A DNA stretch of 64,000 bases from Sphaerisporangium rubeum. GTDB taxonomy: Bacteria; Actinomycetota; Actinomycetes; Streptosporangiales; Streptosporangiaceae. The position numbers and the translations under genes were made by a program. The number at the start of each line of letters is the position of its first letter. Position 1 is the first letter of the stretch. The DNA lies in the NCBI RefSeq assembly GCF_014207705.1, contig NZ_JACHIU010000001.1, forward strand, positions 2,534,501 through 2,598,500, written 5' to 3'. Of the stretch, positions 1-64,000 are shown piece after piece. Below the pieces are notes generated by a model that saw only the letters and a list, made by a program, of their open reading frames with translations, was not told the origin of the DNA and searched no databases.

Positions 1-5
1 CCGAG

Positions 6-2195
6 GTGCCGCAGGGGACGGGGGCCAAGATCGCGCATCTGGTGATGGTCGGGGCCATGGCGGGGTTGCTGGCCGCGGGGCTGGCGTTGCCGGCGGTCGG
101 GGGAGCGGGGTCGGTGATCGCGGGGGCGGCGGAGGATCTCACGCCGCTCGCGTTGTCGGAGCCGCCGCTGGCGGAGAAGACCACGGTCGTGGACGCCGGG
201 GGGAGGCCGATCGCGCAGTTCTGGGACACCTACCGGGAGATCGTGCCGCTCGGCAAGGTCGCGGAGGTCATGCGGACGGCCATCGTCGCGATCGAGGACT
301 ACCGGTTCTACCAGCACGGGGCCATCGACGTCGAAGGCACGGTGCGTGCACTGGCGAAGAACCTCCAGGCCGGGGGAGTGAGCCAAGGGGGGTCGGGGCT
401 CACGCAGCAGTACGTCAAGCAGGTGCTGCTGAACACGGCGGTCACCGACGACGAGAAGGCCAAGGCTCTGGAGTCGAGCTACGCGCGCAAGCTCACCGAG
501 TTGCGGTACGCGATGGGGGTGGAGCAGAAGTACACCAAGGACCAGATCCTGGAGAAGTACCTCAACATCGCGTACTTCGGCGCGGGGGCCAACGGCATCG
601 AGGCGGCGGCCAAGCGGTTCTTCGGGGTGCACGCCTCGCGGCTCACGCTCGCGCAGGCGGCCACGCTGGCCGGCGCGGTACAGCTCCCCACGGCCACCGA
701 CCCCGAGGGGGGTGCGGCCAACCGTAAGCGGCTGCTGGCGCGGCGCGACGTCGTGCTCGACCGCATGGTGCAGCTCAAGAAGATCACCGCCGAGCAGGCC
801 GCGGCGGCTAAGGCGCAGAAGCTCGGCTACAAGGGGACGCCGCTTCCCGGTGGCTGCGTCGCCAGCCCGTACCCGTACTTCTGCGTGTACGTGCGCGAGG
901 AGTTCCTGCGGGACCGCGCGTTCGGCGCCACCCAGCGGGACCGCGCGCTGCTGCTGTCACGTGGCGGCCTGACCATCCACACGACGCTGGACCGGCGTGC
1001 GCAGGCCGCGGCCGACCGCGCGATCAGGCGGTACGTCCACGCGTCCGACCAGGCGGTGGCCGCCGAGGCGCTCGTCCAGCCCGGCACCGGCATGATCAAG
1101 GCGATGTCGGCCAGCCGCAGGTACGGCACGTCGGCGCGGGACCGCGAGGTGTCGTACAACATCGTGGCCGACGAGGCGCACGGCGGCATCGGCGGCTTCC
1201 AGGCCGGCTCGACGTTCAAGACCTTCACCCTGATCACGGCGCTGAAGAAAGGCATGAAGGTCAACGACGGCTTCACCGTCGGCAACGGCTTCCGCGCCTC
1301 CGGGTACGGCGACTTCGTCGACTGCTCAGGCGGCCGGGTCGGCGACCCCACGCACACCGTCACCAACGACGAGGGCTCACCCGGCTTCAAGTCGCTCAGC
1401 ACCGGCACCTGGGAGTCGGTCAACACGTTCTTCATGGAGCTGGAACGCCGCGTCGGGCTGTGCGACACCGTGCAGACCGCGCGGTCCCTCGGCATCAGGC
1501 GCGCCGACGGCCGGCCGCTGCGGCAGTACGAGACGTTCACCCTCGGCATCAACGAGATGGACCCCGTGACCGTCGCCAACGCGTACGCCGCCATCGCCGC
1601 CAGAGGCCGGTACTGCGCGCCGATGTCCATCACCAAGGTCCTCGACCGGGACGGCAAGGCCACCGACCTGCGGCCCCGGTGCCGCGAGGCCCTCGACCCC
1701 GAGGTGGCCGACGCCACGGCGCACGTGCTGTCCGGGGTGTTCACCAAGGGCACCATGCGGGCCGTCGGCGGCATCGGCCGCGACGCCGCCGGCAAGACCG
1801 GCACCAACGACGACCAGGCCAGCGCGTGGTTCGCCGGCTTCACCCCCGACCTCGCCGGCGCCGTCAGCATCGGCGACCCCCGAGGCGCCATCGCGCACAA
1901 ACTGAACGGCGTCACCATCGGCGGCCGCTACTACGGCGCGGTCTTCGGCGCCACCATCCCCGGCCCCATCTGGCGCGACACCATGCTCGCCGCGCTGAAA
2001 GGCACCCCCGCCACCCCCTTCACCGAGCTGAACACCGCGAGGTTCGGCGGCTGCGCCTCGTCCTGCCGCCCCGCGCCACCCACCCCCGACAAGGAGGAGG
2101 ACGACGCGGCACCGGACGGCCAGGGAGACGGCCAGGAGGACGCTCCGGCGGCCGAGGACGGCACGACCAAGCCGGGGGACTCAGCCGCTCGCTGA
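6..2195 (+). CDS. Bifunctional class A penicillin-binding protein
   Basis: Peptidoglycan glycosyltransferase and DD-transpeptidase acting on lipid II at the outer face of the membrane. Residues about 10-33 form a signal anchor. A GT51 glycosyltransferase domain follows with the EDYRFYQHG motif near residue 97 and the GGSGLTQQYVKQ motif near 130. The transpeptidase domain shows the SxxK motif (GSTFK, Ser near 402), SVN and the KTGT motif near 597. The tail after residue about 690 is Pro/Asp/Glu-rich and probably disordered. The GTG start lies 6 bases from the window edge, so the true start could be further left. Its end overlaps the end of the convergent ABC-F gene by 15 bases. Confidence 0.93.
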   Translation: MPQGTGAKIAHLVMVGAMAGLLAAGLALPAVGGAGSVIAGAAEDLTPLALSEPPLAEKTTVVDAGGRPIAQFWDTYREIVPLGKVAEVMRTAIVAIEDYRFYQHGAIDVEGTVRALAKNLQAGGVSQGGSGLTQQYVKQVLLNTAVTDDEKAKALESSYARKLTELRYAMGVEQKYTKDQILEKYLNIAYFGAGANGIEAAAKRFFGVHASRLTLAQAATLAGAVQLPTATDPEGGAANRKRLLARRDVVLDRMVQLKKITAEQAAAAKAQKLGYKGTPLPGGCVASPYPYFCVYVREEFLRDRAFGATQRDRALLLSRGGLTIHTTLDRRAQAAADRAIRRYVHASDQAVAAEALVQPGTGMIKAMSASRRYGTSARDREVSYNIVADEAHGGIGGFQAGSTFKTFTLITALKKGMKVNDGFTVGNGFRASGYGDFVDCSGGRVGDPTHTVTNDEGSPGFKSLSTGTWESVNTFFMELERRVGLCDTVQTARSLGIRRADGRPLRQYETFTLGINEMDPVTVANAYAAIAARGRYCAPMSITKVLDRDGKATDLRPRCREALDPEVADATAHVLSGVFTKGTMRAVGGIGRDAAGKTGTNDDQASAWFAGFTPDLAGAVSIGDPRGAIAHKLNGVTIGGRYYGAVFGATIPGPIWRDTMLAALKGTPATPFTELNTARFGGCASSCRPAPPTPDKEEDDAAPDGQGDGQEDAPAAEDGTTKPGDSAAR

Positions 2196-3842
2196 GGCCG
2201 CCAGCAGCTCGTGTACCTCCTCGGCGGTGGTCTCGGTCAGCTCCTCGCCGAGGAGGAGCCAACGGGTCATCCCCGCCGACGCGAGGAAGGCCAGATCGTG
2301 GCTGGCGACCACCAGGGCCCCTTGGTAGGACTCCAGCGCGGTCGTGAGGCGGCGGACGCTCGCCACGTCGAGGTTGTTGGTCGGCTCGTCGAGCAGAAGC
2401 AACTGTGGAGCGGGCTCGGCCAGCATCGTCGCGGCGAGCGCGGCGCGGAACCGCTCACCGCCGGAGAGGGTGCCGGCGAGCTGACCGGCGCGCTCACCCC
2501 GGAACAGGAAACGTGCGAGCTGGGACCGGATGTGGTTGTCCGTCACCCCCGGCGCGAGCCGTGCGACGTTCCCCGCGACGCTCAGCGCGTCGTCCAGCAC
2601 GTCCAGCCGCTGCGGCAGGAACCGCAGCGGCACGTGCACCCGGGCCTCCCCGGCCGCCGGCGCCAGCTCCCCGGCGAGGACCCGCAGCAACGTGGTCTTC
2701 CCGGCCCCGTTGCGGCCCACCAGCGCGACCCGCTCGGGCCCGTGCACCCGCAGGTTCGCTTCCCGCAGCCGGCCGTACGGCAGGCCCAGCCCGTCCAGGC
2801 TCAGCACCGAACGTCCCGTGGGTACGGCGGTGTGCGGCAGGTCGACCCGGATCTCGGCGTCCGGCCTGACGGCGCCGGCCGCCTCCTCGCGCCGCTCACG
2901 TGCCTCGTTCAGCCGGTCCTCGTGCAGCAGCCGCAGCTTGTCACCCGACTCCTGCGCCGAGCGCTTCTTCTCCCCGGCGACGATGCGCGAGGCCCGCCGC
3001 TGCGCGTCCGCCTTCCTGCTCTGCCGCTGCCTGCGCGCGATCTTGATCTGCGCGTCCTCCAGCTCCTTCTTCTGCCGCCGCACATCGGCCTCCGCCGTAC
3101 GCAGCACCCGCTCCGCCGTCTCCCGCTGCGCCGCCACCGCGTCCTCGTACGCCGACCACCCCCCGCCGTACCAGCTCACCGCGCCACCACGCAGCTCCCC
3201 GATCCGGTCGACCCGCTCCAGCAGATCCCGGTCGTGACTCACCACCACGAGGACTCCGGACCGCCACGACTCCACCGCGTCGTACAGCCGCCGCCGCGCG
3301 AACAGATCGAGATCGTTGGTCGGCTCGTCCAGCAACAGCACATCCGGCCGCTCCAGCAGCGCCGCCGCGAGCCGCAGCAGCACCGTCTGTCCCCCCGACA
3401 GCGCACCGACCGTCCGGTCCAGCGCCACCCCGTCCAGCCCCAGCCCGCCGAGCGTCGCGAGCGCACGCTCCTCCACGTCCCAGTCGTCCCCGAGAACCGT
3501 GAAGTGCTCCTCACGAACGTCCCCCGCCTCGATGGCCCGCAGCGCCGCACGCCTCTCGGCGATCCCAAGGGCTTCCTCCACCCGCATCCCCGTGTCCAGC
3601 GTCACGTTCTGCGGCAGATACGCGAGGCTCCCGCTCACCGTCACCGACCCCGCCGACGGCGTCAACCGTCCCGCGATCAGCCGCAACAGCGTGGACTTCC
3701 CCGTCCCGTTGCTCCCCACGAGCCCGTTACGTCCCCGTCCGATCGTCAGGGACAACCCGTCGAACACGGCCGTCCCGTCCGGCCACCGGAAAGACAGCCC
3801 CGAGCAACTGACCGAAGCCCCGGCCGTACTGATGTCGTTCAT
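2181..3842 (-). CDS. ABC-F family ATPase (ribosome-associated, possible antibiotic resistance)
   Basis: A soluble protein of 553 aa with two ABC ATPase domains and no membrane segment, which defines the ABC-F family; members bind the ribosomal E site and either protect from antibiotics or rescue stalled translation. Visible are Walker A motifs GSNGTGKST near residue 43 and GRNGAGKTT near 377, signature motifs LSGGQ and LSGGE, and two LLLDEPTN Walker B motifs. The stretch at about 245-330 between the domains is highly charged, as in the ABC-F interdomain linker. The resistance role is inference. The gene has a long leader region on its 5' side with an inverted repeat (3990-4007). Confidence 0.92.
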   Translation of the reverse strand: MNDISTAGASVSCSGLSFRWPDGTAVFDGLSLTIGRGRNGLVGSNGTGKSTLLRLIAGRLTPSAGSVTVSGSLAYLPQNVTLDTGMRVEEALGIAERRAALRAIEAGDVREEHFTVLGDDWDVEERALATLGGLGLDGVALDRTVGALSGGQTVLLRLAAALLERPDVLLLDEPTNDLDLFARRRLYDAVESWRSGVLVVVSHDRDLLERVDRIGELRGGAVSWYGGGWSAYEDAVAAQRETAERVLRTAEADVRRQKKELEDAQIKIARRQRQSRKADAQRRASRIVAGEKKRSAQESGDKLRLLHEDRLNEARERREEAAGAVRPDAEIRVDLPHTAVPTGRSVLSLDGLGLPYGRLREANLRVHGPERVALVGRNGAGKTTLLRVLAGELAPAAGEARVHVPLRFLPQRLDVLDDALSVAGNVARLAPGVTDNHIRSQLARFLFRGERAGQLAGTLSGGERFRAALAATMLAEPAPQLLLLDEPTNNLDVASVRRLTTALESYQGALVVASHDLAFLASAGMTRWLLLGEELTETTAEEVHELLAASASG

Positions 3843-4235
3843 CGCTCACCCGCATCGTCGCGTCCGTACAGGAACTCCGTATGCGAGCGCCACGCGGCAG
3901 CCGAGCCGACAGGAAACAGTCCTGGCATCGAGGGATTCCCGGCTCATACACCGAGGTCGCATCCACGCACCGCCACAAAGTGACGTCCCGTACGGCTGGA
4001 GCCGTACCGCGCGGCGATCGCGAACCTCAGATGTACAACGTCCACCTCGATCAGAGACAACAGGACGCTATGACTGTACCCCACTCGAATTCGCCGCCAC
4101 CTCCACCCACGTCACCGTCCGCCGATGCCCCACCGTCACCCCCCAGCACGCACTCACCGCGTCCACCAGTCGCAACCCTCTCCCCCCGCACGCCACCGTC
4201 CCGAGTTCCCCGGCCCATTCCGGCACCGCTTGCGC
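3843..4235. other. Intergenic region between ABC-F gene and DUF5753 remnant
   Basis: 393 bases without a convincing gene. It must hold the promoter of the leftward ABC-F gene and whatever is left of the 5' part of the rightward DUF5753 gene. An in-frame ATG at 4070 opens a short Pro/Ser-rich reading frame that does not resemble a helix-turn-helix domain. A perfect inverted repeat lies at 3990-4007. No promoter hexamers could be assigned with confidence. Confidence 0.5.
3990..4007. promoter_or_regulatory. Perfect inverted repeat in divergent region
   Basis: Eight-base arms (GTACGGCT and AGCCGTAC) separated by two bases, about 150 bases upstream of the ABC-F start. No T-run follows, so a terminator is less likely than an operator or a hairpin in the ABC-F leader. 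Function is inference. Confidence 0.4.
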
Positions 4236-4637
4236 ATGGCTCGTCAGGAGACCGTCACGCGAACCGAGGACCCACTTGAGTTCTGGACCGTACTCAATGA
4301 GGCGGCCATCAGACGGTGTGTCGGAGGACCGGCGGTCATGAGAGAACAGCTTCGACGGCTCGCCGATGTGGCCGAGCTTCCGAACGTCACGGTGCAGATC
4401 CTGCCCTACGGAGTAGGCGCGCACGCGGCGATGATGGGACCTTTCACCATAGTGACCTTCAACGAGGACGGTGCGGACGACGTCACCTATCTGGAGTACG
4501 CCGCCGGAAGTCTTTACCTTGAGAAGCGTGATGCTGTGCGCAACTACACCCGTGCCTTCGACGACTTGCGCGCGTCGGCACTGGATCCCCGTGGATCGTT
4601 GGACTTGATCAGGCGGACGGCGGATACCTTCGCCTAG
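4236..4637 (+). pseudogene. 5'-truncated XRE/DUF5753 regulator (Scr1-like remnant)
   Basis: Encodes about 133 aa matching the C-terminal DUF5753 domain of actinobacterial XRE-family regulators: RMARQE, DPLEFWTVLNEAAIRR, GGPAVMREQLRRL, NVTVQILPYGVGAH and a YLEYAAGSLYLE stretch. Full-length relatives are about 270-290 aa and begin with a helix-turn-helix domain. None is visible here in any frame between 3843 and 4236, and the ATG at 4236 has no ribosome-binding site. The likely explanation is an internal deletion that removed the DNA-binding domain. It could instead be expressed as a free DUF5753 domain. The intact DUF397 partner gene follows after 15 bases. Confidence 0.7.
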
Positions 4638-4652
4638 CTCGGAAGGAAGTTC

Positions 4653-4829
4653 ATGAACTGGCGCAAGAGCAGCTACAGCGGGGGAAACGGCGGCAGTTGC
4701 GTCGAAGTCGCCAATCTGCCGGACGGCGGCTATGCCGTGCGTGACTCCAAGCGGCCCGGCGGCCCGGTGCTGCGGTTCGCGGCGGCCGAGTGGACGTTGT
4801 TCGTTCAGGATCTCAAGACCGGTCCCTGA
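4653..4829 (+). CDS. DUF397 domain protein (Scr2-like)
   Basis: Small 58-aa protein with the typical DUF397 pattern: NWRKSSYSGGNGGSCVEVA at the start, YAVRDSKRPGGPVLRF in the middle and EWTLFVQDLK near the end. Such proteins are encoded beside XRE/DUF5753 regulators throughout Actinobacteria, and the pair has been described as toxin-antitoxin-like or as a developmental regulator pair. A GGAAGGAAG ribosome-binding site lies just upstream of the ATG. Its regulator partner at 4236-4637 appears to lack the DNA-binding half, so this gene may be without regulation. Confidence 0.85.
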   Translation: MNWRKSSYSGGNGGSCVEVANLPDGGYAVRDSKRPGGPVLRFAAAEWTLFVQDLKTGP

Positions 4830-4917
4830 GCAGCGGGGAACAGCCGGTGAGGGCCAGGTGTTCCACGGACGTCGAACCCGTTGTCCATCGGGTGACGTCC
4901 GGAAGAAAGGGCTCACG

Positions 4918-5271
4918 GTGAGCTACGAGGAGTTCCAGCGCGCGGTGATGTACTTCGACGCGCAGGACTACCAGGAGGCGGCGCGGATCCTTGTGCCGAT
5001 CGTGGCGGAGGAGCCGGGGAACAGGGCCGTCGTGGAGTTGCTGGGGAGGGCCTACTTCCACAGCGCGCAGCTCGGGAGGGCCGAGGAGGCGTTCCGGCGG
5101 CTGGTGGAGATCGATCCCTGTAACGGGTGGGCCTACCAGGCGCTGGCACGGACGCTGGACCGGCGGAACCGTGGGGACGAGGCGGAGAAGTACCGCAGGA
5201 TGGCGCGGGTCATGGGGGCCGAGGAGATCACCGCGGTGAACATGGCGGTTCACGCGGCGGAGCTCGTTTAG
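4918..5271 (+). CDS. Tetratricopeptide-repeat protein
   Basis: A 117-aa cytoplasmic protein built almost entirely of TPR helices: AVMYFDAQDYQEAARILVP, AVVELLGRAYFHSAQLGRAEEAFRRLVEIDP and WAYQALARTLDRRNRGDEAEKYRRMA match the TPR spacing with Ala/Gly/Tyr at the usual positions. Such small TPR proteins are common in actinomycetes and act as interaction scaffolds; the partner is unknown. The GTG at 4918 was chosen because AGAAAGGG sits 8 bases before it. A strong bidirectional terminator separates it from the convergent histidine kinase. Confidence 0.85.
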   Translation: MSYEEFQRAVMYFDAQDYQEAARILVPIVAEEPGNRAVVELLGRAYFHSAQLGRAEEAFRRLVEIDPCNGWAYQALARTLDRRNRGDEAEKYRRMARVMGAEEITAVNMAVHAAELV

Positions 5272-5278
5272 CAGGTCG

Positions 5279-5315
5279 CGGAGTCCGGACATTCCTTGAG
5301 GATGTCCGGACTCCG
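5279..5315. terminator. Bidirectional rho-independent-type hairpin
   Basis: Perfect 14-bp stem (5279-5292 with 5302-5315) around a 9-base loop, placed between the ends of the convergent TPR and histidine kinase genes. It would serve both strands. Confidence 0.8.
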
Positions 5316-5338
5316 TGTTCGGAGGGCTGTTCCGGTTT

Positions 5339-6709
5339 TCAGTGAGGTGGTTGGCCGTCCGGGGGGTGGATGGTGAGGAGGGGGACGGTCAGGACGAAGC
5401 GTGCGCCGGCGGGGCTGTCCTCCAGGCGGAGGGTGCCGTTGTGGCGGTGGGCTATTTCGCGGGCTATGGCGAGGCCGAGGCCGGTGCCTTGCTGGTCTTT
5501 GGCTCGTCCGGCGGGGAGGCGGGTGAAGCGTTGGAAGACGACTTCGCGTTGGTCGGCGGGGATGCCGTCGCCGTCGTCCACGACTTCGAGGACGGCTTTG
5601 CCGTTCCTGTGGCGGACGAGGACGGTCACGGTGGAGGTGGCGTGGCGTTCGGCGTTGTCGAGGAGGTTGGTGAGGAGGCGGGCAAGCTGGAGGCGGTCGC
5701 CGCTGACGACGACGCCGGGTTCCAGGCCGAGGACCACGCGGCGGCGTCGGGTGCGGTGGTTCAGTTCGGTGCGGACCAGTTCGGAGAGGTCCAGGTAGCC
5801 GCGGACGATGCGTTCGCCGGCGTCCAGGCGGGCTATCAGGAGCAGGTCGGTGACGATGGCCTGCAGGCGGTCCAGACTGGTCATCAGGGCTTCGCCGGTT
5901 TTCACCCAGTTGGTGTCGGCGGGGTGCAGCAGGCCTTCCTCGATCTGCGCGCGCATGGCGGTGATGGGACTGCGCAGATCGTGGGAGGCGTCGGAGGCGA
6001 AGCGGCGCTGGCGTTCCACCGACTGGCGTAGCTTGTCCAAGGTGACGTTCACGCTGGTGGCGAGGTCGCCGATCTCTTGGCTCGGTGTCGCGGCGGAGCT
6101 CCAGGACGGCTCGTCGGCGGTGACCTCGGCCAGCTTGTCACGGACGGCACGCACCGGCCGCAGGAGGTGCTCGACGAACCTCCGCGCCAGATAGGCCGCG
6201 GCGCCGGTCACGGCGAGAGACCCCATGAGGAGCACGACGAGCAGCCATGGGGTGACGTACCACGGCACGGAGTGGTCGAATCCGTAGACGAGCACCGCGC
6301 CTCGGGGGCTCGGGACGCGTGTCGCGACCACGAGCGCGCAGCCGTCCTGCAGAGTGGCCGAGGCACACTCCTCGGCGGACGCCATCGCGTGCCCCAGCCC
6401 CGGGGACAGGCGGCTCAGCCGTGGCCGGCCCACCAGGGCCGGAGTGGACGAGAGGATGCGGCCGGTCTGCTCGTCCACCACCTGGACGGCCGGGATGGGC
6501 TGGATCGGCAGGACAGGCGGCAGCATGCCCTGCTCGGCGCCGTACCCCACGACCAGCGTCCTGTCTGCGACCTTGTGCCGCAGGTCGGCGATCGCGGGCC
6601 CGCGCACGCCGTGGATGACGAGCGCGCTCGCCCCCACACACGCCAGTGCCGTCAGGACGCCGGCGATGATCGCAACCTGCGTCCGGAGGGACCAGTTGCG
6701 CCATGGCAT
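5339..6709 (-). CDS. Sensor histidine kinase, no adjacent response regulator
   Basis: Membrane sensor kinase of two-component signalling. Two membrane segments (about residues 8-30 and 140-162) flank an extracellular sensor of roughly 110 aa containing a Cys pair (ECASATLQDGC), followed by HAMP, the H-box FASDASHDLRSPI, the N-box LLTNLLDNAERHA, G1 (DDGDGIP) and G2 (GTGLGLAI). I chose the ATG at 6709 (G-rich ribosome-binding site upstream); a GTG at 6742 would add 11 residues. The residue after the H-box His is Asp-Leu rather than the usual Glu-Leu. No receiver-domain gene adjoins it: its neighbours are a TPR gene and a peptide-transport operon, so the partner is elsewhere. Confidence 0.9.
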   Translation of the reverse strand: MPWRNWSLRTQVAIIAGVLTALACVGASALVIHGVRGPAIADLRHKVADRTLVVGYGAEQGMLPPVLPIQPIPAVQVVDEQTGRILSSTPALVGRPRLSRLSPGLGHAMASAEECASATLQDGCALVVATRVPSPRGAVLVYGFDHSVPWYVTPWLLVVLLMGSLAVTGAAAYLARRFVEHLLRPVRAVRDKLAEVTADEPSWSSAATPSQEIGDLATSVNVTLDKLRQSVERQRRFASDASHDLRSPITAMRAQIEEGLLHPADTNWVKTGEALMTSLDRLQAIVTDLLLIARLDAGERIVRGYLDLSELVRTELNHRTRRRRVVLGLEPGVVVSGDRLQLARLLTNLLDNAERHATSTVTVLVRHRNGKAVLEVVDDGDGIPADQREVVFQRFTRLPAGRAKDQQGTGLGLAIAREIAHRHNGTLRLEDSPAGARFVLTVPLLTIHPPDGQPPH

Positions 6710-6795
6710 CACCGCCGCCCCCCGTGTCCGCCTCGTGATCACCTTAAATGCGCATCATTCGCGGTCACCGGAGCGAACCGGCAAGTTGCCGGAAA

Positions 6796-7776
6796 CTATG
6801 GATCAAGGACATGCAGGGCCGGAGCGGCCAGGTTCATCGGCCGCACTCCCGAAAGCGTGCACTCCACCACGTCCCCCACCCGTGCCCCGTACAGATCGGG
6901 CACATGCACACCTGGCGCCACGACCAGGGTCATCCCCGGCTCCAGCGGCGTGCCGTCCCCAGGCGCCAGCCGCGGCGTCTCGCGCGGATCGAGCCCGATG
7001 CCGTGACCGGTGCCGGTGGCCGTGTACGGGCCGTAGCCGCTGTCGTCCAGCACGGTCCACGCCGCGGTGTGCACGTCGGCGGCCGTCGCACCGGGCCGTA
7101 CGGCCGCGAGCGCGGCGTCCCTGGCGGTGAGCAGCACCGCGTGCAGCGCGTCGAAGTCCTCAGGCGGCTCGGCGACGACGAAACCGCGGCTCGCCACGGC
7201 GTGGTAGCCGCCGTACCTGGCGGTGACGTGGATCTGCACGGCGTCGCCGGGGTTGATGACCCGGCTCGTCGAGGTGTGGCAGGACCGCGCGGTGTTCTCC
7301 CCGGCGGCCACCGTCACCGCGACCACCCCCGGAGCGCCGGACTCCCCGGTGAGCCGCCGCGCCATGCCTTCCTCGGTGGCGCCGTACCACGGCAGTTCCC
7401 GCGCCACGGCGAGCACCCGGTCCGCGGCCTCGGCGGCACGGCCGACGGCGGCGACCTCGGACGGCCGTTTGCGTGCGCGCAGCGGCCCGAGCACCGCCGA
7501 CGCCAGCACCAGGTCGGCCTGCACGCGCAGCGCGAACAGTTCACGGGCCCGCATCTCGCCGTCCACCGCGACCCGCGCCGCACCGGCCGGCAGCAGCTCC
7601 GCCGCCTCCTCGGGGCCGGCCGCCAGCACCGGTTCACGGCCGGGGACCAGCACGAGGAACCCCTCCGGCTGCCATCCGGTGACGTATCGCTGGTCGATCG
7701 ACGGCCGCAGCACCATGGCGTCCAGACCGGCCTCCGCCATGCGCGCGAGGACGGCGGCCATGACCTCGGCGGTCAT
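6796..7776 (-). CDS. M24-fold (Xaa-Pro peptidase/creatinase-like) protein with degenerate metal site
   Basis: A 326-aa protein with the two-domain layout of Xaa-Pro aminopeptidase/creatinase: an N-terminal creatinase-like domain (to about residue 105) and a C-terminal pita-bread domain. Aligning by motif, the five metal ligands of M24 enzymes correspond to H183, V194, H258, A287 and G301, so only the His is kept. The HExP motif reads RETP. It is therefore unlikely to be a dinuclear metallopeptidase; it may be a creatinase-like metal-free hydrolase or a non-catalytic protein. It is the last gene of the peptide-transporter operon, its ATG overlapping the stop of the upstream ATPase (ATGA), so its role is probably tied to the imported substrate. 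Confidence 0.8.
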   Translation of the reverse strand: MTAEVMAAVLARMAEAGLDAMVLRPSIDQRYVTGWQPEGFLVLVPGREPVLAAGPEEAAELLPAGAARVAVDGEMRARELFALRVQADLVLASAVLGPLRARKRPSEVAAVGRAAEAADRVLAVARELPWYGATEEGMARRLTGESGAPGVVAVTVAAGENTARSCHTSTSRVINPGDAVQIHVTARYGGYHAVASRGFVVAEPPEDFDALHAVLLTARDAALAAVRPGATAADVHTAAWTVLDDSGYGPYTATGTGHGIGLDPRETPRLAPGDGTPLEPGMTLVVAPGVHVPDLYGARVGDVVECTLSGVRPMNLAAPALHVLDP

Positions 7777-8705
7777 GACGGCGGGTACAGCCAGCAGGAC
7801 ACCGGGCCGGACGCGGGTTCCTCGCGCGAGCACACGTCCATCGCCTTGGGGCAGCGCGGGTGGAACCGGCAGCCAGGCGGCGGGTCGGCCGGGTCCGGTA
7901 CGTCGCCGGGGAGCTCCTCGGGGAGCCGGCCGAGGCCGTCGGCCGCGGGGACGGCCCGCAGCAGCGCCTCGGTGTACGGGTGTCTCGGCCGGGCCCACAC
8001 CTCGGCGGTCGGACCGGTCTCCACGATCTTGCCGAGGTACATCACCGCGATCCGGTCGGCGATGATGCGCACCACCGACAGGTCGTGGCTGATGAACAGC
8101 AGCCCGGCGCCTGACTCGACCGCGAGGGTGCGCATCAGCGTCGCCACCGTGGCCTGCGCGGACGCGTCGAGCGCCGAGATCGGCTCGTCGCCGATCAGCA
8201 GGGACGGCCGGGCCGCGAGCGCACGCGCGATGGCGACGCGCTGCCGCTGGCCGCCGGAGAACTCGTGCGGGTACCGCGCGGCCATCGCGGCCGGCAGTCC
8301 CACACGTTCCAGCATCTCCTCCGGGGTCGTGGTCCGGTCGCGTGCCACGGCGAGGCCGTCGGCGATCTGCGTCCCGACCCGGCGCCGCGGGTTGAGCGAG
8401 GCGTACGGGTCCTGGAACACCATCTGCACGCCGGTCAGCGCGGCGTCCCTGCGACGCAGGCCGAGGCGGCTCACCGGGGTGCCGCCGAACGTGACGCTGC
8501 CGCCGGTCGCCGGGGTGAGGCCGCACACGGCGCGCGCGAGCGTCGACTTGCCGCACCCGGACTCGCCGACCAGCCCCACGACCTCGCCGGCCGCCACACC
8601 GAGGCTGGCCCCGGCCACGGCGCGTACGGCGGGTCGTCCCGGTGCGCGGTGGTCCACGACCAGGTCGCGCACCTCCAGCAGCGGCGCCGTCGTCGATGAG
8701 GTCAC
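7773..8705 (-). CDS. Oligopeptide/dipeptide ABC transporter ATPase (DppF/OppF type)
   Basis: Cytoplasmic ATPase that energises peptide import. Walker A GESGCGKSTLAR near residue 47, Q-loop FQDPYASLNPR, signature FSGGQRQRVAIARAL, Walker B LLIGDEPISALD and H-loop ISHDL are present. The C-terminal end has the oligopeptide-family extension with HPYTEALL and GCRFHPRCPKAMDVC, whose Cys residues resemble the [4Fe-4S]-type motif seen in Dpp/Opp ATPases. GTG start overlaps the stop of the upstream DppD-like gene (GTGA). Confidence 0.93.
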   Translation of the reverse strand: MTSSTTAPLLEVRDLVVDHRAPGRPAVRAVAGASLGVAAGEVVGLVGESGCGKSTLARAVCGLTPATGGSVTFGGTPVSRLGLRRRDAALTGVQMVFQDPYASLNPRRRVGTQIADGLAVARDRTTTPEEMLERVGLPAAMAARYPHEFSGGQRQRVAIARALAARPSLLIGDEPISALDASAQATVATLMRTLAVESGAGLLFISHDLSVVRIIADRIAVMYLGKIVETGPTAEVWARPRHPYTEALLRAVPAADGLGRLPEELPGDVPDPADPPPGCRFHPRCPKAMDVCSREEPASGPVSCWLYPPS

Positions 8706-9499
8706 GAGCCCTCCTCCGGGGACGGGGTGCCTGCCTCACGGGGCAGCGCGTCGAGCAGGGCACGGGTGTAGGGATGCTCGGGTTCACGCAGCACGCGGGA
8801 ACGCGGCCCGGTCTCCACGACCAGGCCGCCGCGCATGACGCTCACGTCGTCGGCCACGGCAGACATGACGCCGAGGTCGTGCGTGACGAGCAGCACCGCG
8901 AGCCCGAGGTCGTCGCACAGCCGCCGCAGCAGCCGCAGCACCCCGGCCTGCACGGTCACGTCGAGCGCGGTGGTCGGCTCGTCGGCGATCAGCACCTTGG
9001 GGCCGCAGGCCAGCGCGACGGCGATGGCGACGCGTTGCCGCATGCCGCCGGAGAACTGGTGCGGGTACCGGCCCGCCGCCGTCGCGGGGGAGGGGATGCG
9101 CACCTGGGCCAGCAGGTCGACGGCGCGCGCCTGCGCCTCCGCCTTGCCGAGACGCAGGTGGTGGCGCATGTGCTCGGTGATCTGCCGGCCGGCGGTCAGC
9201 ATGGGATGCAGGCTGGTCGCCGGGTCCTGGAACACCATGGCGATCTCCCGGCCGCGCACCTGGTTCAGCTCACGCGGCGGCAGGCCGAGCAGGTCACGGT
9301 CGCCGAGCGCGATCCGTCCCGACGCGCGAGCGCCGTGGGGGAGCAGGCCCAAGGTGGCGAGGCCCGTCATGGTCTTGCCTGAGCCGCTCTCACCGGCCAG
9401 CCCGTGCACCCGGCCGGGGGCCAGGGCCAGGTCCACGCCGCGCAGGATGCCGTGGCCCCCGATGGACACCTTCAGGCCCTCGATGCTCAGGGTGCTCAC
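8702..9499 (-). CDS. Oligopeptide/dipeptide ABC transporter ATPase (DppD/OppD type)
   Basis: Second ATPase of the same importer, 265 aa. Walker A GESGSGKTMTGLA, Q-loop FQDPATSLHP, signature FSGGMRQRVAIAVAL, Walker B LIADEPTTALD and the His switch VTHDL are visible, with the family C-terminal HPYTRALLDALP. The GTG start at 9499 overlaps the stop codon of the upstream permease by GTGA. It lacks the longer Cys-rich C-terminus of its paralogue next door. The two ATPases presumably form a heterodimer below the two permeases. Confidence 0.92.
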   Translation of the reverse strand: MSTLSIEGLKVSIGGHGILRGVDLALAPGRVHGLAGESGSGKTMTGLATLGLLPHGARASGRIALGDRDLLGLPPRELNQVRGREIAMVFQDPATSLHPMLTAGRQITEHMRHHLRLGKAEAQARAVDLLAQVRIPSPATAAGRYPHQFSGGMRQRVAIAVALACGPKVLIADEPTTALDVTVQAGVLRLLRRLCDDLGLAVLLVTHDLGVMSAVADDVSVMRGGLVVETGPRSRVLREPEHPYTRALLDALPREAGTPSPEEGS

Positions 9500-10347
9500 A
9501 GCGCACGCTCCTTGATGGCGCGCGCGGTCCGCGGGTCCAGCGCGTCCCGCAGCGTGTCGCCGAGGAAGTTGAAGGCCAGCACCACCGTGAGGATGGCGAG
9601 ACCGGGGAACGTCGCCACCCACCAGCTGTCGAACACCTCGACGCCGGACGCCACCATGGCCCCCCACTCCGGGGACGGCGGCTTGGCGCCGAGCCCGAGG
9701 AACGACAGGCCCGACAGCAGCAGCAGCGCCGTGCCGATGTCCAGCGTGGCGAGCACCAGCACAGGGCCGGTGATGTTCGGCAGGACGTCCACCCGCAGCG
9801 ACCGCCACGCCGAGAACCCGAGCAGCCGGCCGCTCAGCACGAACTCACGTTCCCGCACACCGAGCACCAGGCCACGGGTGACCCTCGCGTACGCGGGCCA
9901 CGCCACCACCAGCACGGCGAGGACCGCGTTGGTGAGGCTCGCGCCGAGCGCGGCGGCCACCACCATGGCGAGGATCACCGTGGGGAACGCGAACACCAGG
10001 TCCGCGAGGCGCATCACGACCTCGCCGAACCACCGGCCGAAGTACCCGGCGCACGCGCCGAGCACGCCGCCGATCAGCATGGACAGCACCACCAGCAGCA
10101 GCGTCAGCGGGATCGACACCCTGGCCCCGTACATGACCCGCGACAGGATGTCGCGGCCGAGCTGGTCGGTGCCGAACCAGTGGCCCGGGCCGGGGGAGGC
10201 GAGGCGCGGCAGGTCCTGCGCCAGCGGGTCGTGCGGCGCGATCAGCGGCGCCGCGAGCGCCACCACCAGCCACGCCAGCGCGGCGAGGGCCCCGGCGACG
10301 GCCAGCGGACGGCGCCACGCGTCAGGCAGGCGGCCCCAGAGCCTCAC
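9496..10347 (-). CDS. Peptide ABC transporter permease (DppC type)
   Basis: Integral membrane permease of 283 aa. An N-terminal membrane helix (residues about 14-36) is followed by HWFGTDQLGRDILSRVMYGAR, the signature of DppC/OppC proteins, then five further hydrophobic segments and the coupling-loop EREFVLSGRLLGFSAWR in the EAA region. GTG at 10347 overlaps the preceding stop (GTGA), so translation is coupled with the DppB-like gene. Confidence 0.92.
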   Translation of the reverse strand: MRLWGRLPDAWRRPLAVAGALAALAWLVVALAAPLIAPHDPLAQDLPRLASPGPGHWFGTDQLGRDILSRVMYGARVSIPLTLLLVVLSMLIGGVLGACAGYFGRWFGEVVMRLADLVFAFPTVILAMVVAAALGASLTNAVLAVLVVAWPAYARVTRGLVLGVREREFVLSGRLLGFSAWRSLRVDVLPNITGPVLVLATLDIGTALLLLSGLSFLGLGAKPPSPEWGAMVASGVEVFDSWWVATFPGLAILTVVLAFNFLGDTLRDALDPRTARAIKERAL

Positions 10348-11438
10348 GACAGCCTCACTCTCGGGTCGATCACGCCGTACAGCACGTCCACCACCAGGTT
10401 GATCAGCACGTACACCGCGCCGACCACCAGGCCGACCCCCATCACGGCCGGCAGGTCGAGCGTGGTGGCGCTCTTGTACGCGTACTGGCCGATGCCGGGC
10501 CGCGCGAACACCGACTCCACCAGCACCGTGCCGGACAGCAGGCTGCCGAACGCCAGGCCCGCGACCGTGATGATCGGCACGAGCGCCGACCGCAACACGT
10601 ACCGCGTCAGCACCGTGCGGCCCGGCAGGCCCTTGGCCCGCGCGGCGCGCACATGGTCCTGGCCGAGCACCTCCAGAACCGCCGAGCGGGTGAACCGCAT
10701 GAGCAGCCCGATGGTGTACGCCGCCAGCACCAGCGCCGGTGTCATCAGGTGACCCACGGCCGACGCGAACACGTCCCACTGGCCCGCCAGCGCCGAGTCC
10801 ACCGTGAACAGGCCGGTGACCTGCGGCGGCGCGCTCATGTCCGGTGCGATGCGGCCGCTTCCCGGCGCGATGCGCAGCCGGAAGAAGAACAGGTAGAAGG
10901 CCAGCAGCGCCAGCCAGAACGTCGGCACCGAGATGCCGACCAGCGCCACCAGCCGCAGCAGGTGATCCGGCAGCCGGTCCCGGCGCAGCGCCGCCACCAG
11001 GCCGAACGCCACCCCGGCGACCAGCGACACCGTGATCGCCGCGCCGGCCAGCTCGATGGTGGACGGCACGAGCTCGGCGAGATCGGTCAGCACGGGACGG
11101 TGGCTCTGCTGACTCATGCCGAGGTCGCCGCGCAGCAGCCCGCCGAGGTAGGTGAGGTACTGCTGCGGCAGCGGCTTGTCCAGGCCGTGCTCGGCGCGGA
11201 ACTGCGCCACGATCGCCGGGTCCGACAGCGCGCGCTGGCCGAGGTTGGCCGTCACGGGGTCGCCGGGGACCAGGTTGGTCAGAACGAACGTGACCAGCGT
11301 GATCCCGAGGCCGAGCAGCAGCGCCACCGCGACCCTGCGCAGCAGGAACCGCGCCAGCGGATGCCGTGCCCCGGCGGTGCGGCGCTGCGCCGCCGTACCG
11401 CCGGGGGACGGGTCACTTGGCGCCGAGAGCGGCGACAT
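10344..11438 (-). CDS. Peptide ABC transporter permease (DppB type)
   Basis: Integral membrane permease, 364 aa from the ATG at 11438, which overlaps the stop of the lipoprotein gene by 26 bases; an ATG 27 bases further upstream is possible. The N-terminal helix followed by VPGDPVTANLG and LGLDKPLPQQYLTYL-like sequence is diagnostic of the DppB/OppB family, as are the EAA-loop DHVRAARAKGLP and the closing DPRVRLS. Residues about 1-30 are a Pro/Ser-rich cytoplasmic tail. Confidence 0.91.
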   Translation of the reverse strand: MSPLSAPSDPSPGGTAAQRRTAGARHPLARFLLRRVAVALLLGLGITLVTFVLTNLVPGDPVTANLGQRALSDPAIVAQFRAEHGLDKPLPQQYLTYLGGLLRGDLGMSQQSHRPVLTDLAELVPSTIELAGAAITVSLVAGVAFGLVAALRRDRLPDHLLRLVALVGISVPTFWLALLAFYLFFFRLRIAPGSGRIAPDMSAPPQVTGLFTVDSALAGQWDVFASAVGHLMTPALVLAAYTIGLLMRFTRSAVLEVLGQDHVRAARAKGLPGRTVLTRYVLRSALVPIITVAGLAFGSLLSGTVLVESVFARPGIGQYAYKSATTLDLPAVMGVGLVVGAVYVLINLVVDVLYGVIDPRVRLS

Positions 11439-13035
11439 CGACCGTCCACACGGGGTGGAACTCAAGGCCCGTGACCGACGGGACGGTCACGATGTTCTGG
11501 CCCGGCTGGATCAGCGGCACGAACGGCCCGGTGGCGTTCAGCCTGGTCTGGATCTCGCCGTACAGCGGCTTGCGCGCGTCGTCGCCGATGGTGGTGGCCG
11601 CCTTGTCGCCGAGCGCCTCAAGCTCCTTGTCGGCGCCGGCCTTCCACCCGGCACGCAGGCCCACGGTCTTACCCGGCAGGAACACCAGGTAGTCGGTCGG
11701 GTCGGGGTAGTCGGGACCCCAGTACCACAGGCCGAGCTCCTCCTTGCCGTTGCGGTAGTTGTCCAGCGCGGTCGCCACCGGCGCGGGGGCCAGGTCGACT
11801 GTGATGCCGACCTCCTTGAGGTTGGCCTGGATGCGCTCGGCGATCGGCTGGAACGACAGGCCCTGCAGGGTCAGGTCGCTCGGGTACTCCAGCGTCACCG
11901 ACGGGCTGCTCACACCGGACGCGGCGACCGCGGCCTTGGCGCCTTCGACGTCACGCGTGACGGCCTGATCGGGGGTGAGCGCGCCGAGCAGCATCGTCGG
12001 GATCACGCCGGGGGCCTGCACCGAGCCCTCGCCGGCCAGTTCAAGCAGGCCCTGGTAGTCGATCCCCTTGCGGATCGCTTCGACGATCTTGGGGTTGGTG
12101 GTGACCTTGCTGACCGCCGTGTCCTGGTTGGCGAGCAGGAACAGCACGTTCGCCGAGGCGGTCTGCACCTTGGTGTAGTCCCCGCCGACCGTCTTGATCT
12201 GGTCGCCGGACAGGTCGAGGGCCACCTGGCTGTCGCCGCGCTGCACGTTGAGCTTCTGGGTGGCCGACTCGACGTTGCGCAGCACGACCTTGGTGTACGT
12301 CGGCTTGTCCGGGCCCCAGTACTTGGGGTTGGCGGTCAGCACGACCTGCGACTGCGCGTTGAACGACTCCAGCGTGTACGGCCCGGAGCCGGCCGACGCG
12401 CCGTTGAGGTAGGTCTCGGCCTTGTCGGACTCGTCACCGGTGCCGCCGTTGGCCTTGACGACCTTGGAGTTGAGGATGCCGAGCGCGGGGTTCGGCAGGA
12501 TGAACGGCAGCGCCGGGTTGGCGATCTTGGAGGTGAGCGTGACCGTCGTCTCGTCGGTCGTGGCGACCTGCACGCCGTCCAGCAGGAACGACGGGTTGCC
12601 CTTCATGTCCCGCACGCGGTTCAGCGAGAACACCACGTCGTCCGCGGTCACCGGGGAACCGTCGGAGAACGTCGCGCCGCGGCGCAGCTTCAGCGTCAGG
12701 ACCTTGCCGTCCTCGGACTGCTCGTAGGACTCGGCGAGGGAGGGGACCGGCTTGGTCACGTCCGAGCCCTCGAAGGTCAGCAGCGTGTCGTAGAGGGCCT
12801 TGCCGATGATCAGGCCGGTGGGCTCGTAGTTGCGGCCCGGGTCGGCGGTCTTGAGGGTGAAGGAGGCGTCGACGACCAGCGTCTTGGCCGCCGTACCGCT
12901 CTGGCCGCTCTGACCGCTCTGTGCCGGGGTGCCGCCGCCACCGCACGCGGCGAGAGTGAGGGCGCCGGCGAGCAGGACCGGCAGCAGAGCCGCCCTCACC
13001 TGCCACGCCGCGCGGCGCCGCGAAGGGGTCGCCAT
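11413..13035 (-). CDS. Peptide-binding lipoprotein (solute-binding protein family 5)
   Basis: Extracytoplasmic receptor that delivers substrate to the permease pair. Signal peptide with lipobox LAAC (Cys near residue 29), a Gly/Ser/Gln-rich linker, then the SBP-5 fold with ALYDTLLTFEG, LAESYEQSEDGKVLTLKLRRGATFSDG (in two pieces) and the C-terminal NYRNGKEELGLWYWGPDYPDPTDYL-type region (broken here for brevity). Length 540 aa is normal for the family. ATG at 13035 has GGAGGA 8 bases upstream. First gene of a six-gene leftward operon (this gene to the M24-fold gene at 6796), all joined by stop-start overlaps. Substrate is not determinable from sequence. Confidence 0.92.
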   Translation of the reverse strand: MATPSRRRAAWQVRAALLPVLLAGALTLAACGGGGTPAQSGQSGQSGTAAKTLVVDASFTLKTADPGRNYEPTGLIIGKALYDTLLTFEGSDVTKPVPSLAESYEQSEDGKVLTLKLRRGATFSDGSPVTADDVVFSLNRVRDMKGNPSFLLDGVQVATTDETTVTLTSKIANPALPFILPNPALGILNSKVVKANGGTGDESDKAETYLNGASAGSGPYTLESFNAQSQVVLTANPKYWGPDKPTYTKVVLRNVESATQKLNVQRGDSQVALDLSGDQIKTVGGDYTKVQTASANVLFLLANQDTAVSKVTTNPKIVEAIRKGIDYQGLLELAGEGSVQAPGVIPTMLLGALTPDQAVTRDVEGAKAAVAASGVSSPSVTLEYPSDLTLQGLSFQPIAERIQANLKEVGITVDLAPAPVATALDNYRNGKEELGLWYWGPDYPDPTDYLVFLPGKTVGLRAGWKAGADKELEALGDKAATTIGDDARKPLYGEIQTRLNATGPFVPLIQPGQNIVTVPSVTGLEFHPVWTVDVAALGAK

Positions 13036-13154
13036 TTTTGGTCCTCCGGAATTGTGCTGTCTGGACGGTTGTTGGCGTGTCGTCGAGGATTGTGCGGCGA
13101 AACGTCCGGTTCGCGGCAGCGCAGCGAGACGGATCGAGTGGATGGGGTTCAGGT
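13036..13154. promoter_or_regulatory. Divergent control region, peptide operon / Lrp gene
   Basis: 119 bases separate the start of the lipoprotein gene from the start of the divergent Lrp/AsnC gene. Both promoters must lie here, and this is the expected binding site of the regulator. I could not assign promoter hexamers or a clear palindrome by eye. Confidence 0.5.
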
Positions 13155-13799
13155 ATGACCGAAATGTCAGGCGGGTCATCACGTGGCGGCGGGCTCGCTG
13201 GACGTATCGGCATCGGTCTCCAGCTCGACGCCGTCCACATGAAGATCCTTCAGGTGCTCCGCGAGAACGGCCGCATCTCCGTCGCGGCCCTCGCCGAACG
13301 CGTCGGCATCTCCCGGGCCAGCGCCTACACCCGTTTCGAGGCCCTGCGCGCCGACGGTGTCATCAAACGCTTCACCGCCGAGGTCGACCACGTCCGCGCC
13401 GGCCTCGGCATCACGGCCCTGGTGTTCGTCACCGTCCGCCAGCAGATGTGGAAACAGTTCCGCGCTCAACTGGCCCAGATGCCGGAGGTCGAGTACTGCG
13501 CCATCACCACCGGCCAGCACGACGCCATGATCCAGATCCGCATGCCGGACGTCGCCAGCGTCCACACCCTGGTCACCGAACGCCTGGCCGGCATCCCCGC
13601 CGTCAAGGCCACAGAAACCGTCTTCATCCTCGACGAAGTCCTGAAACGCCCCTACGTCCTCCCCTCCGACCGCACCCCCCGCCGCCACCCCCCGACCCCC
13701 ACCCCACCCCCCACCGAAACCTCCACCCCCATCCCCCTCGGCAAAATGCGCTTCGTAGGCGCCGCAGAAGGCCGAACCGACCTACGCGGCGACACCTGA
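13155..13799 (+). CDS. Lrp/AsnC family transcriptional regulator
   Basis: A 214-aa DNA-binding regulator. Residues about 22-70 form the AsnC-type helix-turn-helix (LDAVHMKILQVLRENGRIS, ALAERVGISRASAYTRFEAL), followed by the RAM ligand-binding domain to about residue 160. The ATG at 13155 with GGTTCAGG upstream was preferred to earlier in-frame starts. After the RAM domain comes an unusual 50-residue Pro/Thr-rich tail. Divergent placement next to the peptide-transport operon suggests it regulates that operon in response to an amino acid, which is inference. Confidence 0.88.
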   Translation: MTEMSGGSSRGGGLAGRIGIGLQLDAVHMKILQVLRENGRISVAALAERVGISRASAYTRFEALRADGVIKRFTAEVDHVRAGLGITALVFVTVRQQMWKQFRAQLAQMPEVEYCAITTGQHDAMIQIRMPDVASVHTLVTERLAGIPAVKATETVFILDEVLKRPYVLPSDRTPRRHPPTPTPPPTETSTPIPLGKMRFVGAAEGRTDLRGDT

Positions 13800-13814
13800 C
13801 AACCCACGTCCCCC

Positions 13815-14050
13815 CACGGTCCCGCGCCGCCACCTCGCGATCCCGCGCCGCCACCCCCGCGGTCCGGCCCTGTCACCCCCGCGGTCCGGCCCTGTCACCC
13901 CCACGGTCCCGCGCCGCCACCTCGCGATCCCGCGCCGCCACCCCCGCGGTCCGGCTCTGTCACCCCCGTGGTCCCGCGCCGCCCCCCGCGGTCCGGCCCT
14001 GTCACCCGGTGGTCCCGCGCCGTCACCCCCGCGGTCCCGCGCCGTCACCC
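13815..14050. repeat. Imperfect tandem repeat, about 21-nt unit, about 11 copies
   Basis: Runs of a unit close to CGCGGTCCCGCGCCGTCACCC, here broken as CGCGGTCCCGCG plus CCGTCACCC, with variants such as GGTCCGGCCCTGTCACC. There is a higher-order duplication of about 87 bases (13814 onward and 13901 onward). It lies directly after the Lrp gene. The variable-length, contiguous units without spacers exclude a CRISPR array. Confidence 0.75.
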
Positions 14051-14275
14051 TCCACTGACGCACGCGATTCTGTTCGGCGCCGACGCGGCGGGACGTGGTA
14101 CGGCGAATTCGGCGCCTTCGTACATACGTCAACCGGTGGCGCAAGGAGGGTAGGTCACCGCCGACGTCGTAATCTTCGCCTTTTCGATTAAAAACCCCCA
14201 TCTGGGTCGCTGTGGTCTCAGCCCACCCATCAGAGCCGGCCCACTCCAACTCGGCCACCCACCCAAAACCCTCAC

Positions 14276-14383
14276 CGCGTCCCGTCCGGCGCACAGCGCG
14301 CCGCACAAGAGAGGCACGGCGGCACGCCGCGTCCTGTCCGACGCACACCGGGCCGCGCAGGAGAGGTGCGGCGCACGCGCCGG
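14276..14383. repeat. Two direct copies of a 52-nt unit
   Basis: Copy 1 14276-14327 and copy 2 from 14328; both begin CGCGTCC(C/T)GTCCG and share GAGAGG and GCACGC blocks, with about 80 percent identity by eye. They abut the 3' end of the leftward gene at 14385. Confidence 0.6.
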
Positions 14384-14384
14384 A

Positions 14385-14756
14385 TCAGCGGATCTCCTCG
14401 CACACGCTCACCTGCGGATCGTCGTCCCCCTCGAACAGGAACTCCTCCACCAGCCGCAACCGTCCGTCCCCCAGCGACTCGACCCGGGAACTGCTCCTCC
14501 CCCCGGTACGCTCCCCGCTCTTCAGGACATGCACGTACGTCAACTCGACGAGATCCCCGTCCCGTGTCCCCACGAACCTCCCGTGCGCCACGGTGTCCCC
14601 GTCGTACCGTCCCCACACGACCCCGTCCGCCTCCTCGTAGACGAACCGGGTGGGACCCGACGGATCCACGACACTCGCCGTGGAGCTCACCATCACGAAC
14701 TCGCGTCCATCAAGCAGATTCACGTCACTCACCCCCCGCATGCTGCCGACCCGCAC
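14385..14756 (-). CDS. Small conserved protein, 'N-acetylglutamate synthase-like' annotated family
   Basis: A 123-aa soluble protein; a later in-frame start (ATG at 14741 or GTG downstream) may be the real one. It fits a widespread small bacterial family with alternating beta strands: DGREFVMVSST, YEEADGVVWGRYDGDTVAHGRFVG, LTYVHVLKSGE, LGDGRLRLVEEFLF and a closing CEEIR. Proteins like this are often labelled N-acetylglutamate synthase, but no acetyltransferase motif is visible and the function is unknown. It stands alone, followed by the repeat region. Confidence 0.7.
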   Translation of the reverse strand: MRVGSMRGVSDVNLLDGREFVMVSSTASVVDPSGPTRFVYEEADGVVWGRYDGDTVAHGRFVGTRDGDLVELTYVHVLKSGERTGGRSSSRVESLGDGRLRLVEEFLFEGDDDPQVSVCEEIR

Positions 14757-14848
14757 CCGCCACGCAACCCTGCCTGGACATTTAGCTCACATCCCCAGGA
14801 ATCACCTGGTGATCCGTCCAGGATCACGGACAGCGGAACAGAAAAGGA

Positions 14849-15760
14849 TCAGGGAAGCTCCACCACGTACTCACCCGCCTTGGTGAACCCGGTGACCCGA
14901 CCCCCACTCTCCATCAACCCGCCGAGAACCTCCCGCACGGCCCACCGCCAAGCCCTGGCGGCCCCCGGATCCGTGGCGCGTAACCCCTCGATGTCCGCAG
15001 GGGTCGCCACCAGCGACACCGCACCACCCCCGGCCGGCGACACCACCGGCCGGTCACCCTCCCCCCGCACCCGGGCCACGGCGTGCTCAGGCGCCGCAGC
15101 GTCCCGGGGCCTCCCGGCGCAGGCCTCCAGGACGTACGGCTCCCCGAGCCGCCATACCAACAGCAACCGGTCCGACTCGTCCCCGGCGTTGATGACGTCC
15201 GTCATCTCCCCGTAGAACGACGGCAGGTACTCCACCGGCCGTCCCCCGAGCTTCGTCAGATTGAAGTACGCGTTCCGCCGCACCAGCGGGTCGAACGTCC
15301 AACTGACCCGCTCAAGCCCTCGCTCCACGGCCCAGGCCCGCTGGTGCAGCTTCAACGCGAACCCCACCCCCCGCCCCACCACGGCCCCGGTCACATGCGA
15401 GTGCAACCCTCCGCCAGGCGGACCGGCGAGGAACGCCACGCAGGCCCCCACCATCGTGTCCCCTTCGAAGGCGCCGGCGACGTAGTTCCCGCTGTGCGAC
15501 AGGGCCCGCATCAGCTCCACACTGACCGGCGCGCTGCCGGGATCGGCCCGCCAGATCCGGTCGAACAGCGCGAACACCGTCTGGAACTCCGAGATCCGCT
15601 CCAGCTCCCGCACCACGACCCCGGCCCGTCGCGCCGCACCCTCCGCCTCGAACGCCGCGAGTGCCGCGAGGGCCGCCGGTCCCGACTTCCCCGCCGGTCC
15701 CGACTTCCCCGCCGGTCCCGACTTCCCCGACGGCAACGACGGCCCGGTCTGCTCGGTCAC
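14849..15760 (-). CDS. GNAT-superfamily acetyltransferase (COG3375-like)
   Basis: A 303-aa protein resembling predicted acetyltransferases of the COG3375 group: a central stretch with MVGACVAFL, HSHVTGAVVGRGVGFALKLHQRAWA (in two pieces) and WTFDPLVRRNAYFNLTKLGG, typical of that family. The N-terminus contains three copies of GKSGPA, from a three-fold 18-nt DNA repeat at 15678-15731. Its GTG start overlaps the stop of the upstream dipeptidase gene (GTGA), so the two are co-translated and probably act in one pathway of peptide or cell-wall fragment turnover; that link is inference. Confidence 0.8.
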   Translation of the reverse strand: MTEQTGPSLPSGKSGPAGKSGPAGKSGPAALAALAAFEAEGAARRAGVVVRELERISEFQTVFALFDRIWRADPGSAPVSVELMRALSHSGNYVAGAFEGDTMVGACVAFLAGPPGGGLHSHVTGAVVGRGVGFALKLHQRAWAVERGLERVSWTFDPLVRRNAYFNLTKLGGRPVEYLPSFYGEMTDVINAGDESDRLLLVWRLGEPYVLEACAGRPRDAAAPEHAVARVRGEGDRPVVSPAGGGAVSLVATPADIEGLRATDPGAARAWRWAVREVLGGLMESGGRVTGFTKAGEYVVELP

Positions 15761-16818
15761 CCCGCCGCCACCGCGACCGGACGCTCCGCCGCCGGCCGTC
15801 CGAGCTCCGCGCGGAACAACCGCAGCACGTTCCCCCCGAGAATCCCTCTGATCCGCTCCTCGGACACTCCCCGCCGTACCAGCTCCTCGGTCACCAACGG
15901 CAACCCCTGCGGGCCCTGCAGGCCGGGAACCACAGGGAACACCGGACCCTCCTCGGACGGCTCACACCACGGCGGGGTCAGATCCGCCATGACCTCCTCC
16001 AGGAAGTCGGGCCCGAGCCCCACGTGACCCTCCCCGGCGACCTGCTCGGTGTGCAGGATGTGGTCGACGAGCCGCTCCACCGTGTACCCCTCAGGAGAGT
16101 CCGCCACGAACGGAGGGTAGAAGTTGGTGCAGATCACCCCGCCTCCCGCCGCGACGGCACGCATCTGCTCGTCGGTCAGGTTGCGGTGGTGGTCACGCAG
16201 GGCCCGCGCCGACGAGTGGGTCGCGAGCACCGGACGGGCCGCGATCTCCAGCACGTGTGCCACCCCGGAGGCCCCGAGGTGCGACACGTCGAAGATCATC
16301 CCTAGCCGTTCCATCTCCCGCAGCGCCTCCACCCCGGCCGCGGTGAGCCGGCTCCCCGTCGCGTCCTCCCCGCTGCCGTCGGCGAGCGCCGTACGGCCCC
16401 AGTGCGCGATGGACGCCACCCGCACCCCGAGCCGGAACACCGTCGGGATCAGTTCGACGCTCGCGTCCAGCCCCGGCATGCTCTCCATGGCGATGATCAG
16501 CGCGATCTTCCCCTGCGCCAGCGCCGCGTCCACCTGGTCCCCGTCCAGGCACACGCTCACCTCGTCCGCGCTGCCCTCGGCCAGCACGTGCGCGCACTCG
16601 ATCATGCGCAGCGTCTGCCGCAACGACCCCTCCGGCCGGAACTGGTCGTCGATGAACACCGGCAGGACCTGCACGTCGACCCCGCCGTCCCGGAGCTGCG
16701 GCAGCCAGCGGTCACGGAAGTACGACGACCACCGGCCGGGAGGCCTGGCGGACACCGCCATCAGCAGGTCATTGTGCGTATCGGCGACGACGGCGTCCCG
16801 ATGCAGGTCAAGGTACAC
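15757..16818 (-). CDS. Membrane dipeptidase family protein (M19, renal dipeptidase type)
   Basis: Zinc dipeptidase of 353 aa. Metal-binding elements of the M19 family are present: DTHND near residue 13, the glutamate of AMESMPG, the histidines of FDVSHLG and ATHSSARAL, and the aspartate of GPDFLEE (GSDFDG in many relatives). No signal peptide is seen, so it is likely cytoplasmic despite the family name. The GTG start has AAGGGAG 7 bases upstream. Forms a two-gene unit with the acetyltransferase downstream. The substrate is likely a dipeptide, possibly of D-amino acids. Confidence 0.9.
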   Translation of the reverse strand: MYLDLHRDAVVADTHNDLLMAVSARPPGRWSSYFRDRWLPQLRDGGVDVQVLPVFIDDQFRPEGSLRQTLRMIECAHVLAEGSADEVSVCLDGDQVDAALAQGKIALIIAMESMPGLDASVELIPTVFRLGVRVASIAHWGRTALADGSGEDATGSRLTAAGVEALREMERLGMIFDVSHLGASGVAHVLEIAARPVLATHSSARALRDHHRNLTDEQMRAVAAGGGVICTNFYPPFVADSPEGYTVERLVDHILHTEQVAGEGHVGLGPDFLEEVMADLTPPWCEPSEEGPVFPVVPGLQGPQGLPLVTEELVRRGVSEERIRGILGGNVLRLFRAELGRPAAERPVAVAAG

Positions 16819-16926
16819 GTTGCACTCCCTTCCCGGCTCAGCCTACGGCGCGTTCCCCGCGACGCCACCCCCGCCGGGGGCCGGTGGTGGTCACCACCGG
16901 CGTGATCATCCCGGTAGTCTGCGCAC

Positions 16927-17766
16927 GTGTCCCCGTCAGCGCTGTCCGCGGTCGTCGCGGAGCTCGAGTCCCTGTACGACCCCGCGTGGGCCGAGTCCTG
17001 GGACGCCGTCGGCCTGGTCTGCGGCGACCCGGCCCATCCGGTGCGCAAGATCCTGTTCGCGGTCGACCCGGTGGCGGCCGTCGCGCAGGAGGCGATCGAC
17101 TGGGGGGCCGACCTGATCGTCACGCACCACCCGCTGTACCTGCGCGGCACCACCTCCGTGGCCGCCACCACCCCCAAAGGCGCGCTGATCCACCGTCTGA
17201 TCAGGCACGACGTCGCGCTGTACACGGCCCACACCAACGCCGACGTCGCCGCACCCGGCGTCTCCGACGCGCTGGCCCGCGCCGTCGGCCTCACCGGCGA
17301 GCTGCGGCCGCTGCGTCCCGCGCCGGACGATCCCCGCCGCGGTCTCGGCCGGGTCGGCGCGCTGCCGGCCCCCATGACGCTGGGTGCCTTCGCCGCTCAG
17401 GCCGCGCGCGGGCTGCCGCGTACGGCGTGGGAGCCGCGCGTCGCGGGCGACCCCGCGCGCGTCGTCCACACGGTCGCGGTGAGCGGCGGCGCGGGGGACT
17501 CGCTGCTCGGCGACGCACGCGGCGCCGACGTGTTCCTCACCGCCGATCTCAGGCACCACCCGGCCAGCGAGTTCGCCGAGGCCGGCGCGTTCTGCGGCGG
17601 GCCCGCGCTGATCGACGCGGCGCACTGGGCCACCGAATGGCCCTGGCTGGCCGATGCCGCGCGGCTCGTGTCGTCCGGCTTGGCGGCCAGGGGGATTAAT
17701 GTTGAGACTCGCGTCTCCGCGACGGTCACCGATGCCTGGACGACAACAGCACAGTGCGAGGAATAA
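16927..17766 (+). CDS. Nif3-like dinuclear metal centre protein
   Basis: A 279-aa member of the Nif3/YbgI (GTP cyclohydrolase I type 2-like) family. Metal ligands are visible in VTHHPLYLRG near residue 65 and DAAHWATEWP near 228. The family forms ring-shaped hexamers with a dinuclear metal site, and its biochemical role is not settled. The GTG at 16927 begins a three-gene unit: the stop is followed directly by the start of the zinc-ribbon gene, and then by the RNase H fusion. This gene order is conserved in many actinomycetes. Confidence 0.92.
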   Translation: MSPSALSAVVAELESLYDPAWAESWDAVGLVCGDPAHPVRKILFAVDPVAAVAQEAIDWGADLIVTHHPLYLRGTTSVAATTPKGALIHRLIRHDVALYTAHTNADVAAPGVSDALARAVGLTGELRPLRPAPDDPRRGLGRVGALPAPMTLGAFAAQAARGLPRTAWEPRVAGDPARVVHTVAVSGGAGDSLLGDARGADVFLTADLRHHPASEFAEAGAFCGGPALIDAAHWATEWPWLADAARLVSSGLAARGINVETRVSATVTDAWTTTAQCEE

Positions 17767-18507
17767 GTGAAAGCAGCCCCGGAAGCCCAGAAGCGCCTGC
17801 TCCAGCTGGCCGAGCTCGACTCCGTCCTCGACAGGCTGGCCCATCGGCGCCGCACGCTGCCAGAACTGGCCGAGATCGCCGAACGGTCCGCGCGGCTCGC
17901 GCGCCTCGCCACCGAGGTGATCGCGGCGGAGACCGAGGCCGGTGACCTCGCCAGGGAGCAGGCCAAGGCCGAGTCCGACGTCGAGGCCGTCCGGGTGCGC
18001 GCCGACCGCGACCAGAAGCGGCTCGACTCCGGCCAGGTGTCGTCCGCCAAGGACCTGTCCAACCTCCAGTCCGAGATCGCGTCGCTGCACCGCAGGCAGA
18101 GCGACCTCGAGGACGTCGTGCTTGAGATCATGGAGCGCCGTGAGGCCGCCGACGCCGAGGTCACCCGCCTGACCGGCGAGCGCGCCGAGGTCTCCGCCGG
18201 CCTCGCCACCCTTGAGGAGAAGCGCGACGCCGCGCTGTCGGCCATCGACGGCGAGGACGGCGAGACCAAGGGCCGCCGCGGCGGCATCACCGCCGACATT
18301 CCCGCCGACCTGCTGGCCCTGTACGAGAAGCTGCGCGACCAGTACGGCATCGGGGCCGCCATGCTGCAGCACGGCCGCTGCCAGGGCTGCAAGGTGTCCC
18401 TGTCCATCGCCGACCTCAACCGCATCCGCGCCTCGGCCCCCGACGAGGTCGTCCGCTGCGAGGAATGCCGCCGCATCCTCGTCCGCACCCCCGAGTCGGG
18501 CCTGTGA
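17767..18507 (+). CDS. Coiled-coil zinc-ribbon protein (CT398/DUF164-like)
   Basis: A 246-aa protein. Residues about 20-170 are a long antiparallel coiled coil rich in Glu, Arg, Ala and Leu, and the C-terminus carries a zinc ribbon with CQGC and CEEC. The family is linked to nucleic-acid or FlhA-type partners in other bacteria; here the function is unknown. GTG start immediately follows the stop of the Nif3-like gene, and its own stop overlaps the next start (GTGA). Confidence 0.9.
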   Translation: MKAAPEAQKRLLQLAELDSVLDRLAHRRRTLPELAEIAERSARLARLATEVIAAETEAGDLAREQAKAESDVEAVRVRADRDQKRLDSGQVSSAKDLSNLQSEIASLHRRQSDLEDVVLEIMERREAADAEVTRLTGERAEVSAGLATLEEKRDAALSAIDGEDGETKGRRGGITADIPADLLALYEKLRDQYGIGAAMLQHGRCQGCKVSLSIADLNRIRASAPDEVVRCEECRRILVRTPESGL

Positions 18508-19808
18508 ACCTCGTCGTCGAAGCCGACGGCGGCTCACGCGGCAACCCCGGCCCCGCCGGCTACGGCGCGGTCGTCAAGGCCGCCGACGGCGAGATCCTCG
18601 CCGAGACGGCCGACGCCATCGGCGTGGCCACCAACAACATCGCCGAGTACCAGGGCCTCATCGCGGGCCTGCGCTCCGCACTCGCCGTCGGCGGCGACGG
18701 CGCCACGGTCGAGGTCCGCATGGACTCCAAGCTGGTCATCGAGCAGATGGCCGGCCGCTGGAAGATCAAGAATGAACGCCTCCGCCCCCTGGCCCTCGAA
18801 GCCGGCACCCTGGCCCGCCGCCTCCGCGTCACCTGGAAGTGGATCCCGAGGGAACGCAACCGCGACGCCGACCGCCTCGCCAACGAAGCCATGGACGCCG
18901 CCGCCAAAGGCACCACCTGGCGCTCCGGAACCCCCCCGACCACTCAGAGCGGCACCACTTCCCCACGAGGCGCCGCCACCCCGCCGGCGACCACCGAACG
19001 CGCCTCCCCGCCACCCGGCTCACCCTTCGGCCGTTCCTTCCCCACCACGGCGCATCCCTCGTCCTCGACCGCCGAGCCCCTGTTCGACCTCACCCCGGAA
19101 CCCGCCTCCTCCGCCGCGGCCGAACCGTCCCCCTCGATCACCGAGAGCACGAGCCGGCGCACCACCGGAGGCGGCTGGCGCGGGCCGTCCACCACCGCCA
19201 CGTCCTTCCTCCTCCTCAGGCACGGCGAGACCCCGTTCTCCGTGGACCGCCGATTCTCCGGCACCGGCGACCCCGAGCTCACCCCCACCGGCCAGGCCCA
19301 GGCCGAGGCCGCCGCCACCCGCCTCAGCGCACCGCCGTACGCCATCGACGTGATCGTCAGCTCTCCCCTCCGCAGAGCCCGCGCCACCGCCGAAGCCGTG
19401 GCGGCCCGCACCGGCGCACCGATCCTCGTAGAGGAGCCCCTGCGCGAGGTCGACTTCGGCGACTGGGAAGGCCACACCTTCACCGAGATCCAGCGCCACT
19501 GGCCCGGCGAGCTGAAGTCCTGGCTCGCCGACCCCGCCGTCCCCCCACCCGGCGGCGAGAGCTTCGCCGAGGCCACCGAGCGCGTCTCAGCCGCCAGGGA
19601 CAGACTTCTCCTCGACCACAACGGCAAGACGATCCTGATCGTCTCCCACGTCACCCCCATCAAGATCCTCCTCCGCCTGGCCCTCCTGGCCCCCCCGGAA
19701 GCCCTCTACCGCATGCACCTCGACGTCGCCTCCCTGTCCGCCGTCGACCACTTCCCCGACGGCCCCGACCTCGTCACCAAACTCAACGACACGTCCCACC
19801 TCCCCTGA
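18504..19808 (+). CDS. Bifunctional RNase HI / histidine phosphatase
   Basis: A 434-aa fusion known in Actinobacteria. Residues 1-135 are RNase HI with the DEDD carboxylates in VEADGGSRGNPGPAGYG, NNIAEYQGL, RMDSKLVIEQ and RNRDADRLAN; this removes RNA from RNA-DNA hybrids. A Pro/Ser/Thr-rich linker of about 95 residues follows. The C-terminal 210 residues are a histidine phosphatase (LLLRHGETPFS, catalytic His in RHG; VSHVTPIKILL near the end), related to alpha-ribazole or acid phosphatases. GTG start overlaps the previous stop by GTGA. rnpB begins about 40 bases after the stop. Confidence 0.93.
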   Translation: MNLVVEADGGSRGNPGPAGYGAVVKAADGEILAETADAIGVATNNIAEYQGLIAGLRSALAVGGDGATVEVRMDSKLVIEQMAGRWKIKNERLRPLALEAGTLARRLRVTWKWIPRERNRDADRLANEAMDAAAKGTTWRSGTPPTTQSGTTSPRGAATPPATTERASPPPGSPFGRSFPTTAHPSSSTAEPLFDLTPEPASSAAAEPSPSITESTSRRTTGGGWRGPSTTATSFLLLRHGETPFSVDRRFSGTGDPELTPTGQAQAEAAATRLSAPPYAIDVIVSSPLRRARATAEAVAARTGAPILVEEPLREVDFGDWEGHTFTEIQRHWPGELKSWLADPAVPPPGGESFAEATERVSAARDRLLLDHNGKTILIVSHVTPIKILLRLALLAPPEALYRMHLDVASLSAVDHFPDGPDLVTKLNDTSHLP

Positions 19809-19835
19809 CGGCAAGGGAACACCCCCGAGATCCGT

Positions 19836-19841
19836 TAGGCT
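19836..19841 (+). promoter_or_regulatory. Candidate -10 element of rnpB
   Basis: TAGGCT about 10 bases before the predicted 5' end of RNase P RNA. No good -35 hexamer could be seen at the expected distance, so this is tentative. Confidence 0.35.
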
Positions 19842-19850
19842 GACAGGTAC

Positions 19851-20249
19851 GGCAGGCGAGCCGGCCGGGCGGCCGCGTCGGGGCCAGGCCCCGCCGAGGA
19901 AGGTCCGGGCTCCACAGGGCAAGGTGGTCGGTAACACCGACCCGGGGCGACCCGCGGGACAGTGCCACAGAAAACAAACCGCCTCCCCCTTCGGGGAAGG
20001 TAAGGGTGAAACGGTGGTGTAAGAGACCACCAGCGCTCACGGTGACGTGAGCGGCTAGGTAAACCCCACCTGGAGCAAGGTCAAGAAGGGACTCTCGCAA
20101 GAGAGCCCCGCGCGCGGCACTTGAGGGCGACCCGTCCGAGTCGCGCGGGTAGACCGCTTGAGGCCGTCGGCAACGACGACCCTAGATGGATGGCCGCCTC
20201 TTCGCACCAGCGAAGAACAGAACCCGGCCTACAGGCCGGCTCGCCCGCC
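19851..20249 (+). ncRNA. rnpB: RNase P RNA (type A)
   Basis: Catalytic RNA that matures tRNA 5' ends. Universal elements are all present in order: GAGGAAGGTCCGGGCTCC near 19897, ACAGAAAACAAACCG near 19969, AGGGTGAAACGG near 20003, GAGCAAGG near 20073, CTAGATGGATGGCC near 20182 and the 3' ACAGAACCCGGCCTACAG near 20217. The P1 helix pairs CGAGCCGGCC near the 5' end with GGCCGGCTCG near the 3' end. Exact ends are estimated from P1. The last 30 bases are duplicated at 22244-22273. Confidence 0.96.
20220..20249 (+). repeat. Left copy of 30-nt direct repeat (rnpB 3' end; candidate attL)
   Basis: These 30 bases, the 3' end of rnpB, recur at 22244-22273 in the same orientation with one mismatch (GAACCCG versus GAACCCC near the left end). 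A repeat formed by the end of an RNA gene is the usual trace of site-specific integration that preserves the gene. Confidence 0.7.
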
Positions 20250-20292
20250 ACAACCCCTCTGACCAGCGCCGTCCGAGCACCAAGGCGAGGGG

Positions 20293-21852
20293 TCAGCAGG
20301 CGGTGTCGGTGGCCGGCAGTTCACCGGTGGTGAGGTAGTGGGTGACTGTGGCGTTGAGGCAGGCGTTCCCGTAGTGCGGGAACGGGGCGTGGGTGTGAGC
20401 GTCGATCGTGACGAGGCGTGATCCGCGGATGCGGGTGGCCACGGCTCTGCTCACGGACGGCGGCACCGCCACGTCCCGCAGGGCCGCGACGACAAGGGCG
20501 GCCGGCGCGCGGTTGCCGTCGAGCCGCACCGGTTCGTCCTTGGCGGAAGGCCAGAACGCGCATGGGTTGATGTTGGCGTTGACCGGGCCGAACAGCGGGT
20601 GGCGGTCCCGCTGGGAGACGATGTCGCGCAGGTAGACGCGCGGGTCGCGCGGCCAGGGGGCGTCGGCGCAGCGGTAGGCGATGTTGGTGGCGGTGTAGTG
20701 GCCGGCGGGCACGCCGGGCACACCCTCGGGCCGCGGAGGGCGGATGGGGAAGGGCAGGGACGGCTCCCGTCCGGACGCGACGGCGGCGAAGGCCGCGGCG
20801 GCGATGCCGAAGGCGCGCTCGTCGTAGATCCCGGCCACCAGCACGGCACCCAGCTCGCCGACGGTCCAGGGGTGACCGCCGATGACGATGGGGGCTCGGG
20901 TGGCCCGGTCGAGGATCCCGGTGAGGGTGGCGTGCACCTGTGCGGTGGTCTCCCCCAGGCCGTACTCGGGGTGCCGCCCGGCGGCCCAGGCGGCGAGGGC
21001 CATCGTTCCCTTCTCGAACGCAGGGGTGCGGCCCATCTCGTAGGGCCGCCAGATCGTGTCGGCGTTCACCGGGCTGTCCAGTACGAACCGGTCCACGCGG
21101 CGCGGGAACAGCGTGCCGTAGACGCTGCCGAGCAGCCCGGCGTACGAGCCGCCCAGGTAGGAGATCTTCTCCTCGCCGAGGGCCGCGCGGATGAGGTCCA
21201 TGTCGCGGGCGGCGTTCGCGGTGGTGGCGTGCGGCAGGGCCCAGCCGGAGGCCCGTACGCAGTCCTCGGCGTACCGCCGGGCCTCGGCGGCTTCGGCGGG
21301 GAAGCGTCCGGGGGCCGCGGGGCGTACCCAGAACCCGCTGGGCTCCTCCTCGGGCTGCCCGCAGCCGATGGGCGAGCTGCGCTCGATGAATCTCATGTCA
21401 AACCCGACCAGGTCATACCGCGCGCGGACCTCGGGGGACAGCGCCGGGGCGAGGCTCACGGGCAGCGGGACACCGGGCCCGCCGGGGCCGCCGCCGGTGG
21501 TGAGCAGAACACCCCGGCGCCGTGCCGGGTCGGTGGCGGGCAGCCGGGAGATGACGACGGAGATGGTGCGGCCGCGCGGGCGGCGGTGGTCGAGGGGGAC
21601 GGTTACCCGTGCGCATCGCAGGTCCGGCGTGCTCACCCCCGCGCACGCCTCCCAGCGCAGTCCCTTGCCGCCGGTGGCGGTACCGGGTGTGGCGGCCGCG
21701 GGGGCGGCCAGGGCCAGGGCGGCGACCGGTGCGAGCGTGGCGGCCGTCACGGCACGGACGAGGCGTCCGGAGGCCTGGGCCGCGTGGTCCGAGAGCCGTG
21801 TCACCCGGGGCAGGCGAGCGCCGTCTGGGGAGTCGCCTGTGGTGTCCGTCAT
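20293..21852 (-). CDS. Secreted S33-family alpha/beta hydrolase (tripeptidyl aminopeptidase-like)
   Basis: A protein of about 519 aa with an N-terminal Ala-rich signal segment (around residues 33-57, ending APAAAT). The fold matches SlpD/Tap-like exported peptidases: LRCARVTVPLDHRRP, oxyanion-loop TTGGGPGGPG, nucleophile motif GGSYAG (Ser near 236), Asp in ALRDVAVPPS and His in HTHAPFPHYGNACLN, with the C-terminal YLTTGELP. ATG at 21852 was chosen for the GGAGAG site upstream; another ATG lies 15 bases earlier. It is the only gene in the segment bounded by the rnpB-end repeats, so it may be cargo of an integrated element. Confidence 0.85.
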   Translation of the reverse strand: MTDTTGDSPDGARLPRVTRLSDHAAQASGRLVRAVTAATLAPVAALALAAPAAATPGTATGGKGLRWEACAGVSTPDLRCARVTVPLDHRRPRGRTISVVISRLPATDPARRRGVLLTTGGGPGGPGVPLPVSLAPALSPEVRARYDLVGFDMRFIERSSPIGCGQPEEEPSGFWVRPAAPGRFPAEAAEARRYAEDCVRASGWALPHATTANAARDMDLIRAALGEEKISYLGGSYAGLLGSVYGTLFPRRVDRFVLDSPVNADTIWRPYEMGRTPAFEKGTMALAAWAAGRHPEYGLGETTAQVHATLTGILDRATRAPIVIGGHPWTVGELGAVLVAGIYDERAFGIAAAAFAAVASGREPSLPFPIRPPRPEGVPGVPAGHYTATNIAYRCADAPWPRDPRVYLRDIVSQRDRHPLFGPVNANINPCAFWPSAKDEPVRLDGNRAPAALVVAALRDVAVPPSVSRAVATRIRGSRLVTIDAHTHAPFPHYGNACLNATVTHYLTTGELPATDTAC

Positions 21853-22513
21853 GTCGTCACTCTCCATCCTTCATGGGCACGTCCGCCGGTCGGGGGACTT
21901 TCGTACGGGTAGGGGTCTTGCTGCCGTGAAGGCTGGTTCGCGAGCGACCGGGGGGAGGCCGGGCCCTGACGATCATCTGGCGCGCAGGCCGTGTCAAGCC
22001 GGCAGCGCTGGTCCGATCATGTCGGCCTGGTCAGGCGGATCACTGCCCATTGATCGTTTTCATGGCGTTTCATGGTGCTCCCCGGTGAGCGGCCCGGCGG
22101 TGTCGAGACGCCGTGCACGCCGGTCGTGGGCCGGTGGCACGGCGTTGGGAGGCGGCGGAGGACAATGTCAAAGGATGGGAGCGTCAACGCAGTTCAGAGG
22201 GTAGATCGCCGGTCGGCGTGCAGGTCACGCGCAGGCCGGATCGGAACCCCGCCTACAGGCCGGCTCGCCCGCCTTCACCTCCTCGTCGTCGGGGGTTCCC
22301 CGGTTCTCAGCCGAGCGGCCTCGGTGTACTTATGAACGTTTCGGGCTGCTCCTGAGTGTTCACCCTGTTCGAGGGGTGGTGGGCTGTGTGGGCTGGGGTG
22401 AGGTGTTGGTGTCGGGTCGGGGGGTGTTGGAGCGTGGGGGGTCGACGACGCGGGGGAGCCGGGGTTTCCGGTGGGAGTGTCCCTGGGCCTCCGTCCTGAC
22501 ATCGAGGAGAGAA
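21853..22513. other. Intergenic region containing the right rnpB-end repeat
   Basis: 661 bases without a supportable gene. It holds the upstream region of the leftward hydrolase (a TTGACA-like sequence on the minus strand at 21997-21992, without a good -10), the right repeat at 22244-22273, and the promoter region of the LPMO gene. I looked for a tyrosine-recombinase remnant in all frames and saw none. Confidence 0.5.
22244..22273 (+). repeat. Right copy of 30-nt direct repeat (candidate attR)
   Basis: 29 of 30 bases equal the rnpB 3' end (20220-20249). The bases to its left do not match the rest of rnpB clearly, and those to its right differ from the sequence after rnpB, so the repeat has sharp edges. 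Confidence 0.7.
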
Positions 22514-23644
22514 GTGCGGATGAGGTTGCGTGTGTTCCCGGCGCAGGGGGACGGCGGGGAGACGTACGAGAGGCGGCGGCGCCTGCGGGTGGGGCGGCGG
22601 GTGGTGCTGGCGGTGGTGTCGGCACTGATGCTCACGCCGTTCATGACGGCGCCGGCGTCGGCGCACGGGGCCATCAGTGATCCGCCGGCTCGGGCCTACA
22701 GCTGCTACACGCGGTGGGCCAACGACTGGCAGTCGCCGCGGATGGCGACCGAGGACCCGATGTGCGACCAGGCCTGGAAGGCCGACCCGAACGCCATGTG
22801 GAACTGGAACGGGTTGCTCCGGGACGGGGTCGGCGGCAACTACCAGACGGCGGTGCCGGACGGGACGCTCTGCAGTGGGGGGCTGACCTCCAACGGCCGG
22901 TACGCGGCGCTCGACGTGCCGGGGCCGTGGAAGACGGTGGACAAGCCGAACCGGTTCACGATGAACCTGCTCGACGGGTCGTCGCACGGTGCGGACTTCA
23001 TCAGGGTCTACGTGACCAAGCAGGGGTTCGACTCCACCACGCAGCGGTTGCGCTGGAGCGACCTGGAGCTCGTGAACACGACCGGCAGGATGCCGACCGG
23101 GGCCACGACGCCGATCGACGTGTACGCGCCGGGACGTACGGGGCGGCACATCATCTTCACGCTGTGGCAGGCCAGCCACCTGGACCAGTCGTACTACTTC
23201 TGCAGCGACGTCAACTTCACCGGTGGCGGCCCCAGCCCGACGCCGACTCCCACCCCGACCCCGACGCCGACCCCGACGCCGACCCCGACGCCGACGCCGA
23301 CCCCCACCCCCACCCCCACCCCGACGCCGACCCCGACGCCGACCGGCGGCGGCCAGTGGTGCTCGGCGACCTACCGGGTGGTCTCGCAGTGGTCCGGTGG
23401 CTACCAGGCCGAGGTGAGCGTGGTCGCGGGATCGTCGGCCATCCGCGGCTGGGCCGTGAGCTGGTCGTCCGGCGGCTCCACGATCAGCAGTTCGTGGAAC
23501 GCCACCGTGACGACGAGCGGATCCACGGTCACCGCCAGGAACGCGAACTACAACGGCTCACTCGGCGCGGGTGCCGGGACGACGTTCGGGCTGCTCGGCA
23601 ACGGGACCAGCCCCACTCCGGCGCTGAGCTGCACCGCGTCCTGA
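22514..23644 (+). CDS. Secreted lytic polysaccharide monooxygenase (AA10) with CBM2
   Basis: Copper enzyme that oxidatively cleaves chitin or cellulose outside the cell. A positively charged N-terminus and hydrophobic helix end in APASA, giving mature [12 protein letters not shown] with the copper-binding amino-terminal His. The second histidine-brace His lies in [14 protein letters not shown]. The AA10 domain is followed by a (PT)n linker of about 40 residues encoded by a CCGACC/CCCACC repeat, then a CBM2-type module of about 100 residues with Cys at both ends and surface Trp residues. GTG at 22514 has GAGGAG 4 bases upstream; ATG at 22520 is also possible. A strong terminator follows. Confidence 0.93.
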
Positions 23645-23662
23645 TCACTCGGTGACGCCACC

Positions 23663-23692
23663 ACGGCCCGCCGCGCACGCGCGGCGGGCCGT
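23663..23692 (+). terminator. Hairpin terminator after LPMO gene
   Basis: Perfect 13-bp stem (23663-23675 with 23680-23692) around a 4-base loop, followed by TTT. Confidence 0.85.
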
Positions 23693-23930
23693 TTCGCGTG
23701 GGGCCGGAGGTGGGAGAGCGGGGGGAGGTGCGGAGGCGGGGAGGGTGCGAGGGTACGGCGGGGGAGGATACGCGGGGATGCGGAGGTGGGGAGGGTGCGG
23801 GGGGTGGAGGGGCAACACCACGGAAGTGCGGAGGGGTCGGTGCTTTGACCTGCGCTATCGTGAGGAGCTAGGGGGCAGGAGGGTGGACCCACGACAGGTG
23901 CTGTCCTCGCTGCGAGGGGGAAGGGCCTGG

Positions 23931-24368
23931 ATGCTCAGTAGTGATAACGCGGTCGTCCGGCTGAAGAACGCCTTCAACCGTCATGATCTCGACGCGTTGG
24001 CCGGCTGCTTCTCCAGTATGGCGGTCCTGGTGGCGCCGGACGGCATCGGGCAGGACCGTGAGGAGATCGCGTCCTACTACGCGCAGTTCCTGGAGGCGTT
24101 CCCCGACTCGATGGTGACGCCGCTGTCGCTGGCGGTGTGCGGCGACACCCTGGTGTCCGAGTACACGATCAGCGGCACCCACAAGGGGCCGTACCTCGCG
24201 GCGGGGGGAGAGGTGGCCGAGGCGACCGGCCGTCCCATCGCGGTGCGCGCGTGTTGCTGGACGGTCGTGGAGGACGACGGCCTGATCTCCAGCCACCGCG
24301 TCTTCTACGACCAGCTCGAGCTCGTCGTGCAGATCGGCGGCACGCTGGCTTTCGACGGCGCTCGCTGA
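23931..24368 (+). CDS. SnoaL-like / NTF2-fold protein
   Basis: A 145-aa soluble protein of the SnoaL-like polyketide cyclase superfamily: AVVRLKNAFNRHDLDALAGCF at the start, the GREEI-like DREEIASYYAQFLEAFPD, and the final strand GLISSHRVFYDQLELVVQIG are typical. The ATG at 23931 follows a GGGGGAAGGG ribosome-binding site; a GTG at 23883 would add 16 residues. The specific substrate, if any, is unknown. No pathway genes adjoin it. Confidence 0.82.
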   Translation: MLSSDNAVVRLKNAFNRHDLDALAGCFSSMAVLVAPDGIGQDREEIASYYAQFLEAFPDSMVTPLSLAVCGDTLVSEYTISGTHKGPYLAAGGEVAEATGRPIAVRACCWTVVEDDGLISSHRVFYDQLELVVQIGGTLAFDGAR

Positions 24369-24620
24369 ACCCCTGTTCCTGGTCGTTCTTGTGCGGAAAA
24401 ACCGTGCAATAGGAGTGACGGCGGAGAGGGCTCCCGCTCAGGGGAATGCGGGAAAATGGGTGCGGGGCCTCTTTGTTTGTTGTGCCTCTGTTTTGCCTAT
24501 CGCTACTTCATGTGCCGGGTCGCGGCGGTTCCTGGCGGGTATTCCCTGTGCGCGATGTCACTGAGATGGCATCGCGGAAAGTCCGAATCAATCGGAATTC
24601 AAGGGATATGGGGGAGCCAA
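24369..24620. other. Upstream region of first collagen-like gene
   Basis: 252 bases with no gene supported; noticeably lower GC than the surroundings. The last 80 bases resemble the DNA just upstream of the second paralogue (around 25385-25460), both ending in GATATGGGGGA before the start codon. Confidence 0.5.
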
Positions 24621-25184
24621 TTGATTCCTCGGGAAAATGGTTATTTGGTAGGTAAGACATTGGCGGTGGCGGCGGCGATCACCGGCGGGCTCCTCGCGGT
24701 GTCGTCCCCCGTGAGCGCCGACGCGGCCGACGCACGGAACGTCCCCACCCACCAGGGTGTCGCGGCGGTCGGGGCCGGTGACCCCGACGGCCGGTGCCGG
24801 CACTGCCGCACCGGTCCTCCCGGACCTCAGGGACCCCCGGGACCGCGGGGCCGCGCCGACGGCATCTCCTCGGTCTACGCCACCCCCACCGGCGGCGTCC
24901 CGGCCAAGTACCTCGGGCTGGCCCAGGGCAACGGCACCACACTGGTCCGGGACCCCACGTCGGTGGCGTCGAACCCGTTCTGGCACGACGTCTCCACCTT
25001 GCCCGGGTACCCCGGCGGAGTGACGGACGTCTCGCTGACCGTCCCACCTGTCACACCCAACCAGCTGCACATCACGGTGCGCAGCATCACCGGCAAGGTC
25101 GCCCAGGCCACCTGCCTGCTGAGCCTGAACGTCACCTGGCCGGGCAACTGCGGCGCCTTCGCGGACTTCACGCCGCCGCTCTGA
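24621..25184 (+). CDS. Secreted protein with short collagen-like segment, paralogue 1
   Basis: A 187-aa protein of unknown function. The start is inferred as TTG at 24621 by comparison with its neighbour: both begin IPRE, have GGGGGA 5 bases upstream, and go straight into a signal peptide (LAVAAAITGGLLAVSSPVSADA). The mature part has a low-complexity stretch, a Cys pair (CRHC), a collagen-like GPPGPQGPPGPRG segment, and a C-terminal domain of about 85 residues (YATPTGGV, QGNGTTLVRDP, WHDVSTLPGYPGGV, TVRSITGKVAQ) with two Cys near the end. A 3' terminator follows. Confidence 0.75.
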   Translation: MIPRENGYLVGKTLAVAAAITGGLLAVSSPVSADAADARNVPTHQGVAAVGAGDPDGRCRHCRTGPPGPQGPPGPRGRADGISSVYATPTGGVPAKYLGLAQGNGTTLVRDPTSVASNPFWHDVSTLPGYPGGVTDVSLTVPPVTPNQLHITVRSITGKVAQATCLLSLNVTWPGNCGAFADFTPPL

Positions 25185-25194
25185 TCCGCGGTCG

Positions 25195-25237
25195 CGGCGG
25201 CGCCGCATCCGGATGACGTCCGGATGCGGCGCCGCCG
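25195..25237 (+). terminator. Hairpin terminator after collagen-like gene 1
   Basis: Perfect 18-bp stem (25195-25212 with 25220-25237) around a 7-base loop, starting 11 bases after the stop codon. Confidence 0.85.
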
Positions 25238-25460
25238 GGAGCCGGTGGCGGCGGTTTCACGAAATGCAACGATTGAGACGGACGGTTCGCGGAACCGGAT
25301 CCGCCGCCGGCACTTTTCCAGACCGTGCGGCCGGTATTCCTTTCGCTGCTCCGGCGTCGCGCCGCGGCCGTACGGATAAGGTGTTCGCCGTTCGGGTGCT
25401 GTCGCGGTGGCACGGAATTACCGACCAATTCATTGGATTTCAACGATATGGGGGAACCGA

Positions 25461-26069
25461 GTGATTCCTCGGGAAACAGCTCCTTTCGGAGGCAGGCCCG
25501 CGCTGACGCTCGCGGTGGCGACGGCGATCACCGGCGGCTTCGTCGCCCTGGCCGCCCCCGCCACGGCCGACGCCGGCCATGTCCCTGGGCCCGCCGGCGC
25601 GCAGGTGACGCATGCCGGCACGCAGGCCACGCCGAGTGGTGACCATGCGGTGCGCGCCGTGTCGGCGCGCGGAGGCGATCCCCGCGGCGCCGACGACTGC
25701 CCGCCGGGTCCTCCCGGCCCGCCGGGGCCGCGTGGCCGTCTGGACGGCGTGAGCGGCGCCTACGCCACCCCGACGGGTGGGGTGACCGGCGAGTACCTCG
25801 CCGACGTGCAGGGCAACGGCACCACACTGATCCGCGACCCGTCGTCGATCACGCCGAACCTGCCGTGGCACGACATCTCCACGCTGACCGGCTATCCCGG
25901 CAGCGTGACCGGTGTCGCGCTGGCCGTCTCGCCGATCGCGCCGAACGTGCTGGACGTCACGGTGCGCTCCATCACCGGTGTGGTCGCGCAGACCTCCTGC
26001 ATACTCACCGTGAACCCGGCGTGGCCCACCAACTGCACCGCCTTCACTTCGATCACGCCGCCGCTGTAG
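25461..26069 (+). CDS. Secreted protein with short collagen-like segment, paralogue 2
   Basis: A 202-aa paralogue of the preceding gene. GTG at 25461 with GGGGGAA upstream gives M-IPRETAPFGG and a signal peptide ending APATADA. It shows the same architecture: variable linker, a Cys, a collagen-like GPPGPPGPRG segment, and the shared C-terminal domain (YATPTGGV, QGNGTTLIRDP, WHDISTLTGYPGSV, TVRSITGVVAQ, TPPL at the end). The two C-terminal domains are roughly 60 percent identical by eye. Separate promoters and terminators suggest each is its own transcription unit. The function is unknown; secretion and a surface or matrix role are inference. Confidence 0.75.
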   Translation: MIPRETAPFGGRPALTLAVATAITGGFVALAAPATADAGHVPGPAGAQVTHAGTQATPSGDHAVRAVSARGGDPRGADDCPPGPPGPPGPRGRLDGVSGAYATPTGGVTGEYLADVQGNGTTLIRDPSSITPNLPWHDISTLTGYPGSVTGVALAVSPIAPNVLDVTVRSITGVVAQTSCILTVNPAWPTNCTAFTSITPPL

Positions 26070-26090
26070 GCCGCCGCACCGCGCCACCGC

Positions 26091-26116
26091 GCCGCATCCG
26101 GGGATCCGGGTGCGGC
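26091..26116. terminator. Hairpin between convergent genes
   Basis: 11-bp stem with one G-T pair (GCCGCATCCGG with CCGGGTGCGGC) around a 4-base loop, between the end of collagen-like gene 2 and the end of the sepF-like gene; likely used by both strands. Confidence 0.75.
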
Positions 26117-26127
26117 ACGCGGGCTTG

Positions 26128-26424
26128 TCAGCCGTTGATGACCATGCCAGGCGGGACGAGCAGGAAGACCTTGTTGGCGATGCGGTCCATGTCGCCGCAC
26201 CGGCCGAAGACGAGACCCGCCGCGAAGTCCACCAAAGGCCGAGCGTCGTTGTCGGACATGCCGGTCAGGTCCATGACCACCGGCTGGCCCTTACGGTAGA
26301 AATGCCCGACGTACAGCACCTCGTTGTAGTCGCGGGGACGCAGGGTCCGCACCGTCGACATGTCCGGCGCCATGGGGGCGGTACGAGGTTCGCCGGGACC
26401 GCTGGGTTCGGGAGAGCGTGCCAC
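26128..26424 (-). CDS. SepF-like protein
   Basis: A 98-aa protein whose C-terminal 75 residues match the SepF fold that links FtsZ to the membrane: VRTLRPRDYNEV, KGQPVVMDLTGMSDNDARPLVDFAAGLVFG and NKVFLLVPPG. It lacks the N-terminal amphipathic membrane helix of true SepF and stands outside the dcw cluster, so it is likely one of the SepF-like paralogues (SflA/SflB type) that tune Z-ring placement in filamentous actinomycetes; this role is inference. The start codon is uncertain: GTG at 26424 was chosen, but ATG at 26373 or 26361 are possible. Confidence 0.82.
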   Translation of the reverse strand: MARSPEPSGPGEPRTAPMAPDMSTVRTLRPRDYNEVLYVGHFYRKGQPVVMDLTGMSDNDARPLVDFAAGLVFGRCGDMDRIANKVFLLVPPGMVING

Positions 26425-26487
26425 CCCGTGACCGTAACATCGGGTCCCGACATTTACCGGCATCCCGGCGAAACGCGTGTCATCGGC

Positions 26488-28746
26488 TCAGTGCGAGCCG
26501 GCGCCGACCGGGCTGAAGCCCTCCTCGTCGAGGATGTGGACGCGGGCCGAGGCGATGTCGAAGTACAGGCCGACCAGCTCCAGCCTGCCGGACAGCTCAC
26601 GGGCCGCGACCTCGGGGTAGGTGCGCAGGTTGTCGAGCTGCTGGGCCACGTTGACCCGGCACAGGTGGTCCAGCGGGCCCTCGCCGGCGTCCGACGGGGT
26701 GGCTCCGATGTACCGGGCCAGGGTGTGGTCGCCGTGCCGCAGCCACCGGTCCAGACCAGGCAGGCCCTCGGTCTTCACCCCCGCGCTGAGCACCGCGGCC
26801 ATCGCCCCGCACCCGGAGTGGCCGCACACGGTGATGGTGCGGATGTTCAGCGCGTTGGTGGCGTACTCGATGGCGGCCACCACCGAGTCGTCACCGAGGG
26901 CCGCGCCGTGCCGCGGCACGAAGTTGCCGACGTTGCGCACGGTGAACAGGTCGCCGGGCCCGCTCGCGGTGATCAGGTTCGGCACCACACGGGAGTCGGC
27001 GCACGTGATGAACAGGTGGGACGGATCCTGCGTGCGCGCCATGCGGGTGAGGAACGGCCGTACCAGCGGAGCCGTGCGCCGCTCGAAGTCGGCCGCGCCG
27101 GCCACCAGGTCGGGTACGGCGCCTGACTCGCCACCCTCCGGGGGGACCCACACGCCGGCGTGACGCACCGGCAGGCGGGACAGCGGCCCGCCGCGCCGGT
27201 ACGCACGCGGCAGCCACCACCGCTCCGGTGCCTGCGGCGGCGTCTTGGCCGCCGAGACGCGGGTGCCGCGGGCCGCCGAGGTGTACCACTCGGCGTGCAT
27301 CTCGTCGATGCTGACGGTGCCGCCGGCGCGTTCGTGCTCCAGCCGCCAGCCGTGCAGCGCCTCGAACGCCGCGTTGTCCATGAAATCGACGTTCAGCTCA
27401 AGGTCCACCGCCGCTCGCGCCGGGATGGCCCGGAGATTCTCGCTGAGCACCGGCACACCGACGAAGGTGAGCGACCCGGTCACCACGACGTGCCACCGGT
27501 CGTCCGGCTCCAGCCGCACGTGTACCGACACGCGGGTCAGGCGGCGCAACGCGAGCAGCGCGGCGAGACCGAGACCGATCAGCACCCCCTCCGCCAGGCC
27601 GACCAGTACGACCGCTCCCATGGTCAGCACGTACACCGGAAGCTCACCGTGGCCGTGCAGCCCCCGCATGGTGCCGAGGTTGACCATGCGGGCCCCGATG
27701 AACACCAGCAGCGCGGCCAGCGCCTCCATCGGGATCAGGGTGACCGTCCAGCTCAGGCCCGCCGCGAACAGCAGCACCCACAGGCCGTGCAACGTGGTCG
27801 ACCAGCGGCTCCGTGCACCGGCTCTGACGTTCGCCGTGGTGCGGACGATCACACCGGCCACCGGCAGCCCGCCGAGGCCGCCGGACACGATGTTGGCGAC
27901 CCCCTGGCCGGTGAGCTCCCGGTCCAGGTCGGCGCGCGGCCCGTCGTGCATGCGGTCGGCCGCCACCGAGCACAGCAGCGACTCCACACCGGCGAGCAGG
28001 GCCACCAGCAGCACGGCCCCCGCGATGCCGTGCCAGTCGCCTCGCGGCACCTCGGGGGTGACCCACGCGGCGAACCCCTCGGTGAGGTCGGCCCGCGCCA
28101 CGTCCCACCCGAGGAGCCCCGCGGCGAGCGACGCGGCGGCGAGCGCGGCGAGCGGCGCCGGCACGGCGTTCACGCGGGGCAGCCGCGGCCACAGCACCAG
28201 CAGGCCGATGGTCAAGACCCCCACCGCAACGGCGTGGCTGTGGTTGTTCACGAGCTGGTTCGGCAGCTCAAGAAGGTTCTCGACGGCCGAGCGCTGCGGT
28301 TTGCCGCCGAGCACGACGTGGAGCTGCGCCAAGGCGATGACGACGCCGACCCCGGCCAGCATGCCGTGCACGACGGCGGGGGAGACGGCGAGCGCGGTAC
28401 GCGCGACCTTCATCGCGCCGAGCACCAGCTGCAGCGCGCCGGCGGCCAAGGTGATCATGCAGGTGGCACGCCACCCGTACGTGCGGACCAGCTCGGCGAC
28501 CACCAGGGCCAGACCCGCCGCCGGCCCGCTGACCTGCACCACCGAGCCGCCGAGCGGCCCCGCGACCAGGCCGCCGACCACCGCGGCGACCAGGCCCGCG
28601 ACCAGCGGGGCCCCGGACGTCACGGCGATGCCGAGTGACAGGGGTACGGCGACCAGGAAGACGACAAGTGAGGCCGGCAGGTCGTGCCGGACCACCGCCA
28701 GGAGACTCTGCGTCCTCGTCCGGCTACGGTGCGTGTCGGCCATCAT
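26488..28746 (-). CDS. SulP-family anion transporter fused to beta-carbonic anhydrase
   Basis: A 752-aa membrane protein. Residues about 20-420 are a SulP transporter with ten or more hydrophobic segments; about 425-505 form a STAS domain; about 545-740 form a beta-class carbonic anhydrase with ITCADSRV (zinc Cys and the Asp-Arg pair) and VCGHSGCGAM (zinc His and Cys). The fusion suggests bicarbonate transport coupled to CO2/HCO3- interconversion at the inner membrane face. STAS region carries LNVDFMDNAAFEAL rather than a classical phosphorylation motif. Starts ATGATG; either Met may be used. Single-gene unit. Confidence 0.92.
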   Translation of the reverse strand: MMADTHRSRTRTQSLLAVVRHDLPASLVVFLVAVPLSLGIAVTSGAPLVAGLVAAVVGGLVAGPLGGSVVQVSGPAAGLALVVAELVRTYGWRATCMITLAAGALQLVLGAMKVARTALAVSPAVVHGMLAGVGVVIALAQLHVVLGGKPQRSAVENLLELPNQLVNNHSHAVAVGVLTIGLLVLWPRLPRVNAVPAPLAALAAASLAAGLLGWDVARADLTEGFAAWVTPEVPRGDWHGIAGAVLLVALLAGVESLLCSVAADRMHDGPRADLDRELTGQGVANIVSGGLGGLPVAGVIVRTTANVRAGARSRWSTTLHGLWVLLFAAGLSWTVTLIPMEALAALLVFIGARMVNLGTMRGLHGHGELPVYVLTMGAVVLVGLAEGVLIGLGLAALLALRRLTRVSVHVRLEPDDRWHVVVTGSLTFVGVPVLSENLRAIPARAAVDLELNVDFMDNAAFEALHGWRLEHERAGGTVSIDEMHAEWYTSAARGTRVSAAKTPPQAPERWWLPRAYRRGGPLSRLPVRHAGVWVPPEGGESGAVPDLVAGAADFERRTAPLVRPFLTRMARTQDPSHLFITCADSRVVPNLITASGPGDLFTVRNVGNFVPRHGAALGDDSVVAAIEYATNALNIRTITVCGHSGCGAMAAVLSAGVKTEGLPGLDRWLRHGDHTLARYIGATPSDAGEGPLDHLCRVNVAQQLDNLRTYPEVAARELSGRLELVGLYFDIASARVHILDEEGFSPVGAGSH

Positions 28747-28827
28747 GAGGCGACCCTACGACGCGGCCGCCGGTCGATTAAGGCTTTGGCCGACGCGTTT
28801 TGCCGAAGCCGGAGGAACGACTAGGGA

Positions 28828-30684
28828 TCAGCGGTAATAGTCGGGATATTCGGGGTCGCCGACACGGTGGTGCCCCCCGCGCGACGACGGGGTGGCACGG
28901 GACGGCTCGTCCGCGCCGTTGCCGTACAGCTCGGAGTACGACGGCCAGTCGGGGCTGTGCGGCGGACGCGGCCACGACCCGGAGGTGGTGCCGGGGGCGG
29001 CACCCTGCTGCCGGCCGTGGCTCTGGTCCTGACGCGGCTCAGGGGTCTCAGGACCCCGGCGCGCCGGGGCGGACGGCATGCCGAGCGAGGGGGTCGGCGC
29101 GCTGACCGTGGTGTCGGCGTCGTCGATGGTGGCCCAGCCCGGACGCACCTCGTAGGACGAGGCGGGCCCCGGGTAGGTGGTCTCGCCGGGGTAGGCGTCA
29201 CGCGCGGGGTAGGCGCCGCCGTCGTGGGACGGCATCTGGTAGTCGGCGGCCCGCCACGTCTCGTTGGAGCCGGACGCCGCGGGCTCAGGGCCGTCCAGGA
29301 TGTCGTACGACCCGGCCGCCGGATAGGCGGGCTGAGCCGGCCACGACTGGCGGGACGGGGGCTCGCCGCCGCGGCCTCTGCGCGGCCCTGCCGGGCCGTC
29401 CTGAGGCCTGTGCGAACCGTTCTGGCCCGGGGACGCGGCGAACGGGCCGGTGACACGGGTGACGTCCAGCGGGTCGCCGCTCACGGGGCCGGTGGCCAGC
29501 GGGTTCTTCGGCGAGATGCCGCGGTTGACCGCGCCGCTCGGGAAGGAACCGCTGGACAGTGGGTCCTCCTGCGGGGTGGCGGGCCGCGTGCCCTGCGGGT
29601 CGGCCTGGCCGCGGCCGAGGGCCGTGCGGCCGGTGTCGGCGGCCCGCGCCGCGGCGACACCGCGCGGCGGGGTGGCGCCTGCCGGGGTGCGGCGGGCCTC
29701 GGAACGCCGGGAGTCGCCGGAACGGGACGCGCCGCGTGCGGGCTCGGCCTCGCCGCGCCGCCGCGCCTTGGCGCGGCCGTCGGCCAGGCCGAGCGGGTCG
29801 GCGGGGTCGGGACGGGACGCGCGGCGGGTGCGGCCGGACGGCTGTGCCGGCGCGGCCGGCGAGTGCGGCGGTGACTGCGCGGAGCCGATGGCACCGAGCA
29901 GGTCGGCGGCCGAGGCCGCCGGAGGCTGCTGCGCCACAGGCGCGGGGAACGTCACCGTGTGCTCGGACGCGGACGACCCGGGCCGCTCCACCGGATCGGC
30001 GAGGCCACGGGCCGGCACGGGTGGCTGGTCGGCGAGACCGGAGGGACGGGACGGCGCGGGCTCGGCGCCGCCACGGCCCGGACGGGGCGACTTGTCGCCG
30101 CGCTGCCGGCTCGGCAACGGGGCCTGCACAGTGGTCGCCTCGGCGTCCACCTGCTCCTTCTTCTCCTTGGCCGCCGGTTTCACCGGTGCGGGAAAGTCGT
30201 CGGGGGAGCCGGTGGGCAGGTCCGGACGGCTGGCGGCCACGCGGGCCGCGATGGTGCCGCCGAAGGCGCCGTCGTCGGCGCGGACCCTGGTCCAGTAGTC
30301 GTCGTCGTAGTCGTCGGCGTCGCCCCACTCGTCGACACCGCGGCGGCCGCGTGCCGAATGGGACGCTTTGCCGCGCGGCGCGGAACGTCCGCCGGGACGG
30401 CCCGCGGGCCGTGGACCGGCTTTGCCGCCGCCGGGACGCAGTCGTGCGGTGGCGCGCTCAGGCTCCTGGAAGGCGTCGAAACCTTCGGGGAAACTCGCGA
30501 AGAACGTCTCCTCGGCAGGACGGCCCGGACGCTTGGCGTTGGGGTCCTCGGCCTGCTCGGCCATCTTCTTGAGTCGTTCGGGTGGAAGGTTGCTCTCCCG
30601 GCGGTTCATCGAACGCATGCCGATCGCCACGACCACCAGCACGAGCAGCACGACGGCAACGAGGCCGAAAATGACCGCGATCAT
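28828..30684 (-). CDS. Membrane-anchored protein with long disordered region
   Basis: A 618-aa protein: one N-terminal membrane helix (residues 2-22), then almost 600 residues rich in Pro, Gly, Ala, Arg, Asp and Ser without recognisable domain. An Asp/Tyr cluster (DADDYDDDYWTR near 120) and repeated TYPG/AYP and Tyr-rich pieces near the end (YSELYG, YPDYYR) are the only distinctive features. Not recognised. It follows the PEBP-family gene in the same direction after 183 bases. Confidence 0.75.
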   Translation of the reverse strand: MIAVIFGLVAVVLLVLVVVAIGMRSMNRRESNLPPERLKKMAEQAEDPNAKRPGRPAEETFFASFPEGFDAFQEPERATARLRPGGGKAGPRPAGRPGGRSAPRGKASHSARGRRGVDEWGDADDYDDDYWTRVRADDGAFGGTIAARVAASRPDLPTGSPDDFPAPVKPAAKEKKEQVDAEATTVQAPLPSRQRGDKSPRPGRGGAEPAPSRPSGLADQPPVPARGLADPVERPGSSASEHTVTFPAPVAQQPPAASAADLLGAIGSAQSPPHSPAAPAQPSGRTRRASRPDPADPLGLADGRAKARRRGEAEPARGASRSGDSRRSEARRTPAGATPPRGVAAARAADTGRTALGRGQADPQGTRPATPQEDPLSSGSFPSGAVNRGISPKNPLATGPVSGDPLDVTRVTGPFAASPGQNGSHRPQDGPAGPRRGRGGEPPSRQSWPAQPAYPAAGSYDILDGPEPAASGSNETWRAADYQMPSHDGGAYPARDAYPGETTYPGPASSYEVRPGWATIDDADTTVSAPTPSLGMPSAPARRGPETPEPRQDQSHGRQQGAAPGTTSGSWPRPPHSPDWPSYSELYGNGADEPSRATPSSRGGHHRVGDPEYPDYYR

Positions 30685-30867
30685 TGCACCACCCTCATGG
30701 CCATGGCCTGCCAGTGGCGCTGGTGAGGTCGCGCGGCCATCGACGCGACCCTCCCCCCCTGATCACCTGCGCTCCGAGATTGCATCAGATTCTGTCCGAC
30801 CACTATGACCGTTGTCACACCCTACGAGAAGATTTGGTATCCATCACCACGTGGCGTGTCCGGTGGC

Positions 30868-31461
30868 TCACTCGATGTGAGCCGCCGAGAGCCGTCCTCT
30901 GGCGATGGTGCTTGAGGCGATGCGCTCCATAGTGGGGCGGAGCTCGGCGCCTTCTTTCAGATCGAGCATGGAGTCGAGCGCGTAGACACTGAAACGATAG
31001 GTGTCGTCGCGGCGGCATGGGGGAAAGTAGCCCACCTTTCCCGCCGAGGTCTGCCCCTGGAACGCGCCGCGCGGCACACTGTCCTGCGCCAGTTCGGTCG
31101 TGCGGGGGTCGATGTTGAACAACACCCAGTGCACCTCGGCCGCTCCCTGCGGCCCGTAGGCGTCGACCACCAGGGCGATCGACTTGGTTTGCTTCTGCGG
31201 CACTCCCGACCACCGTAGCGGAGGGTTGCCTTCCTGTCCCGAGCAGGAGTAGTCGGCCGGCAGCGGCGCCTCGTCACGGAAGCGGGGGCTCGACACGCTC
31301 AACGTGTCGAGCGGGCGATCGGTGGGCGAGCCGACGCCGACGATGCCGCAGCCTGCCGACATGGTGGCGAGTACGGCGAACGCCGCCACCGCGGCGTTCG
31401 CGGCGGCGCGTCTCTCGCGTCCCGTCCGTCCAGCGAGCCCGGACTTTCTCCGCTGCCCCAT
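30868..31461 (-). CDS. PEBP-family (YbhB/YbcL) lipoprotein
   Basis: A 197-aa secreted protein of the phosphatidylethanolamine-binding/Raf-kinase-inhibitor-like family. The signal peptide ends in lipobox MSAGC (Cys near residue 38). The PEBP core shows PLPADYSCSGQEGNPPLRWSGVP, LVVDAYG, VHWVLFNIDP and the C-terminal YRFSVYALDSMLDL. Canonical bacterial PEBPs have D-P-D in the ligand pocket; here the motif reads VVDAYGP, so the pocket differs. The role in bacteria is unknown. Confidence 0.87.
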   Translation of the reverse strand: MGQRRKSGLAGRTGRERRAAANAAVAAFAVLATMSAGCGIVGVGSPTDRPLDTLSVSSPRFRDEAPLPADYSCSGQEGNPPLRWSGVPQKQTKSIALVVDAYGPQGAAEVHWVLFNIDPRTTELAQDSVPRGAFQGQTSAGKVGYFPPCRRDDTYRFSVYALDSMLDLKEGAELRPTMERIASSTIARGRLSAAHIE

Positions 31462-31842
31462 GCCCGCTGATGCTACGCGGATCTGACGGGTGCCCTGACC
31501 CCGTTGCCCGAATGAACCTGTACGGCACAGACCCGATTTCCGCGCGATCGCGGCACGTACCGGACGCCGCTCGCCGGCCCGTGGGCCCGCCGGCCACCGC
31601 TGCCACGGACCCCTCGCCGTGGCCCCCGTGCGCGCTCCGCCGCGCGGCCCGTCTCATCGCCGCAGCTCAGGCCATAGGTGGTGCGTTCCGCCTCACACGC
31701 GGGACGGGTGACCCGCCGGTCAGGCGGGCCACCCGTCATCGGTCGGCGCGTGTCCCCACCGGGCCCGCCGGCACCGGTCCCCGCCCCTCGCGGGGGACCG
31801 TATTACCGGCGGGTTACATCTTCGGAGGAGACCGGTGCCCGG
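31462..31842. other. Gap between PEBP gene and ABC exporter operon
   Basis: 381 bases with no supportable gene. It contains the upstream region of the leftward PEBP gene and a hairpin (31773-31797) downstream of the exporter operon. Confidence 0.5.
31773..31797 (-). terminator. Candidate terminator of DrrAB-type operon
   Basis: GGTCCCCGC pairs with GCGGGGGACC around CCCTC, with one bulged base, about 46 bases after the end of the permease gene. Confidence 0.55.
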
Positions 31843-32655
31843 TCAGCCGCGTGCGCGGAACGCGCGCAGCGACAGCGGAACGAAGATCAGCACGATGGCG
31901 AGGCCCCAGATCGCCGAGACGAGCACATGGCTCGCGACCGGGCCGCCGGTGAGCAGGCCGCGCACCCCGTCGGCCAGGTGGGTCACCGGGTTGACCTCGG
32001 TCCAGCGCTGCAGCCACTCGGGCAGCGTCTTGGTCGGCACGAAAGCGTTTGACGTGAAGGTGATCGGCATCATGATCGAGAACGCCATGATCTGGACCTT
32101 CTCGGGATCGGCCGCGACCAGGCCGATCAGCACCGACAGCCACGACATGGCCAGCGCGAACCCCAGCAGCAGCGCCAGCGCGCCGGCCACCCCGACCGGC
32201 CCCGTCTGCACCCGGAACCCGAGCACCGTGCCGAGACCGAGGAACAGCGCGAAAGCCCACACCTGCTTGAGCGTGTCCGCCACGATCCGCCCCGCCAGCG
32301 GCGCCGAGCGCGCGATCGGCAGACTGCGCAGCCGGTCGAACACCCCCTTGTTGATGTCCGTGCTCAGCCCGATCGCCGTGGTCAAGGTGGCGAACAGCAT
32401 GTTCTGCACCACCAGCCCCGGCAGCGAGAACTGGAGATAGTCGGTCGTCGACCCCGCGATGGCGCCGCCGAAGACGTACGTGAACAGCAGCAGGAACATG
32501 ATCGGCTGCACCGAGAGGTCGAGCAGCTCCATCGGGTTGTGCTTGATCTGCACCAGGCTCCGCCAGGCCAGCGTCATGGTGTGCCGGAACCCGGCGGCCG
32601 GGCCGACCCGGTTGTGGGACGTGTGCACCGCCGTCGTCCCGGTCAAAGTGGTCAC
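31843..32655 (-). CDS. ABC-2 type transporter permease (DrrB-like)
   Basis: A 270-aa integral membrane protein of the daunorubicin-resistance permease family: six hydrophobic segments, the N-terminal cytoplasmic stretch TMTLAWRSLVQIKHNPMEL, and the family motif GVFDRLRSLPIARSAPLAGRI between the second and third segments. With the ATPase encoded immediately upstream it forms an exporter. GTG start overlaps the ATPase stop (GTGA). Substrate unknown; export of a lipophilic compound or drug is inference. Confidence 0.92.
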   Translation of the reverse strand: MTTLTGTTAVHTSHNRVGPAAGFRHTMTLAWRSLVQIKHNPMELLDLSVQPIMFLLLFTYVFGGAIAGSTTDYLQFSLPGLVVQNMLFATLTTAIGLSTDINKGVFDRLRSLPIARSAPLAGRIVADTLKQVWAFALFLGLGTVLGFRVQTGPVGVAGALALLLGFALAMSWLSVLIGLVAADPEKVQIMAFSIMMPITFTSNAFVPTKTLPEWLQRWTEVNPVTHLADGVRGLLTGGPVASHVLVSAIWGLAIVLIFVPLSLRAFRARG

Positions 32656-33632
32656 GCCGGCACCTCCTGCTTCTCGGCGGGGAGCGACTCGTCGGCGGAG
32701 GGCTCGGCGCGGTGACCGGTGAGAGCGAGGAAGACCTCGTCGAGGCTCGACTTGCGCAGGCTCAGCTCGGCCGCGACCACACCGAGGTCGTCCAGGCGGC
32801 GGACGATGCGCGGGACCAGCGTGGGATCCATGATGTTGACGGTGGCCTGGCCCCCCGCGAGCTCGGGGGACGTGCCGAGGATCTCGGTGATGACGTCGCC
32901 GACCAGGCCGAGGTGGCCCTCGGCCAGCGGCCGCACCTGGAGCACCTGGGCCCCGGTGGTGGCCTTCAGCTCGTCGGAGGTGCCGGAGGCGATGACACGG
33001 CCGTGGTCGAAGACCACGATGTCGTCGGCCAGCTCGTCGGCCTCCTGGAGGTACTGCGTGGTGAGCAGCACCGTGACACCCTCGGCCATCAGGCCCCGCA
33101 CGACATCCCACAGCTCGGTGCGGCTGCGCGGGTCGAGCCCGGTGGTCGGCTCGTCGAGGAACAGCACCTGGGGCCGTCCCACCAGGCTCGCCGCGAGGTC
33201 GAGCCGGCGGCGCATGCCCCCGGAATAGGTCTTGGCGGCCCGGCTGGCCGCGCCGGTGAGGTCGAAGCGATCGAGCAACTCGGCGGCCCGGCGCCGGGAA
33301 TCCATGCGCGTCAGTCCCAGCAGGCGGCCGATCATGACAAGGTTCTCCACACCGGTCAGCGCCTCGTCGACCGCGGCGTACTGCCCCGTCAGGCCGATCA
33401 GGGAACGCACCTTGTGGGCCTCCTTGACCACGTCGAACCCGCCGACCGTGGCCCGGCCCTCGTCGGGCCTCAGCAACGTGGCGAGAATGCGCACCGCGGT
33501 CGTCTTCCCGGCGCCGTTGGGCCCGAGGACCCCGAGCAACCGGCCTTCGGGAACCCGCAGATCGATCCCGTCGAGCGCTCGCGTCTCGCCGTACCGTTTG
33601 ACCAGACCTTCCGCATGGACCGCGTATCGCAT
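32652..33632 (-). CDS. ABC transporter ATPase (DrrA-like)
   Basis: A 326-aa ATPase. Walker A LGPNGAGKTTAVR, the family motif GLTGQYAAVDEALTG, signature YSGGMRRRLDLAASL, Walker B VLFLDEPTTGLDPRSR and the glutamine switch LLTTQYLQEADEL are all typical of daunorubicin-resistance ATPases, as is the C-terminal regulatory domain of about 90 residues. ATG at 33632 was preferred since GAGGAG lies 9 bases before it; a TTG at 33641 would add three residues. No TetR regulator is adjacent. Confidence 0.93.
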   Translation of the reverse strand: MRYAVHAEGLVKRYGETRALDGIDLRVPEGRLLGVLGPNGAGKTTAVRILATLLRPDEGRATVGGFDVVKEAHKVRSLIGLTGQYAAVDEALTGVENLVMIGRLLGLTRMDSRRRAAELLDRFDLTGAASRAAKTYSGGMRRRLDLAASLVGRPQVLFLDEPTTGLDPRSRTELWDVVRGLMAEGVTVLLTTQYLQEADELADDIVVFDHGRVIASGTSDELKATTGAQVLQVRPLAEGHLGLVGDVITEILGTSPELAGGQATVNIMDPTLVPRIVRRLDDLGVVAAELSLRKSSLDEVFLALTGHRAEPSADESLPAEKQEVPA

Positions 33633-33859
33633 CTGTCTCAACTCCTCAACGAACAGTGGGGACGTCCAACCCGGCTCGCGGTCCGGGACCGACTGACCCC
33701 CAGTCTGTCCAACCCCACCGACAATTCCGGCTCCCCGGCGACGCCTTTTCGACCTGCCCTTGAATCCGCGGCCACGCGTCCCCCGAAGCGTCCTCCGCGG
33801 CGTCCCCGCGGCGGCGAACCGGGGCCACCGGCGCGGGCCGGTCTGGCTAGGCTGGAGGA

Positions 33860-34375
33860 GTGACAGCTCCCCTGCGCGACCCCGCCAACCGGGTGTCCCG
33901 CCGCGCCATCACACTCTGGCTGCTGCAGGCTCTGTTCGGGTTCCTGTTCCTCGTGGGTGCGTCCGCCTTGATCGCCTCCGTCTTCTCGGGGACCGACTGG
34001 GGCTGGGTGCCGCGATGGGCCGCCGACAACGCCTGGTGGCTGCCTGTGGTGGTCGGCGTCCTGACCCTGCCCTTCCTGATCAGCGAGCCGTTGTGGCGGT
34101 ACGCCGTCCACCGGTGGGAGCTGTCGGGGGACGTGGTGTACGCGCGCTCGGGATGGGTCAGCCGCGAGTGGGTCTTCGTCCCGGTGAGCCGCATCCAGAC
34201 GGTGGACAAGCAGCAGGGCTGGTTCGAGCGGCTCCTCGGCCTCGCGACCCTGGAGATCCGCACCGCCTCCTACGCCGGTTCCTCCTCCATCCAGGGCCTC
34301 GACGTCCAGGTCGCCTCCCGCCTCGCCGAGGACCTCGCCAACCGCGCTCACGAACTGAGGGACGACGCGACGTGA
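33860..34375 (+). CDS. Bacterial PH-domain membrane protein (YdbS-like)
   Basis: A 171-aa protein with two membrane helices (about 19-43 and 56-78) followed by a bacterial PH domain of the YdbS/DUF304 type: RYAVHRWELSGDVVYARSGWVSREWVFVPVSRIQTVD (in pieces) and GLATLEIRTA. The YdbS/YdbT pair in Bacillus protects against bacteriocins and stress, but here the role is unknown. Its stop overlaps the start of the larger partner gene (GTGA). Confidence 0.88.
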   Translation: MTAPLRDPANRVSRRAITLWLLQALFGFLFLVGASALIASVFSGTDWGWVPRWAADNAWWLPVVVGVLTLPFLISEPLWRYAVHRWELSGDVVYARSGWVSREWVFVPVSRIQTVDKQQGWFERLLGLATLEIRTASYAGSSSIQGLDVQVASRLAEDLANRAHELRDDAT

Positions 34376-36276
34376 CCGCCGACCCCCCCGCCTCCTCACC
34401 TCCGCCTCCCGGGGACCACACGCCACCGTACGGCGGCCCCACGGCCCCTCCCGGCGGTCCCGGGCCGGCCTCCGGTGGCACGCCGCCACCTGACCTCACG
34501 GGGCACGCCGGCCCCGCGTACGGTCCCGGAGCGGGGCCGCAGGGAGCGCCAGGGGGGCCGCCGCAGGGATGGAGCGGTGGTGAGGCCGAGGTACGGCCGT
34601 CGCGGCTGAGCCCGCTGACCTTGCTGATCGATCCGGTGCGCATGGCGCCGTCGCTGCTGCTGCCGCTGGCCGGGGTGCTGTTCGTCGGGGGGTTCGCGCC
34701 GTCGTCGTTCATGTGGGCCCTGGTGGCGGTCGCCGCGTCCATCGGTTTCGCGGCGTTGCGATGGGCCACCACCACCTACCAGGTCGTGGCGGACCGGCTG
34801 GAGATCACCCGCTCGCTGATCAGCCGGTCGGTGCGCAGCATCCCGCTGGACCGCGTCCGCGGGGTCGACGTGTCCACTCCGCCGCTGCACCGCCTCCTCG
34901 GGCTCGCCGTCGTCAAGGTGGACACCGGCGCAGGCGGCGACAAGCAGGAAGGCGAGCTGAACGGCGTCTCGGTCGCCGAGGCCGAGCGCCTGCGCGCGGT
35001 CCTGCTCCGCCGCAGCCGCGCCGTCCGCTCAGGCGCCGGCGCGCACTCGGCCGCACGAGGAGCGTTCACGACCGAGACGCGCACCGCGCGACCCGGTGCC
35101 GGGCCGGGACAGGCGCCGGATCACCCATCGGGTCATGCGCAGGATCACCTCACGGGACCGGTGCCGGGTCACGCACCGGGTCATGCGCAGGACCACCTCA
35201 CGGGTCCTGTGCCGGGACACGTGCAGGATCACCCGCCGGACCACTTGGCCGGCCACGTGCCGGATTACGGGCTGGACCACGTGCCGGATCACGTGTACGC
35301 ACGGGTGCCGAAGTCGTGGGCCCGGTACGGGCCGTTCTCCGCCACCTACCTGCTCACGCCGTTCGTCCTGCTCGGTGGCGCCATCGGGCTGGTCTTCCAG
35401 TGGGGGGAGAACCTCGGGGTCAACGAGCGCGCGGCGTGGAACGTCGCCGAGTGGCTGTGGCACCGGCCCGTCCTGCTCGCGGTGATCGCTGTGGTGCTGG
35501 TGCTGATCAGCCCGCTGGCGGCCTGCGTCATGTACGCGGTGTTCAACTGGGACTTCACCTTGCTGCGCCGTGACGCCTCGCTCGTCGCGGAGCGGGGGCT
35601 GATCAACCGCCGCAGCGTGTCCCTGGAGCACGCCAGGATCAGGGGCTACGAGTTCGCCGAGGGCCTGCTGGAACGCATCGCGAACGTCGGCCGTCTGTGG
35701 GCCGTCGTCACCGGGCTCGGCGACTCCCGTACCCGAGGCCAGCTCCTCCCCACCGGCCCCAAGGACTTCGTGCTCGGTGTGGCCGCCGAAGCCGTGGCGC
35801 CGTTCACGGCCACGCTCGCGCCGCACCCGCCGGCGGCCCGCCGTCGCCGCCTGTTCCGCGCCGTGGCCCTCCCGCTCGTGCTCGCGGCGGTGGCCTTCGC
35901 GTTCGGCCTGACCTGGCTGGGCCTCGCCGGGCTGGTCCTCGCGGTCCTCTGCGTCCCGCTGGGGCTGGACCGGTACCGCTCCCTGGGCCACGCCTACGAC
36001 GGCAGCCGCCTGTCCGTCCGCTCGGGAACCCTCCCGCGCTCCCAGGCCGTGATCGAACGCCGCGCCGTCGTGGGGTGGACCATCCGGCAGACCATGTTCC
36101 AGCGCCAGGCCAAGGTCCTCACCGTGATCGCCGGCGTCGGCGCCGGCAGCGGCGGCTACCCGGCCGTCGACACCGGCGAACACCAGGGGGTCCACTTCGC
36201 CGCCACGGTCACCCCGGACTGGCTGGCCCCCTTCGTCACCACCGCACCCCCCGCGGCGCCGTCGGACAACTCATAG
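34372..36276 (+). CDS. Bacterial PH-domain membrane protein (YdbT-like) with His-rich insert
   Basis: A 634-aa partner of the preceding protein. Residues 1-70 are Pro/Gly-rich; three PH domains, each after a pair of hydrophobic segments, follow: TYQVVADRLEITRSLISRSVRSIPLDRVRGVD near 145, FTLLRRDASLVAERGLINRRSVSLEHARIRG near 400, and a degenerate one near 535. Between the first PH domain and the second pair of helices lies an insert of about 65 residues (nucleotides 35110-35300) made of GHAQDHLTGPVPGH-type repeats with about 17 His. GTG at 34372 overlaps the upstream stop. Confidence 0.87.
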   Translation: MTADPPASSPPPPGDHTPPYGGPTAPPGGPGPASGGTPPPDLTGHAGPAYGPGAGPQGAPGGPPQGWSGGEAEVRPSRLSPLTLLIDPVRMAPSLLLPLAGVLFVGGFAPSSFMWALVAVAASIGFAALRWATTTYQVVADRLEITRSLISRSVRSIPLDRVRGVDVSTPPLHRLLGLAVVKVDTGAGGDKQEGELNGVSVAEAERLRAVLLRRSRAVRSGAGAHSAARGAFTTETRTARPGAGPGQAPDHPSGHAQDHLTGPVPGHAPGHAQDHLTGPVPGHVQDHPPDHLAGHVPDYGLDHVPDHVYARVPKSWARYGPFSATYLLTPFVLLGGAIGLVFQWGENLGVNERAAWNVAEWLWHRPVLLAVIAVVLVLISPLAACVMYAVFNWDFTLLRRDASLVAERGLINRRSVSLEHARIRGYEFAEGLLERIANVGRLWAVVTGLGDSRTRGQLLPTGPKDFVLGVAAEAVAPFTATLAPHPPAARRRRLFRAVALPLVLAAVAFAFGLTWLGLAGLVLAVLCVPLGLDRYRSLGHAYDGSRLSVRSGTLPRSQAVIERRAVVGWTIRQTMFQRQAKVLTVIAGVGAGSGGYPAVDTGEHQGVHFAATVTPDWLAPFVTTAPPAAPSDNS

Positions 36277-36421
36277 CACCACCGTGCCTCGCGGACCGTC
36301 GAGGCTCTGTCACGATCGTGGCCCAGACATCCGGATTGTCCGGCGCGGGGCCGCGACTGCTGGGTTCCGGTGCGTGGGCCGTCGCGACCCGTTCCGTCCG
36401 GGAGTGGTCGCATGAAGTGTG

Positions 36422-39229
36422 CTATTCCTGGCGGCGCGCGCCGAACATGATCTCGTCCCAGGTGGGGACGGACGCGCGGCGGCCACGGGAGCCCTTGCGA
36501 GCGGGACGGGCCGGCTTGGGGGCCTGCGGCGGCACGGTCGGCTCGGCGGCCTTGGGGTCCTTCTCCGGCTTGTCCGGCTTCTCCACCTCGGTGGGTTCGG
36601 TGGACGCGGCGGCCTTGTCGGCCGCCTCACCGCTCAGGCGGGCCGCGGGTACGGCGATGCCGCCGTCCGCGGGCTCGTCGACGGCGGCGGGGGAGGCGCC
36701 ATGAGCGGCGGATGCCGCCGCCGGCGCCGCCGGTGCGGTGGCCGCGGGTGCCGTGGGAACGGCAGGAGCGGCGTGAGTGGGTGCCCTCCGGACCGAGGGC
36801 GGCAGAGGCTGGCGGGAACCCGGCGCGCCGTGCCGCTGGCGTGAGCGTCCGCTCGGCGGGGTGGGGACGGCCGGCGGCTCAGGCTTGGCGGCCTCGGCAC
36901 GCGCCTTCGGCGCCACGGCCGGCGTGGCCGGTGCGGTCGATGTGGCGGATGTGGCAGGTCCGGCCTTTGCGGCGGGTGTGGTCGCGGGACTCGGGGCAGA
37001 TGAGGCTGCCGCCGGTGCCGGTGCCGGTGCCGGGGTCGCCGCGGCGGCAGGGGTCTGCGTGCCTGCCGGTGCGGCTGTGGCGGGGGCGGGTGTCTGCGTG
37101 CCTGCGGGTGCGGCCGTGGCGGCAGGGGTCTGCGTGCCTGTGGGTACGGCGGGGGCCTGCGTGCCTGCGGGTGCGGCCGTGGCGGCGGGCTCGGTCACCT
37201 GGGACGTGCTGCCGGGTTCCGCGGGACGAGGGGTCGTGCCGGGGGTGGCCGGTGTCGCGGAGGCGGCGGGCCTTACCGGGTGCTCCGCGGCCGGGGACGT
37301 GGCACGGCCGGAGGAGGCGGGTGCGGGGCCGGCTTGCGCGGCGGCCGGCACGGCGGCCGGTTGTACGTGGGTGGTCGCGGCGGGTTGTGCGGTCGTCTCC
37401 GGCTTTGGAGCGGTGGCCGGCCGGGACGGCGCGGCCGGCTCGGCTTCGTCAGCCGTCTCGGCCGGGACGTGTGCCGTCTCGGCCGGGACGTGTGCCGTCT
37501 CGGCCGGGACGTGTGCCGGCCGCTTGCCGGGGGCCGGTGCCGCGCTCGCAGGAGGCGTGGTCCTGGGGGAGCGCTCAGGCTCGTGTGCCGGTTCGGACGG
37601 CGTGGCGGGGGAGGTCCCGGTCGCGTGCGCCGGCTGTGGTGCGGTCGCGGCAGAGGGTGTGGTGGCCTGTGCCTGCGCGGTCACCGGCTCCGGCTCCTCC
37701 GGAGCCGGTGCGGTGGCGGCGGAAGGCGCGGATCCGGGTGCGGCGGGTGCCGGTTCGGGACGGGAGGCCGCGGTGCTCGCGGACGCGGCGGCCGGTTCCG
37801 GACGGTGCCGGGAGTGGTCGTCCGCCGGGTCGGAAGGGATGGCGCGGCCGGCCGGCGAGGAGGCCTGCTGCCGGGGCCGGGAGGCCTCCTGCGGGGAGGC
37901 GGACTCCGCCGAGGGGGACTCGTCGTCACGGGCCGTCGTGCGGCGGCCGGGGGTCTCCTCCTCGTGCGGGGCCTCCGGCGGGGAGGACGGGGTGAAGGTG
38001 ATCGGAGGCGCGGCTGGGCCGGCCCAGTGACTCGGGGGAGAGGTGTGGCGTGTGGGACGCTGCGCCGGGTCGGCGTACGCGGTCGCCGGGGTGTGGTCCT
38101 GGTGCGCGGCGGGGAGGAAAGTGGGGCCGTTCGTGGACCGGCGTGCGGGCTCGTCGTCCACCTGGCGCGGCGCGGCCTCGGTCTCTTCTGATCGAGACGT
38201 GACGTCGGCGCGTCCGGTCCGTGAGCCGGAGTCGGAGTACCCGGAGCGTTGACCCGAGTCGGAGTACCCGGAGCGTGAGCCGGAGTCCGCGTACCCCGAG
38301 CGTGAGGAGTCGGCGTGTCCGGTCCGTGAGCCGGAGTCGGAGTGTCCGGTCCGTGAGCCCGAGTCGGACTGTCCGGAGCGTGAGCCGGAGTCGGCGTACC
38401 CGGAGCGTTGGCCGGAGTCGGCGTGCTCGGAATGGGTGCCGGAGTCGGCGTACCTCGGTCGTGTGCCGGAGTCGGCGTACCCGGAGCGTGAGGATTCGGC
38501 GTAGCCGGAACGGGTGCCGGGGTCCGCTTGGCCGGAGCGGGAGCCGGGGTCGGTGTAGCGGGTGCCGGGGTCCGGGTGGGTGGGGACGGGGATGAGTTTG
38601 GCGGCGAGGCGGGGGGCGAAGGGGGTGATGGTGGCCTGTTCGGACGGCTCGACGTACTCGATGGCGGACAGGCGCATGGCCTCGTCGTCGTGGGGGGTGA
38701 CGTGGCGGCGGCGCATGTCGTAGAGCCACTCGGCGTTGCGCGTGTGACCGTTCCACACGAAGCCGAGCTTGATGCGCCACAGGCCGTCGTCGCGCTTGCA
38801 GGAGTCCCAGTCGATCTCGTCGGCGGGTACGCCGCGGCGGCTCAGCCGCTCGGTGACGAGCTCGCCGAGCGTGGGACCCGGTGTGGTCTCACCCGGCACC
38901 CGGACGGCCACGCGCTGTGCCTGCTGAGCGGTGTACTCACGTTCCTGCAGCACAGGTCCCTCGAACCAGCGGACACGCTCCACCGGGATTCCCGCGGTGG
39001 CGGCGATCTCCTCCGCGGTCTCCCCCGCGCGGATGCGGGCCTGGATCTCCTTGGGGCGCAACGGACTCTCCACTTCGATCTCGTACTGGCCGAGACGGGA
39101 GAAGTTGCCGCGGACCGCCGCACGGAGCCGTTCGTCGACCGGAAGCGTGAACCGCGTCCCCCGACCGGCCGTGGCCAGTACGAGGTATGTTCCGTCCTCG
39201 CTTACCGCGACGAGTCGGAGCTCCTGCAT
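36422..39229 (-). CDS. sepH: Cell-division regulator SepH (DUF3071)
   Basis: A 935-aa protein; SepH is a conserved actinobacterial division protein that binds FtsZ and promotes its assembly. The N-terminal DUF3071 domain (1-180) begins MQELRLVAVSEDGTYLVL and contains a helix-turn-helix-like segment (TAEEIAATAGIPVERVRWFEGPV, in pieces). The conserved C-terminal tail VPTWDEIMFGARR is intact. Between them lie more than 650 residues of low complexity: Ser/Gly/Tyr/Asp repeats (near 270-370), then Pro/Ala/Thr-rich sequence. SepH is usually 300-400 aa, so the linker is greatly expanded. ATG at 39229 has AAGGGA 5 bases upstream. Confidence 0.92.
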   Translation of the reverse strand: MQELRLVAVSEDGTYLVLATAGRGTRFTLPVDERLRAAVRGNFSRLGQYEIEVESPLRPKEIQARIRAGETAEEIAATAGIPVERVRWFEGPVLQEREYTAQQAQRVAVRVPGETTPGPTLGELVTERLSRRGVPADEIDWDSCKRDDGLWRIKLGFVWNGHTRNAEWLYDMRRRHVTPHDDEAMRLSAIEYVEPSEQATITPFAPRLAAKLIPVPTHPDPGTRYTDPGSRSGQADPGTRSGYAESSRSGYADSGTRPRYADSGTHSEHADSGQRSGYADSGSRSGQSDSGSRTGHSDSGSRTGHADSSRSGYADSGSRSGYSDSGQRSGYSDSGSRTGRADVTSRSEETEAAPRQVDDEPARRSTNGPTFLPAAHQDHTPATAYADPAQRPTRHTSPPSHWAGPAAPPITFTPSSPPEAPHEEETPGRRTTARDDESPSAESASPQEASRPRQQASSPAGRAIPSDPADDHSRHRPEPAAASASTAASRPEPAPAAPGSAPSAATAPAPEEPEPVTAQAQATTPSAATAPQPAHATGTSPATPSEPAHEPERSPRTTPPASAAPAPGKRPAHVPAETAHVPAETAHVPAETADEAEPAAPSRPATAPKPETTAQPAATTHVQPAAVPAAAQAGPAPASSGRATSPAAEHPVRPAASATPATPGTTPRPAEPGSTSQVTEPAATAAPAGTQAPAVPTGTQTPAATAAPAGTQTPAPATAAPAGTQTPAAAATPAPAPAPAAASSAPSPATTPAAKAGPATSATSTAPATPAVAPKARAEAAKPEPPAVPTPPSGRSRQRHGAPGSRQPLPPSVRRAPTHAAPAVPTAPAATAPAAPAAASAAHGASPAAVDEPADGGIAVPAARLSGEAADKAAASTEPTEVEKPDKPEKDPKAAEPTVPPQAPKPARPARKGSRGRRASVPTWDEIMFGARRQE

Positions 39230-39553
39230 GCGGGTCCCTTCATCGTCATGCTCTTTCTTCCCCCGGACCCATGAGTCTCTCGCGGGAGGCGGTTGCCTTC
39301 CAGCACCGTACCCGGCATGTCCGAACATCGCCTTCCGCAGGGGGCACGGAAGCCAGGAGAGTCGGGCATTTCATCTCATTCACCCTATCCAGCGGCCGCT
39401 CGTTGCGCAGCAAACAGGCAGGGTGCGTCTAGCTCGGATTCTCGCCGCTCCCACCCCTTCCCGTCCCGGCTTCCGTCAAGACCGCCGCGACAGGTTCGTC
39501 TTGCCGTCTCCGGGATAGAGGAGATGCCGGCGTCGGCACCAGGGAGAGGGCAG
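39230..39553. other. Divergent region between sepH and membrane protein gene
   Basis: 324 bases with no supportable gene; it must contain the sepH promoter (leftward) and the promoter of the gene at 39554. No motif could be assigned. Confidence 0.45.
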
Positions 39554-40345
39554 ATGGGCGGCGAGGACCGGCTGGAGATCAGGGCCACGCAGGTGGTGGG
39601 GGGTGCGCTCGCGGCGGGGACGGCGGCGGTGGCGGCGTCGTTCCTGGGGGTGACGGGGACGGTCATCGGCGCGGCGCTGGCGAGCGTGGGGACGACCGTA
39701 GGCAACGCCGTCTACACGCACTACATCGAGCGCGGCCACCGGCGGCTGAGGGAGCACGGCCTGATCGCGGGGGCCGGCGACGACGAGCCGGTGACCACGC
39801 GGGACGAGGAGGGCCTGGCCCGCGCGGCGCACGCGACGTTACGTGAGCACGCACCCGCGGACCGGCCGCGCACGCTGGACGAAGCCGTGCCGCTCGACTC
39901 GCACACCGCCGAGGTGCCGCGGCTGACGCGCACGCCGTCGCGGCGCAGGACGTGGACCGCGATGGCCGTGGCCACGGTGGCGATCTTCTCCCTGAGCATG
40001 GGGGGGATACTCGCGTTCGAGCTGCTCAGCGGCAAGCCTCTCTCCGCCACGGTGCACGGCAGGGACGGCACGGGAACCACGTTCGGCGGCACGGTGAGCG
40101 ATCCCGCCTCACCCGTCCCGTCCCCCGGGACGACGACCGGGGAGAGCACCGAGGGGAGCACCAAGGAGAACGGATCGTCCACCGAGCCGTCGGACGCGGC
40201 CACCGGACCCGCCGACCGGCAGGAGACCGAGCCCGCGCCGGCCGACACCGCTGTCCCCGCCGCGCCGGACTCCTCCGACGGCACCGGCGCCGGCACCGAG
40301 CCGCCGCGGGACGAACCGGGTGTGGTGCGGCCGAGCGGGCAGTGA
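39554..40345 (+). CDS. Hypothetical membrane protein with glycine-zipper-like N-terminus
   Basis: A 263-aa protein, not recognised. Residues about 12-55 are a hydrophobic Gly/Ala/Val stretch (VVGGALAAGTAAVAASFLG, then TVIGAALASVGTTVGNAVY) like a glycine-zipper hairpin; a charged cytoplasmic region follows; a second membrane helix lies near 140-160 (ATVAIFSLSMGGILAFELL), then a Ser/Thr/Pro/Glu-rich tail of about 95 residues, probably outside the cell. ATG at 39554 has GGGAGAGGG 3-11 bases upstream. Convergent with the oxidase gene, leaving only 7 bases. Confidence 0.75.
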   Translation: MGGEDRLEIRATQVVGGALAAGTAAVAASFLGVTGTVIGAALASVGTTVGNAVYTHYIERGHRRLREHGLIAGAGDDEPVTTRDEEGLARAAHATLREHAPADRPRTLDEAVPLDSHTAEVPRLTRTPSRRRTWTAMAVATVAIFSLSMGGILAFELLSGKPLSATVHGRDGTGTTFGGTVSDPASPVPSPGTTTGESTEGSTKENGSSTEPSDAATGPADRQETEPAPADTAVPAAPDSSDGTGAGTEPPRDEPGVVRPSGQ

Positions 40346-40352
40346 GGCCTCC

Positions 40353-41633
40353 TCAGCCGAGGACCGTGTCCAGGTAGGGATTGGTGAAGAGCCGTCCCGG
40401 ATCGAGCTCGTCGCGAAGGCGGACGAAGTCCGCGAAACGCGGATAGACGGTGGCCAGGTAGCCGGCGTCACGCGTGTGCAGCTTGCCCCAGTGGGGACGG
40501 CCGCCGAGGCGGGTCATGATCTTCTCCACCTCGGCGAAGTACTCGGGGTTCGGGGTGGGCCGGTAGACGTGACAGGCGATGTACGCGCTCTCGCGGCCGT
40601 ACGCGGTGGACAGCCAGGCGTCGCTCGGCGGCGAGACGCGCACCTCGACGGGGAAGGTGATGCGCCAGTCCCGCAGTTCCACCAGGTCACGGGTCTCGCG
40701 CAGCGCCTGGGCCAGGTGCTCGCGCGGGACGGCGTACTCCATCTCAAGGAACCGCACGTCGCGCACGCTGGTGAACACCTTGTAGGACGCGTCCACGCAG
40801 GTGGACGTGCTGAGCGCGCGTGCGGACAGGCCGTTGATCGCGGGGATGGCCGCGGGGAGGCGGTGGCCGGCGGCGCACAGCGCGCCGAACACGGTGTTCT
40901 CCAGGAAGCGGTCGTCCAGCCAGTGCCGGAACGCGCCGGGGGGCCGCGCCGGGCCGGGGGAGCGGTTGTTGCGCTTGGTCAGGCAGGTGTCGGTGTGCGG
41001 CAGCCAGAAGAAGTCCAGGTGCTCGTTGGCCGAGGTCAGCTCGTCGAGGGAGAACAGGATCTCGCTGAGCGGCATGGGCCGCCGTTCGCTGCGCAACAGG
41101 AACGCGGGTTCCACCCGGAACGTCAGCGCGGTGACGATCCCGAGCGCGCCGAGCCCGACGCGCGCGGCGTCGAACAGGTCGCCTTCTGTGACGGTGACGA
41201 GGGACCCGTCGGCGAGCACCATCTCCAGCGCGGCCACCTGGTCGGCGAGCCCTCCCGCGTCGCGTCCCGTGCCGTGGGTGCCGGTCTGGACGGCACCCGC
41301 GACGGTCTGCTCGGTGATGTCCCCCATGTTGGCGAGCGCCAGCCCGCGCCGGGCCAGTTCCTCGTTCAGCGCGCGCAGCCGCGTGCCGGCCGCGACCCGC
41401 ACCAGCCCGTCCCCGGCCTCCTCGACGCCGGTCAGCGCCTCGGGCCGCAGCATGAGGCCGTCGGTGAGCGCGACCCCGGTGAACGAGTGGCCGGTGCCGG
41501 TCATCCGCACACGCAGCCCGCGGGCCGCGGCGTCCCGCACGGCGGCGGCGACGTCATCGGTGGAGGCCGGCGTGCGGACCTCGGCAGGTGTCGCGTACTG
41601 GTTGCGTGACCAGTTGCGGAAGACCGCTTTCAT
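40353..41633 (-). CDS. FAD-linked sugar-1,4-lactone oxidase (gulono/arabinono-lactone oxidase family)
   Basis: A 426-aa flavoprotein of the VAO family. The N-terminal FAD-binding domain has WSRNQYATPAEVRTPAST and MTGTGHSFTGVALTDG (the His is the usual covalent FAD site), GDITEQTVAGAVQTGTHGTG, and the C-terminal aldonolactone oxidase domain carries the HWGK motif (GGRPHWGKLHTRD) and ends DELDPGRLFTNPYL. The closest known activities are L-gulono-1,4-lactone, D-arabinono-1,4-lactone or alditol oxidation with O2; the substrate cannot be decided here. Single gene. Confidence 0.9.
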   Translation of the reverse strand: MKAVFRNWSRNQYATPAEVRTPASTDDVAAAVRDAAARGLRVRMTGTGHSFTGVALTDGLMLRPEALTGVEEAGDGLVRVAAGTRLRALNEELARRGLALANMGDITEQTVAGAVQTGTHGTGRDAGGLADQVAALEMVLADGSLVTVTEGDLFDAARVGLGALGIVTALTFRVEPAFLLRSERRPMPLSEILFSLDELTSANEHLDFFWLPHTDTCLTKRNNRSPGPARPPGAFRHWLDDRFLENTVFGALCAAGHRLPAAIPAINGLSARALSTSTCVDASYKVFTSVRDVRFLEMEYAVPREHLAQALRETRDLVELRDWRITFPVEVRVSPPSDAWLSTAYGRESAYIACHVYRPTPNPEYFAEVEKIMTRLGGRPHWGKLHTRDAGYLATVYPRFADFVRLRDELDPGRLFTNPYLDTVLG

Positions 41634-41708
41634 GCACGAGCACGATAACCAGGTCGGCGGCGGATGACCAGCGGACCCGAGGCGTACTCACGTTCACTGG
41701 TCCCGGGG

Positions 41709-42908
41709 TCAGGCGGACGCGTGACCGGCCTCCGGGGTACGCAGCCACGTGTTGCCGCCGACGCCGATCAGGACGGCCGCGAGCGCGCAGGTGAGCGAGA
41801 ACGCGTACGCGTTGGACGAGCCGAACGTGTCGGTGAGCCGGCCGCCGGCCCAGGCGCCGATCGCGACCCCGAAACCGACGGACGTGGAGATCCACGCCAT
41901 CCCCTCGGTCAGCAGGTGCGTCGGGACCAGCCGCTCGACCAGCGCGTAACCGGTGATGATGGTCGGCGAGATGGCGAGGCCCGCGAAGAACAACGCGACG
42001 GCCATCACCCGGGTGTCCCCGATGAGCAGGATCGGGCTCAGCCCGGCGGCGAACACGCCGAGGCCGCGGGTGAAGCGGCGGCGCAGCGAGATGCGCCAGC
42101 GGCGCGCGCCGAACCACAGGCCCGACACCAGGCTGCCGCCGGAGAACGCGCCGAGCAGCAGCCCGGCCGCCGCCTTGGCGCCGTGCTCCTCGGCGAACGC
42201 CACCGTGATCAGGTCCACCGAGCCGAACACCGCACCCATCGCGAGGAACACGCACGACAGCAGCGCGATCCCCGGGATCGTGATCGGGGTGCCGGACGCG
42301 GTCCCGGTCGCGCGGACCGGCGGCTCGGTGCCGCGTTGCAGCGCGAACGCGACCGTGCCGGTGACGCTGAGCGCGATGGAGAGGGCCAGTCCCGCGTACG
42401 GGCTGACCAGCGTGGCGAGCGCGGTCACCACGGTCGGGCCGCTCACGAAGATCACCTCGTCGGCCACCGACTCGAACGAGAACGCGGTGTGCAGCCGGGA
42501 CGACCCGCCGAGCAGGTTGGTCCAGCGGGCCCGCACCATCGAGCCGAGCGAGATGGCCGAGCCACCCGCCACCACGCCGGTCGCGAACAGCGTCCACTGC
42601 GGCGCCTGATGGTGCGCGCACAGGATCAGGCCGCTCAGCGCGGCGCCGTGCAGCAGCGCGAACGGTATGAGTATCCTGGCCTGGCCGTACTTGTCCACCA
42701 GCCGCCCCGTCAGCGGAGCGCCGACCGCGAACGCGACCGAGACGGCCGCCGACACCGCGCCGGCGGTGGCGTACGAGCCGGTCAGCGCCGAGACGAGGAG
42801 CACGACGCCGATGCCGAGCATCGACATCGGCATGCGGCCGACGAACCCCGCGACGACGAATCCCCTGACACCGGGCATGCCGAAAAGCTCCCGGTACGGC
42901 CCTACCAC
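41709..42908 (-). CDS. Major facilitator superfamily transporter
   Basis: A 399-aa membrane protein with about twelve hydrophobic segments in two halves. The loop between segments 2 and 3 reads GAPLTGRLVDKYGQARILIP, close to the MFS motif GxLaDrxGrkxxl. It starts MVGPYRELFGMPGVRGFVVAGFVGRMPMSM-type sequence (shortened here), like actinobacterial putative drug/efflux MFS proteins. Charged residues Glu and Asp within segments suggest proton coupling. Substrate unknown. GTG start at 42908. Confidence 0.9.
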   Translation of the reverse strand: MVGPYRELFGMPGVRGFVVAGFVGRMPMSMLGIGVVLLVSALTGSYATAGAVSAAVSVAFAVGAPLTGRLVDKYGQARILIPFALLHGAALSGLILCAHHQAPQWTLFATGVVAGGSAISLGSMVRARWTNLLGGSSRLHTAFSFESVADEVIFVSGPTVVTALATLVSPYAGLALSIALSVTGTVAFALQRGTEPPVRATGTASGTPITIPGIALLSCVFLAMGAVFGSVDLITVAFAEEHGAKAAAGLLLGAFSGGSLVSGLWFGARRWRISLRRRFTRGLGVFAAGLSPILLIGDTRVMAVALFFAGLAISPTIITGYALVERLVPTHLLTEGMAWISTSVGFGVAIGAWAGGRLTDTFGSSNAYAFSLTCALAAVLIGVGGNTWLRTPEAGHASA

Positions 42909-43030
42909 GTTCCCGCCCCTCTCACTCGCCCCCGCGGAGCGTCTGGTCCCGGACGACCCTGACGCATCGTGCGCGGCCCCGGCAAGCGATTTTCCGGCAA
43001 CCTACATGATTCGCGACATCCGGTATTAAC

Positions 43031-44311
43031 GTGGGTCGAGTGTCTCGCCCCGGACTCATGCCTTCCCCTGCCGTCGCGGCCGGAGTGGCGGTTCTCCTGC
43101 TGCTCGCGGTGGTGAGCGGCGGCGTGTACCTGCTGGGTGACGCCGGTGCCGGCTCCCCCGCGCAGGCCGCGCGAAGCCCGCAGATCCGCGAGCTCGCCGC
43201 CACGCTCTCGCCGCTCCCCACGCTGAGCCCTCCCGCCGTCCCGTCGTCGGCGCCGTCATCGATGCCTTCGGCTGTGACGCCGTCCGTGCCGCCATCCGTT
43301 CCCGGCGGCGAGCCGGCGGCGCACGGACGGGTGACCGCCACGCCGCCTCGGGTGATCGCCGTGGCGCCGGGGACGGTGGCGCAGGACGTGGTGCGCAGGA
43401 TCGAGGCGTTCAAGCACGTCACACGGGTCGCGGTCGCCGACGGCGGCGCCGTCAGGTTCTCCACGGCGACGCTGAACCTGCTGGCCGTCGACCCCGTGGA
43501 GTTCCGCGCGTTCGCGCCGAAGGCCGTCGCCGAGGAGCAAGAGGTGTGGAACGCGCTGGCCCGCGGCGAGTTCGTCGCCGAGTCCCGCACCGCGGCGCGC
43601 TACCGGCTGGCCCTCGGCGGCTCGTACGCCACGCAGGGCGCCTCCCGGCTGCGGGTGGCCGCGTCCGCGCCGTTCGGACTCCCCGGTGTGGACGGCCTGG
43701 TCGGCAAGGAGGCGGGCCGCACGCTCGGCCTGTCACCCGGTGTCGCGCTGCTCGTGCACACACCGGTGGCGCAGGCCGCGGCCCTCGTGCCGAAGATCAG
43801 GCGGCTGCTCGGCGCCGGCGCTCAGGTCATGACCGTCGGCGTCACCGCGGTGAAGTCCCCCGATCCCGCGAATGGGCCCGCCGCGCGGCGGCCCGTGCTC
43901 GCCAAAGGCGGGAACCCGTACTACGTCGGCCGGCCCGGCAGCTACCTGGAGCTGTACAAGATCGCCGCCGGGGTGTGTCCCGGCCTGTCGTGGACCGTGC
44001 TCGCCGCGATCGGCCAGGTGGAGAGCGGTCACGGCCGCAACAACGGCCCGTCGTCCGCCGGCGCGCTCGGCCCGATGCAGTTCATGCCGGCCACCTGGCG
44101 CGCGTACGGCGTGGACGGCGACGGCGACGGCAAGCCCGACATCTGGAGCCCCTACGACGCCGTCCCCGGCGCCGCGCGTTACCTGTGCGCCAACGGCGCG
44201 GGGAACGGCGGGGACAAGCTCCGTTCGGCCGTGTACCGGTACAACCACTCGTGGTCGTACGTGGACAAGGTCCTCGGCCTCTCCCAGGCGTACGCACGCG
44301 CGTACACCTGA
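43031..44311 (+). CDS. Secreted lytic-transglycosylase-like protein
   Basis: A 426-aa protein with an N-terminal membrane anchor or signal (residues about 12-36), a Pro/Ser-rich linker (to about 100), an unrecognised middle domain (about 105-285, starting PPRVIAVAPGTVAQDVVRRI) and a C-terminal SLT-type lysozyme domain: WTVLAAIGQVESGHGRNNG (catalytic Glu near 331), GALGPMQFMPATWRAYGVDGDGDG and AARYLCANG. It would cleave peptidoglycan glycan strands in the wall. GTG at 43031 or the GTG nine bases later could start it. Convergent with ferrochelatase. Confidence 0.86.
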   Translation: MGRVSRPGLMPSPAVAAGVAVLLLLAVVSGGVYLLGDAGAGSPAQAARSPQIRELAATLSPLPTLSPPAVPSSAPSSMPSAVTPSVPPSVPGGEPAAHGRVTATPPRVIAVAPGTVAQDVVRRIEAFKHVTRVAVADGGAVRFSTATLNLLAVDPVEFRAFAPKAVAEEQEVWNALARGEFVAESRTAARYRLALGGSYATQGASRLRVAASAPFGLPGVDGLVGKEAGRTLGLSPGVALLVHTPVAQAAALVPKIRRLLGAGAQVMTVGVTAVKSPDPANGPAARRPVLAKGGNPYYVGRPGSYLELYKIAAGVCPGLSWTVLAAIGQVESGHGRNNGPSSAGALGPMQFMPATWRAYGVDGDGDGKPDIWSPYDAVPGAARYLCANGAGNGGDKLRSAVYRYNHSWSYVDKVLGLSQAYARAYT

Positions 44312-44349
44312 CCTTCAGGGCCGGGTCCCGGAGGTCCTCGTAGGCGGGT

Positions 44350-45324
44350 TCAGCTCCGGGACGCCGGGGCCCCGGGCCGGCGTGGCGCCGGACAGCACGT
44401 GGCGGGGCAGGCGGCGGGCTCCGGCTCGTCCAGCAGCTCGCGCACCATCGAGACGAAGCGAGGATGGGTCCCCGCCGTGGCCGCGCGGGTCAGGTGGATG
44501 CCGAGCTCGCGCGCCGCGGCGGCGGCCTCGGTGTCCAGGTCGTACACGACCTCCATGTGGTCGGACACGAAGCCGATCGGCACCAGCACGACCGCCTTGA
44601 CCCCCTCGCTCGCGAGCGCCGTGAGGTGGTCGCACACGTCCGGCTCCAGCCACGGCACCTGCGGCGGCCCGCTGCGGCTCTGCCACACCAGGTCGAACGG
44701 CCGCTCACCCGCCACCCGCGCCGCCGCGGTCCGCAACTGCGCCTCGTACGCGCCGCCGGACGGCCCCGCGGTCGCGGCCATGCTCACGGGGATGCTGTGC
44801 GCCGTGAACACCAGCCGCGCGTCACCCCGGTGCGCCTCAGGCAGCCGTTCCAGGGCCGCCTGGGTGTGCTCGGTCATCGCCGCGAGGAACCCCGGGTGGT
44901 CGTAGTAGTGCCGCAGCCGCACGACCCGCGGCGCTCCGGGAACCTGCGCCTGCGCCGCCGCGATGTCGTCGAGATACTGCCGGCAACTGGAATAGGAGCT
45001 GTACGCGGCCGTGACGAACGCCGCCGCGCGCCGCACCCCGTCCGCCGCCATCCGCCGCATCGTGTCGGCGAGGAACGGATGCCAGTTGCGGTTCCCCCAG
45101 TAGATCGGCAGGCCCACCACAGGCTCCAGCGCCGCGATCAGCTCACGGCACTGCCTGTTGATCGGGCTGACCCCCCCGACCCCCTGATAGTGCGCCTCGA
45201 CCTCCAGCAACCGCTCCCGCGGCACCCCCCGCCCCCGCACGACGTTCTCCAGGAACGGCATCACGTCCTCCGGCTTCTCCGGACCGCCGAAGGACACCAC
45301 CAGCAACGCGTCGTACTGCGCCAT
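44350..45324 (-). CDS. hemH: Ferrochelatase (coproporphyrin-type in Actinobacteria)
   Basis: A 324-aa enzyme inserting Fe2+ into a porphyrin, last steps of haem synthesis; Gram-positive actinobacteria use coproporphyrin III. It begins YDALLVVSFGGPEKPEDVMPFL, has GGVSPINRQCRELI, YWGNRNWHPF, the metal-site His in VFTAHSIPVSM and the conserved Glu in VYDLDTEAAAAARELG. The C-terminus contains Cys residues (EPAACPATCCPAP), as in actinobacterial enzymes that carry a [2Fe-2S] cluster. ATG at 45324 has GGGGG upstream; an earlier ATG at 45342 is less likely. Confidence 0.94.
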   Translation of the reverse strand: MAQYDALLVVSFGGPEKPEDVMPFLENVVRGRGVPRERLLEVEAHYQGVGGVSPINRQCRELIAALEPVVGLPIYWGNRNWHPFLADTMRRMAADGVRRAAAFVTAAYSSYSSCRQYLDDIAAAQAQVPGAPRVVRLRHYYDHPGFLAAMTEHTQAALERLPEAHRGDARLVFTAHSIPVSMAATAGPSGGAYEAQLRTAAARVAGERPFDLVWQSRSGPPQVPWLEPDVCDHLTALASEGVKAVVLVPIGFVSDHMEVVYDLDTEAAAAARELGIHLTRAATAGTHPRFVSMVRELLDEPEPAACPATCCPAPRRPGAPASRS

Positions 45325-45423
45325 GCCCCCATCCAACCCCATCGGGAAAGGCGCCAGGCCCGCCGGGCCGCCGGAAAGTGTGGGGGCTCGCTGGTGAGGG
45401 AGGCTACCGGTAGGTTCGGAGAA

Positions 45424-47400
45424 GTGAGTTTCTTTAAGGACATTCGAGAGTTCGTCGCTCAGCCGCGGGTGTTGTCGCTGCGGCTGTCACCGGATGGATC
45501 CCGGCTGGCGGCGGTCGTGCAGTCCCTCAATCCGGACGGCAAGTCCTACGGCACCTCTGTCTGGCAGGTGCCGGTCGACGCCGGCGGGGAGGCGGTGCGG
45601 CTCACCCGGTCGGGGAAGGGAGAGGCTGGGGCGGAGTTCACGGAGCGGGGTGATCTGCTGTTCGTGTCGGCGCGGCCCGATCCGGAGGCGCGGGAGCAGG
45701 GGGACGAGACGGCGGCGCTGTGGCTGCTGCCGGCCGGCGGCGGCGAGGCGAGGAAGGTCGCCGAGAGACCGGGAGGCATCTCCGGGGTCGTGACCGGCGG
45801 GGACACGGTGGTGTTCGTCGCGTCGGTGCTGCCGGGGGACGCGGCCACCGAGGCCGAAAGGCTCAAGGCCCGCAAGGACGCGGGGGTCGGCGCGATCCTG
45901 CACGAGGGGTACCCGATCCGGTTCTGGGACCACGATCTCGGGCCGGGGCTGCCGCGACTGTTCGCGGCCACGCTTCCGGGGCTCGAGGAACCGCGCGAGC
46001 TGACGCCGGACGCGGCGGGCTCGCTGGTGGAGGCGGCGTTCGCGGTCACGCCGGACGGCGCCACAGTGGTCACCACATGGCTGGAGGCCCTGGACGCGGG
46101 GCAGTCGAGGTCGGACCTCGTGGCGATCGACGTGGCGAGCGGCGAGCGGCGGGTGCTGGCGACGTCGGAGAACCACGACTTCATCGGCCCTGTGGCGATC
46201 TCGCCGGACGGCCGCAAGGCGGTGTGCCTGCGTGAGCGCCACGCCTCCGAGGACCTGGCGGTCGATTTCGCGCTGTGGGTGGTGGACCTGGAGAGCGGCG
46301 AGGGGTCCGCGCACAGCGACGACCTCGTCCCGATGTCGGTGGACTGGACGGCCGACTCACGGTCCCTGCTGGTCGCCGCCGACGACCACGGCCGCCGGCC
46401 CGTCGTACGGGTGGGCCTCGACGGGGGCCGGGAACGGCTCACCCCGGACGACAACGCGTACTACGAGCTGTGTCCCTCCGCCGACGGCCGCCACCTGTAC
46501 ACGCTGCGCAGCTCCGTCGCCTCCCCGGCCGTCCCGGTGCGGATCTCCCTGGCTGACGGCGCGGTCACCGAACTGCCGTCCCCGGCCACGGTGCCGCAGG
46601 TCCCCGGCACGCTCACCGAGGTGACGGCGGTCGCCGACGACGGCGTGGAGATCAGGGGCTGGCTGGTGCTCCCCGAAGGCGCGTCGGCCGCCGACCCGGC
46701 GCCGCTGCTGCTGTGGATCCACGGCGGCCCGGTGGCGAGCTGGTCGGACTGGTCCTGGCGGTGGAACCCGTGGATCATGGCGGAGCAGGGCTACGCCGTC
46801 CTGCTGCCGGACCCGTGCCTGTCCACCGGTTACGGCCAGGAGATGCTCCAGCGCGGCTGGGGCAAGTGGGGCCCGCGCACCCACGCCGACCTGATGGCGA
46901 TCACCGACGCCTGCGTGGCGCGTCCCGACATCGACGAGACCCGCACCGCCGCCATGGGTGGCTCGTACGGCGGCTACATGGCCAACTGGGTGGCCGGTCA
47001 CACCGACAGGTTCCGTGCCATCGTCACCCACGCCTCGCTGTGGAACCTCGACCAGTTCGCCGGCACGACCGACTCGGCGACGTACTGGCAGCGCGAGTTC
47101 GGCCCTCCCGGCGCCGCGCGGTATCAGGAGCTGTCGCCGCACAACTGGCTCGACCAGATCAGGACACCCATGCTGGTGATCCACGGCGATCGCGACTACC
47201 GCGTGCCGATCGGCGAGGCGCTGCGGCTGTGGTGGGACCTGCGCAGGTCCTCGGTGGAGTCGAAGTTCCTGTACTTCCCCGACGAGAACCACTGGGTGCT
47301 CAAGCCCGGCAACGTCGTGACCTGGTACGAGACCGTGTTCGCCTTCCTCGCTCAGCATGTGCTCGGCAAGGACTGGCAGCGTCCGGAGTCGCTGTCATGA
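45424..47400 (+). CDS. S9-family serine peptidase (acylaminoacyl-peptidase-like)
   Basis: A 658-aa cytoplasmic enzyme. Residues 1-400 form a beta-propeller with repeated SPDG-type turns (LRLSPDGSRLAAVV, AVTPDGATVVTTW, AISPDGRKAVCLR); the C-terminal 250 residues are the alpha/beta hydrolase with nucleophile GGSYGGYMANW, Asp in HGDRDYRVPIGEA and His in DENHWVLKP. The oxyanion region LLLWIHGGP is present. GTG at 45424 with GGAG just upstream was chosen; the frame stays open far upstream. Its stop overlaps the next start (ATGA). Confidence 0.93.
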   Translation: MSFFKDIREFVAQPRVLSLRLSPDGSRLAAVVQSLNPDGKSYGTSVWQVPVDAGGEAVRLTRSGKGEAGAEFTERGDLLFVSARPDPEAREQGDETAALWLLPAGGGEARKVAERPGGISGVVTGGDTVVFVASVLPGDAATEAERLKARKDAGVGAILHEGYPIRFWDHDLGPGLPRLFAATLPGLEEPRELTPDAAGSLVEAAFAVTPDGATVVTTWLEALDAGQSRSDLVAIDVASGERRVLATSENHDFIGPVAISPDGRKAVCLRERHASEDLAVDFALWVVDLESGEGSAHSDDLVPMSVDWTADSRSLLVAADDHGRRPVVRVGLDGGRERLTPDDNAYYELCPSADGRHLYTLRSSVASPAVPVRISLADGAVTELPSPATVPQVPGTLTEVTAVADDGVEIRGWLVLPEGASAADPAPLLLWIHGGPVASWSDWSWRWNPWIMAEQGYAVLLPDPCLSTGYGQEMLQRGWGKWGPRTHADLMAITDACVARPDIDETRTAAMGGSYGGYMANWVAGHTDRFRAIVTHASLWNLDQFAGTTDSATYWQREFGPPGAARYQELSPHNWLDQIRTPMLVIHGDRDYRVPIGEALRLWWDLRRSSVESKFLYFPDENHWVLKPGNVVTWYETVFAFLAQHVLGKDWQRPESLS

Positions 47401-48197
47401 CCGACTTCGTCGGCCTCGCGGCGGACATCGCGCGCGAGGCGGGTGACATGCTCCTGGCCAAGCGGCCGGCCCGGCCCGAGGCGGTGGAGACCAAGTCCAG
47501 CCAGACCGACGTGGTGACCGCGCTCGACCGCGCCTCGGAGGAACTGATCCGGGCCAGGATCCACGCGGCGCGGCCGGACGACGCCATCCTCGGTGAGGAA
47601 GGCGGCGAGACCGGCGCGGGACGGGTCCGCTGGCTCGTCGACCCGATCGACGGCACGGTCAACTTCATGTACGGACTGCCGGACTGGGCCGTCAGCGTGG
47701 CCGTCGAGGTGGACGGCGAGATCGTGGCCGGGGTCGTCAACGTCCCGACGCGCGGCGAGCTGTTCACCGCGAGCAGAGGCGGCGGCGCCGACCTGTCGCG
47801 CGCCGGCGCGCCGCCGGAGCGGCTGGCGTGCAACACCGGGGTGCCGCTGCCGCAGGCGATGATCGCCACCGGTTTCGGCTACCTGCCGGAGCGGCGGGTC
47901 GTCCAGGGCCAGGTGGTGTCCCGGCTGATCGGCCAGGTGCGCGACATCCGGCGGCGCGGCTCGGCCGCGGTGGACCTGTGCTCGGTGGCGTCGGGCCAGG
48001 TGGACGCCTACTACGAGCGGGGCCTGATGCCGTGGGACCTCGCGGCGGGCGGCCTCATCGCGTCGGAGTCGGGTGCGCGGATCGGCGGCCTGCGCGGCGC
48101 GCCGCATTCCACCGAGTTCGTCGTGTGCGCGGCCCCCGGCCTGTTCGAGGACCTGCACGACCTGCTCGTGCCGCTCCACCCCGACCGCGACGCCTGA
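47397..48197 (+). CDS. Inositol-monophosphatase-family protein
   Basis: A 266-aa Mg2+-dependent phosphatase of the IMPase/FBPase/HisN superfamily. Metal ligands are in ILGEEGG, WLVDPIDGTVNFMYG and the C-terminal PWDLAAGGLIASESG. DVVTALDRASE in the N-terminal third is the family Asp motif. The substrate may be inositol-1-phosphate or histidinol-phosphate and cannot be decided here. ATG overlaps the peptidase stop (ATGA), so both are co-translated. Confidence 0.92.
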   Translation: MTDFVGLAADIAREAGDMLLAKRPARPEAVETKSSQTDVVTALDRASEELIRARIHAARPDDAILGEEGGETGAGRVRWLVDPIDGTVNFMYGLPDWAVSVAVEVDGEIVAGVVNVPTRGELFTASRGGGADLSRAGAPPERLACNTGVPLPQAMIATGFGYLPERRVVQGQVVSRLIGQVRDIRRRGSAAVDLCSVASGQVDAYYERGLMPWDLAAGGLIASESGARIGGLRGAPHSTEFVVCAAPGLFEDLHDLLVPLHPDRDA

Positions 48198-48230
48198 CCA
48201 CGGCCCGTCGGCCGGCGGCCCGTACGCCGA

Positions 48231-48265
48231 GAAGGGCCCGCCCGGGGTGACCGGGCGGGCCCTTC
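48231..48265 (+). terminator. Hairpin terminator after IMPase gene
   Basis: Perfect 15-bp stem (48231-48245 with 48251-48265) around a 5-base loop, 33 bases after the stop codon. Confidence 0.88.
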
Positions 48266-48328
48266 CCTGCGAGAGCGGCGGAGATCGTCGGGGCTGATCG
48301 GGCCGTTCGCGAGCTCTATATATGCGGG

Positions 48329-48493
48329 TCAGTGCTGGAGCGGCACACCGTTGTCGGTGGCGATCCTGCGAAGATCCTCGATGTCGGCGGTGAGAGCTTC
48401 GGCGAGGAAGTCGTCGCCACTGGTGCGCGCCTCCTGAAGGCCTTTGTAGGCCTGGTCGAGCCGGTGTTCGATCGTGGTGGTGAACTCGCCCAT
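48329..48493 (-). CDS. 54-aa small protein, probably helical
   Basis: A short gene reading MGEFTTTIEHRLDQAYKGLQ, then EARTSGDDFLAEALTADIED and LRRIATDNGVPLQH. It has a convincing AGAAGGTGAG ribosome-binding site directly before the ATG. The sequence is an amphipathic, acidic helix pair without Cys or membrane segment. Not recognised as a named family. It lies alone between the IMPase terminator and the two-component system, transcribed away from the latter. Confidence 0.75.
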   Translation of the reverse strand: MGEFTTTIEHRLDQAYKGLQEARTSGDDFLAEALTADIEDLRRIATDNGVPLQH

Positions 48494-48769
48494 CTCACCT
48501 TCTTTCTCGATGGGGCACGAGCGGTCGGATCACGCGTCACCAAGGGGTGGGCACAGACGTTGCCCCGCAGGTGACCGTGGGCCTCCAGGGTTTACCCAGG
48601 CGCTTGTCCGGCTTAAACCAACAATTTGGGAAGTGTGCCGTGTGAGGTATGTCACGGAAGCGCCGCGCGGTCAGCCGCTCTTACCGTCCGCTTAGCCTCG
48701 TTGTGGCGACAATGAACAGGCCGGTCCGCCGGGAGGCGGGGCCGGGTCCTACAGGAGGTGCCAGGGGCC
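48494..48769. other. Control region upstream of two-component system
   Basis: 276 bases without a gene, relatively AT-rich (for example TTAAACCAACAATTTGGG near 48613). Contains the divergent promoters of the 54-aa gene and of the regulator-kinase pair. No hexamers assigned with confidence. Confidence 0.45.
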
Positions 48770-49423
48770 GTGCGGGTGCTTGTGGTGGAGGACGAGCGGG
48801 TGCTCGCCGACGCGATCGCGACCGGGCTGCGCCGTGAGGCGATGGCGGTCGACGTGGCGTACGACGGGGCGGGTGCGCTGGAGCGCACCGGATACATCGA
48901 TTACGACGTGATCGTGCTGGACCGTGACCTGCCGAAGGTCCACGGCGACGAGGTGTGCCGCAGGCTGGTGGCCGAGCGCAGCGCCTCGCGCATCCTGATG
49001 CTCACCGCGTCGGGTGAGGTGGACGACAAGGTCGAGGGCCTTGAGCTCGGCGCGGACGACTATCTCGCCAAGCCGTTCGCGTTCATGGAGCTGGTCGCAC
49101 GGGTGCGGGCCCTCGGCCGCCGCTCCGCGCCGGCGCTGCCTCCGGTGCTCGAACGGGCCGGCATCCGCCTGGACCCCGGTAAGCGGCTGGTGACCAGGGA
49201 CGACCAGGAGATCGCGCTCACCAAGAAGGAGTTCGCGGTCCTTGAGGAGCTGATGCGGGCCGAGGGTGCCGTCGTCAGCCAGGAGGACCTGCTGGACAAG
49301 GCGTGGGACGAGAACATCGACCCGTTCACCAACGTCGTACGGGTCACGATGATGACCCTGCGCAAGAAGCTCGGCGAGCCGGCCGTGATCGAGACGGTGC
49401 CGGGAGTGGGTTACAAGCTGTGA
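48770..49423 (+). CDS. OmpR-family response regulator
   Basis: A 217-aa regulator. The receiver domain has VVEDE (acidic pair), the phosphorylation-site Asp in IVLDRDLPKVHG, Thr in MLTASGEV and the Lys in DYLAKPF; the C-terminal winged helix (ALTKKEFAVLEELMRAEGAVVS, in pieces; VVRVTMMTLRKKLGEP; VPGVGYKL) is OmpR/PhoB type. GTG at 48770 was chosen: AGGAGG lies 11 bases upstream, while the earlier GTG at 48758 overlaps that site. Its stop overlaps the kinase start (GTGA). Confidence 0.93.
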   Translation: MRVLVVEDERVLADAIATGLRREAMAVDVAYDGAGALERTGYIDYDVIVLDRDLPKVHGDEVCRRLVAERSASRILMLTASGEVDDKVEGLELGADDYLAKPFAFMELVARVRALGRRSAPALPPVLERAGIRLDPGKRLVTRDDQEIALTKKEFAVLEELMRAEGAVVSQEDLLDKAWDENIDPFTNVVRVTMMTLRKKLGEPAVIETVPGVGYKL

Positions 49424-50967
49424 GCGAGGAACGTGACGGGGGAGCGGCGCCGGGTACGGAGCGGCCGCGCTTCTCCGCGCCGCAGCCGCTGATCGTCCCT
49501 CCCGGCGATCCGGTGCCGGTCGGCGGGTCGCCGGACCCGGTGCCGGCCTCGGTGAGCCGTCCCCCCGGTGGCGACGACCCCGCGCGCGGGATCCAGGGTC
49601 CGGCCGCCGCCGGGGGCCTGCCGATGGCACCGATGACAAACGGGCCGGAACGTCCCGCGCCGCAGGACCCCGGCCGGTGGCGCAGCGAGCAGCCGACGGT
49701 CGAGAGCCCGCACGCCGGCCGGCGGCCGAGGTCGGCCCCGCCGGCACCCGGCGGGCTCCCGGTCTGGGACGGCCCGCCGCCGGTCGCGCCGCGGCCGGTG
49801 CGGCCCGAGTTGTTGTCCCAGCTCAGGCAGCTCCCCGGCCGCATGAGCATCCGGGCCAGGCTCACCCTCACCTACGGCGCCTTGTTCTTCGCCGCAGGCG
49901 CGCTGCTGCTGTTCGTGATCTACTCGTTCGTCGGCAAGGCGATCTACGACTCCTGGCCGGACTTCCCCTTCCGGCTGGACGACGTGCCGCCGGAGATCGC
50001 GCTCTCGCTGCAGGAACGCTGGGCCAGCTTCCGTGCCGACACCATCGCCACCGCGCGCGCGCACCTGCTCACCCGCTCGCTGATGGCGCTCGGCGGCGTC
50101 GGCATCCTCGCGCTGATCTTCGGGTACGTCGTGACGGACCGCGCGCTGCGGCCGGTGCAGAAGATGACCTCCACCGCGCGCCGCCTGTCGGAGACCTCGC
50201 TGGCCCACGAGCGCATCGACCTCAAGGGCCCAGACGACGAGCTGAAGGAGCTCGCCGACACCTTCGACGAGATGCTGACCCGCCTCAACCGCGCCTTCGA
50301 CGCGCAGCGGCGTTTCGTGGACAACGCCTCTCACGAGCTGCGCACCCCGCTCGCGATCAACCGCACCGTGCTGGAGGTCGCGCTCGCCGACCCGCACGCC
50401 TCGGAGGACCTGCGGGTGCTCGGCCGCACCCTGCTCGGCACCAACGCGCGCAACGAGCACCTCATCGAGGGCCTGCTGCTGCTGGCCCGCAGCGAACGCG
50501 AGCTCGCGGTGCGCAAGCCGGTCGATCTTCGCGACGTGGGCCGCACGGTGGTGGAGCAGCACGCCGCGTTCGCCGAGGAGAGCTCGGTGACCATTCAGGC
50601 CGATCTGCGCAGCGCGCCGACCCTCGGCGACCCTGTGCTGGTGGAACGCCTGGTGGCGAACCTGGTGGAGAATGCGATCAAGTACAACATCCCCGCCGGC
50701 GGTCAGCTCTGGCTCCGTACGGGAATGGTGGACGGCGCTCCCGTTGTTCAGGTGGCCAACACCGGACAGCACGTTCCCGCGTACGAAGTGGACGACCTGT
50801 TCGAGCCGTTCCGCCGGCTCAACTCCGACCGGATCGAGTCGGCGCGCGGCGCCGGACTGGGCCTGTCCATCGTGCGCGCGGTCGTGCGAGCGCACCGGGG
50901 CACGATCAAGGCCGTGCCCCGGGACGGTGGCGGCCTGGTGATGACGGTTCGACTTCCGGCGGGCTGA
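49420..50967 (+). CDS. Sensor histidine kinase with long disordered N-terminus
   Basis: A 515-aa kinase paired with the preceding regulator. It begins with about 140 Pro/Gly-rich cytoplasmic residues before the first membrane helix (about 148-172), then a short sensor loop of about 55 residues, second helix, HAMP, H-box VDNASHELRTPLAINR, N-box LVENAIKYNIPAG and G2 GAGLGLSIVRAVV. The G1 motif is weakened (VQVANTGQHVP instead of DxGxG), a pattern found in several actinobacterial kinases. GTG at 49420 overlaps the regulator stop. The stimulus is unknown. Confidence 0.9.
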   Translation: MSEERDGGAAPGTERPRFSAPQPLIVPPGDPVPVGGSPDPVPASVSRPPGGDDPARGIQGPAAAGGLPMAPMTNGPERPAPQDPGRWRSEQPTVESPHAGRRPRSAPPAPGGLPVWDGPPPVAPRPVRPELLSQLRQLPGRMSIRARLTLTYGALFFAAGALLLFVIYSFVGKAIYDSWPDFPFRLDDVPPEIALSLQERWASFRADTIATARAHLLTRSLMALGGVGILALIFGYVVTDRALRPVQKMTSTARRLSETSLAHERIDLKGPDDELKELADTFDEMLTRLNRAFDAQRRFVDNASHELRTPLAINRTVLEVALADPHASEDLRVLGRTLLGTNARNEHLIEGLLLLARSERELAVRKPVDLRDVGRTVVEQHAAFAEESSVTIQADLRSAPTLGDPVLVERLVANLVENAIKYNIPAGGQLWLRTGMVDGAPVVQVANTGQHVPAYEVDDLFEPFRRLNSDRIESARGAGLGLSIVRAVVRAHRGTIKAVPRDGGGLVMTVRLPAG

Positions 50968-51243
50968 TACGGCGGGGGTCGTCTCGTTCGCGCCAGACAT
51001 GTGGTTGGATGTGCCGTCGAACAGGATGGGTCCTGTCGCCAATGCTGTGGTTTTGGCCATATTTGGCTAACCAAGTGGCGCGGGCGGTCAGGCACTCACG
51101 TGTTAGGAGGTTCATCGACCGTTCCCACGGGGTACCCACAGCGAAATTCCCCGAGGAGATCGGGCACAAGATGGACCGCCCAGACGTTACAGACCCGCGA
51201 CGCATGACGCGCATGCCATAGATGAGGGGGATGGAGTACGCAA
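50968..51243. other. Intergenic region upstream of DUF4193 gene
   Basis: 276 bases without a gene. It has a locally AT-rich patch (GGTTTTGGCCATATTTGGC near 51050-51068) that may include the promoter of the DUF4193 gene. Confidence 0.4.
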
Positions 51244-51543
51244 ATGGCCACCGACTACGACAGCCCGCGCAAGACTGATGACGACCTGAATGAGGACAGC
51301 CTCCAGGAGCTTCAGGCGCGGCGTACCGACAAGTCCTCGGGGAGCATAGACATCGACGAGACCGATCTCGCCGAGTCGCTCGAGCTTCCCGGTGCGGACC
51401 TGTCGAACGAGGAGCTTTCGCTCCGCGTGATTCCGCGGCAGGCGGACGAGTTCACCTGCGCGCGGTGTTTCCTGGTGCATCATCGCAGTCAGCTCGCCTC
51501 CGACAAGGGCGGCCAGCAGATCTGCCGAGAGTGCGCCGCCTGA
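51244..51543 (+). CDS. DUF4193 family protein
   Basis: A 99-aa acidic protein conserved in Actinobacteria. It begins MATDYDSPRKTDDDLNEDSLQ and ends with a zinc-binding-like pair CARCFLVHHRSQLA and ICRECAA (CxxC twice), as in the whole family. The function is unknown, but the Cys spacing suggests a small metal-binding protein. A GGGGGATGGAG ribosome-binding site precedes the ATG. Confidence 0.93.
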   Translation: MATDYDSPRKTDDDLNEDSLQELQARRTDKSSGSIDIDETDLAESLELPGADLSNEELSLRVIPRQADEFTCARCFLVHHRSQLASDKGGQQICRECAA

Positions 51544-51562
51544 TCGTCGGCAAGGAGGGCTC

Positions 51563-52441
51563 GTGACATCGGAAGCGGATGGACCGTCGAAGGACCTGCC
51601 CGCCGAGCCGGAACGGCCCGGAGACCCGTCGGCGCCGCAGACGTCCTCGGAGCAGGATGAGCGTCCCGCGGCGCCGGTACCGGCGAGGCGGGAACACGAT
51701 GAGGCGGCCGAGGCCGAGGTCGCCGAGCTCGTGGGCAAGCTCACCGAGCCCGGGAACCTGAACGGCGCCGAACGGCGCAGGCTGGTGCGCCGGCTCGGCT
51801 TCGCGCTGGCCGACGCCGCACGCAAGGCGAAGACGTCCGGCGCGGTGGGGGGCCGCTGGCTGGCCGACCTGTTCGCGTCGATCGCGCCGCGGTTGCCGAT
51901 CCGCGATCTTGAGGCACTCCAGGAGCACCACTACGGCCTGACCGGCGAACAGCTGGCCGACGACCTGGTGCGCACGGCCACCAAGGCCACCATGGCCGTC
52001 GGCGCGGTCGGTGGCGCCGTCGCGGCCGCCGAGTTCGCCGCGCCGCCGTTGCTGCTGTCGGCCCCGGCACAACTCGTGGCGGAGACGCTCGTCGTCGCCG
52101 CCATCGAGGTGAAGCTCATCGCCGAGCTGCACGAGGTGTACGGCGTGCGGGTGCAGGGCAACGGCAGCCAGCGTGCCGTGGCGTTCACCGGCGCGTGGTC
52201 CAAGCAGCGCGGCGTGGACCCGATGGCGCCGGCGTCGGTGACGCTCGCGCTCGGCACGGCGGCCAAGGCCGCGTTACGCAAACGACTGCTGCGCACCCTC
52301 GGTCGTCACCTCACCACACTCGGACCCTTCCTGACCGGCGCCGTCGCCGGAGGAGCCCTCAACAGAATGGCCACCCGGCGCCTCGCGGAGGTCATCCGCG
52401 CCGATCTGCGCCGCCAGCGCGCTCTGCCTCCCGCACGTTGA
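51563..52441 (+). CDS. Conserved hypothetical protein with hydrophobic helices
   Basis: A 292-aa protein following the DUF4193 gene by 20 bases, so probably co-transcribed. Residues 1-60 are acidic and Pro-rich; about 60-130 are charged helices; about 145-185 is Ala/Val-rich (AVGAVGGAVAAAEFAAPPLLL) and could insert into a membrane; a second Gly/Ala-rich stretch (FLTGAVAGGALNRMATRRLA) lies near the end. Not assigned to a family; a distant resemblance to EcsC-like proteins is a guess. Confidence 0.72.
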   Translation: MTSEADGPSKDLPAEPERPGDPSAPQTSSEQDERPAAPVPARREHDEAAEAEVAELVGKLTEPGNLNGAERRRLVRRLGFALADAARKAKTSGAVGGRWLADLFASIAPRLPIRDLEALQEHHYGLTGEQLADDLVRTATKATMAVGAVGGAVAAAEFAAPPLLLSAPAQLVAETLVVAAIEVKLIAELHEVYGVRVQGNGSQRAVAFTGAWSKQRGVDPMAPASVTLALGTAAKAALRKRLLRTLGRHLTTLGPFLTGAVAGGALNRMATRRLAEVIRADLRRQRALPPAR

Positions 52442-52765
52442 CCTGACCCCCGCCTCTCGCGCGTCAGCCGATCTCCCCGTCCCGCGCCTTGCCTCCCGCG
52501 CGTCAGCCGATCTCCCCGTCCCCCGCGCCTTTCTCCGTCGCCGCGGCCCTGTCGCCGTTTCCTCCGGCCTGCCCTCACGGAAGCCCGTTGTGTGTCTCTC
52601 CCTTTACGGTCGGCTGCTCTGTATCCGGTAAATCAGCCTTTATGTGCCTCTGGGGTGAAAGTTAGGTAAGCCGGGAATGTAGCCCCTGCTATCCCGGTGC
52701 CCCCCATACAGAGAGCTGCGACCGGTTTCGTAAGGTAGTCACAAACCGATCACGAGGGAGGACGC
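52442..52765. other. Region upstream of trehalose-phosphate synthase
   Basis: 324 bases without a gene. It contains two direct copies of a 26-nt sequence (52458-52483 and 52497-52522, period 39), and a CGGTTT-N14-AAACCG inverted repeat at 52723-52748, close to the start of the next gene, which could be an operator or mRNA hairpin. Confidence 0.5.
52458..52522. repeat. Short direct repeat, period 39
   Basis: 26 identical bases at 52458-52483 and 52497-52522, beginning CGCGCGTCAGCCGATC, just after the stop of the hypothetical gene. Confidence 0.7.
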
Positions 52766-54145
52766 GTGCGCAGCTCATTCCTGATCGTCGCGAACCGGCT
52801 GGCCGTCGACCGCACGATCACCGAGGACGGCACCGCCTCCTGGCGGCGCAGTCCAGGAGGTCTCGTCACCGCCATCGCGCCGGTGATGCAGCGCCGGGAC
52901 GGCGCGTGGCTGGGCTGGCACGGTGCCCCGAACGAGGAACTGAAGCCGTTCGAGCACGACGGAATGAACCTCATTCCGGTCCCGCTGTCGGCCAACGAGG
53001 TCGAGCTTTATTACGAAGGATTCTCCAACGCCACCCTGTGGCCGCTCTACCACGACGTGGTCGCCACCCCCGTGTACTCGCGTGTGCTGTGGGACGCCTA
53101 CCGCGCCGTCAACGAGCGCTTCGCGCGCGCCGCCGCCGACATCGCGGCGGACAACGCGGTGGTGTGGGTGCAGGACTACCAGTTGCAGCTCGTCCCCGCG
53201 ATGCTGCGCGCGCTGCGGCCGGACCTGAGGATCGGCTTCTTCCTGCACATCCCGTTCCCGCCGGCCGAGCTGTTCTGGCAGCTCCCGTGGCGGCGCGAGA
53301 TCCTGGAGGGCCTGCTCGGCGCCGACCTCGTCGGCTTCCAGCGGCCAGGTGGAGCGTCCAACTTCATCCGGCTGTGCCGCCGCCAGCTCGGCCTGCAGAA
53401 CCAGCGCCAGGAGATCACCTACGGCGACCGCACCGTGCGCGCCGAGGCGTTCCCCATCTCCGTCGACTTCGGGGAGCTGGACTCGCTGGTGCGCGAACCG
53501 CACATCCTGGCCCGGGCCAAGGAGATCCGCTCGGAGCTCGGCGAACCCGAGCACGTCCTGCTCGGTGTGGACCGGCTCGACTACACCAAGGGCATCGGCC
53601 AGCGGCTGAAGGCGTTCGGCGAGCTGATCGCCGACCGCAGCGTGCGGCCCGGCGAGGCGGTGTTCGTGCAGATCGCCACGCCGAGCCGCGAGCGGGTCGA
53701 GGAGTACCGCAACCTGCGCGACGAGATCGAGCTGCGGGTCGGCCGCATCAACGGCCAGCACGGCATGCTCGGCGTGCCGCCGATCAACTACTTCCACCAG
53801 TCCTACGGCCGCGACGAACTCGCCGCGCTGTACTGCGCCGCCGACGTCATGGTGGTGACGCCGCTGCGCGACGGCATGAACCTCGTGGCCAAGGAGTACG
53901 TGGCCTGCCGCCACGACCTGCGCGGCGCGCTGGTGCTCAGTGAGTTCGCCGGGGCCGCCGACGAGCTCAAGCACGCCTACCTGGTCAACCCCTGGGACAC
54001 CGACGGCCTGAAACGCCAGATGCTCGCCGCGATGCGGGCCACCCCCCACGAGCTGTCACGCCGCATGCGCTCGATGCGCAGGCGCGTGGCGACGTACGAC
54101 GTCGACAGGTGGGCCGGTGACTTCCTCGCGGCGCTGGAGCGCTGA
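52766..54145 (+). CDS. otsA: Trehalose-6-phosphate synthase (GT20)
   Basis: A 459-aa glycosyltransferase making trehalose-6-phosphate from UDP- or GDP-glucose and glucose-6-phosphate, for osmotic and desiccation protection. Family motifs: VANRL at the N-terminus, [40 protein letters not shown] and [17 protein letters not shown] near the C-terminus. GTG at 52766 with GAGGGAGGA upstream. No trehalose-phosphate phosphatase gene is adjacent. Confidence 0.95.
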
Positions 54146-54151
54146 CGTCCG

Positions 54152-54460
54152 CTAGACCTTGTCGGCGATCCGCTCGGCCTTGGCGGGGATGGCCTTCCAC
54201 GCCTGGTACCGCTTGTGGGCCGAGCGGGTGGCCACGATGCGCGCGACCTCCATGCCGACGCCGAGCACCACGGCGAAGCCGACCGCCTCGGCCAGGCTGG
54301 TCTCCAGCGAGTTCGGGTCGGCCGGCGGCTTCTTGCCGGTGGTCTTCTGCCAGCCGAACTCGATGGCCTTGCGCGCGGCGAACCCGACGCCGAGCCCCAC
54401 CACGGCGCCGATGAGGCGCCAGGCCATGTCCTGCTTCTCCTCGTCCGATGTCCTCGGCAC
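54152..54460 (-). CDS. DUF4235 family membrane protein
   Basis: A 102-aa protein with two hydrophobic helices: IGAVVGLGVGFAARKAI near 15-31 and VGFAVVLGVGMEVARIVAT near 60-78, and a basic C-terminus, matching DUF4235. GTG at 54460 was chosen because GAGGGGAG lies 5 bases upstream; ATG at 54427 with GAGGAG is also possible. Divergent from valS, with 85 bases between the starts. Convergent with otsA, only 6 bases apart. Confidence 0.83.
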   Translation of the reverse strand: MPRTSDEEKQDMAWRLIGAVVGLGVGFAARKAIEFGWQKTTGKKPPADPNSLETSLAEAVGFAVVLGVGMEVARIVATRSAHKRYQAWKAIPAKAERIADKV

Positions 54461-54545
54461 GTCGGCTCCCCTCGTCTTCGGCGATCTACGCAGAACCCTA
54501 ATCTCCCACGACGCGCCGTGGGTCGACGCCATACCATGAGGCGGC

Positions 54546-57077
54546 ATGACCGAACAGCGACCGCGTACCGTCCCCGCGAAACCCGCTCTCGACGGGCTGG
54601 AGCAGGTATGGGCCGGCCGCTGGGAGGCCGGCGGCACCTACCGGTTCGACCGCTCCGCCACCCGTGAGCGGATCTACTCGATCGACACCCCGCCACCCAC
54701 CGTGTCCGGGTCCCTGCACGTCGGCCACGTGTTCTCCTACACCCACACCGACGTCGTGGCCCGCTTCCGGCGCATGCGCGGGCAAGAGGTCTTCTACCCC
54801 ATGGGGTGGGACGACAACGGCCTGCCGACCGAGCGCCGCGTGCAGATCCACTTCGGGGTGCGCTGCGACCCCGCGCTGCCGTACGTCCCGGGTCTCGCGC
54901 CGCCGGAGCGGCCCGACGCCAAGCGTCCCGTCGCGGTGTCGCGGCGCAACTTCATCGAGCTGTGCGAGCGGCTCACCGCCGAGGACGAGAAGGCGTTCGA
55001 GGCGCTGTGGCGGCGGCTCGGCCTGTCGGTCGACTGGTCGCTGACCTACACGACGATCGACGCGAACTCCCGTGCCGCGTCGCAGCGGGCCTTCCTGCGC
55101 AACCTGGCGCGCGGCGAGGCGTACGCCGCCGAGGGCCCGACGCTGTGGGACGTCGGGTTCCGCACCGCGGTCGCGCAGGCCGAGCTGGAGGATCGCGAGT
55201 GGCCGGGGGCCTTCCACCGCCTCAGGTTCGGCGGCGTCCCCGGCACGGCGTACGCCGACGGCGTGGTCGTCGAGACCACACGTCCCGAGCTGCTGCCGGC
55301 CTGCGTGGCCCTGGTCGCGCACCCTGACGACGAGCGCTACCGGCCGCTGGTCGGCGCCACGGTGACCACGCCGGTGTTCGGCGTCGAGGTCCCCGTCGTG
55401 GCGCACCCGCTGGCCGAGCCCGGCAAGGGCTCCGGCATCGCCATGATCTGCACCTTCGGCGACGTCACCGACGTCGTGTGGTGGCGTGAGCTCGGCCTGC
55501 CGACCCGTCCGGTCATCGGCTTCGACGGCCGCGTCCTCGCCACGCCGCCGCACGGCGTGCCGGAGGGGCCGTACGCGGAGCTGGCGGGCCGCACCGTGCA
55601 CGGCGCGCGCGAGCGTGTGGTCGAGATGCTGCGCGACGGCGGCGCGCTGCTCGGCGAGCCGCGGCCGGTCAGCCGGCCGGTGAAGTTCTACGAGAAGGGC
55701 GACCGGCCGCTGGAGATCGTCCCGACGCGGCAGTGGTTCATACGCAACGGCGGCAGGGACGCCGATCTGCGCGCGGCGCTGCTCGCGCGGGGGGCCGAGC
55801 TGAGCTGGCACCCCTCCTCCATGCGGGTCCGCTACGACACCTGGGTGGCCGGTCTCGCCGGCGACTGGCTGATCTCCCGCCAGCGGTTCTTCGGCGTGCC
55901 GATCCCCGTGTGGTACCCGCTGGACGCGGCGGGGGAGCCCCGGTACGACGCGCCGATCGTGCCTCAGGAGGACACGCTGCCGGTGGACCCCTCCAGCGAC
56001 GCGCCACCCGGGTACACCGAGGACCAGCGTGGAGAGCCCCATGGCTTCGCCGCCGATCCCGACGTGATGGACACCTGGGCCACCTCCTCGCTCACGCCGC
56101 ACATCGTGTCCGGCTGGGAGCGCGACCCCGACCTGTTCGCGCGGGTGTTCCCCATGGACCTGCGGCCGCAGGCCCACGAGATCATCCGTACGTGGCTGTT
56201 CGCGTCCGTGGTGCGCTCGCACCTGGAGAACGGCGTGCTGCCGTGGCGGGACGCGGCCATTTCCGGCTGGATCCTCGATCCCGACCGCAAGAAGATGTCC
56301 AAGTCCAAGGGCAACGTCACCACGCCGATGGGGCTGCTGGAGGAGTACGGCTCGGACGCGGTCCGCTACTGGGCCGCCGGCGGCCGTCCCGGCACCGACA
56401 CCGCGTTCGACCCCGGTCAGATCAAGGTGGGCCGCCGCCTCGCCATCAAGATCCTCAATGCCTCGCGGTTCGTCCTCGGGTTCGCGGACGGTGACGGAAC
56501 GGTCACCGAGCCGCTGGACCTGTCGATGCTGGCCCGTCTCGCCGCCGTCACCGAGGACGCCACGGCCGCGCTGGAGGCCTACGACTACACGCGGGCCCTG
56601 GAGGGGACCGAGCGGTTCTTCTGGGAGTTCTGCGATGACTACCTGGAGCTGGTGAAGTCCAGGGCCTACGGCTCCGGCTCGGGGGCCCGCTCGGCGCAGG
56701 CGGCGCTGCGGCAGGCCCTGGACGTGCTGCTGCGGCTGTTCGCGCCGTTCCTCCCGTTCGTCACCGAGGAGGTCTGGTCCTGGTGGCGTCCCGGCACCGT
56801 GCACCGCGCTCCGTGGCCCGCCTCGACGGAGGTGGTCCCCGGCGGCGACCCCGGCCTGCTTCCTGTGGTGTCGGAGGTGCTCAGGGAGATCCGCAAGGCC
56901 AAGTCCACCGCTCAGGTGTCCATGCGGGCCGAGGTGGCCGTGCTGACCGTCACCGGGCCGGAGGCCGCACGGATCGTCCCGGCCCGCGATGATCTGCGGG
57001 CCGCCGGGGTGGTCGAGGAGTTCTTGCTCGACACCGAAGGCGCAGGACCGCGTGTCGAGGTGACCTTGGCCGGATGA
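54546..57077 (+). CDS. valS: Valyl-tRNA synthetase
   Basis: Class I aminoacyl-tRNA synthetase, 843 aa, charging tRNA-Val. HIGH-type motif PPPTVSGSLHVGHVF near residue 55, editing domain (LPACVALVAHPDDERY) near 245, KMSKSKGN near 580 and an anticodon-binding domain. The sequence type (GTYRFDRSATRERIYSIDTP, shortened C-terminus) is the archaeal-like lineage of ValS that occurs in many actinomycetes, lacking the long C-terminal coiled coil of the E. coli enzyme. ATG start. Confidence 0.96.
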   Translation: MTEQRPRTVPAKPALDGLEQVWAGRWEAGGTYRFDRSATRERIYSIDTPPPTVSGSLHVGHVFSYTHTDVVARFRRMRGQEVFYPMGWDDNGLPTERRVQIHFGVRCDPALPYVPGLAPPERPDAKRPVAVSRRNFIELCERLTAEDEKAFEALWRRLGLSVDWSLTYTTIDANSRAASQRAFLRNLARGEAYAAEGPTLWDVGFRTAVAQAELEDREWPGAFHRLRFGGVPGTAYADGVVVETTRPELLPACVALVAHPDDERYRPLVGATVTTPVFGVEVPVVAHPLAEPGKGSGIAMICTFGDVTDVVWWRELGLPTRPVIGFDGRVLATPPHGVPEGPYAELAGRTVHGARERVVEMLRDGGALLGEPRPVSRPVKFYEKGDRPLEIVPTRQWFIRNGGRDADLRAALLARGAELSWHPSSMRVRYDTWVAGLAGDWLISRQRFFGVPIPVWYPLDAAGEPRYDAPIVPQEDTLPVDPSSDAPPGYTEDQRGEPHGFAADPDVMDTWATSSLTPHIVSGWERDPDLFARVFPMDLRPQAHEIIRTWLFASVVRSHLENGVLPWRDAAISGWILDPDRKKMSKSKGNVTTPMGLLEEYGSDAVRYWAAGGRPGTDTAFDPGQIKVGRRLAIKILNASRFVLGFADGDGTVTEPLDLSMLARLAAVTEDATAALEAYDYTRALEGTERFFWEFCDDYLELVKSRAYGSGSGARSAQAALRQALDVLLRLFAPFLPFVTEEVWSWWRPGTVHRAPWPASTEVVPGGDPGLLPVVSEVLREIRKAKSTAQVSMRAEVAVLTVTGPEAARIVPARDDLRAAGVVEEFLLDTEGAGPRVEVTLAG

Positions 57078-57233
57078 GGCCGGTTCTCCAGGCCACCGCT
57101 GCCTGACATGGCGGCATAAATGCTGATTAATGTGGACGTAGTGCCTGGCCACAGCGGAGAGGACCCCGGATCGTAGGGGGAACCGGCGTGTAATCCGCGC
57201 GCGCCGTGAGGCCCGGCGTGCCAGTCTGGAGGC

Positions 57234-58442
57234 GTGATCACGGGAGACGGAACGGAAGACCGGCAGGTGCCGGCCGTGCTGGCGGCGGTGGCGTCCTGGA
57301 GCTGGCGCCTGATCGTCATCGGCGTGGTGATCTACTTCTCCGCGCAGATCCTCGAACACCTCAGCTTCGTGGCCCTGCCGGTGGCCATCGCCCTGCTGCT
57401 CACGGCGCTGCTCTACCCGCTCACCCGGCAGTTCCTGCGGTTCGGCATGCGGCCCATCTGGGCCACGTGGTGCACCATGCTGCTCGCCTTCGCGGTCATC
57501 GCCGGGCTCGGCGTCATCATCGGCACCCGCGCCAACGACGAGTTCCCCGGCCTGGTCACCCAGGTGCAGAAGACCTCGCGCGACGTGGAGGCCTGGCTGC
57601 TCACCGGACCGTTCCACCTGCAGAAGGCCCAGATCACCGGCATGGTCGACGAGCTGGCCAAGCAGGCGAACGCGCAGCGCTCGGCGATCACCACCACGCT
57701 GCTGTCCACCGCCGCGCGGGTCGTCGAGGCGCTCGCGGCCATCGTGCTGCTGCTGTTCGTCACGTTCTTCATGCTCAAGGACGGCGACAAGATCTGGTCG
57801 TGGTTCCTGCGCGCGTTCGGCTCCGCCTCGACCCGGGTCGACCGCGCCGGCCGGGCCGCCTGGGTCACACTGTCGCAGTACATCCACGGCACGGTGGTCG
57901 TCGCGGCCATCCACGGCCTGGTCATCGGCATCGTGCTGTTCGGCATGGGGGTGCCGCTGTGGGCCCCGCTCGCCGTGCTGATCTTCTTCGCGAGCTTCAT
58001 CCCCATCGTCGGCATCTTCTTCGCCGGCGGCCTCGCCGCTCTCGTCACGCTCGGCGCCAAAGGCGTCGTGTACGCGCTGGTGTTCGTCGGCATCCTGGTG
58101 ATCGAGCAGCAGTTGGAGAACCACGTGCTCCAGCCGCTGATCGTCGGCAGGGCCGTGCAGTTCCACCCGCTGGCGATCATCCTGGTGCTCGCGGTCGGCG
58201 GCATCCTCGGCGGCATCGCCGGCGCCGCCATCGCCGTCCCCGTCACCGCGGTGATCTACCGCGCGCTGCCGGCGCTGCGCGCCACACCGCCTGAACTGCC
58301 ACCGGCGCCGCCGCACGAGCCCGATCCACCCCCGCCGGACGCCTCCGCCGCCGCTCAGGCCCCGGCGGACGCCGGCGCACCGGAGCCGTCGGAGCCCGCC
58401 GCGCGGGCCGGAGAGGACGTGTCGGCGCAGCGCAGCGGGTAA
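57234..58442 (+). CDS. AI-2E family permease
   Basis: A 402-aa membrane protein with about eight hydrophobic segments arranged as in the AI-2E/PerM (UPF0118) family: paired helices at the N-terminus, a long soluble stretch near 105-155, then VTFFMLKDGDKIWSWF, and the C-terminal signature LEQQLENHVLQPLIVGR-like sequence (IEQQLENHVLQPLIVG). The Pro/Ala-rich tail of about 50 residues is disordered. Family members have been linked to autoinducer or Na+/H+ export; the substrate here is unknown. GTG start. Confidence 0.9.
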   Translation: MITGDGTEDRQVPAVLAAVASWSWRLIVIGVVIYFSAQILEHLSFVALPVAIALLLTALLYPLTRQFLRFGMRPIWATWCTMLLAFAVIAGLGVIIGTRANDEFPGLVTQVQKTSRDVEAWLLTGPFHLQKAQITGMVDELAKQANAQRSAITTTLLSTAARVVEALAAIVLLLFVTFFMLKDGDKIWSWFLRAFGSASTRVDRAGRAAWVTLSQYIHGTVVVAAIHGLVIGIVLFGMGVPLWAPLAVLIFFASFIPIVGIFFAGGLAALVTLGAKGVVYALVFVGILVIEQQLENHVLQPLIVGRAVQFHPLAIILVLAVGGILGGIAGAAIAVPVTAVIYRALPALRATPPELPPAPPHEPDPPPPDASAAAQAPADAGAPEPSEPAARAGEDVSAQRSG

Positions 58443-58485
58443 GGTCTCGACGTGTGACCCCGTTGTGCCATGACAAGGTGAACAG

Positions 58486-58920
58486 ATGATCGAGGTGCTG
58501 ATCCGGCGGCTCGACCCGGAGCTCCCGCTGCCGTCGTACGCGCATCCCGGCGACGCGGGTGCCGATCTGTACGCCACGCAGGACGTCGAGCTGCTCCCCG
58601 GTGAGCGCGCGGTGGTCGGCACCGGCATCGCCATCGCGCTCCCCGACGGGTACGCGGCGTTCGTGCACCCCCGGTCGGGGCTCGCGAGCAGGCACGGCGT
58701 CACCCTGGTCAACGCGCCTGGCACGGTCGACGCCGGCTACCGCGGCGAGATCAAGGTCACGCTGCTCAACACCGACCGCAAGGACTCCCTGCGGATCAGG
58801 CGCGGCGACCGCATTGCGCAGCTCGTGGTGCAGCGCGTGGAGAAGGCGGCGTTCTACGAGGTGGAGCGCCTGCCGGGCTCGGCGCGCGGCGACGGCGGCT
58901 TCGGCTCCACGGGCCGCTGA
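58486..58920 (+). CDS. dut: dUTP pyrophosphatase
   Basis: A 144-aa trimeric dUTPase hydrolysing dUTP to dUMP, which protects DNA from uracil. All five family motifs are present: [45 protein letters not shown] and [13 protein letters not shown] at 58486. Begins a conserved actinobacterial cluster with DUF3710, OB-fold, DUF3159 and TrkA genes. Confidence 0.97.
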
Positions 58921-59029
58921 GCCGCGTCCGACGACCACAAGACGCGCCATACGGCGCCATACGGACAGACTGACACCGCCGGCCAGAGGCGATGAAGGCG
59001 ACAAGGCCATAGAGGGAGTGTGAAGGACA

Positions 59030-59704
59030 GTGTTCCGACGCCGCCGCCACGCAGCGGAAGAAGAAGTGACGGCCCCGGCCGCCGAGGAGGCGCCGGTCCC
59101 CGCTCGCGAGTCGGGACCGTGGGACGCCGACGAGGCCCACCCGGAGACCGAGCGCGTCGACCTCGGCGGCCTGCGGCTGCCGATCGGCCCCGGGTTCGAG
59201 GTGCAGCTCAACGTCGCCGGTGACCGCATCGTCGGCGCCGTCGTGCTGGTCAACGAGAGCGCGCTGCAGGTCCACGCGTTCGCCGCGCCGAAGCGCAGCG
59301 GCATCTGGGGCGAGGTCCGCGGCGACCTGGCCCGTGAGCTCACCGCGGCCGGGGGTTCCTGCGAGGAGCAGGACGGCCCGTTCGGCCCCGAGCTGGCCGC
59401 GCGGATCGACCAGGACGGCGACCTGCAGCCGGTGCGGTTCGTCGGCGTGGATGGCCCGCGCTGGTTCCTGCGCGGCGTCATCAGCGGACGCGCCATCGCC
59501 GACCCCGAGGCCGCCAAGGTCCTTGAGGACGTCGTGCGCGACATCGTCGTGGTGCGCGGCGACCAGCCGATGGCTCCGAAGGAACCCATCGAGTTGCGGT
59601 TGCCGGCCGAGGCCCGGCAGGCCGTCGAGCAGGAGGCCGCCAAGGACGGCAGGCCGCCGCTCGATCCGTTCCACCGCGGGCCTGAGATCACCGAGACCCG
59701 CTGA
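59030..59704 (+). CDS. DUF3710 family protein
   Basis: A 224-aa soluble protein conserved in Actinobacteria next to dut. The N-terminus is basic then acidic (MFRRRRHAAEEE); the core contains VDLGGLRLPIGPGFEVQL, KRSGIWGEVRGDLARELTAAGG (in pieces) and VDGPRWFLRGVISGRA, typical of DUF3710. The function is unknown. GTG start. Confidence 0.93.
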   Translation: MFRRRRHAAEEEVTAPAAEEAPVPARESGPWDADEAHPETERVDLGGLRLPIGPGFEVQLNVAGDRIVGAVVLVNESALQVHAFAAPKRSGIWGEVRGDLARELTAAGGSCEEQDGPFGPELAARIDQDGDLQPVRFVGVDGPRWFLRGVISGRAIADPEAAKVLEDVVRDIVVVRGDQPMAPKEPIELRLPAEARQAVEQEAAKDGRPPLDPFHRGPEITETR

Positions 59705-59710
59705 CGTATC

Positions 59711-59730
59711 CTGCGGTCTGTAAACCGCAG
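59711..59730. other. Short inverted repeat between DUF3710 and OB-fold genes
   Basis: CTGCGGT and ACCGCAG arms of 7 bases around a 6-base loop, 6 bases after the DUF3710 stop. Could be a weak attenuator or operator. Confidence 0.4.
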
Positions 59731-59760
59731 AAGGCGTGCCTTTCAAGGATGTGAGCGACG

Positions 59761-60150
59761 ATGAGTACTGCGGAGCCCGTCAGACGCGGGCTGCGCGGGT
59801 TCTTCCGGCGCCTGGCGACCAGCCAGGCGGAGCTGGAGGCCGCGGAGCTCCAGGAGGACCTGGACCGCCACGGCGCGACACCCATCGCGTCGTGCGGCCA
59901 GCGGCGCAGGTTCTGCGTCGCGGGCACGCTGCGTACCGTCACCCTGCGGCCGAGAGGCGGGGTGCCGTCCCTGGAGGCCGAGCTGTACGACGGGTCCGAC
60001 GTCGTCGACCTGGTATGGCTCGGCCGCCGCAAGATCATCGGCATCGAGCCGGGCCGCATGGTGCGCGCCGAGGGCCTGATCAGCATGCAGGACGGACGCA
60101 AAGTGATCTTCAATCCCCGCTACGAGCTGCGCCCCGTGAGCGGCGAGTGA
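59761..60150 (+). CDS. OB-fold nucleic-acid-binding domain protein
   Basis: A 129-aa protein with an OB-fold domain of the RecG/tRNA anticodon-binding type: FCVAGTLRTVTLRPRGGVPSLEAELYDG (in pieces), VVDLVWLGRRKIIGIEPGRMVRAEG and FNPRYELRP. It is conserved at this position between DUF3710 and DUF3159 genes. The role is unknown; binding of DNA or RNA is inferred from fold. Confidence 0.9.
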   Translation: MSTAEPVRRGLRGFFRRLATSQAELEAAELQEDLDRHGATPIASCGQRRRFCVAGTLRTVTLRPRGGVPSLEAELYDGSDVVDLVWLGRRKIIGIEPGRMVRAEGLISMQDGRKVIFNPRYELRPVSGE

Positions 60151-60211
60151 CCGGGCGGGCCGTGGACGACGGGAAAAGGCCGGTGCGAGACGACGTGGCG
60201 GGGAGCGTGCG

Positions 60212-60925
60212 ATGAGTGGACAGGCCGAGCCGGGCCCCGGTGCGCCGGTGGCCGACCAGGACATGACCGCCGAGGAGGTCAGGGCCCATGACACGGTCGA
60301 GTCGGCCATCAGGGCCCAGCTCGCCAAGGCGCTCGGCGGTGTGCGCGGCATCATCGAGGCCGCGGTGCCGACCGTGGCGTTCACCCTGGCGTGGATCACC
60401 ACCGAGCAGCTCAAGACCTCGCTGATCATCGGCATCGGCGCGGCCGTGCTGCTGCTGCTCGTGCGGGTCGTGCAGCGCAGCACCCCGCAGTTCGTGCTGA
60501 ACAGCCTGATCGGCATCGGGATCGGCGCGTTCCTCGCCTCACGTACCGGCGAGGCCAAGGACGTGTTCCTGCCGGGCATCTGGTACAACGGCGGCTACGC
60601 CGTCGTCATGATGTTCTCCATCGCCGTCCGGTGGCCGGTGGTGGGCTTCCTCATCGGCTCGGTGACCGGCGACCCGGTCGGCTGGCGGAGCGACCCCGGC
60701 ATCGTGCGGCTGTGCTCGCGGCTCACCTGGCTGCTGATCCTGCCGTGCCTGCTGCGGGTGGCGGTCCAGTTGCCGCTCTACTGGGCCGACCAGGTGGCCG
60801 TGCTCGGCATCGCCAAGATCGTGCTCGGCTGGCCGTTCCAGGTGGCGGCCCTCGCCGCCATGGTCTGGGTCCTCGCCAGAGGCCGCACCCCCATCGGCCC
60901 GCCGCCACCGGCCACGGGGACCTGA
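60212..60925 (+). CDS. DUF3159 family membrane protein
   Basis: A 237-aa protein with about five or six membrane segments after an acidic N-terminus. The motif ALGGVRGIIEAAVPTVAFTLAW and the later GIWYNGGYAVVMMFSIAVRWPVVGFLIGS (in pieces) are typical of DUF3159. Family resembles intracellular septation protein A-like membrane proteins; the function is unknown. Ends two bases before a terminator hairpin shared with the convergent TrkA-type gene. Confidence 0.92.
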   Translation: MSGQAEPGPGAPVADQDMTAEEVRAHDTVESAIRAQLAKALGGVRGIIEAAVPTVAFTLAWITTEQLKTSLIIGIGAAVLLLLVRVVQRSTPQFVLNSLIGIGIGAFLASRTGEAKDVFLPGIWYNGGYAVVMMFSIAVRWPVVGFLIGSVTGDPVGWRSDPGIVRLCSRLTWLLILPCLLRVAVQLPLYWADQVAVLGIAKIVLGWPFQVAALAAMVWVLARGRTPIGPPPPATGT

Positions 60926-60948
60926 CCCGGCCGGATCACCCGGCCGGG
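60926..60948. terminator. Hairpin between convergent DUF3159 and TrkA-type genes
   Basis: 9-bp perfect stem (CCCGGCCGG and CCGGCCGGG) around ATCAC, directly after the DUF3159 stop codon. Confidence 0.75.
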
Positions 60949-60954
60949 GTCCGT

Positions 60955-60990
60955 GTGCTCAGTGGTGTGCTCAGTGGTGTGCTCAGTGGT
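60955..60990. repeat. Three copies of a 12-nt unit at a stop codon
   Basis: GTGCTCAGTGGT repeated three times. Since 12 is a multiple of three, the minus-strand gene ending at 60983 has two further in-frame TGA codons behind its own. Confidence 0.85.
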
Positions 60991-61648
60991 GCTGCGGGGA
61001 CAGCAGGTGCGCCAGTTCGTGCTCGACCTCCTGGCTGGCCACGAACAGCAGCTCGTCGCCGGCCTCCAGCGGGTCGTCGCCGGACGGCACGAGCACCCGG
61101 CCCTCGCGCAGGATCGCCACCAGGGCCGTGTCCGGCGGCCACGGCACCGAACCGGCGCGCTGGCCGACCACCGGCGCGTCATCGGGCAGCGTGAGCTCCA
61201 CCAGGTTGGCCTGGCCCTGCCGGAACGTCATCAGCCGCACCAGGTCGCCCACGCTCACGGCCTCCTCGACCAGCGCCGACAGCAGACGCGGTGTGGAGAC
61301 CGCGACGTCCACACCCCACGACTCGTTGAACAGCCACTCGTTCTTCGGGTGGTTGATCCGCGCCACCACACGCGGCACGCCGTACTCGGTCTTGGCGAGC
61401 AGCGACACCACGAGGTTCACCTTGTCGTCGCCGCTCGCGGCGATCACCACGTGGCAGTTGCTCAGCCCCGCCTCGTCCAGCGAGGCGATCTCGCACGCGT
61501 CGGCCAGCAGCCACTCGGCGCGCGGCACACTGTCGATCTTGATGGCCTTGGGGTCGATGTCGATCAGCAGGACCTCGTGGCCGTTCTCCAGCAGCTCGAC
61601 CGCGATGGACCGGCCCACCGCACCCGCGCCGGCGATCGTGACGCGCAT
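60983..61648 (-). CDS. TrkA-type K+ channel/transporter regulator (RCK domain), copy 2
   Basis: A 221-aa cytoplasmic protein. The N-terminal RCK/Rossmann domain has GAGAVGRSIAVEL and the acidic residue ending strand 2 in LLIDIDP, so it should bind NAD(H); the C-terminal TrkA-C domain runs from about residue 135. It pairs with the adjacent paralogue (the CeoB/CeoC arrangement of mycobacteria), its ATG overlapping the upstream stop as TGATG. Likely gate or regulator of the K+ permease encoded divergently at 62441. Confidence 0.92.
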   Translation of the reverse strand: MRVTIAGAGAVGRSIAVELLENGHEVLLIDIDPKAIKIDSVPRAEWLLADACEIASLDEAGLSNCHVVIAASGDDKVNLVVSLLAKTEYGVPRVVARINHPKNEWLFNESWGVDVAVSTPRLLSALVEEAVSVGDLVRLMTFRQGQANLVELTLPDDAPVVGQRAGSVPWPPDTALVAILREGRVLVPSGDDPLEAGDELLFVASQEVEHELAHLLSPQHH

Positions 61649-62316
61649 CAGCCTGTCTCCTCTTCCGGCGGGGCCGCGAGCACTTTGTTGATCCGGTCCA
61701 TGTCGTTGTCCGCGGCGATCACGTGCAGGACGTCACCCTCCTGCAGCACGGTGTCCTTGCGGGGCAGCACCGTCTCACCCATGCGGTTGAGGAACGCCAC
61801 CCGCGTGCCGGCGAGCGACTCGAGGACGGTGGTCCTGGTGCCGATCCAGGCCGGGTTGTACGCCACCTCGGCCAGCGTGACCGTGCCGGTGGGGTCACGC
61901 CACAGCGGCTCGGCACCCTCGGGGAGCACCCGCCGCAGGATCTGGTCGGCCGTCCACCGCACCGTCGCCACTGTGGGGATGCCGAGCCGCTGGTAGACCT
62001 CCGCGCGCCGGGGGTCGTAGATGCGGGCCACCACGTTGTCCACGCCGAACGTCTCGCGTGCCACCCTGGCGGAGATGATGTTGGAGTTGTCGCCGCTGCT
62101 CACCGCGACGTACGCCGACGCCGACTCGATGCCGGCCTCCTCGAGGACGTCGCGGTCGAACCCGATGCCGGTGACCCGCCGTCCCCGGAACCCGGCCCGC
62201 AGGCGCCTGAACGCCTGGGGGTCGCGGTCGATGATCGCGACCGAATGGCCGTTGTCCTCGAGGATGTGGGCCAGGGTCGAGCCGACCCGGCCGCATCCCA
62301 TGATGACGATGTGCAT
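61648..62316 (-). CDS. TrkA-type K+ channel/transporter regulator (RCK domain), copy 1
   Basis: A 222-aa protein with RCK motif MGCGRVGSTLAHILEDNGH, AIIDRDPQAF and SSGDNSNIISARVAR, followed by a TrkA-C domain from about 140. First gene of the two-gene unit. Separated from the divergent KimA-like permease gene by 124 bases, suggesting shared control. Confidence 0.93.
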   Translation of the reverse strand: MHIVIMGCGRVGSTLAHILEDNGHSVAIIDRDPQAFRRLRAGFRGRRVTGIGFDRDVLEEAGIESASAYVAVSSGDNSNIISARVARETFGVDNVVARIYDPRRAEVYQRLGIPTVATVRWTADQILRRVLPEGAEPLWRDPTGTVTLAEVAYNPAWIGTRTTVLESLAGTRVAFLNRMGETVLPRKDTVLQEGDVLHVIAADNDMDRINKVLAAPPEEETG

Positions 62317-62440
62317 GTTCCCCCGCGGTTCGCTCCGGTGCGGCGGCTTTCAGGACGTTATACAGCTACCAGCCCAAGTATGGCCGCTCGGGCGAGCGCC
62401 GTGTGATGCGCGGGACCGATGACGGCTAGCATCGTCAGTC
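62317..62440. promoter_or_regulatory. Divergent promoter region, TrkA pair / KimA-like permease
   Basis: 124 bases between divergent starts. Too short for a c-di-AMP riboswitch of the ydaO type, and none of its conserved blocks were seen. Contains GACGTTATACAGC near 62354-62366 as the least GC-rich stretch. Confidence 0.45.
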
Positions 62441-64000
62441 GTGGCCAAAGTAGCCGACATGGTCAAGCGAGTGCTCGTGGGCCGGGCACTGCGCAGCGCG
62501 CAGGCGCACGAACAACTGCTGCCCAAGCGCATCGCTCTGCCTGTCTTCGCCAGCGACGCGCTGTCCTCGGTGGCGTACGCGCCGCAGGAGATCCTGATCA
62601 CCCTCGGCGTCGCCGGCCTCGCGGCCTACCACTTCACCCCGTGGATCGCGGCCGGCGTCGTCGTCATCCTGCTCACCGTCGTCGCCTCCTACCGTCAGAA
62701 CGTCCGCGCGTACACCAGTGGCGGCGGGGACTTCGAGGTCGCGACCGTCAACCTCGGCTCCAACTACGGCCTGGTCGTGGCGAGCGCGCTGATGGTCGAC
62801 TACGTGCTCACCGTGGCCGTTTCGGTGTCGTCCGGCGTGGAGAACCTCGCGGCGGCCCTGCCGTTCCTCGCCGACCGCAAGGTCGTGGCGGCCCTCGTGA
62901 TCGTCGCCGTGCTGACCGTGCTGAACCTGCGCGGCCTCAAGGAGGCGGGTCTCGCGTTCGCGATCCCGACGTACGCCTTCATGTTCAGCATCCTCGGCCT
63001 CATCCTGTGGGGCGGGGTGCGGCTGGCGTCCGGCACGGAGCTGCGTGCCCCCACCGCCGGGTTCTCGGTCACCGGCGAGAGCGTGGGGGTGGAGGGGTTC
63101 GCGCTGATCTTCCTGCTGCTGCGCGCCTTCTCGTCCGGCTGCGCCGCGCTCACCGGCGTGGAGGCGATCAGCAACGGCGTCCCCGCGTTCCGCAAGCCGA
63201 AGGGGAAGAACGCCGCCACCACGCTGCTGGCGCTCGGCCTGCTCGCCGCCACCATGTTCGGCGGCATCACGGCGCTCGCGTACGTCACCGGCGCCAAGTT
63301 CGCCGACCCCTCGGTGGGAAGCGTCGTGCTGGACGAGGCCGGCCGCCGGGTGGAGCACCCCCCTCCGGTGATCGCGCAGGTGGCGCAGACCGTGTTCAGC
63401 GACTTCCCTCCCGCGTTCTACCTGATCGCCGCGATGACCGCGCTGATCCTCGTCCTCGCGGCCAACACCGCGTTCAACGGCTTCCCCGTGCTCGGGTCGG
63501 TGCTCGCGCAGAACCGCTACCTGCCGCGTCAGCTCCACACGCGAGGCGACCGGCTGGCGTTCAGCAACGGCATCGTCATCCTCGCCACCATGGCCGGGGT
63601 GCTGATCTACGCCTTCAACGCCGAGACCACGCGCCTCGTGCAGCTCTACATCGTCGGCGTGTTCGTGTCGTTCACCGTGAGCCAGACCGGCATGGTGCGC
63701 CACTGGAACCGCCTGCTGCGCGCCACCGGCGACCCCCGCGCGCGCGGTGGCATGATCCGGTCGCGGGCCATCAACGCCTTCGGCGCGCTGATCACCGGGC
63801 TCGTCCTCGTCGTGGTGCTCGTCACCAAGTTCACCCACGGCGCGTGGATCGCCTGCGCGGCCATGGCCGTGCTGTACGTGATGATGCGCGGCATCCGGCG
63901 CCACTACGACAACGTGGCCACCGAACTGCGGGTCCCGGAGGACACCGAGGTCGACGAGTCGATGCTCCCGGCGCGCAACCACGCCATCGTGCTCCTCTCC
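62441..64000 (+). CDS. APC-superfamily permease, KimA-like K+ importer (partial, runs off window)
   Basis: At least 520 residues are visible and the gene is cut by the right edge. It begins MAKVADMVKRVLVGRALRSA, then KRIALPVFASDALSSVAYAPQEILI, ASYRQNVRAYTSGGGDFEV and GLVVASALMVDYVLTVAVS, which closely resemble B. subtilis KimA (YdaO), a high-affinity H+/K+ symporter. About twelve membrane segments lie between residues 50 and 470, followed by the start of a cytoplasmic C-terminal domain. GTG at 62441 was chosen. The adjacent divergent TrkA-type genes fit a potassium role. Other amino-acid permeases of this superfamily remain possible. Confidence 0.87.
   Translation, partial: MAKVADMVKRVLVGRALRSAQAHEQLLPKRIALPVFASDALSSVAYAPQEILITLGVAGLAAYHFTPWIAAGVVVILLTVVASYRQNVRAYTSGGGDFEVATVNLGSNYGLVVASALMVDYVLTVAVSVSSGVENLAAALPFLADRKVVAALVIVAVLTVLNLRGLKEAGLAFAIPTYAFMFSILGLILWGGVRLASGTELRAPTAGFSVTGESVGVEGFALIFLLLRAFSSGCAALTGVEAISNGVPAFRKPKGKNAATTLLALGLLAATMFGGITALAYVTGAKFADPSVGSVVLDEAGRRVEHPPPVIAQVAQTVFSDFPPAFYLIAAMTALILVLAANTAFNGFPVLGSVLAQNRYLPRQLHTRGDRLAFSNGIVILATMAGVLIYAFNAETTRLVQLYIVGVFVSFTVSQTGMVRHWNRLLRATGDPRARGGMIRSRAINAFGALITGLVLVVVLVTKFTHGAWIACAAMAVLYVMMRGIRRHYDNVATELRVPEDTEVDESMLPARNHAIVLLS

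Follow-up and report, generated by a model that had tools for sequence, protein, structure and literature searches.

Probable remnant of an integrative element at the 3' end of rnpB in Sphaerisporangium rubeum

The genes for tRNA and tmRNA are the textbook docking sites of integrative elements, and the attP site of a tyrosine recombinase is laid out as a core plus arm sites. RNase P RNA, the product of rnpB, is a nearly universal, normally single-copy and essential ribozyme. For AICEs, a survey of 144 elements places the vast majority of those with a tyrosine integrase in the 3' ends of tRNA genes, the pSLS subfamily being excepted (PMC3218068). Arm-type repeats are described around the core in pSAM2 and pACPL (PMC3364876), as we found at the rnpB elements reported here. 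The CIMEs of streptococci are described as keeping their att sites, as lacking recombination and transfer genes and as lying in tandem at a common site; they are reported to become mobile after a functional neighbour accretes (PMC7563491). In the open literature we found, among the matches listed, no report of rnpB as an att or integration site; the mentions of rnpB or RNase P that were retrieved concern phylogeny, annotation lists and a promoter.

We analyzed a stretch of 64,000 nucleotides, hereafter called the window, which covers positions 2,534,501 to 2,598,500 of the S. rubeum genome (G000; 7.5 Mb, one contig). It carries a complete rnpB gene, the 3' end of which is found again further downstream (Table 1). 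Taking together this repeat, the homology of the right arm, the association of integrases with rnpB, the other inserts at the same site, a near-empty site in the genus and the AICE genes present in relatives, we hold it highly probable (about 0.88) that positions 20220-22273 are a decayed, CIME-like remnant of an actinomycete integrative element, which used a tyrosine integrase and, as attB, the last ~30 bases of rnpB.

Table 1. Features of the rnpB locus, in coordinates of the window
Feature	Position	Strand	Evidence or remarks
rnpB, class A RNase P RNA, full length	19857..20247	+	Rfam RF00010, 292.4 bits, model 1-367
Putative attL core, the rnpB 3' end, left whole by integration	20220..20249	+	
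Candidate left-arm site GACCAG within CTCTGACCAGC, 11 bases past the core	20261..20266	+	weak; left-arm profile E=0.29
Block common to G007	20289..22092		92% over 20289-21762, 82% over 21892-22092; ends just inside both arms
Passenger gene, secreted alpha/beta hydrolase, TAP-like, 524 aa	20293..21867	-	ORF; Pfam TAP-like PF08386 and Abhydrolase_1
Putative right attachment arm	22138..22241	+	right-arm profile E=1.6e-12, 42.6 bits
Candidate outer right-arm site GCAGTTCAG, 55 bases before the core	22189..22197	+	GCAGTT, one-base variant of GCAGGT
Candidate inner right-arm site GCAGGT, 24 bases before the core	22220..22225	+	
Putative attR core, second copy of the rnpB 3' end	22244..22273	+	single mismatch, at repeat position 7

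An earlier note, made from the letters of this DNA, had described a 30-base duplication of the rnpB end on the same strand, with similarity confined to the repeat, and our analysis confirmed it. The second copy lies 2,024 bp downstream of the first and is identical at 29 of 30 positions; identity between the two ends at the limits of the 30-mer. With up to 3 mismatches allowed, the 30-mer matched twice in the window and never in 100 dinucleotide-shuffled sequences, and a 22-mer within it had, at the same tolerance, exactly two matches in the whole 7,504,604-bp genome, so that the repeat is not a dispersed one. The core holds an inverted repeat, GGCC-TACA-GGCC, and its sole mismatch, at position 7, lies to the left of the central CCTACAGG, where it would be expected had the element supplied that half of the distal copy. 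The rnpB 3' end is a putative attachment site.

The hydrolase is the sole ORF between the two copies, and from the name of the TAP-like family we take it to be a peptidase of the S33 type. Neither integrase nor xis, rep or tra genes were recognised in the segment. The window was also searched by tblastn with 16 queries, namely 15 integrases or integrase fragments and an ORF (L095) that proved to be no integrase; no integrase remnant was detected in the segment, the best match (E=0.083) lying outside it. ORF, Pfam and tblastn analyses thus agree with the initial description of one secreted hydrolase and no recognisable integrase. As regards the modules of a pSAM2-type AICE, positions 20250-22243 contain no integrase, no replication protein and no FtsK-type Tra, and none of the RepSA matches of the genome falls there. 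The genome has nine RepSA loci, the nearest 1.25 Mb from rnpB, and AICEs are therefore plentiful in it. The space beside attL, which holds the integrase in many fuller elements, is occupied in the window by the 3' end of the hydrolase gene. When the segment was compared with plasmids, hydrolase genes or unannotated DNA were all that matched among the best 20 of 68 hits.

Homologues of the hydrolase with at least 70% identity were present in 3 of the 11 genomes of the genus, S. rubeum itself included, so that the hydrolase and both copies are not shared by all relatives. In G007 the gene is 89% identical and lies 5.7 kb from rnpB; in G005 it is 70% identical and occupies a locus other than rnpB. 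More distant members of the hydrolase family occur in all 11 genomes. The G007 locus has a left arm behind rnpB (E=1.4e-5), but the 30 kb of sequence that follow its rnpB yielded no right arm. The hydrolase block could also have arrived by another route; its G007 copy was found without a right att site, and its G005 copy lies elsewhere.

Attachment arms were searched for with two profiles. The right-arm profile was built from 29 right arms of other genera, with the core excluded, and its match in the window is separated by two bases from the distal copy of the rnpB end; the runner-up in the window scored 5.0 bits, and 10 shuffled windows reached at most 7.4 bits. The best match of the left-arm profile in the window is at the right place, but its signal is weak (E=0.29). 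At the level of single motifs, GCAGGT was found within 60 nt upstream of 32 of 42 distal cores, that of the window included, versus 3.6% of random 60-mers from the same loci, with a main peak at -24/-25 and, in relatives, a second one at -55. Past the rnpB core, 26 of 45 loci have the inverse motif, GA[CG]C[TA]G, within 34 nt, with most occurrences at +11 or +12, versus 8% of random 34-mers. The motif counts exclude L177 as a duplicate, together with pairs of cores that differ at more than 5 positions; both profiles exclude the loci of the same genus as well as L177, L179, L180, L181, L196 and L100, and the right-arm profile further excludes L082, L091 and the second L118 copy, for want of a clear arm, as duplicates or as far relatives. 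The putative core and arm sites, at conserved spacing, match the attP layout of tyrosine recombinases, and the core repeat, the right arm and the arm sites indicate that attL and attR of one specificity flank the segment.

Within the genus, the variable zone downstream of rnpB has as its far border a collagen-like gene that precedes sepF; collagen-like is our reading of its sequence, and the one copy tested matched no Pfam family. The distance from the rnpB core to this gene could be measured in 7 of the 11 genomes, the gene lying beyond the fetched stretch in G001, G003, G004 and G005. It is shortest in G009, at 0.26-0.4 kb, and longest in G007, at about 29 kb; in between come the window (4.2 kb, from the first copy), G006 (5.0 kb), G002 (6.2 kb), G010 (6.9 kb) and G008 (9.2 kb). 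G009, with one core, no left-arm motif and almost no insert, is the best empty site, a near-empty one in the same genus; a relative of this sort had been named in advance as support for integration. Among the rnpB regions examined, none combined an empty site with the right flank seen in the window. The other expected sign, different inserts with integrases at the same site, was seen in many other genera and, within the genus, in G001, where a 5.2-kb element with a full-length integrase adjoins rnpB; integrase fragments remain in G006 and others. By tblastn (E<=1e-8), no LPMO domain was found in the rnpB regions of 30 loci; in a longer stretch of G007, the CBM2 part alone of the LPMO protein was matched (42% over 91 aa).

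The same site is in use well beyond the genus. The 22-base core, with up to 2 mismatches, was found in 115 of 341 genomes of the family Streptosporangiaceae, and 14 of the 341, that of S. rubeum included, have at least two copies on the same strand of one contig, with successive copies 0.8-17 kb apart; a reversed-pattern control gave at most 2 matches in any single genome. Since the 22-base pattern is narrow, the figure of 14 is a lower bound, and a further two-core case (G176) has a variant core. At such loci the rnpB end accounts for one copy, with any other copy downstream of it, and the repeat bounds differing elements of about 0.9-17 kb downstream of rnpB. One of the 14, G134, is of another nature: its second copy, 1.6 kb away, belongs to a truncated rnpB, and homology reaches well upstream of the 30-mer. 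Three cores form an array at rnpB in G104, and a second integrase lies just past the distal core in G025; both are stacked arrays. Among 14 more loci of the family (L184-L197), picked mostly for their integrases, nine have a second core (G169, G248, G267, G244, G214, G032, G239, G226 and G084), four have the rnpB copy alone (G051, G300, G281 and G042) and the second match in G105 is poor. Core sequences differ between lineages, and a distal copy tends to share the variants of the host that carries it; G169 and its allies, for instance, have GAATCCGGCTTACCGGCC. Beyond the family, at least three genomes (G408, G425 and G430) have a second core besides that of rnpB, a suggestive finding; G432 was judged too weak.

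Two finer analyses were made of the core pairs. Pairing of the P1 helix, as a test for a swapped rnpB 3' end, was compared in 35 loci with a comparable distal copy (one of them a duplicate), and gave a mixed answer: the right halves differ in 11, where pairing is stronger for the distal copy in L042, L083 and L185, stronger for the proximal copy in L089, L099, L127, L130, L179 and L194, and equal in L184, and in L090 the third copy alone differs and pairs worse. The 5' strand was picked by its fit to the proximal copy, a choice that favours the latter. Crossover mapping from core mismatches was attempted on 44 pairs, several distant ones of which are plainly spurious, and we claim no overlap region from it.

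Tyrosine integrases adjoin rnpB in antisense orientation. All four that were tested belong to PF00589, and R217, K255, H321, R324, H347 and Y357 are invariant in 10 of 10 aligned integrases, a set (R, K, H-x-x-R, H, Y) that we take to be the catalytic residues of a tyrosine recombinase. Clade A was searched for with the G176 integrase in one genome per species (84,980 species), by a scan that reaches places sharing one of six short peptides. It returned 35 loci, 23 of them at E<=4e-17 and 12 at E>=6e-11. A core was present on the expected side in all 23 of the stronger loci, in the form of the rnpB end itself in 22 and of a tandem copy in L123. Their hosts are Herbidospora, Planomonospora, Planobispora, Planotetraspora, Microbispora, Nonomuraea, Streptosporangium, Microtetraspora and one unclassified Streptosporangiaceae strain. 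The distance from match to core is 56-123 bp in 18 of the 23 and about 1.0-1.3 kb in three; L135 lies 3.5 kb past the distal copy and L115 5.9 kb from rnpB. The core was missing from all 12 weaker loci, but these are a poor control, being mostly from other phyla whose rnpB ends the pattern may have missed.

For clade B, 341 genomes of the family were searched and 30 loci read. At 52% identity or more, 15 of 19 lie at rnpB, two at a distal core and two at neither, G301 being at a contig end and G115 being without any core found; some clade B integrases are thus not at rnpB. Below 45% identity, the rnpB end is present in 6 of 11 loci, whereas about 1.5 kb around the other five contains no core; of these five, G042 lies ~6 kb from its own rnpB. 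Family integrases at 38-44% identity in G038, G092, G058 and G009 have no core nearby. In a tree of 33 integrases, 26 of them labelled as rnpB-associated, clades A and B stand apart, the G001 integrase falls on the side of clade A and the non-rnpB integrases on that of clade B. The rnpB label needs four changes on this tree, three of them forced by well-supported branches, and these three may also be one gain and two losses. Some placements are on long branches, and the loci were chosen by hand; L200, L201, L202 and L204, which had no ORF by the selection rule, and L118 are left out.

In the S. rubeum genome, clade B has no relative at E<=1e-40, and the best match to the G001 integrase, at 1,302,313 beside a RepSA gene and 1.25 Mb from the cores, is 33% identical. 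With clade B proteins and the G001 integrase as queries, the sequence comparisons thus revealed no close relative of the rnpB-associated integrases. Elsewhere, no relative of clade B was found at E<=1e-30, a pattern-limited scan of IMG/VR gave no integrase relative, and the best-ranked relatives were 32% identical in phages and at most 34% in nine plasmid records. In a search for a free attP, the core matched 18 plasmid records and 25 phage records; the two best phage records turned out to be bacterial contigs with a complete rnpB, and the other phage matches, among the best 20 of 25, had E values of about 4.

Fuller elements at rnpB show what the S. rubeum segment may have been derived from. 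In L191 (G244), rnpB cores 11.2 kb apart enclose NUDIX, GntR, FtsK-type Tra, DUF2637, RepSA (E=2.4e-159) and integrase genes, and L092 (Herbidospora) contains RepSA, FtsK and an integrase. Each of the two thus has an integrase, a RepSA and an FtsK-type Tra enclosed by a pair of rnpB cores, and some elements at rnpB in relatives are AICEs of the pSAM2 type. Among 72 further proteins of 12 rnpB elements, hand-chosen from 130 ORFs, there were six FtsK, five RepSA, four NUDIX and three GntR matches. Other elements differ in their gene content; L088, for one, is 17 kb long and encodes an FtsK-like protein, a primase-like gene product and a protein that matches an excisionase family in PHROGs.

These observations suggest how the locus may have arisen. 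The integrase would pair attP with the rnpB end and exchange strands inside the common core; the original rnpB end would then stand at the distal boundary of the element, and rnpB would stay whole and functional because attP supplies the same 30 bases. In fuller relatives the integrase gene is antisense and placed just inside attL, to which RepSA, FtsK-type Tra, NUDIX and GntR may be added, as in a pSAM2-type AICE. The simplest history would be that an rnpB element acquired or carried the hydrolase and then underwent deletion of integrase, rep and tra, which would leave what is seen today, namely attL, attR with its arm sites and the secreted TAP-like hydrolase. Lacking an integrase, the segment would therefore move only with help: it would not excise unaided and could move if an rnpB-specific element accreted beside it or supplied the integrase.

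The reading of the repeat as the footprint of site-specific integration, put forward at the outset, is supported by the right-arm profile, the arm sites and the integrases at rnpB. Among the forms that had been proposed for it, a decayed element at an integration hotspot fits best, and a self-mobile cassette finds no support, since the segment lacks an integrase and the searches with clade B and G001 queries revealed no close relative of the rnpB-associated integrases elsewhere in the genome. A related possibility is a minimal mobile cassette that is still functional and is moved in trans by an integrase encoded elsewhere in the genome; the two nearly identical att cores and a right arm intact enough to be recognised at E=1.6e-12 are what such a cassette would show, but the lack of clade B matches in S. 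rubeum at E<=1e-40 and the 33% identity and 1.25-Mb distance of the best match to the G001 integrase make it unlikely.

Still less probable is that slippage or ordinary recombination duplicated part of rnpB in tandem and trapped the hydrolase gene between the copies. The truncated second rnpB of G134, 1.6 kb off and homologous far upstream of the 30-mer, might be such a case; in the window, identity ends at the 30-mer, and the DNA that precedes the second copy resembles the attR arms of other genera, which a duplication leaves unexplained. The inverted repeat within the core could suggest that the two copies resemble each other by chance or for structural reasons, as terminator-like palindromes might, with no tie to integration, but a sequence found twice in the genome and never in 100 shuffles, at a site flanked by integrases in tens of species, makes this hardly credible. 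A decayed remnant of an rnpB-specific integrative element thus accounts best for the locus.

If so, rnpB fills, across a bacterial family and with at least two integrase clades, the docking role otherwise known from tRNA and tmRNA genes. In practical terms, a conserved integration site and its integrases may serve as genetic tools in rare actinomycetes, and copies of the rnpB end would be an easy marker for unseen elements in their genomes. The site also offers a way to study how elements exploit the 3' end of a functional RNA without breaking that RNA.

Compared with known systems, the locus resembles the islands described by Islander in that the 3' end of an RNA gene is split and restored, with a displaced fragment at the far end (PMC4383910); it differs in that the Islander search covers tRNA and tmRNA genes, and neither rnpB nor RNase P is mentioned in the main text of that paper (PMC4383910). 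With pSAM2-type AICEs, the relatives at rnpB share a PF00589 integrase, RepSA (PF20199), an FtsK/SpoIIIE Tra, NUDIX and GntR, as well as an att core at the 3' end of an RNA gene; the differences are the target, here rnpB, and the window copy, which is without any AICE module. Like a CIME, the S. rubeum segment keeps putative att sites without recombination or transfer genes, its passenger being the hydrolase; it differs in host phylum and in site, and cis-mobilisation, by analogy, would be conceivable for it. AICEs and CIMEs are thus known kinds of element, and rnpB as their target is, provisionally, new.

The rnpB hotspot may extend past the Streptosporangiaceae. In a class-wide scan of 394 genomes, second copies of the rnpB 3' end were found, among the matches listed, in at least three genomes from outside the family (G408, G425 and G430; loci L179, L180 and L181), lying 1.2-18 kb downstream of rnpB, which suggests a wider range. 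Two records filed as Bacteriophage sp., MT835553.1 and MT836823.1 (L209 and L210), each carry a complete bacterial rnpB along with ORFs that resemble housekeeping genes, and have the appearance of contigs from bacteria.

The whole S. rubeum genome holds nine loci for RepSA, the AICE replication protein, one of them adjoining an integrase, and therefore several AICEs elsewhere. The right flank of the window segment is itself variable, because the LPMO domain encoded after attR was not found in those rnpB regions of relatives that were examined.

Features located in the window and in other loci
Feature	Source	Position	Remark
LPMO_10 with CBM2 domain	window	22376-23644	after attR
Integrase, 33% identical to the rnpB integrase of genus-mate G001	S. 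rubeum genome	1,302,313	beside a RepSA locus
Additional right-arm match	L045 (G004, a genus-mate)	8169-8281	inside array; right-arm profile, E=2.3e-8
Truncated second rnpB copy	L082 (G134, same family)	about 2360-2524	two internal pieces and 3' end

No recognised core follows the additional right-arm match in G004; this match may be what is left of a junction at which two elements of the array adjoined.

Comparison of P1 pairing revealed a C-A mismatch in this rnpB helix at over a dozen loci, because the 3' strand reads CCGACTCG, whereas the 5' strand calls for CCGGCTCG. Element-borne rnpB 3' ends might be its source.

In G134 the intact rnpB is followed 1.6 kb downstream by the truncated copy, which could be either a longer rnpB piece borne by an element or a local duplication; at the remaining loci, in contrast, the repeat comprises the rnpB 3' end only.
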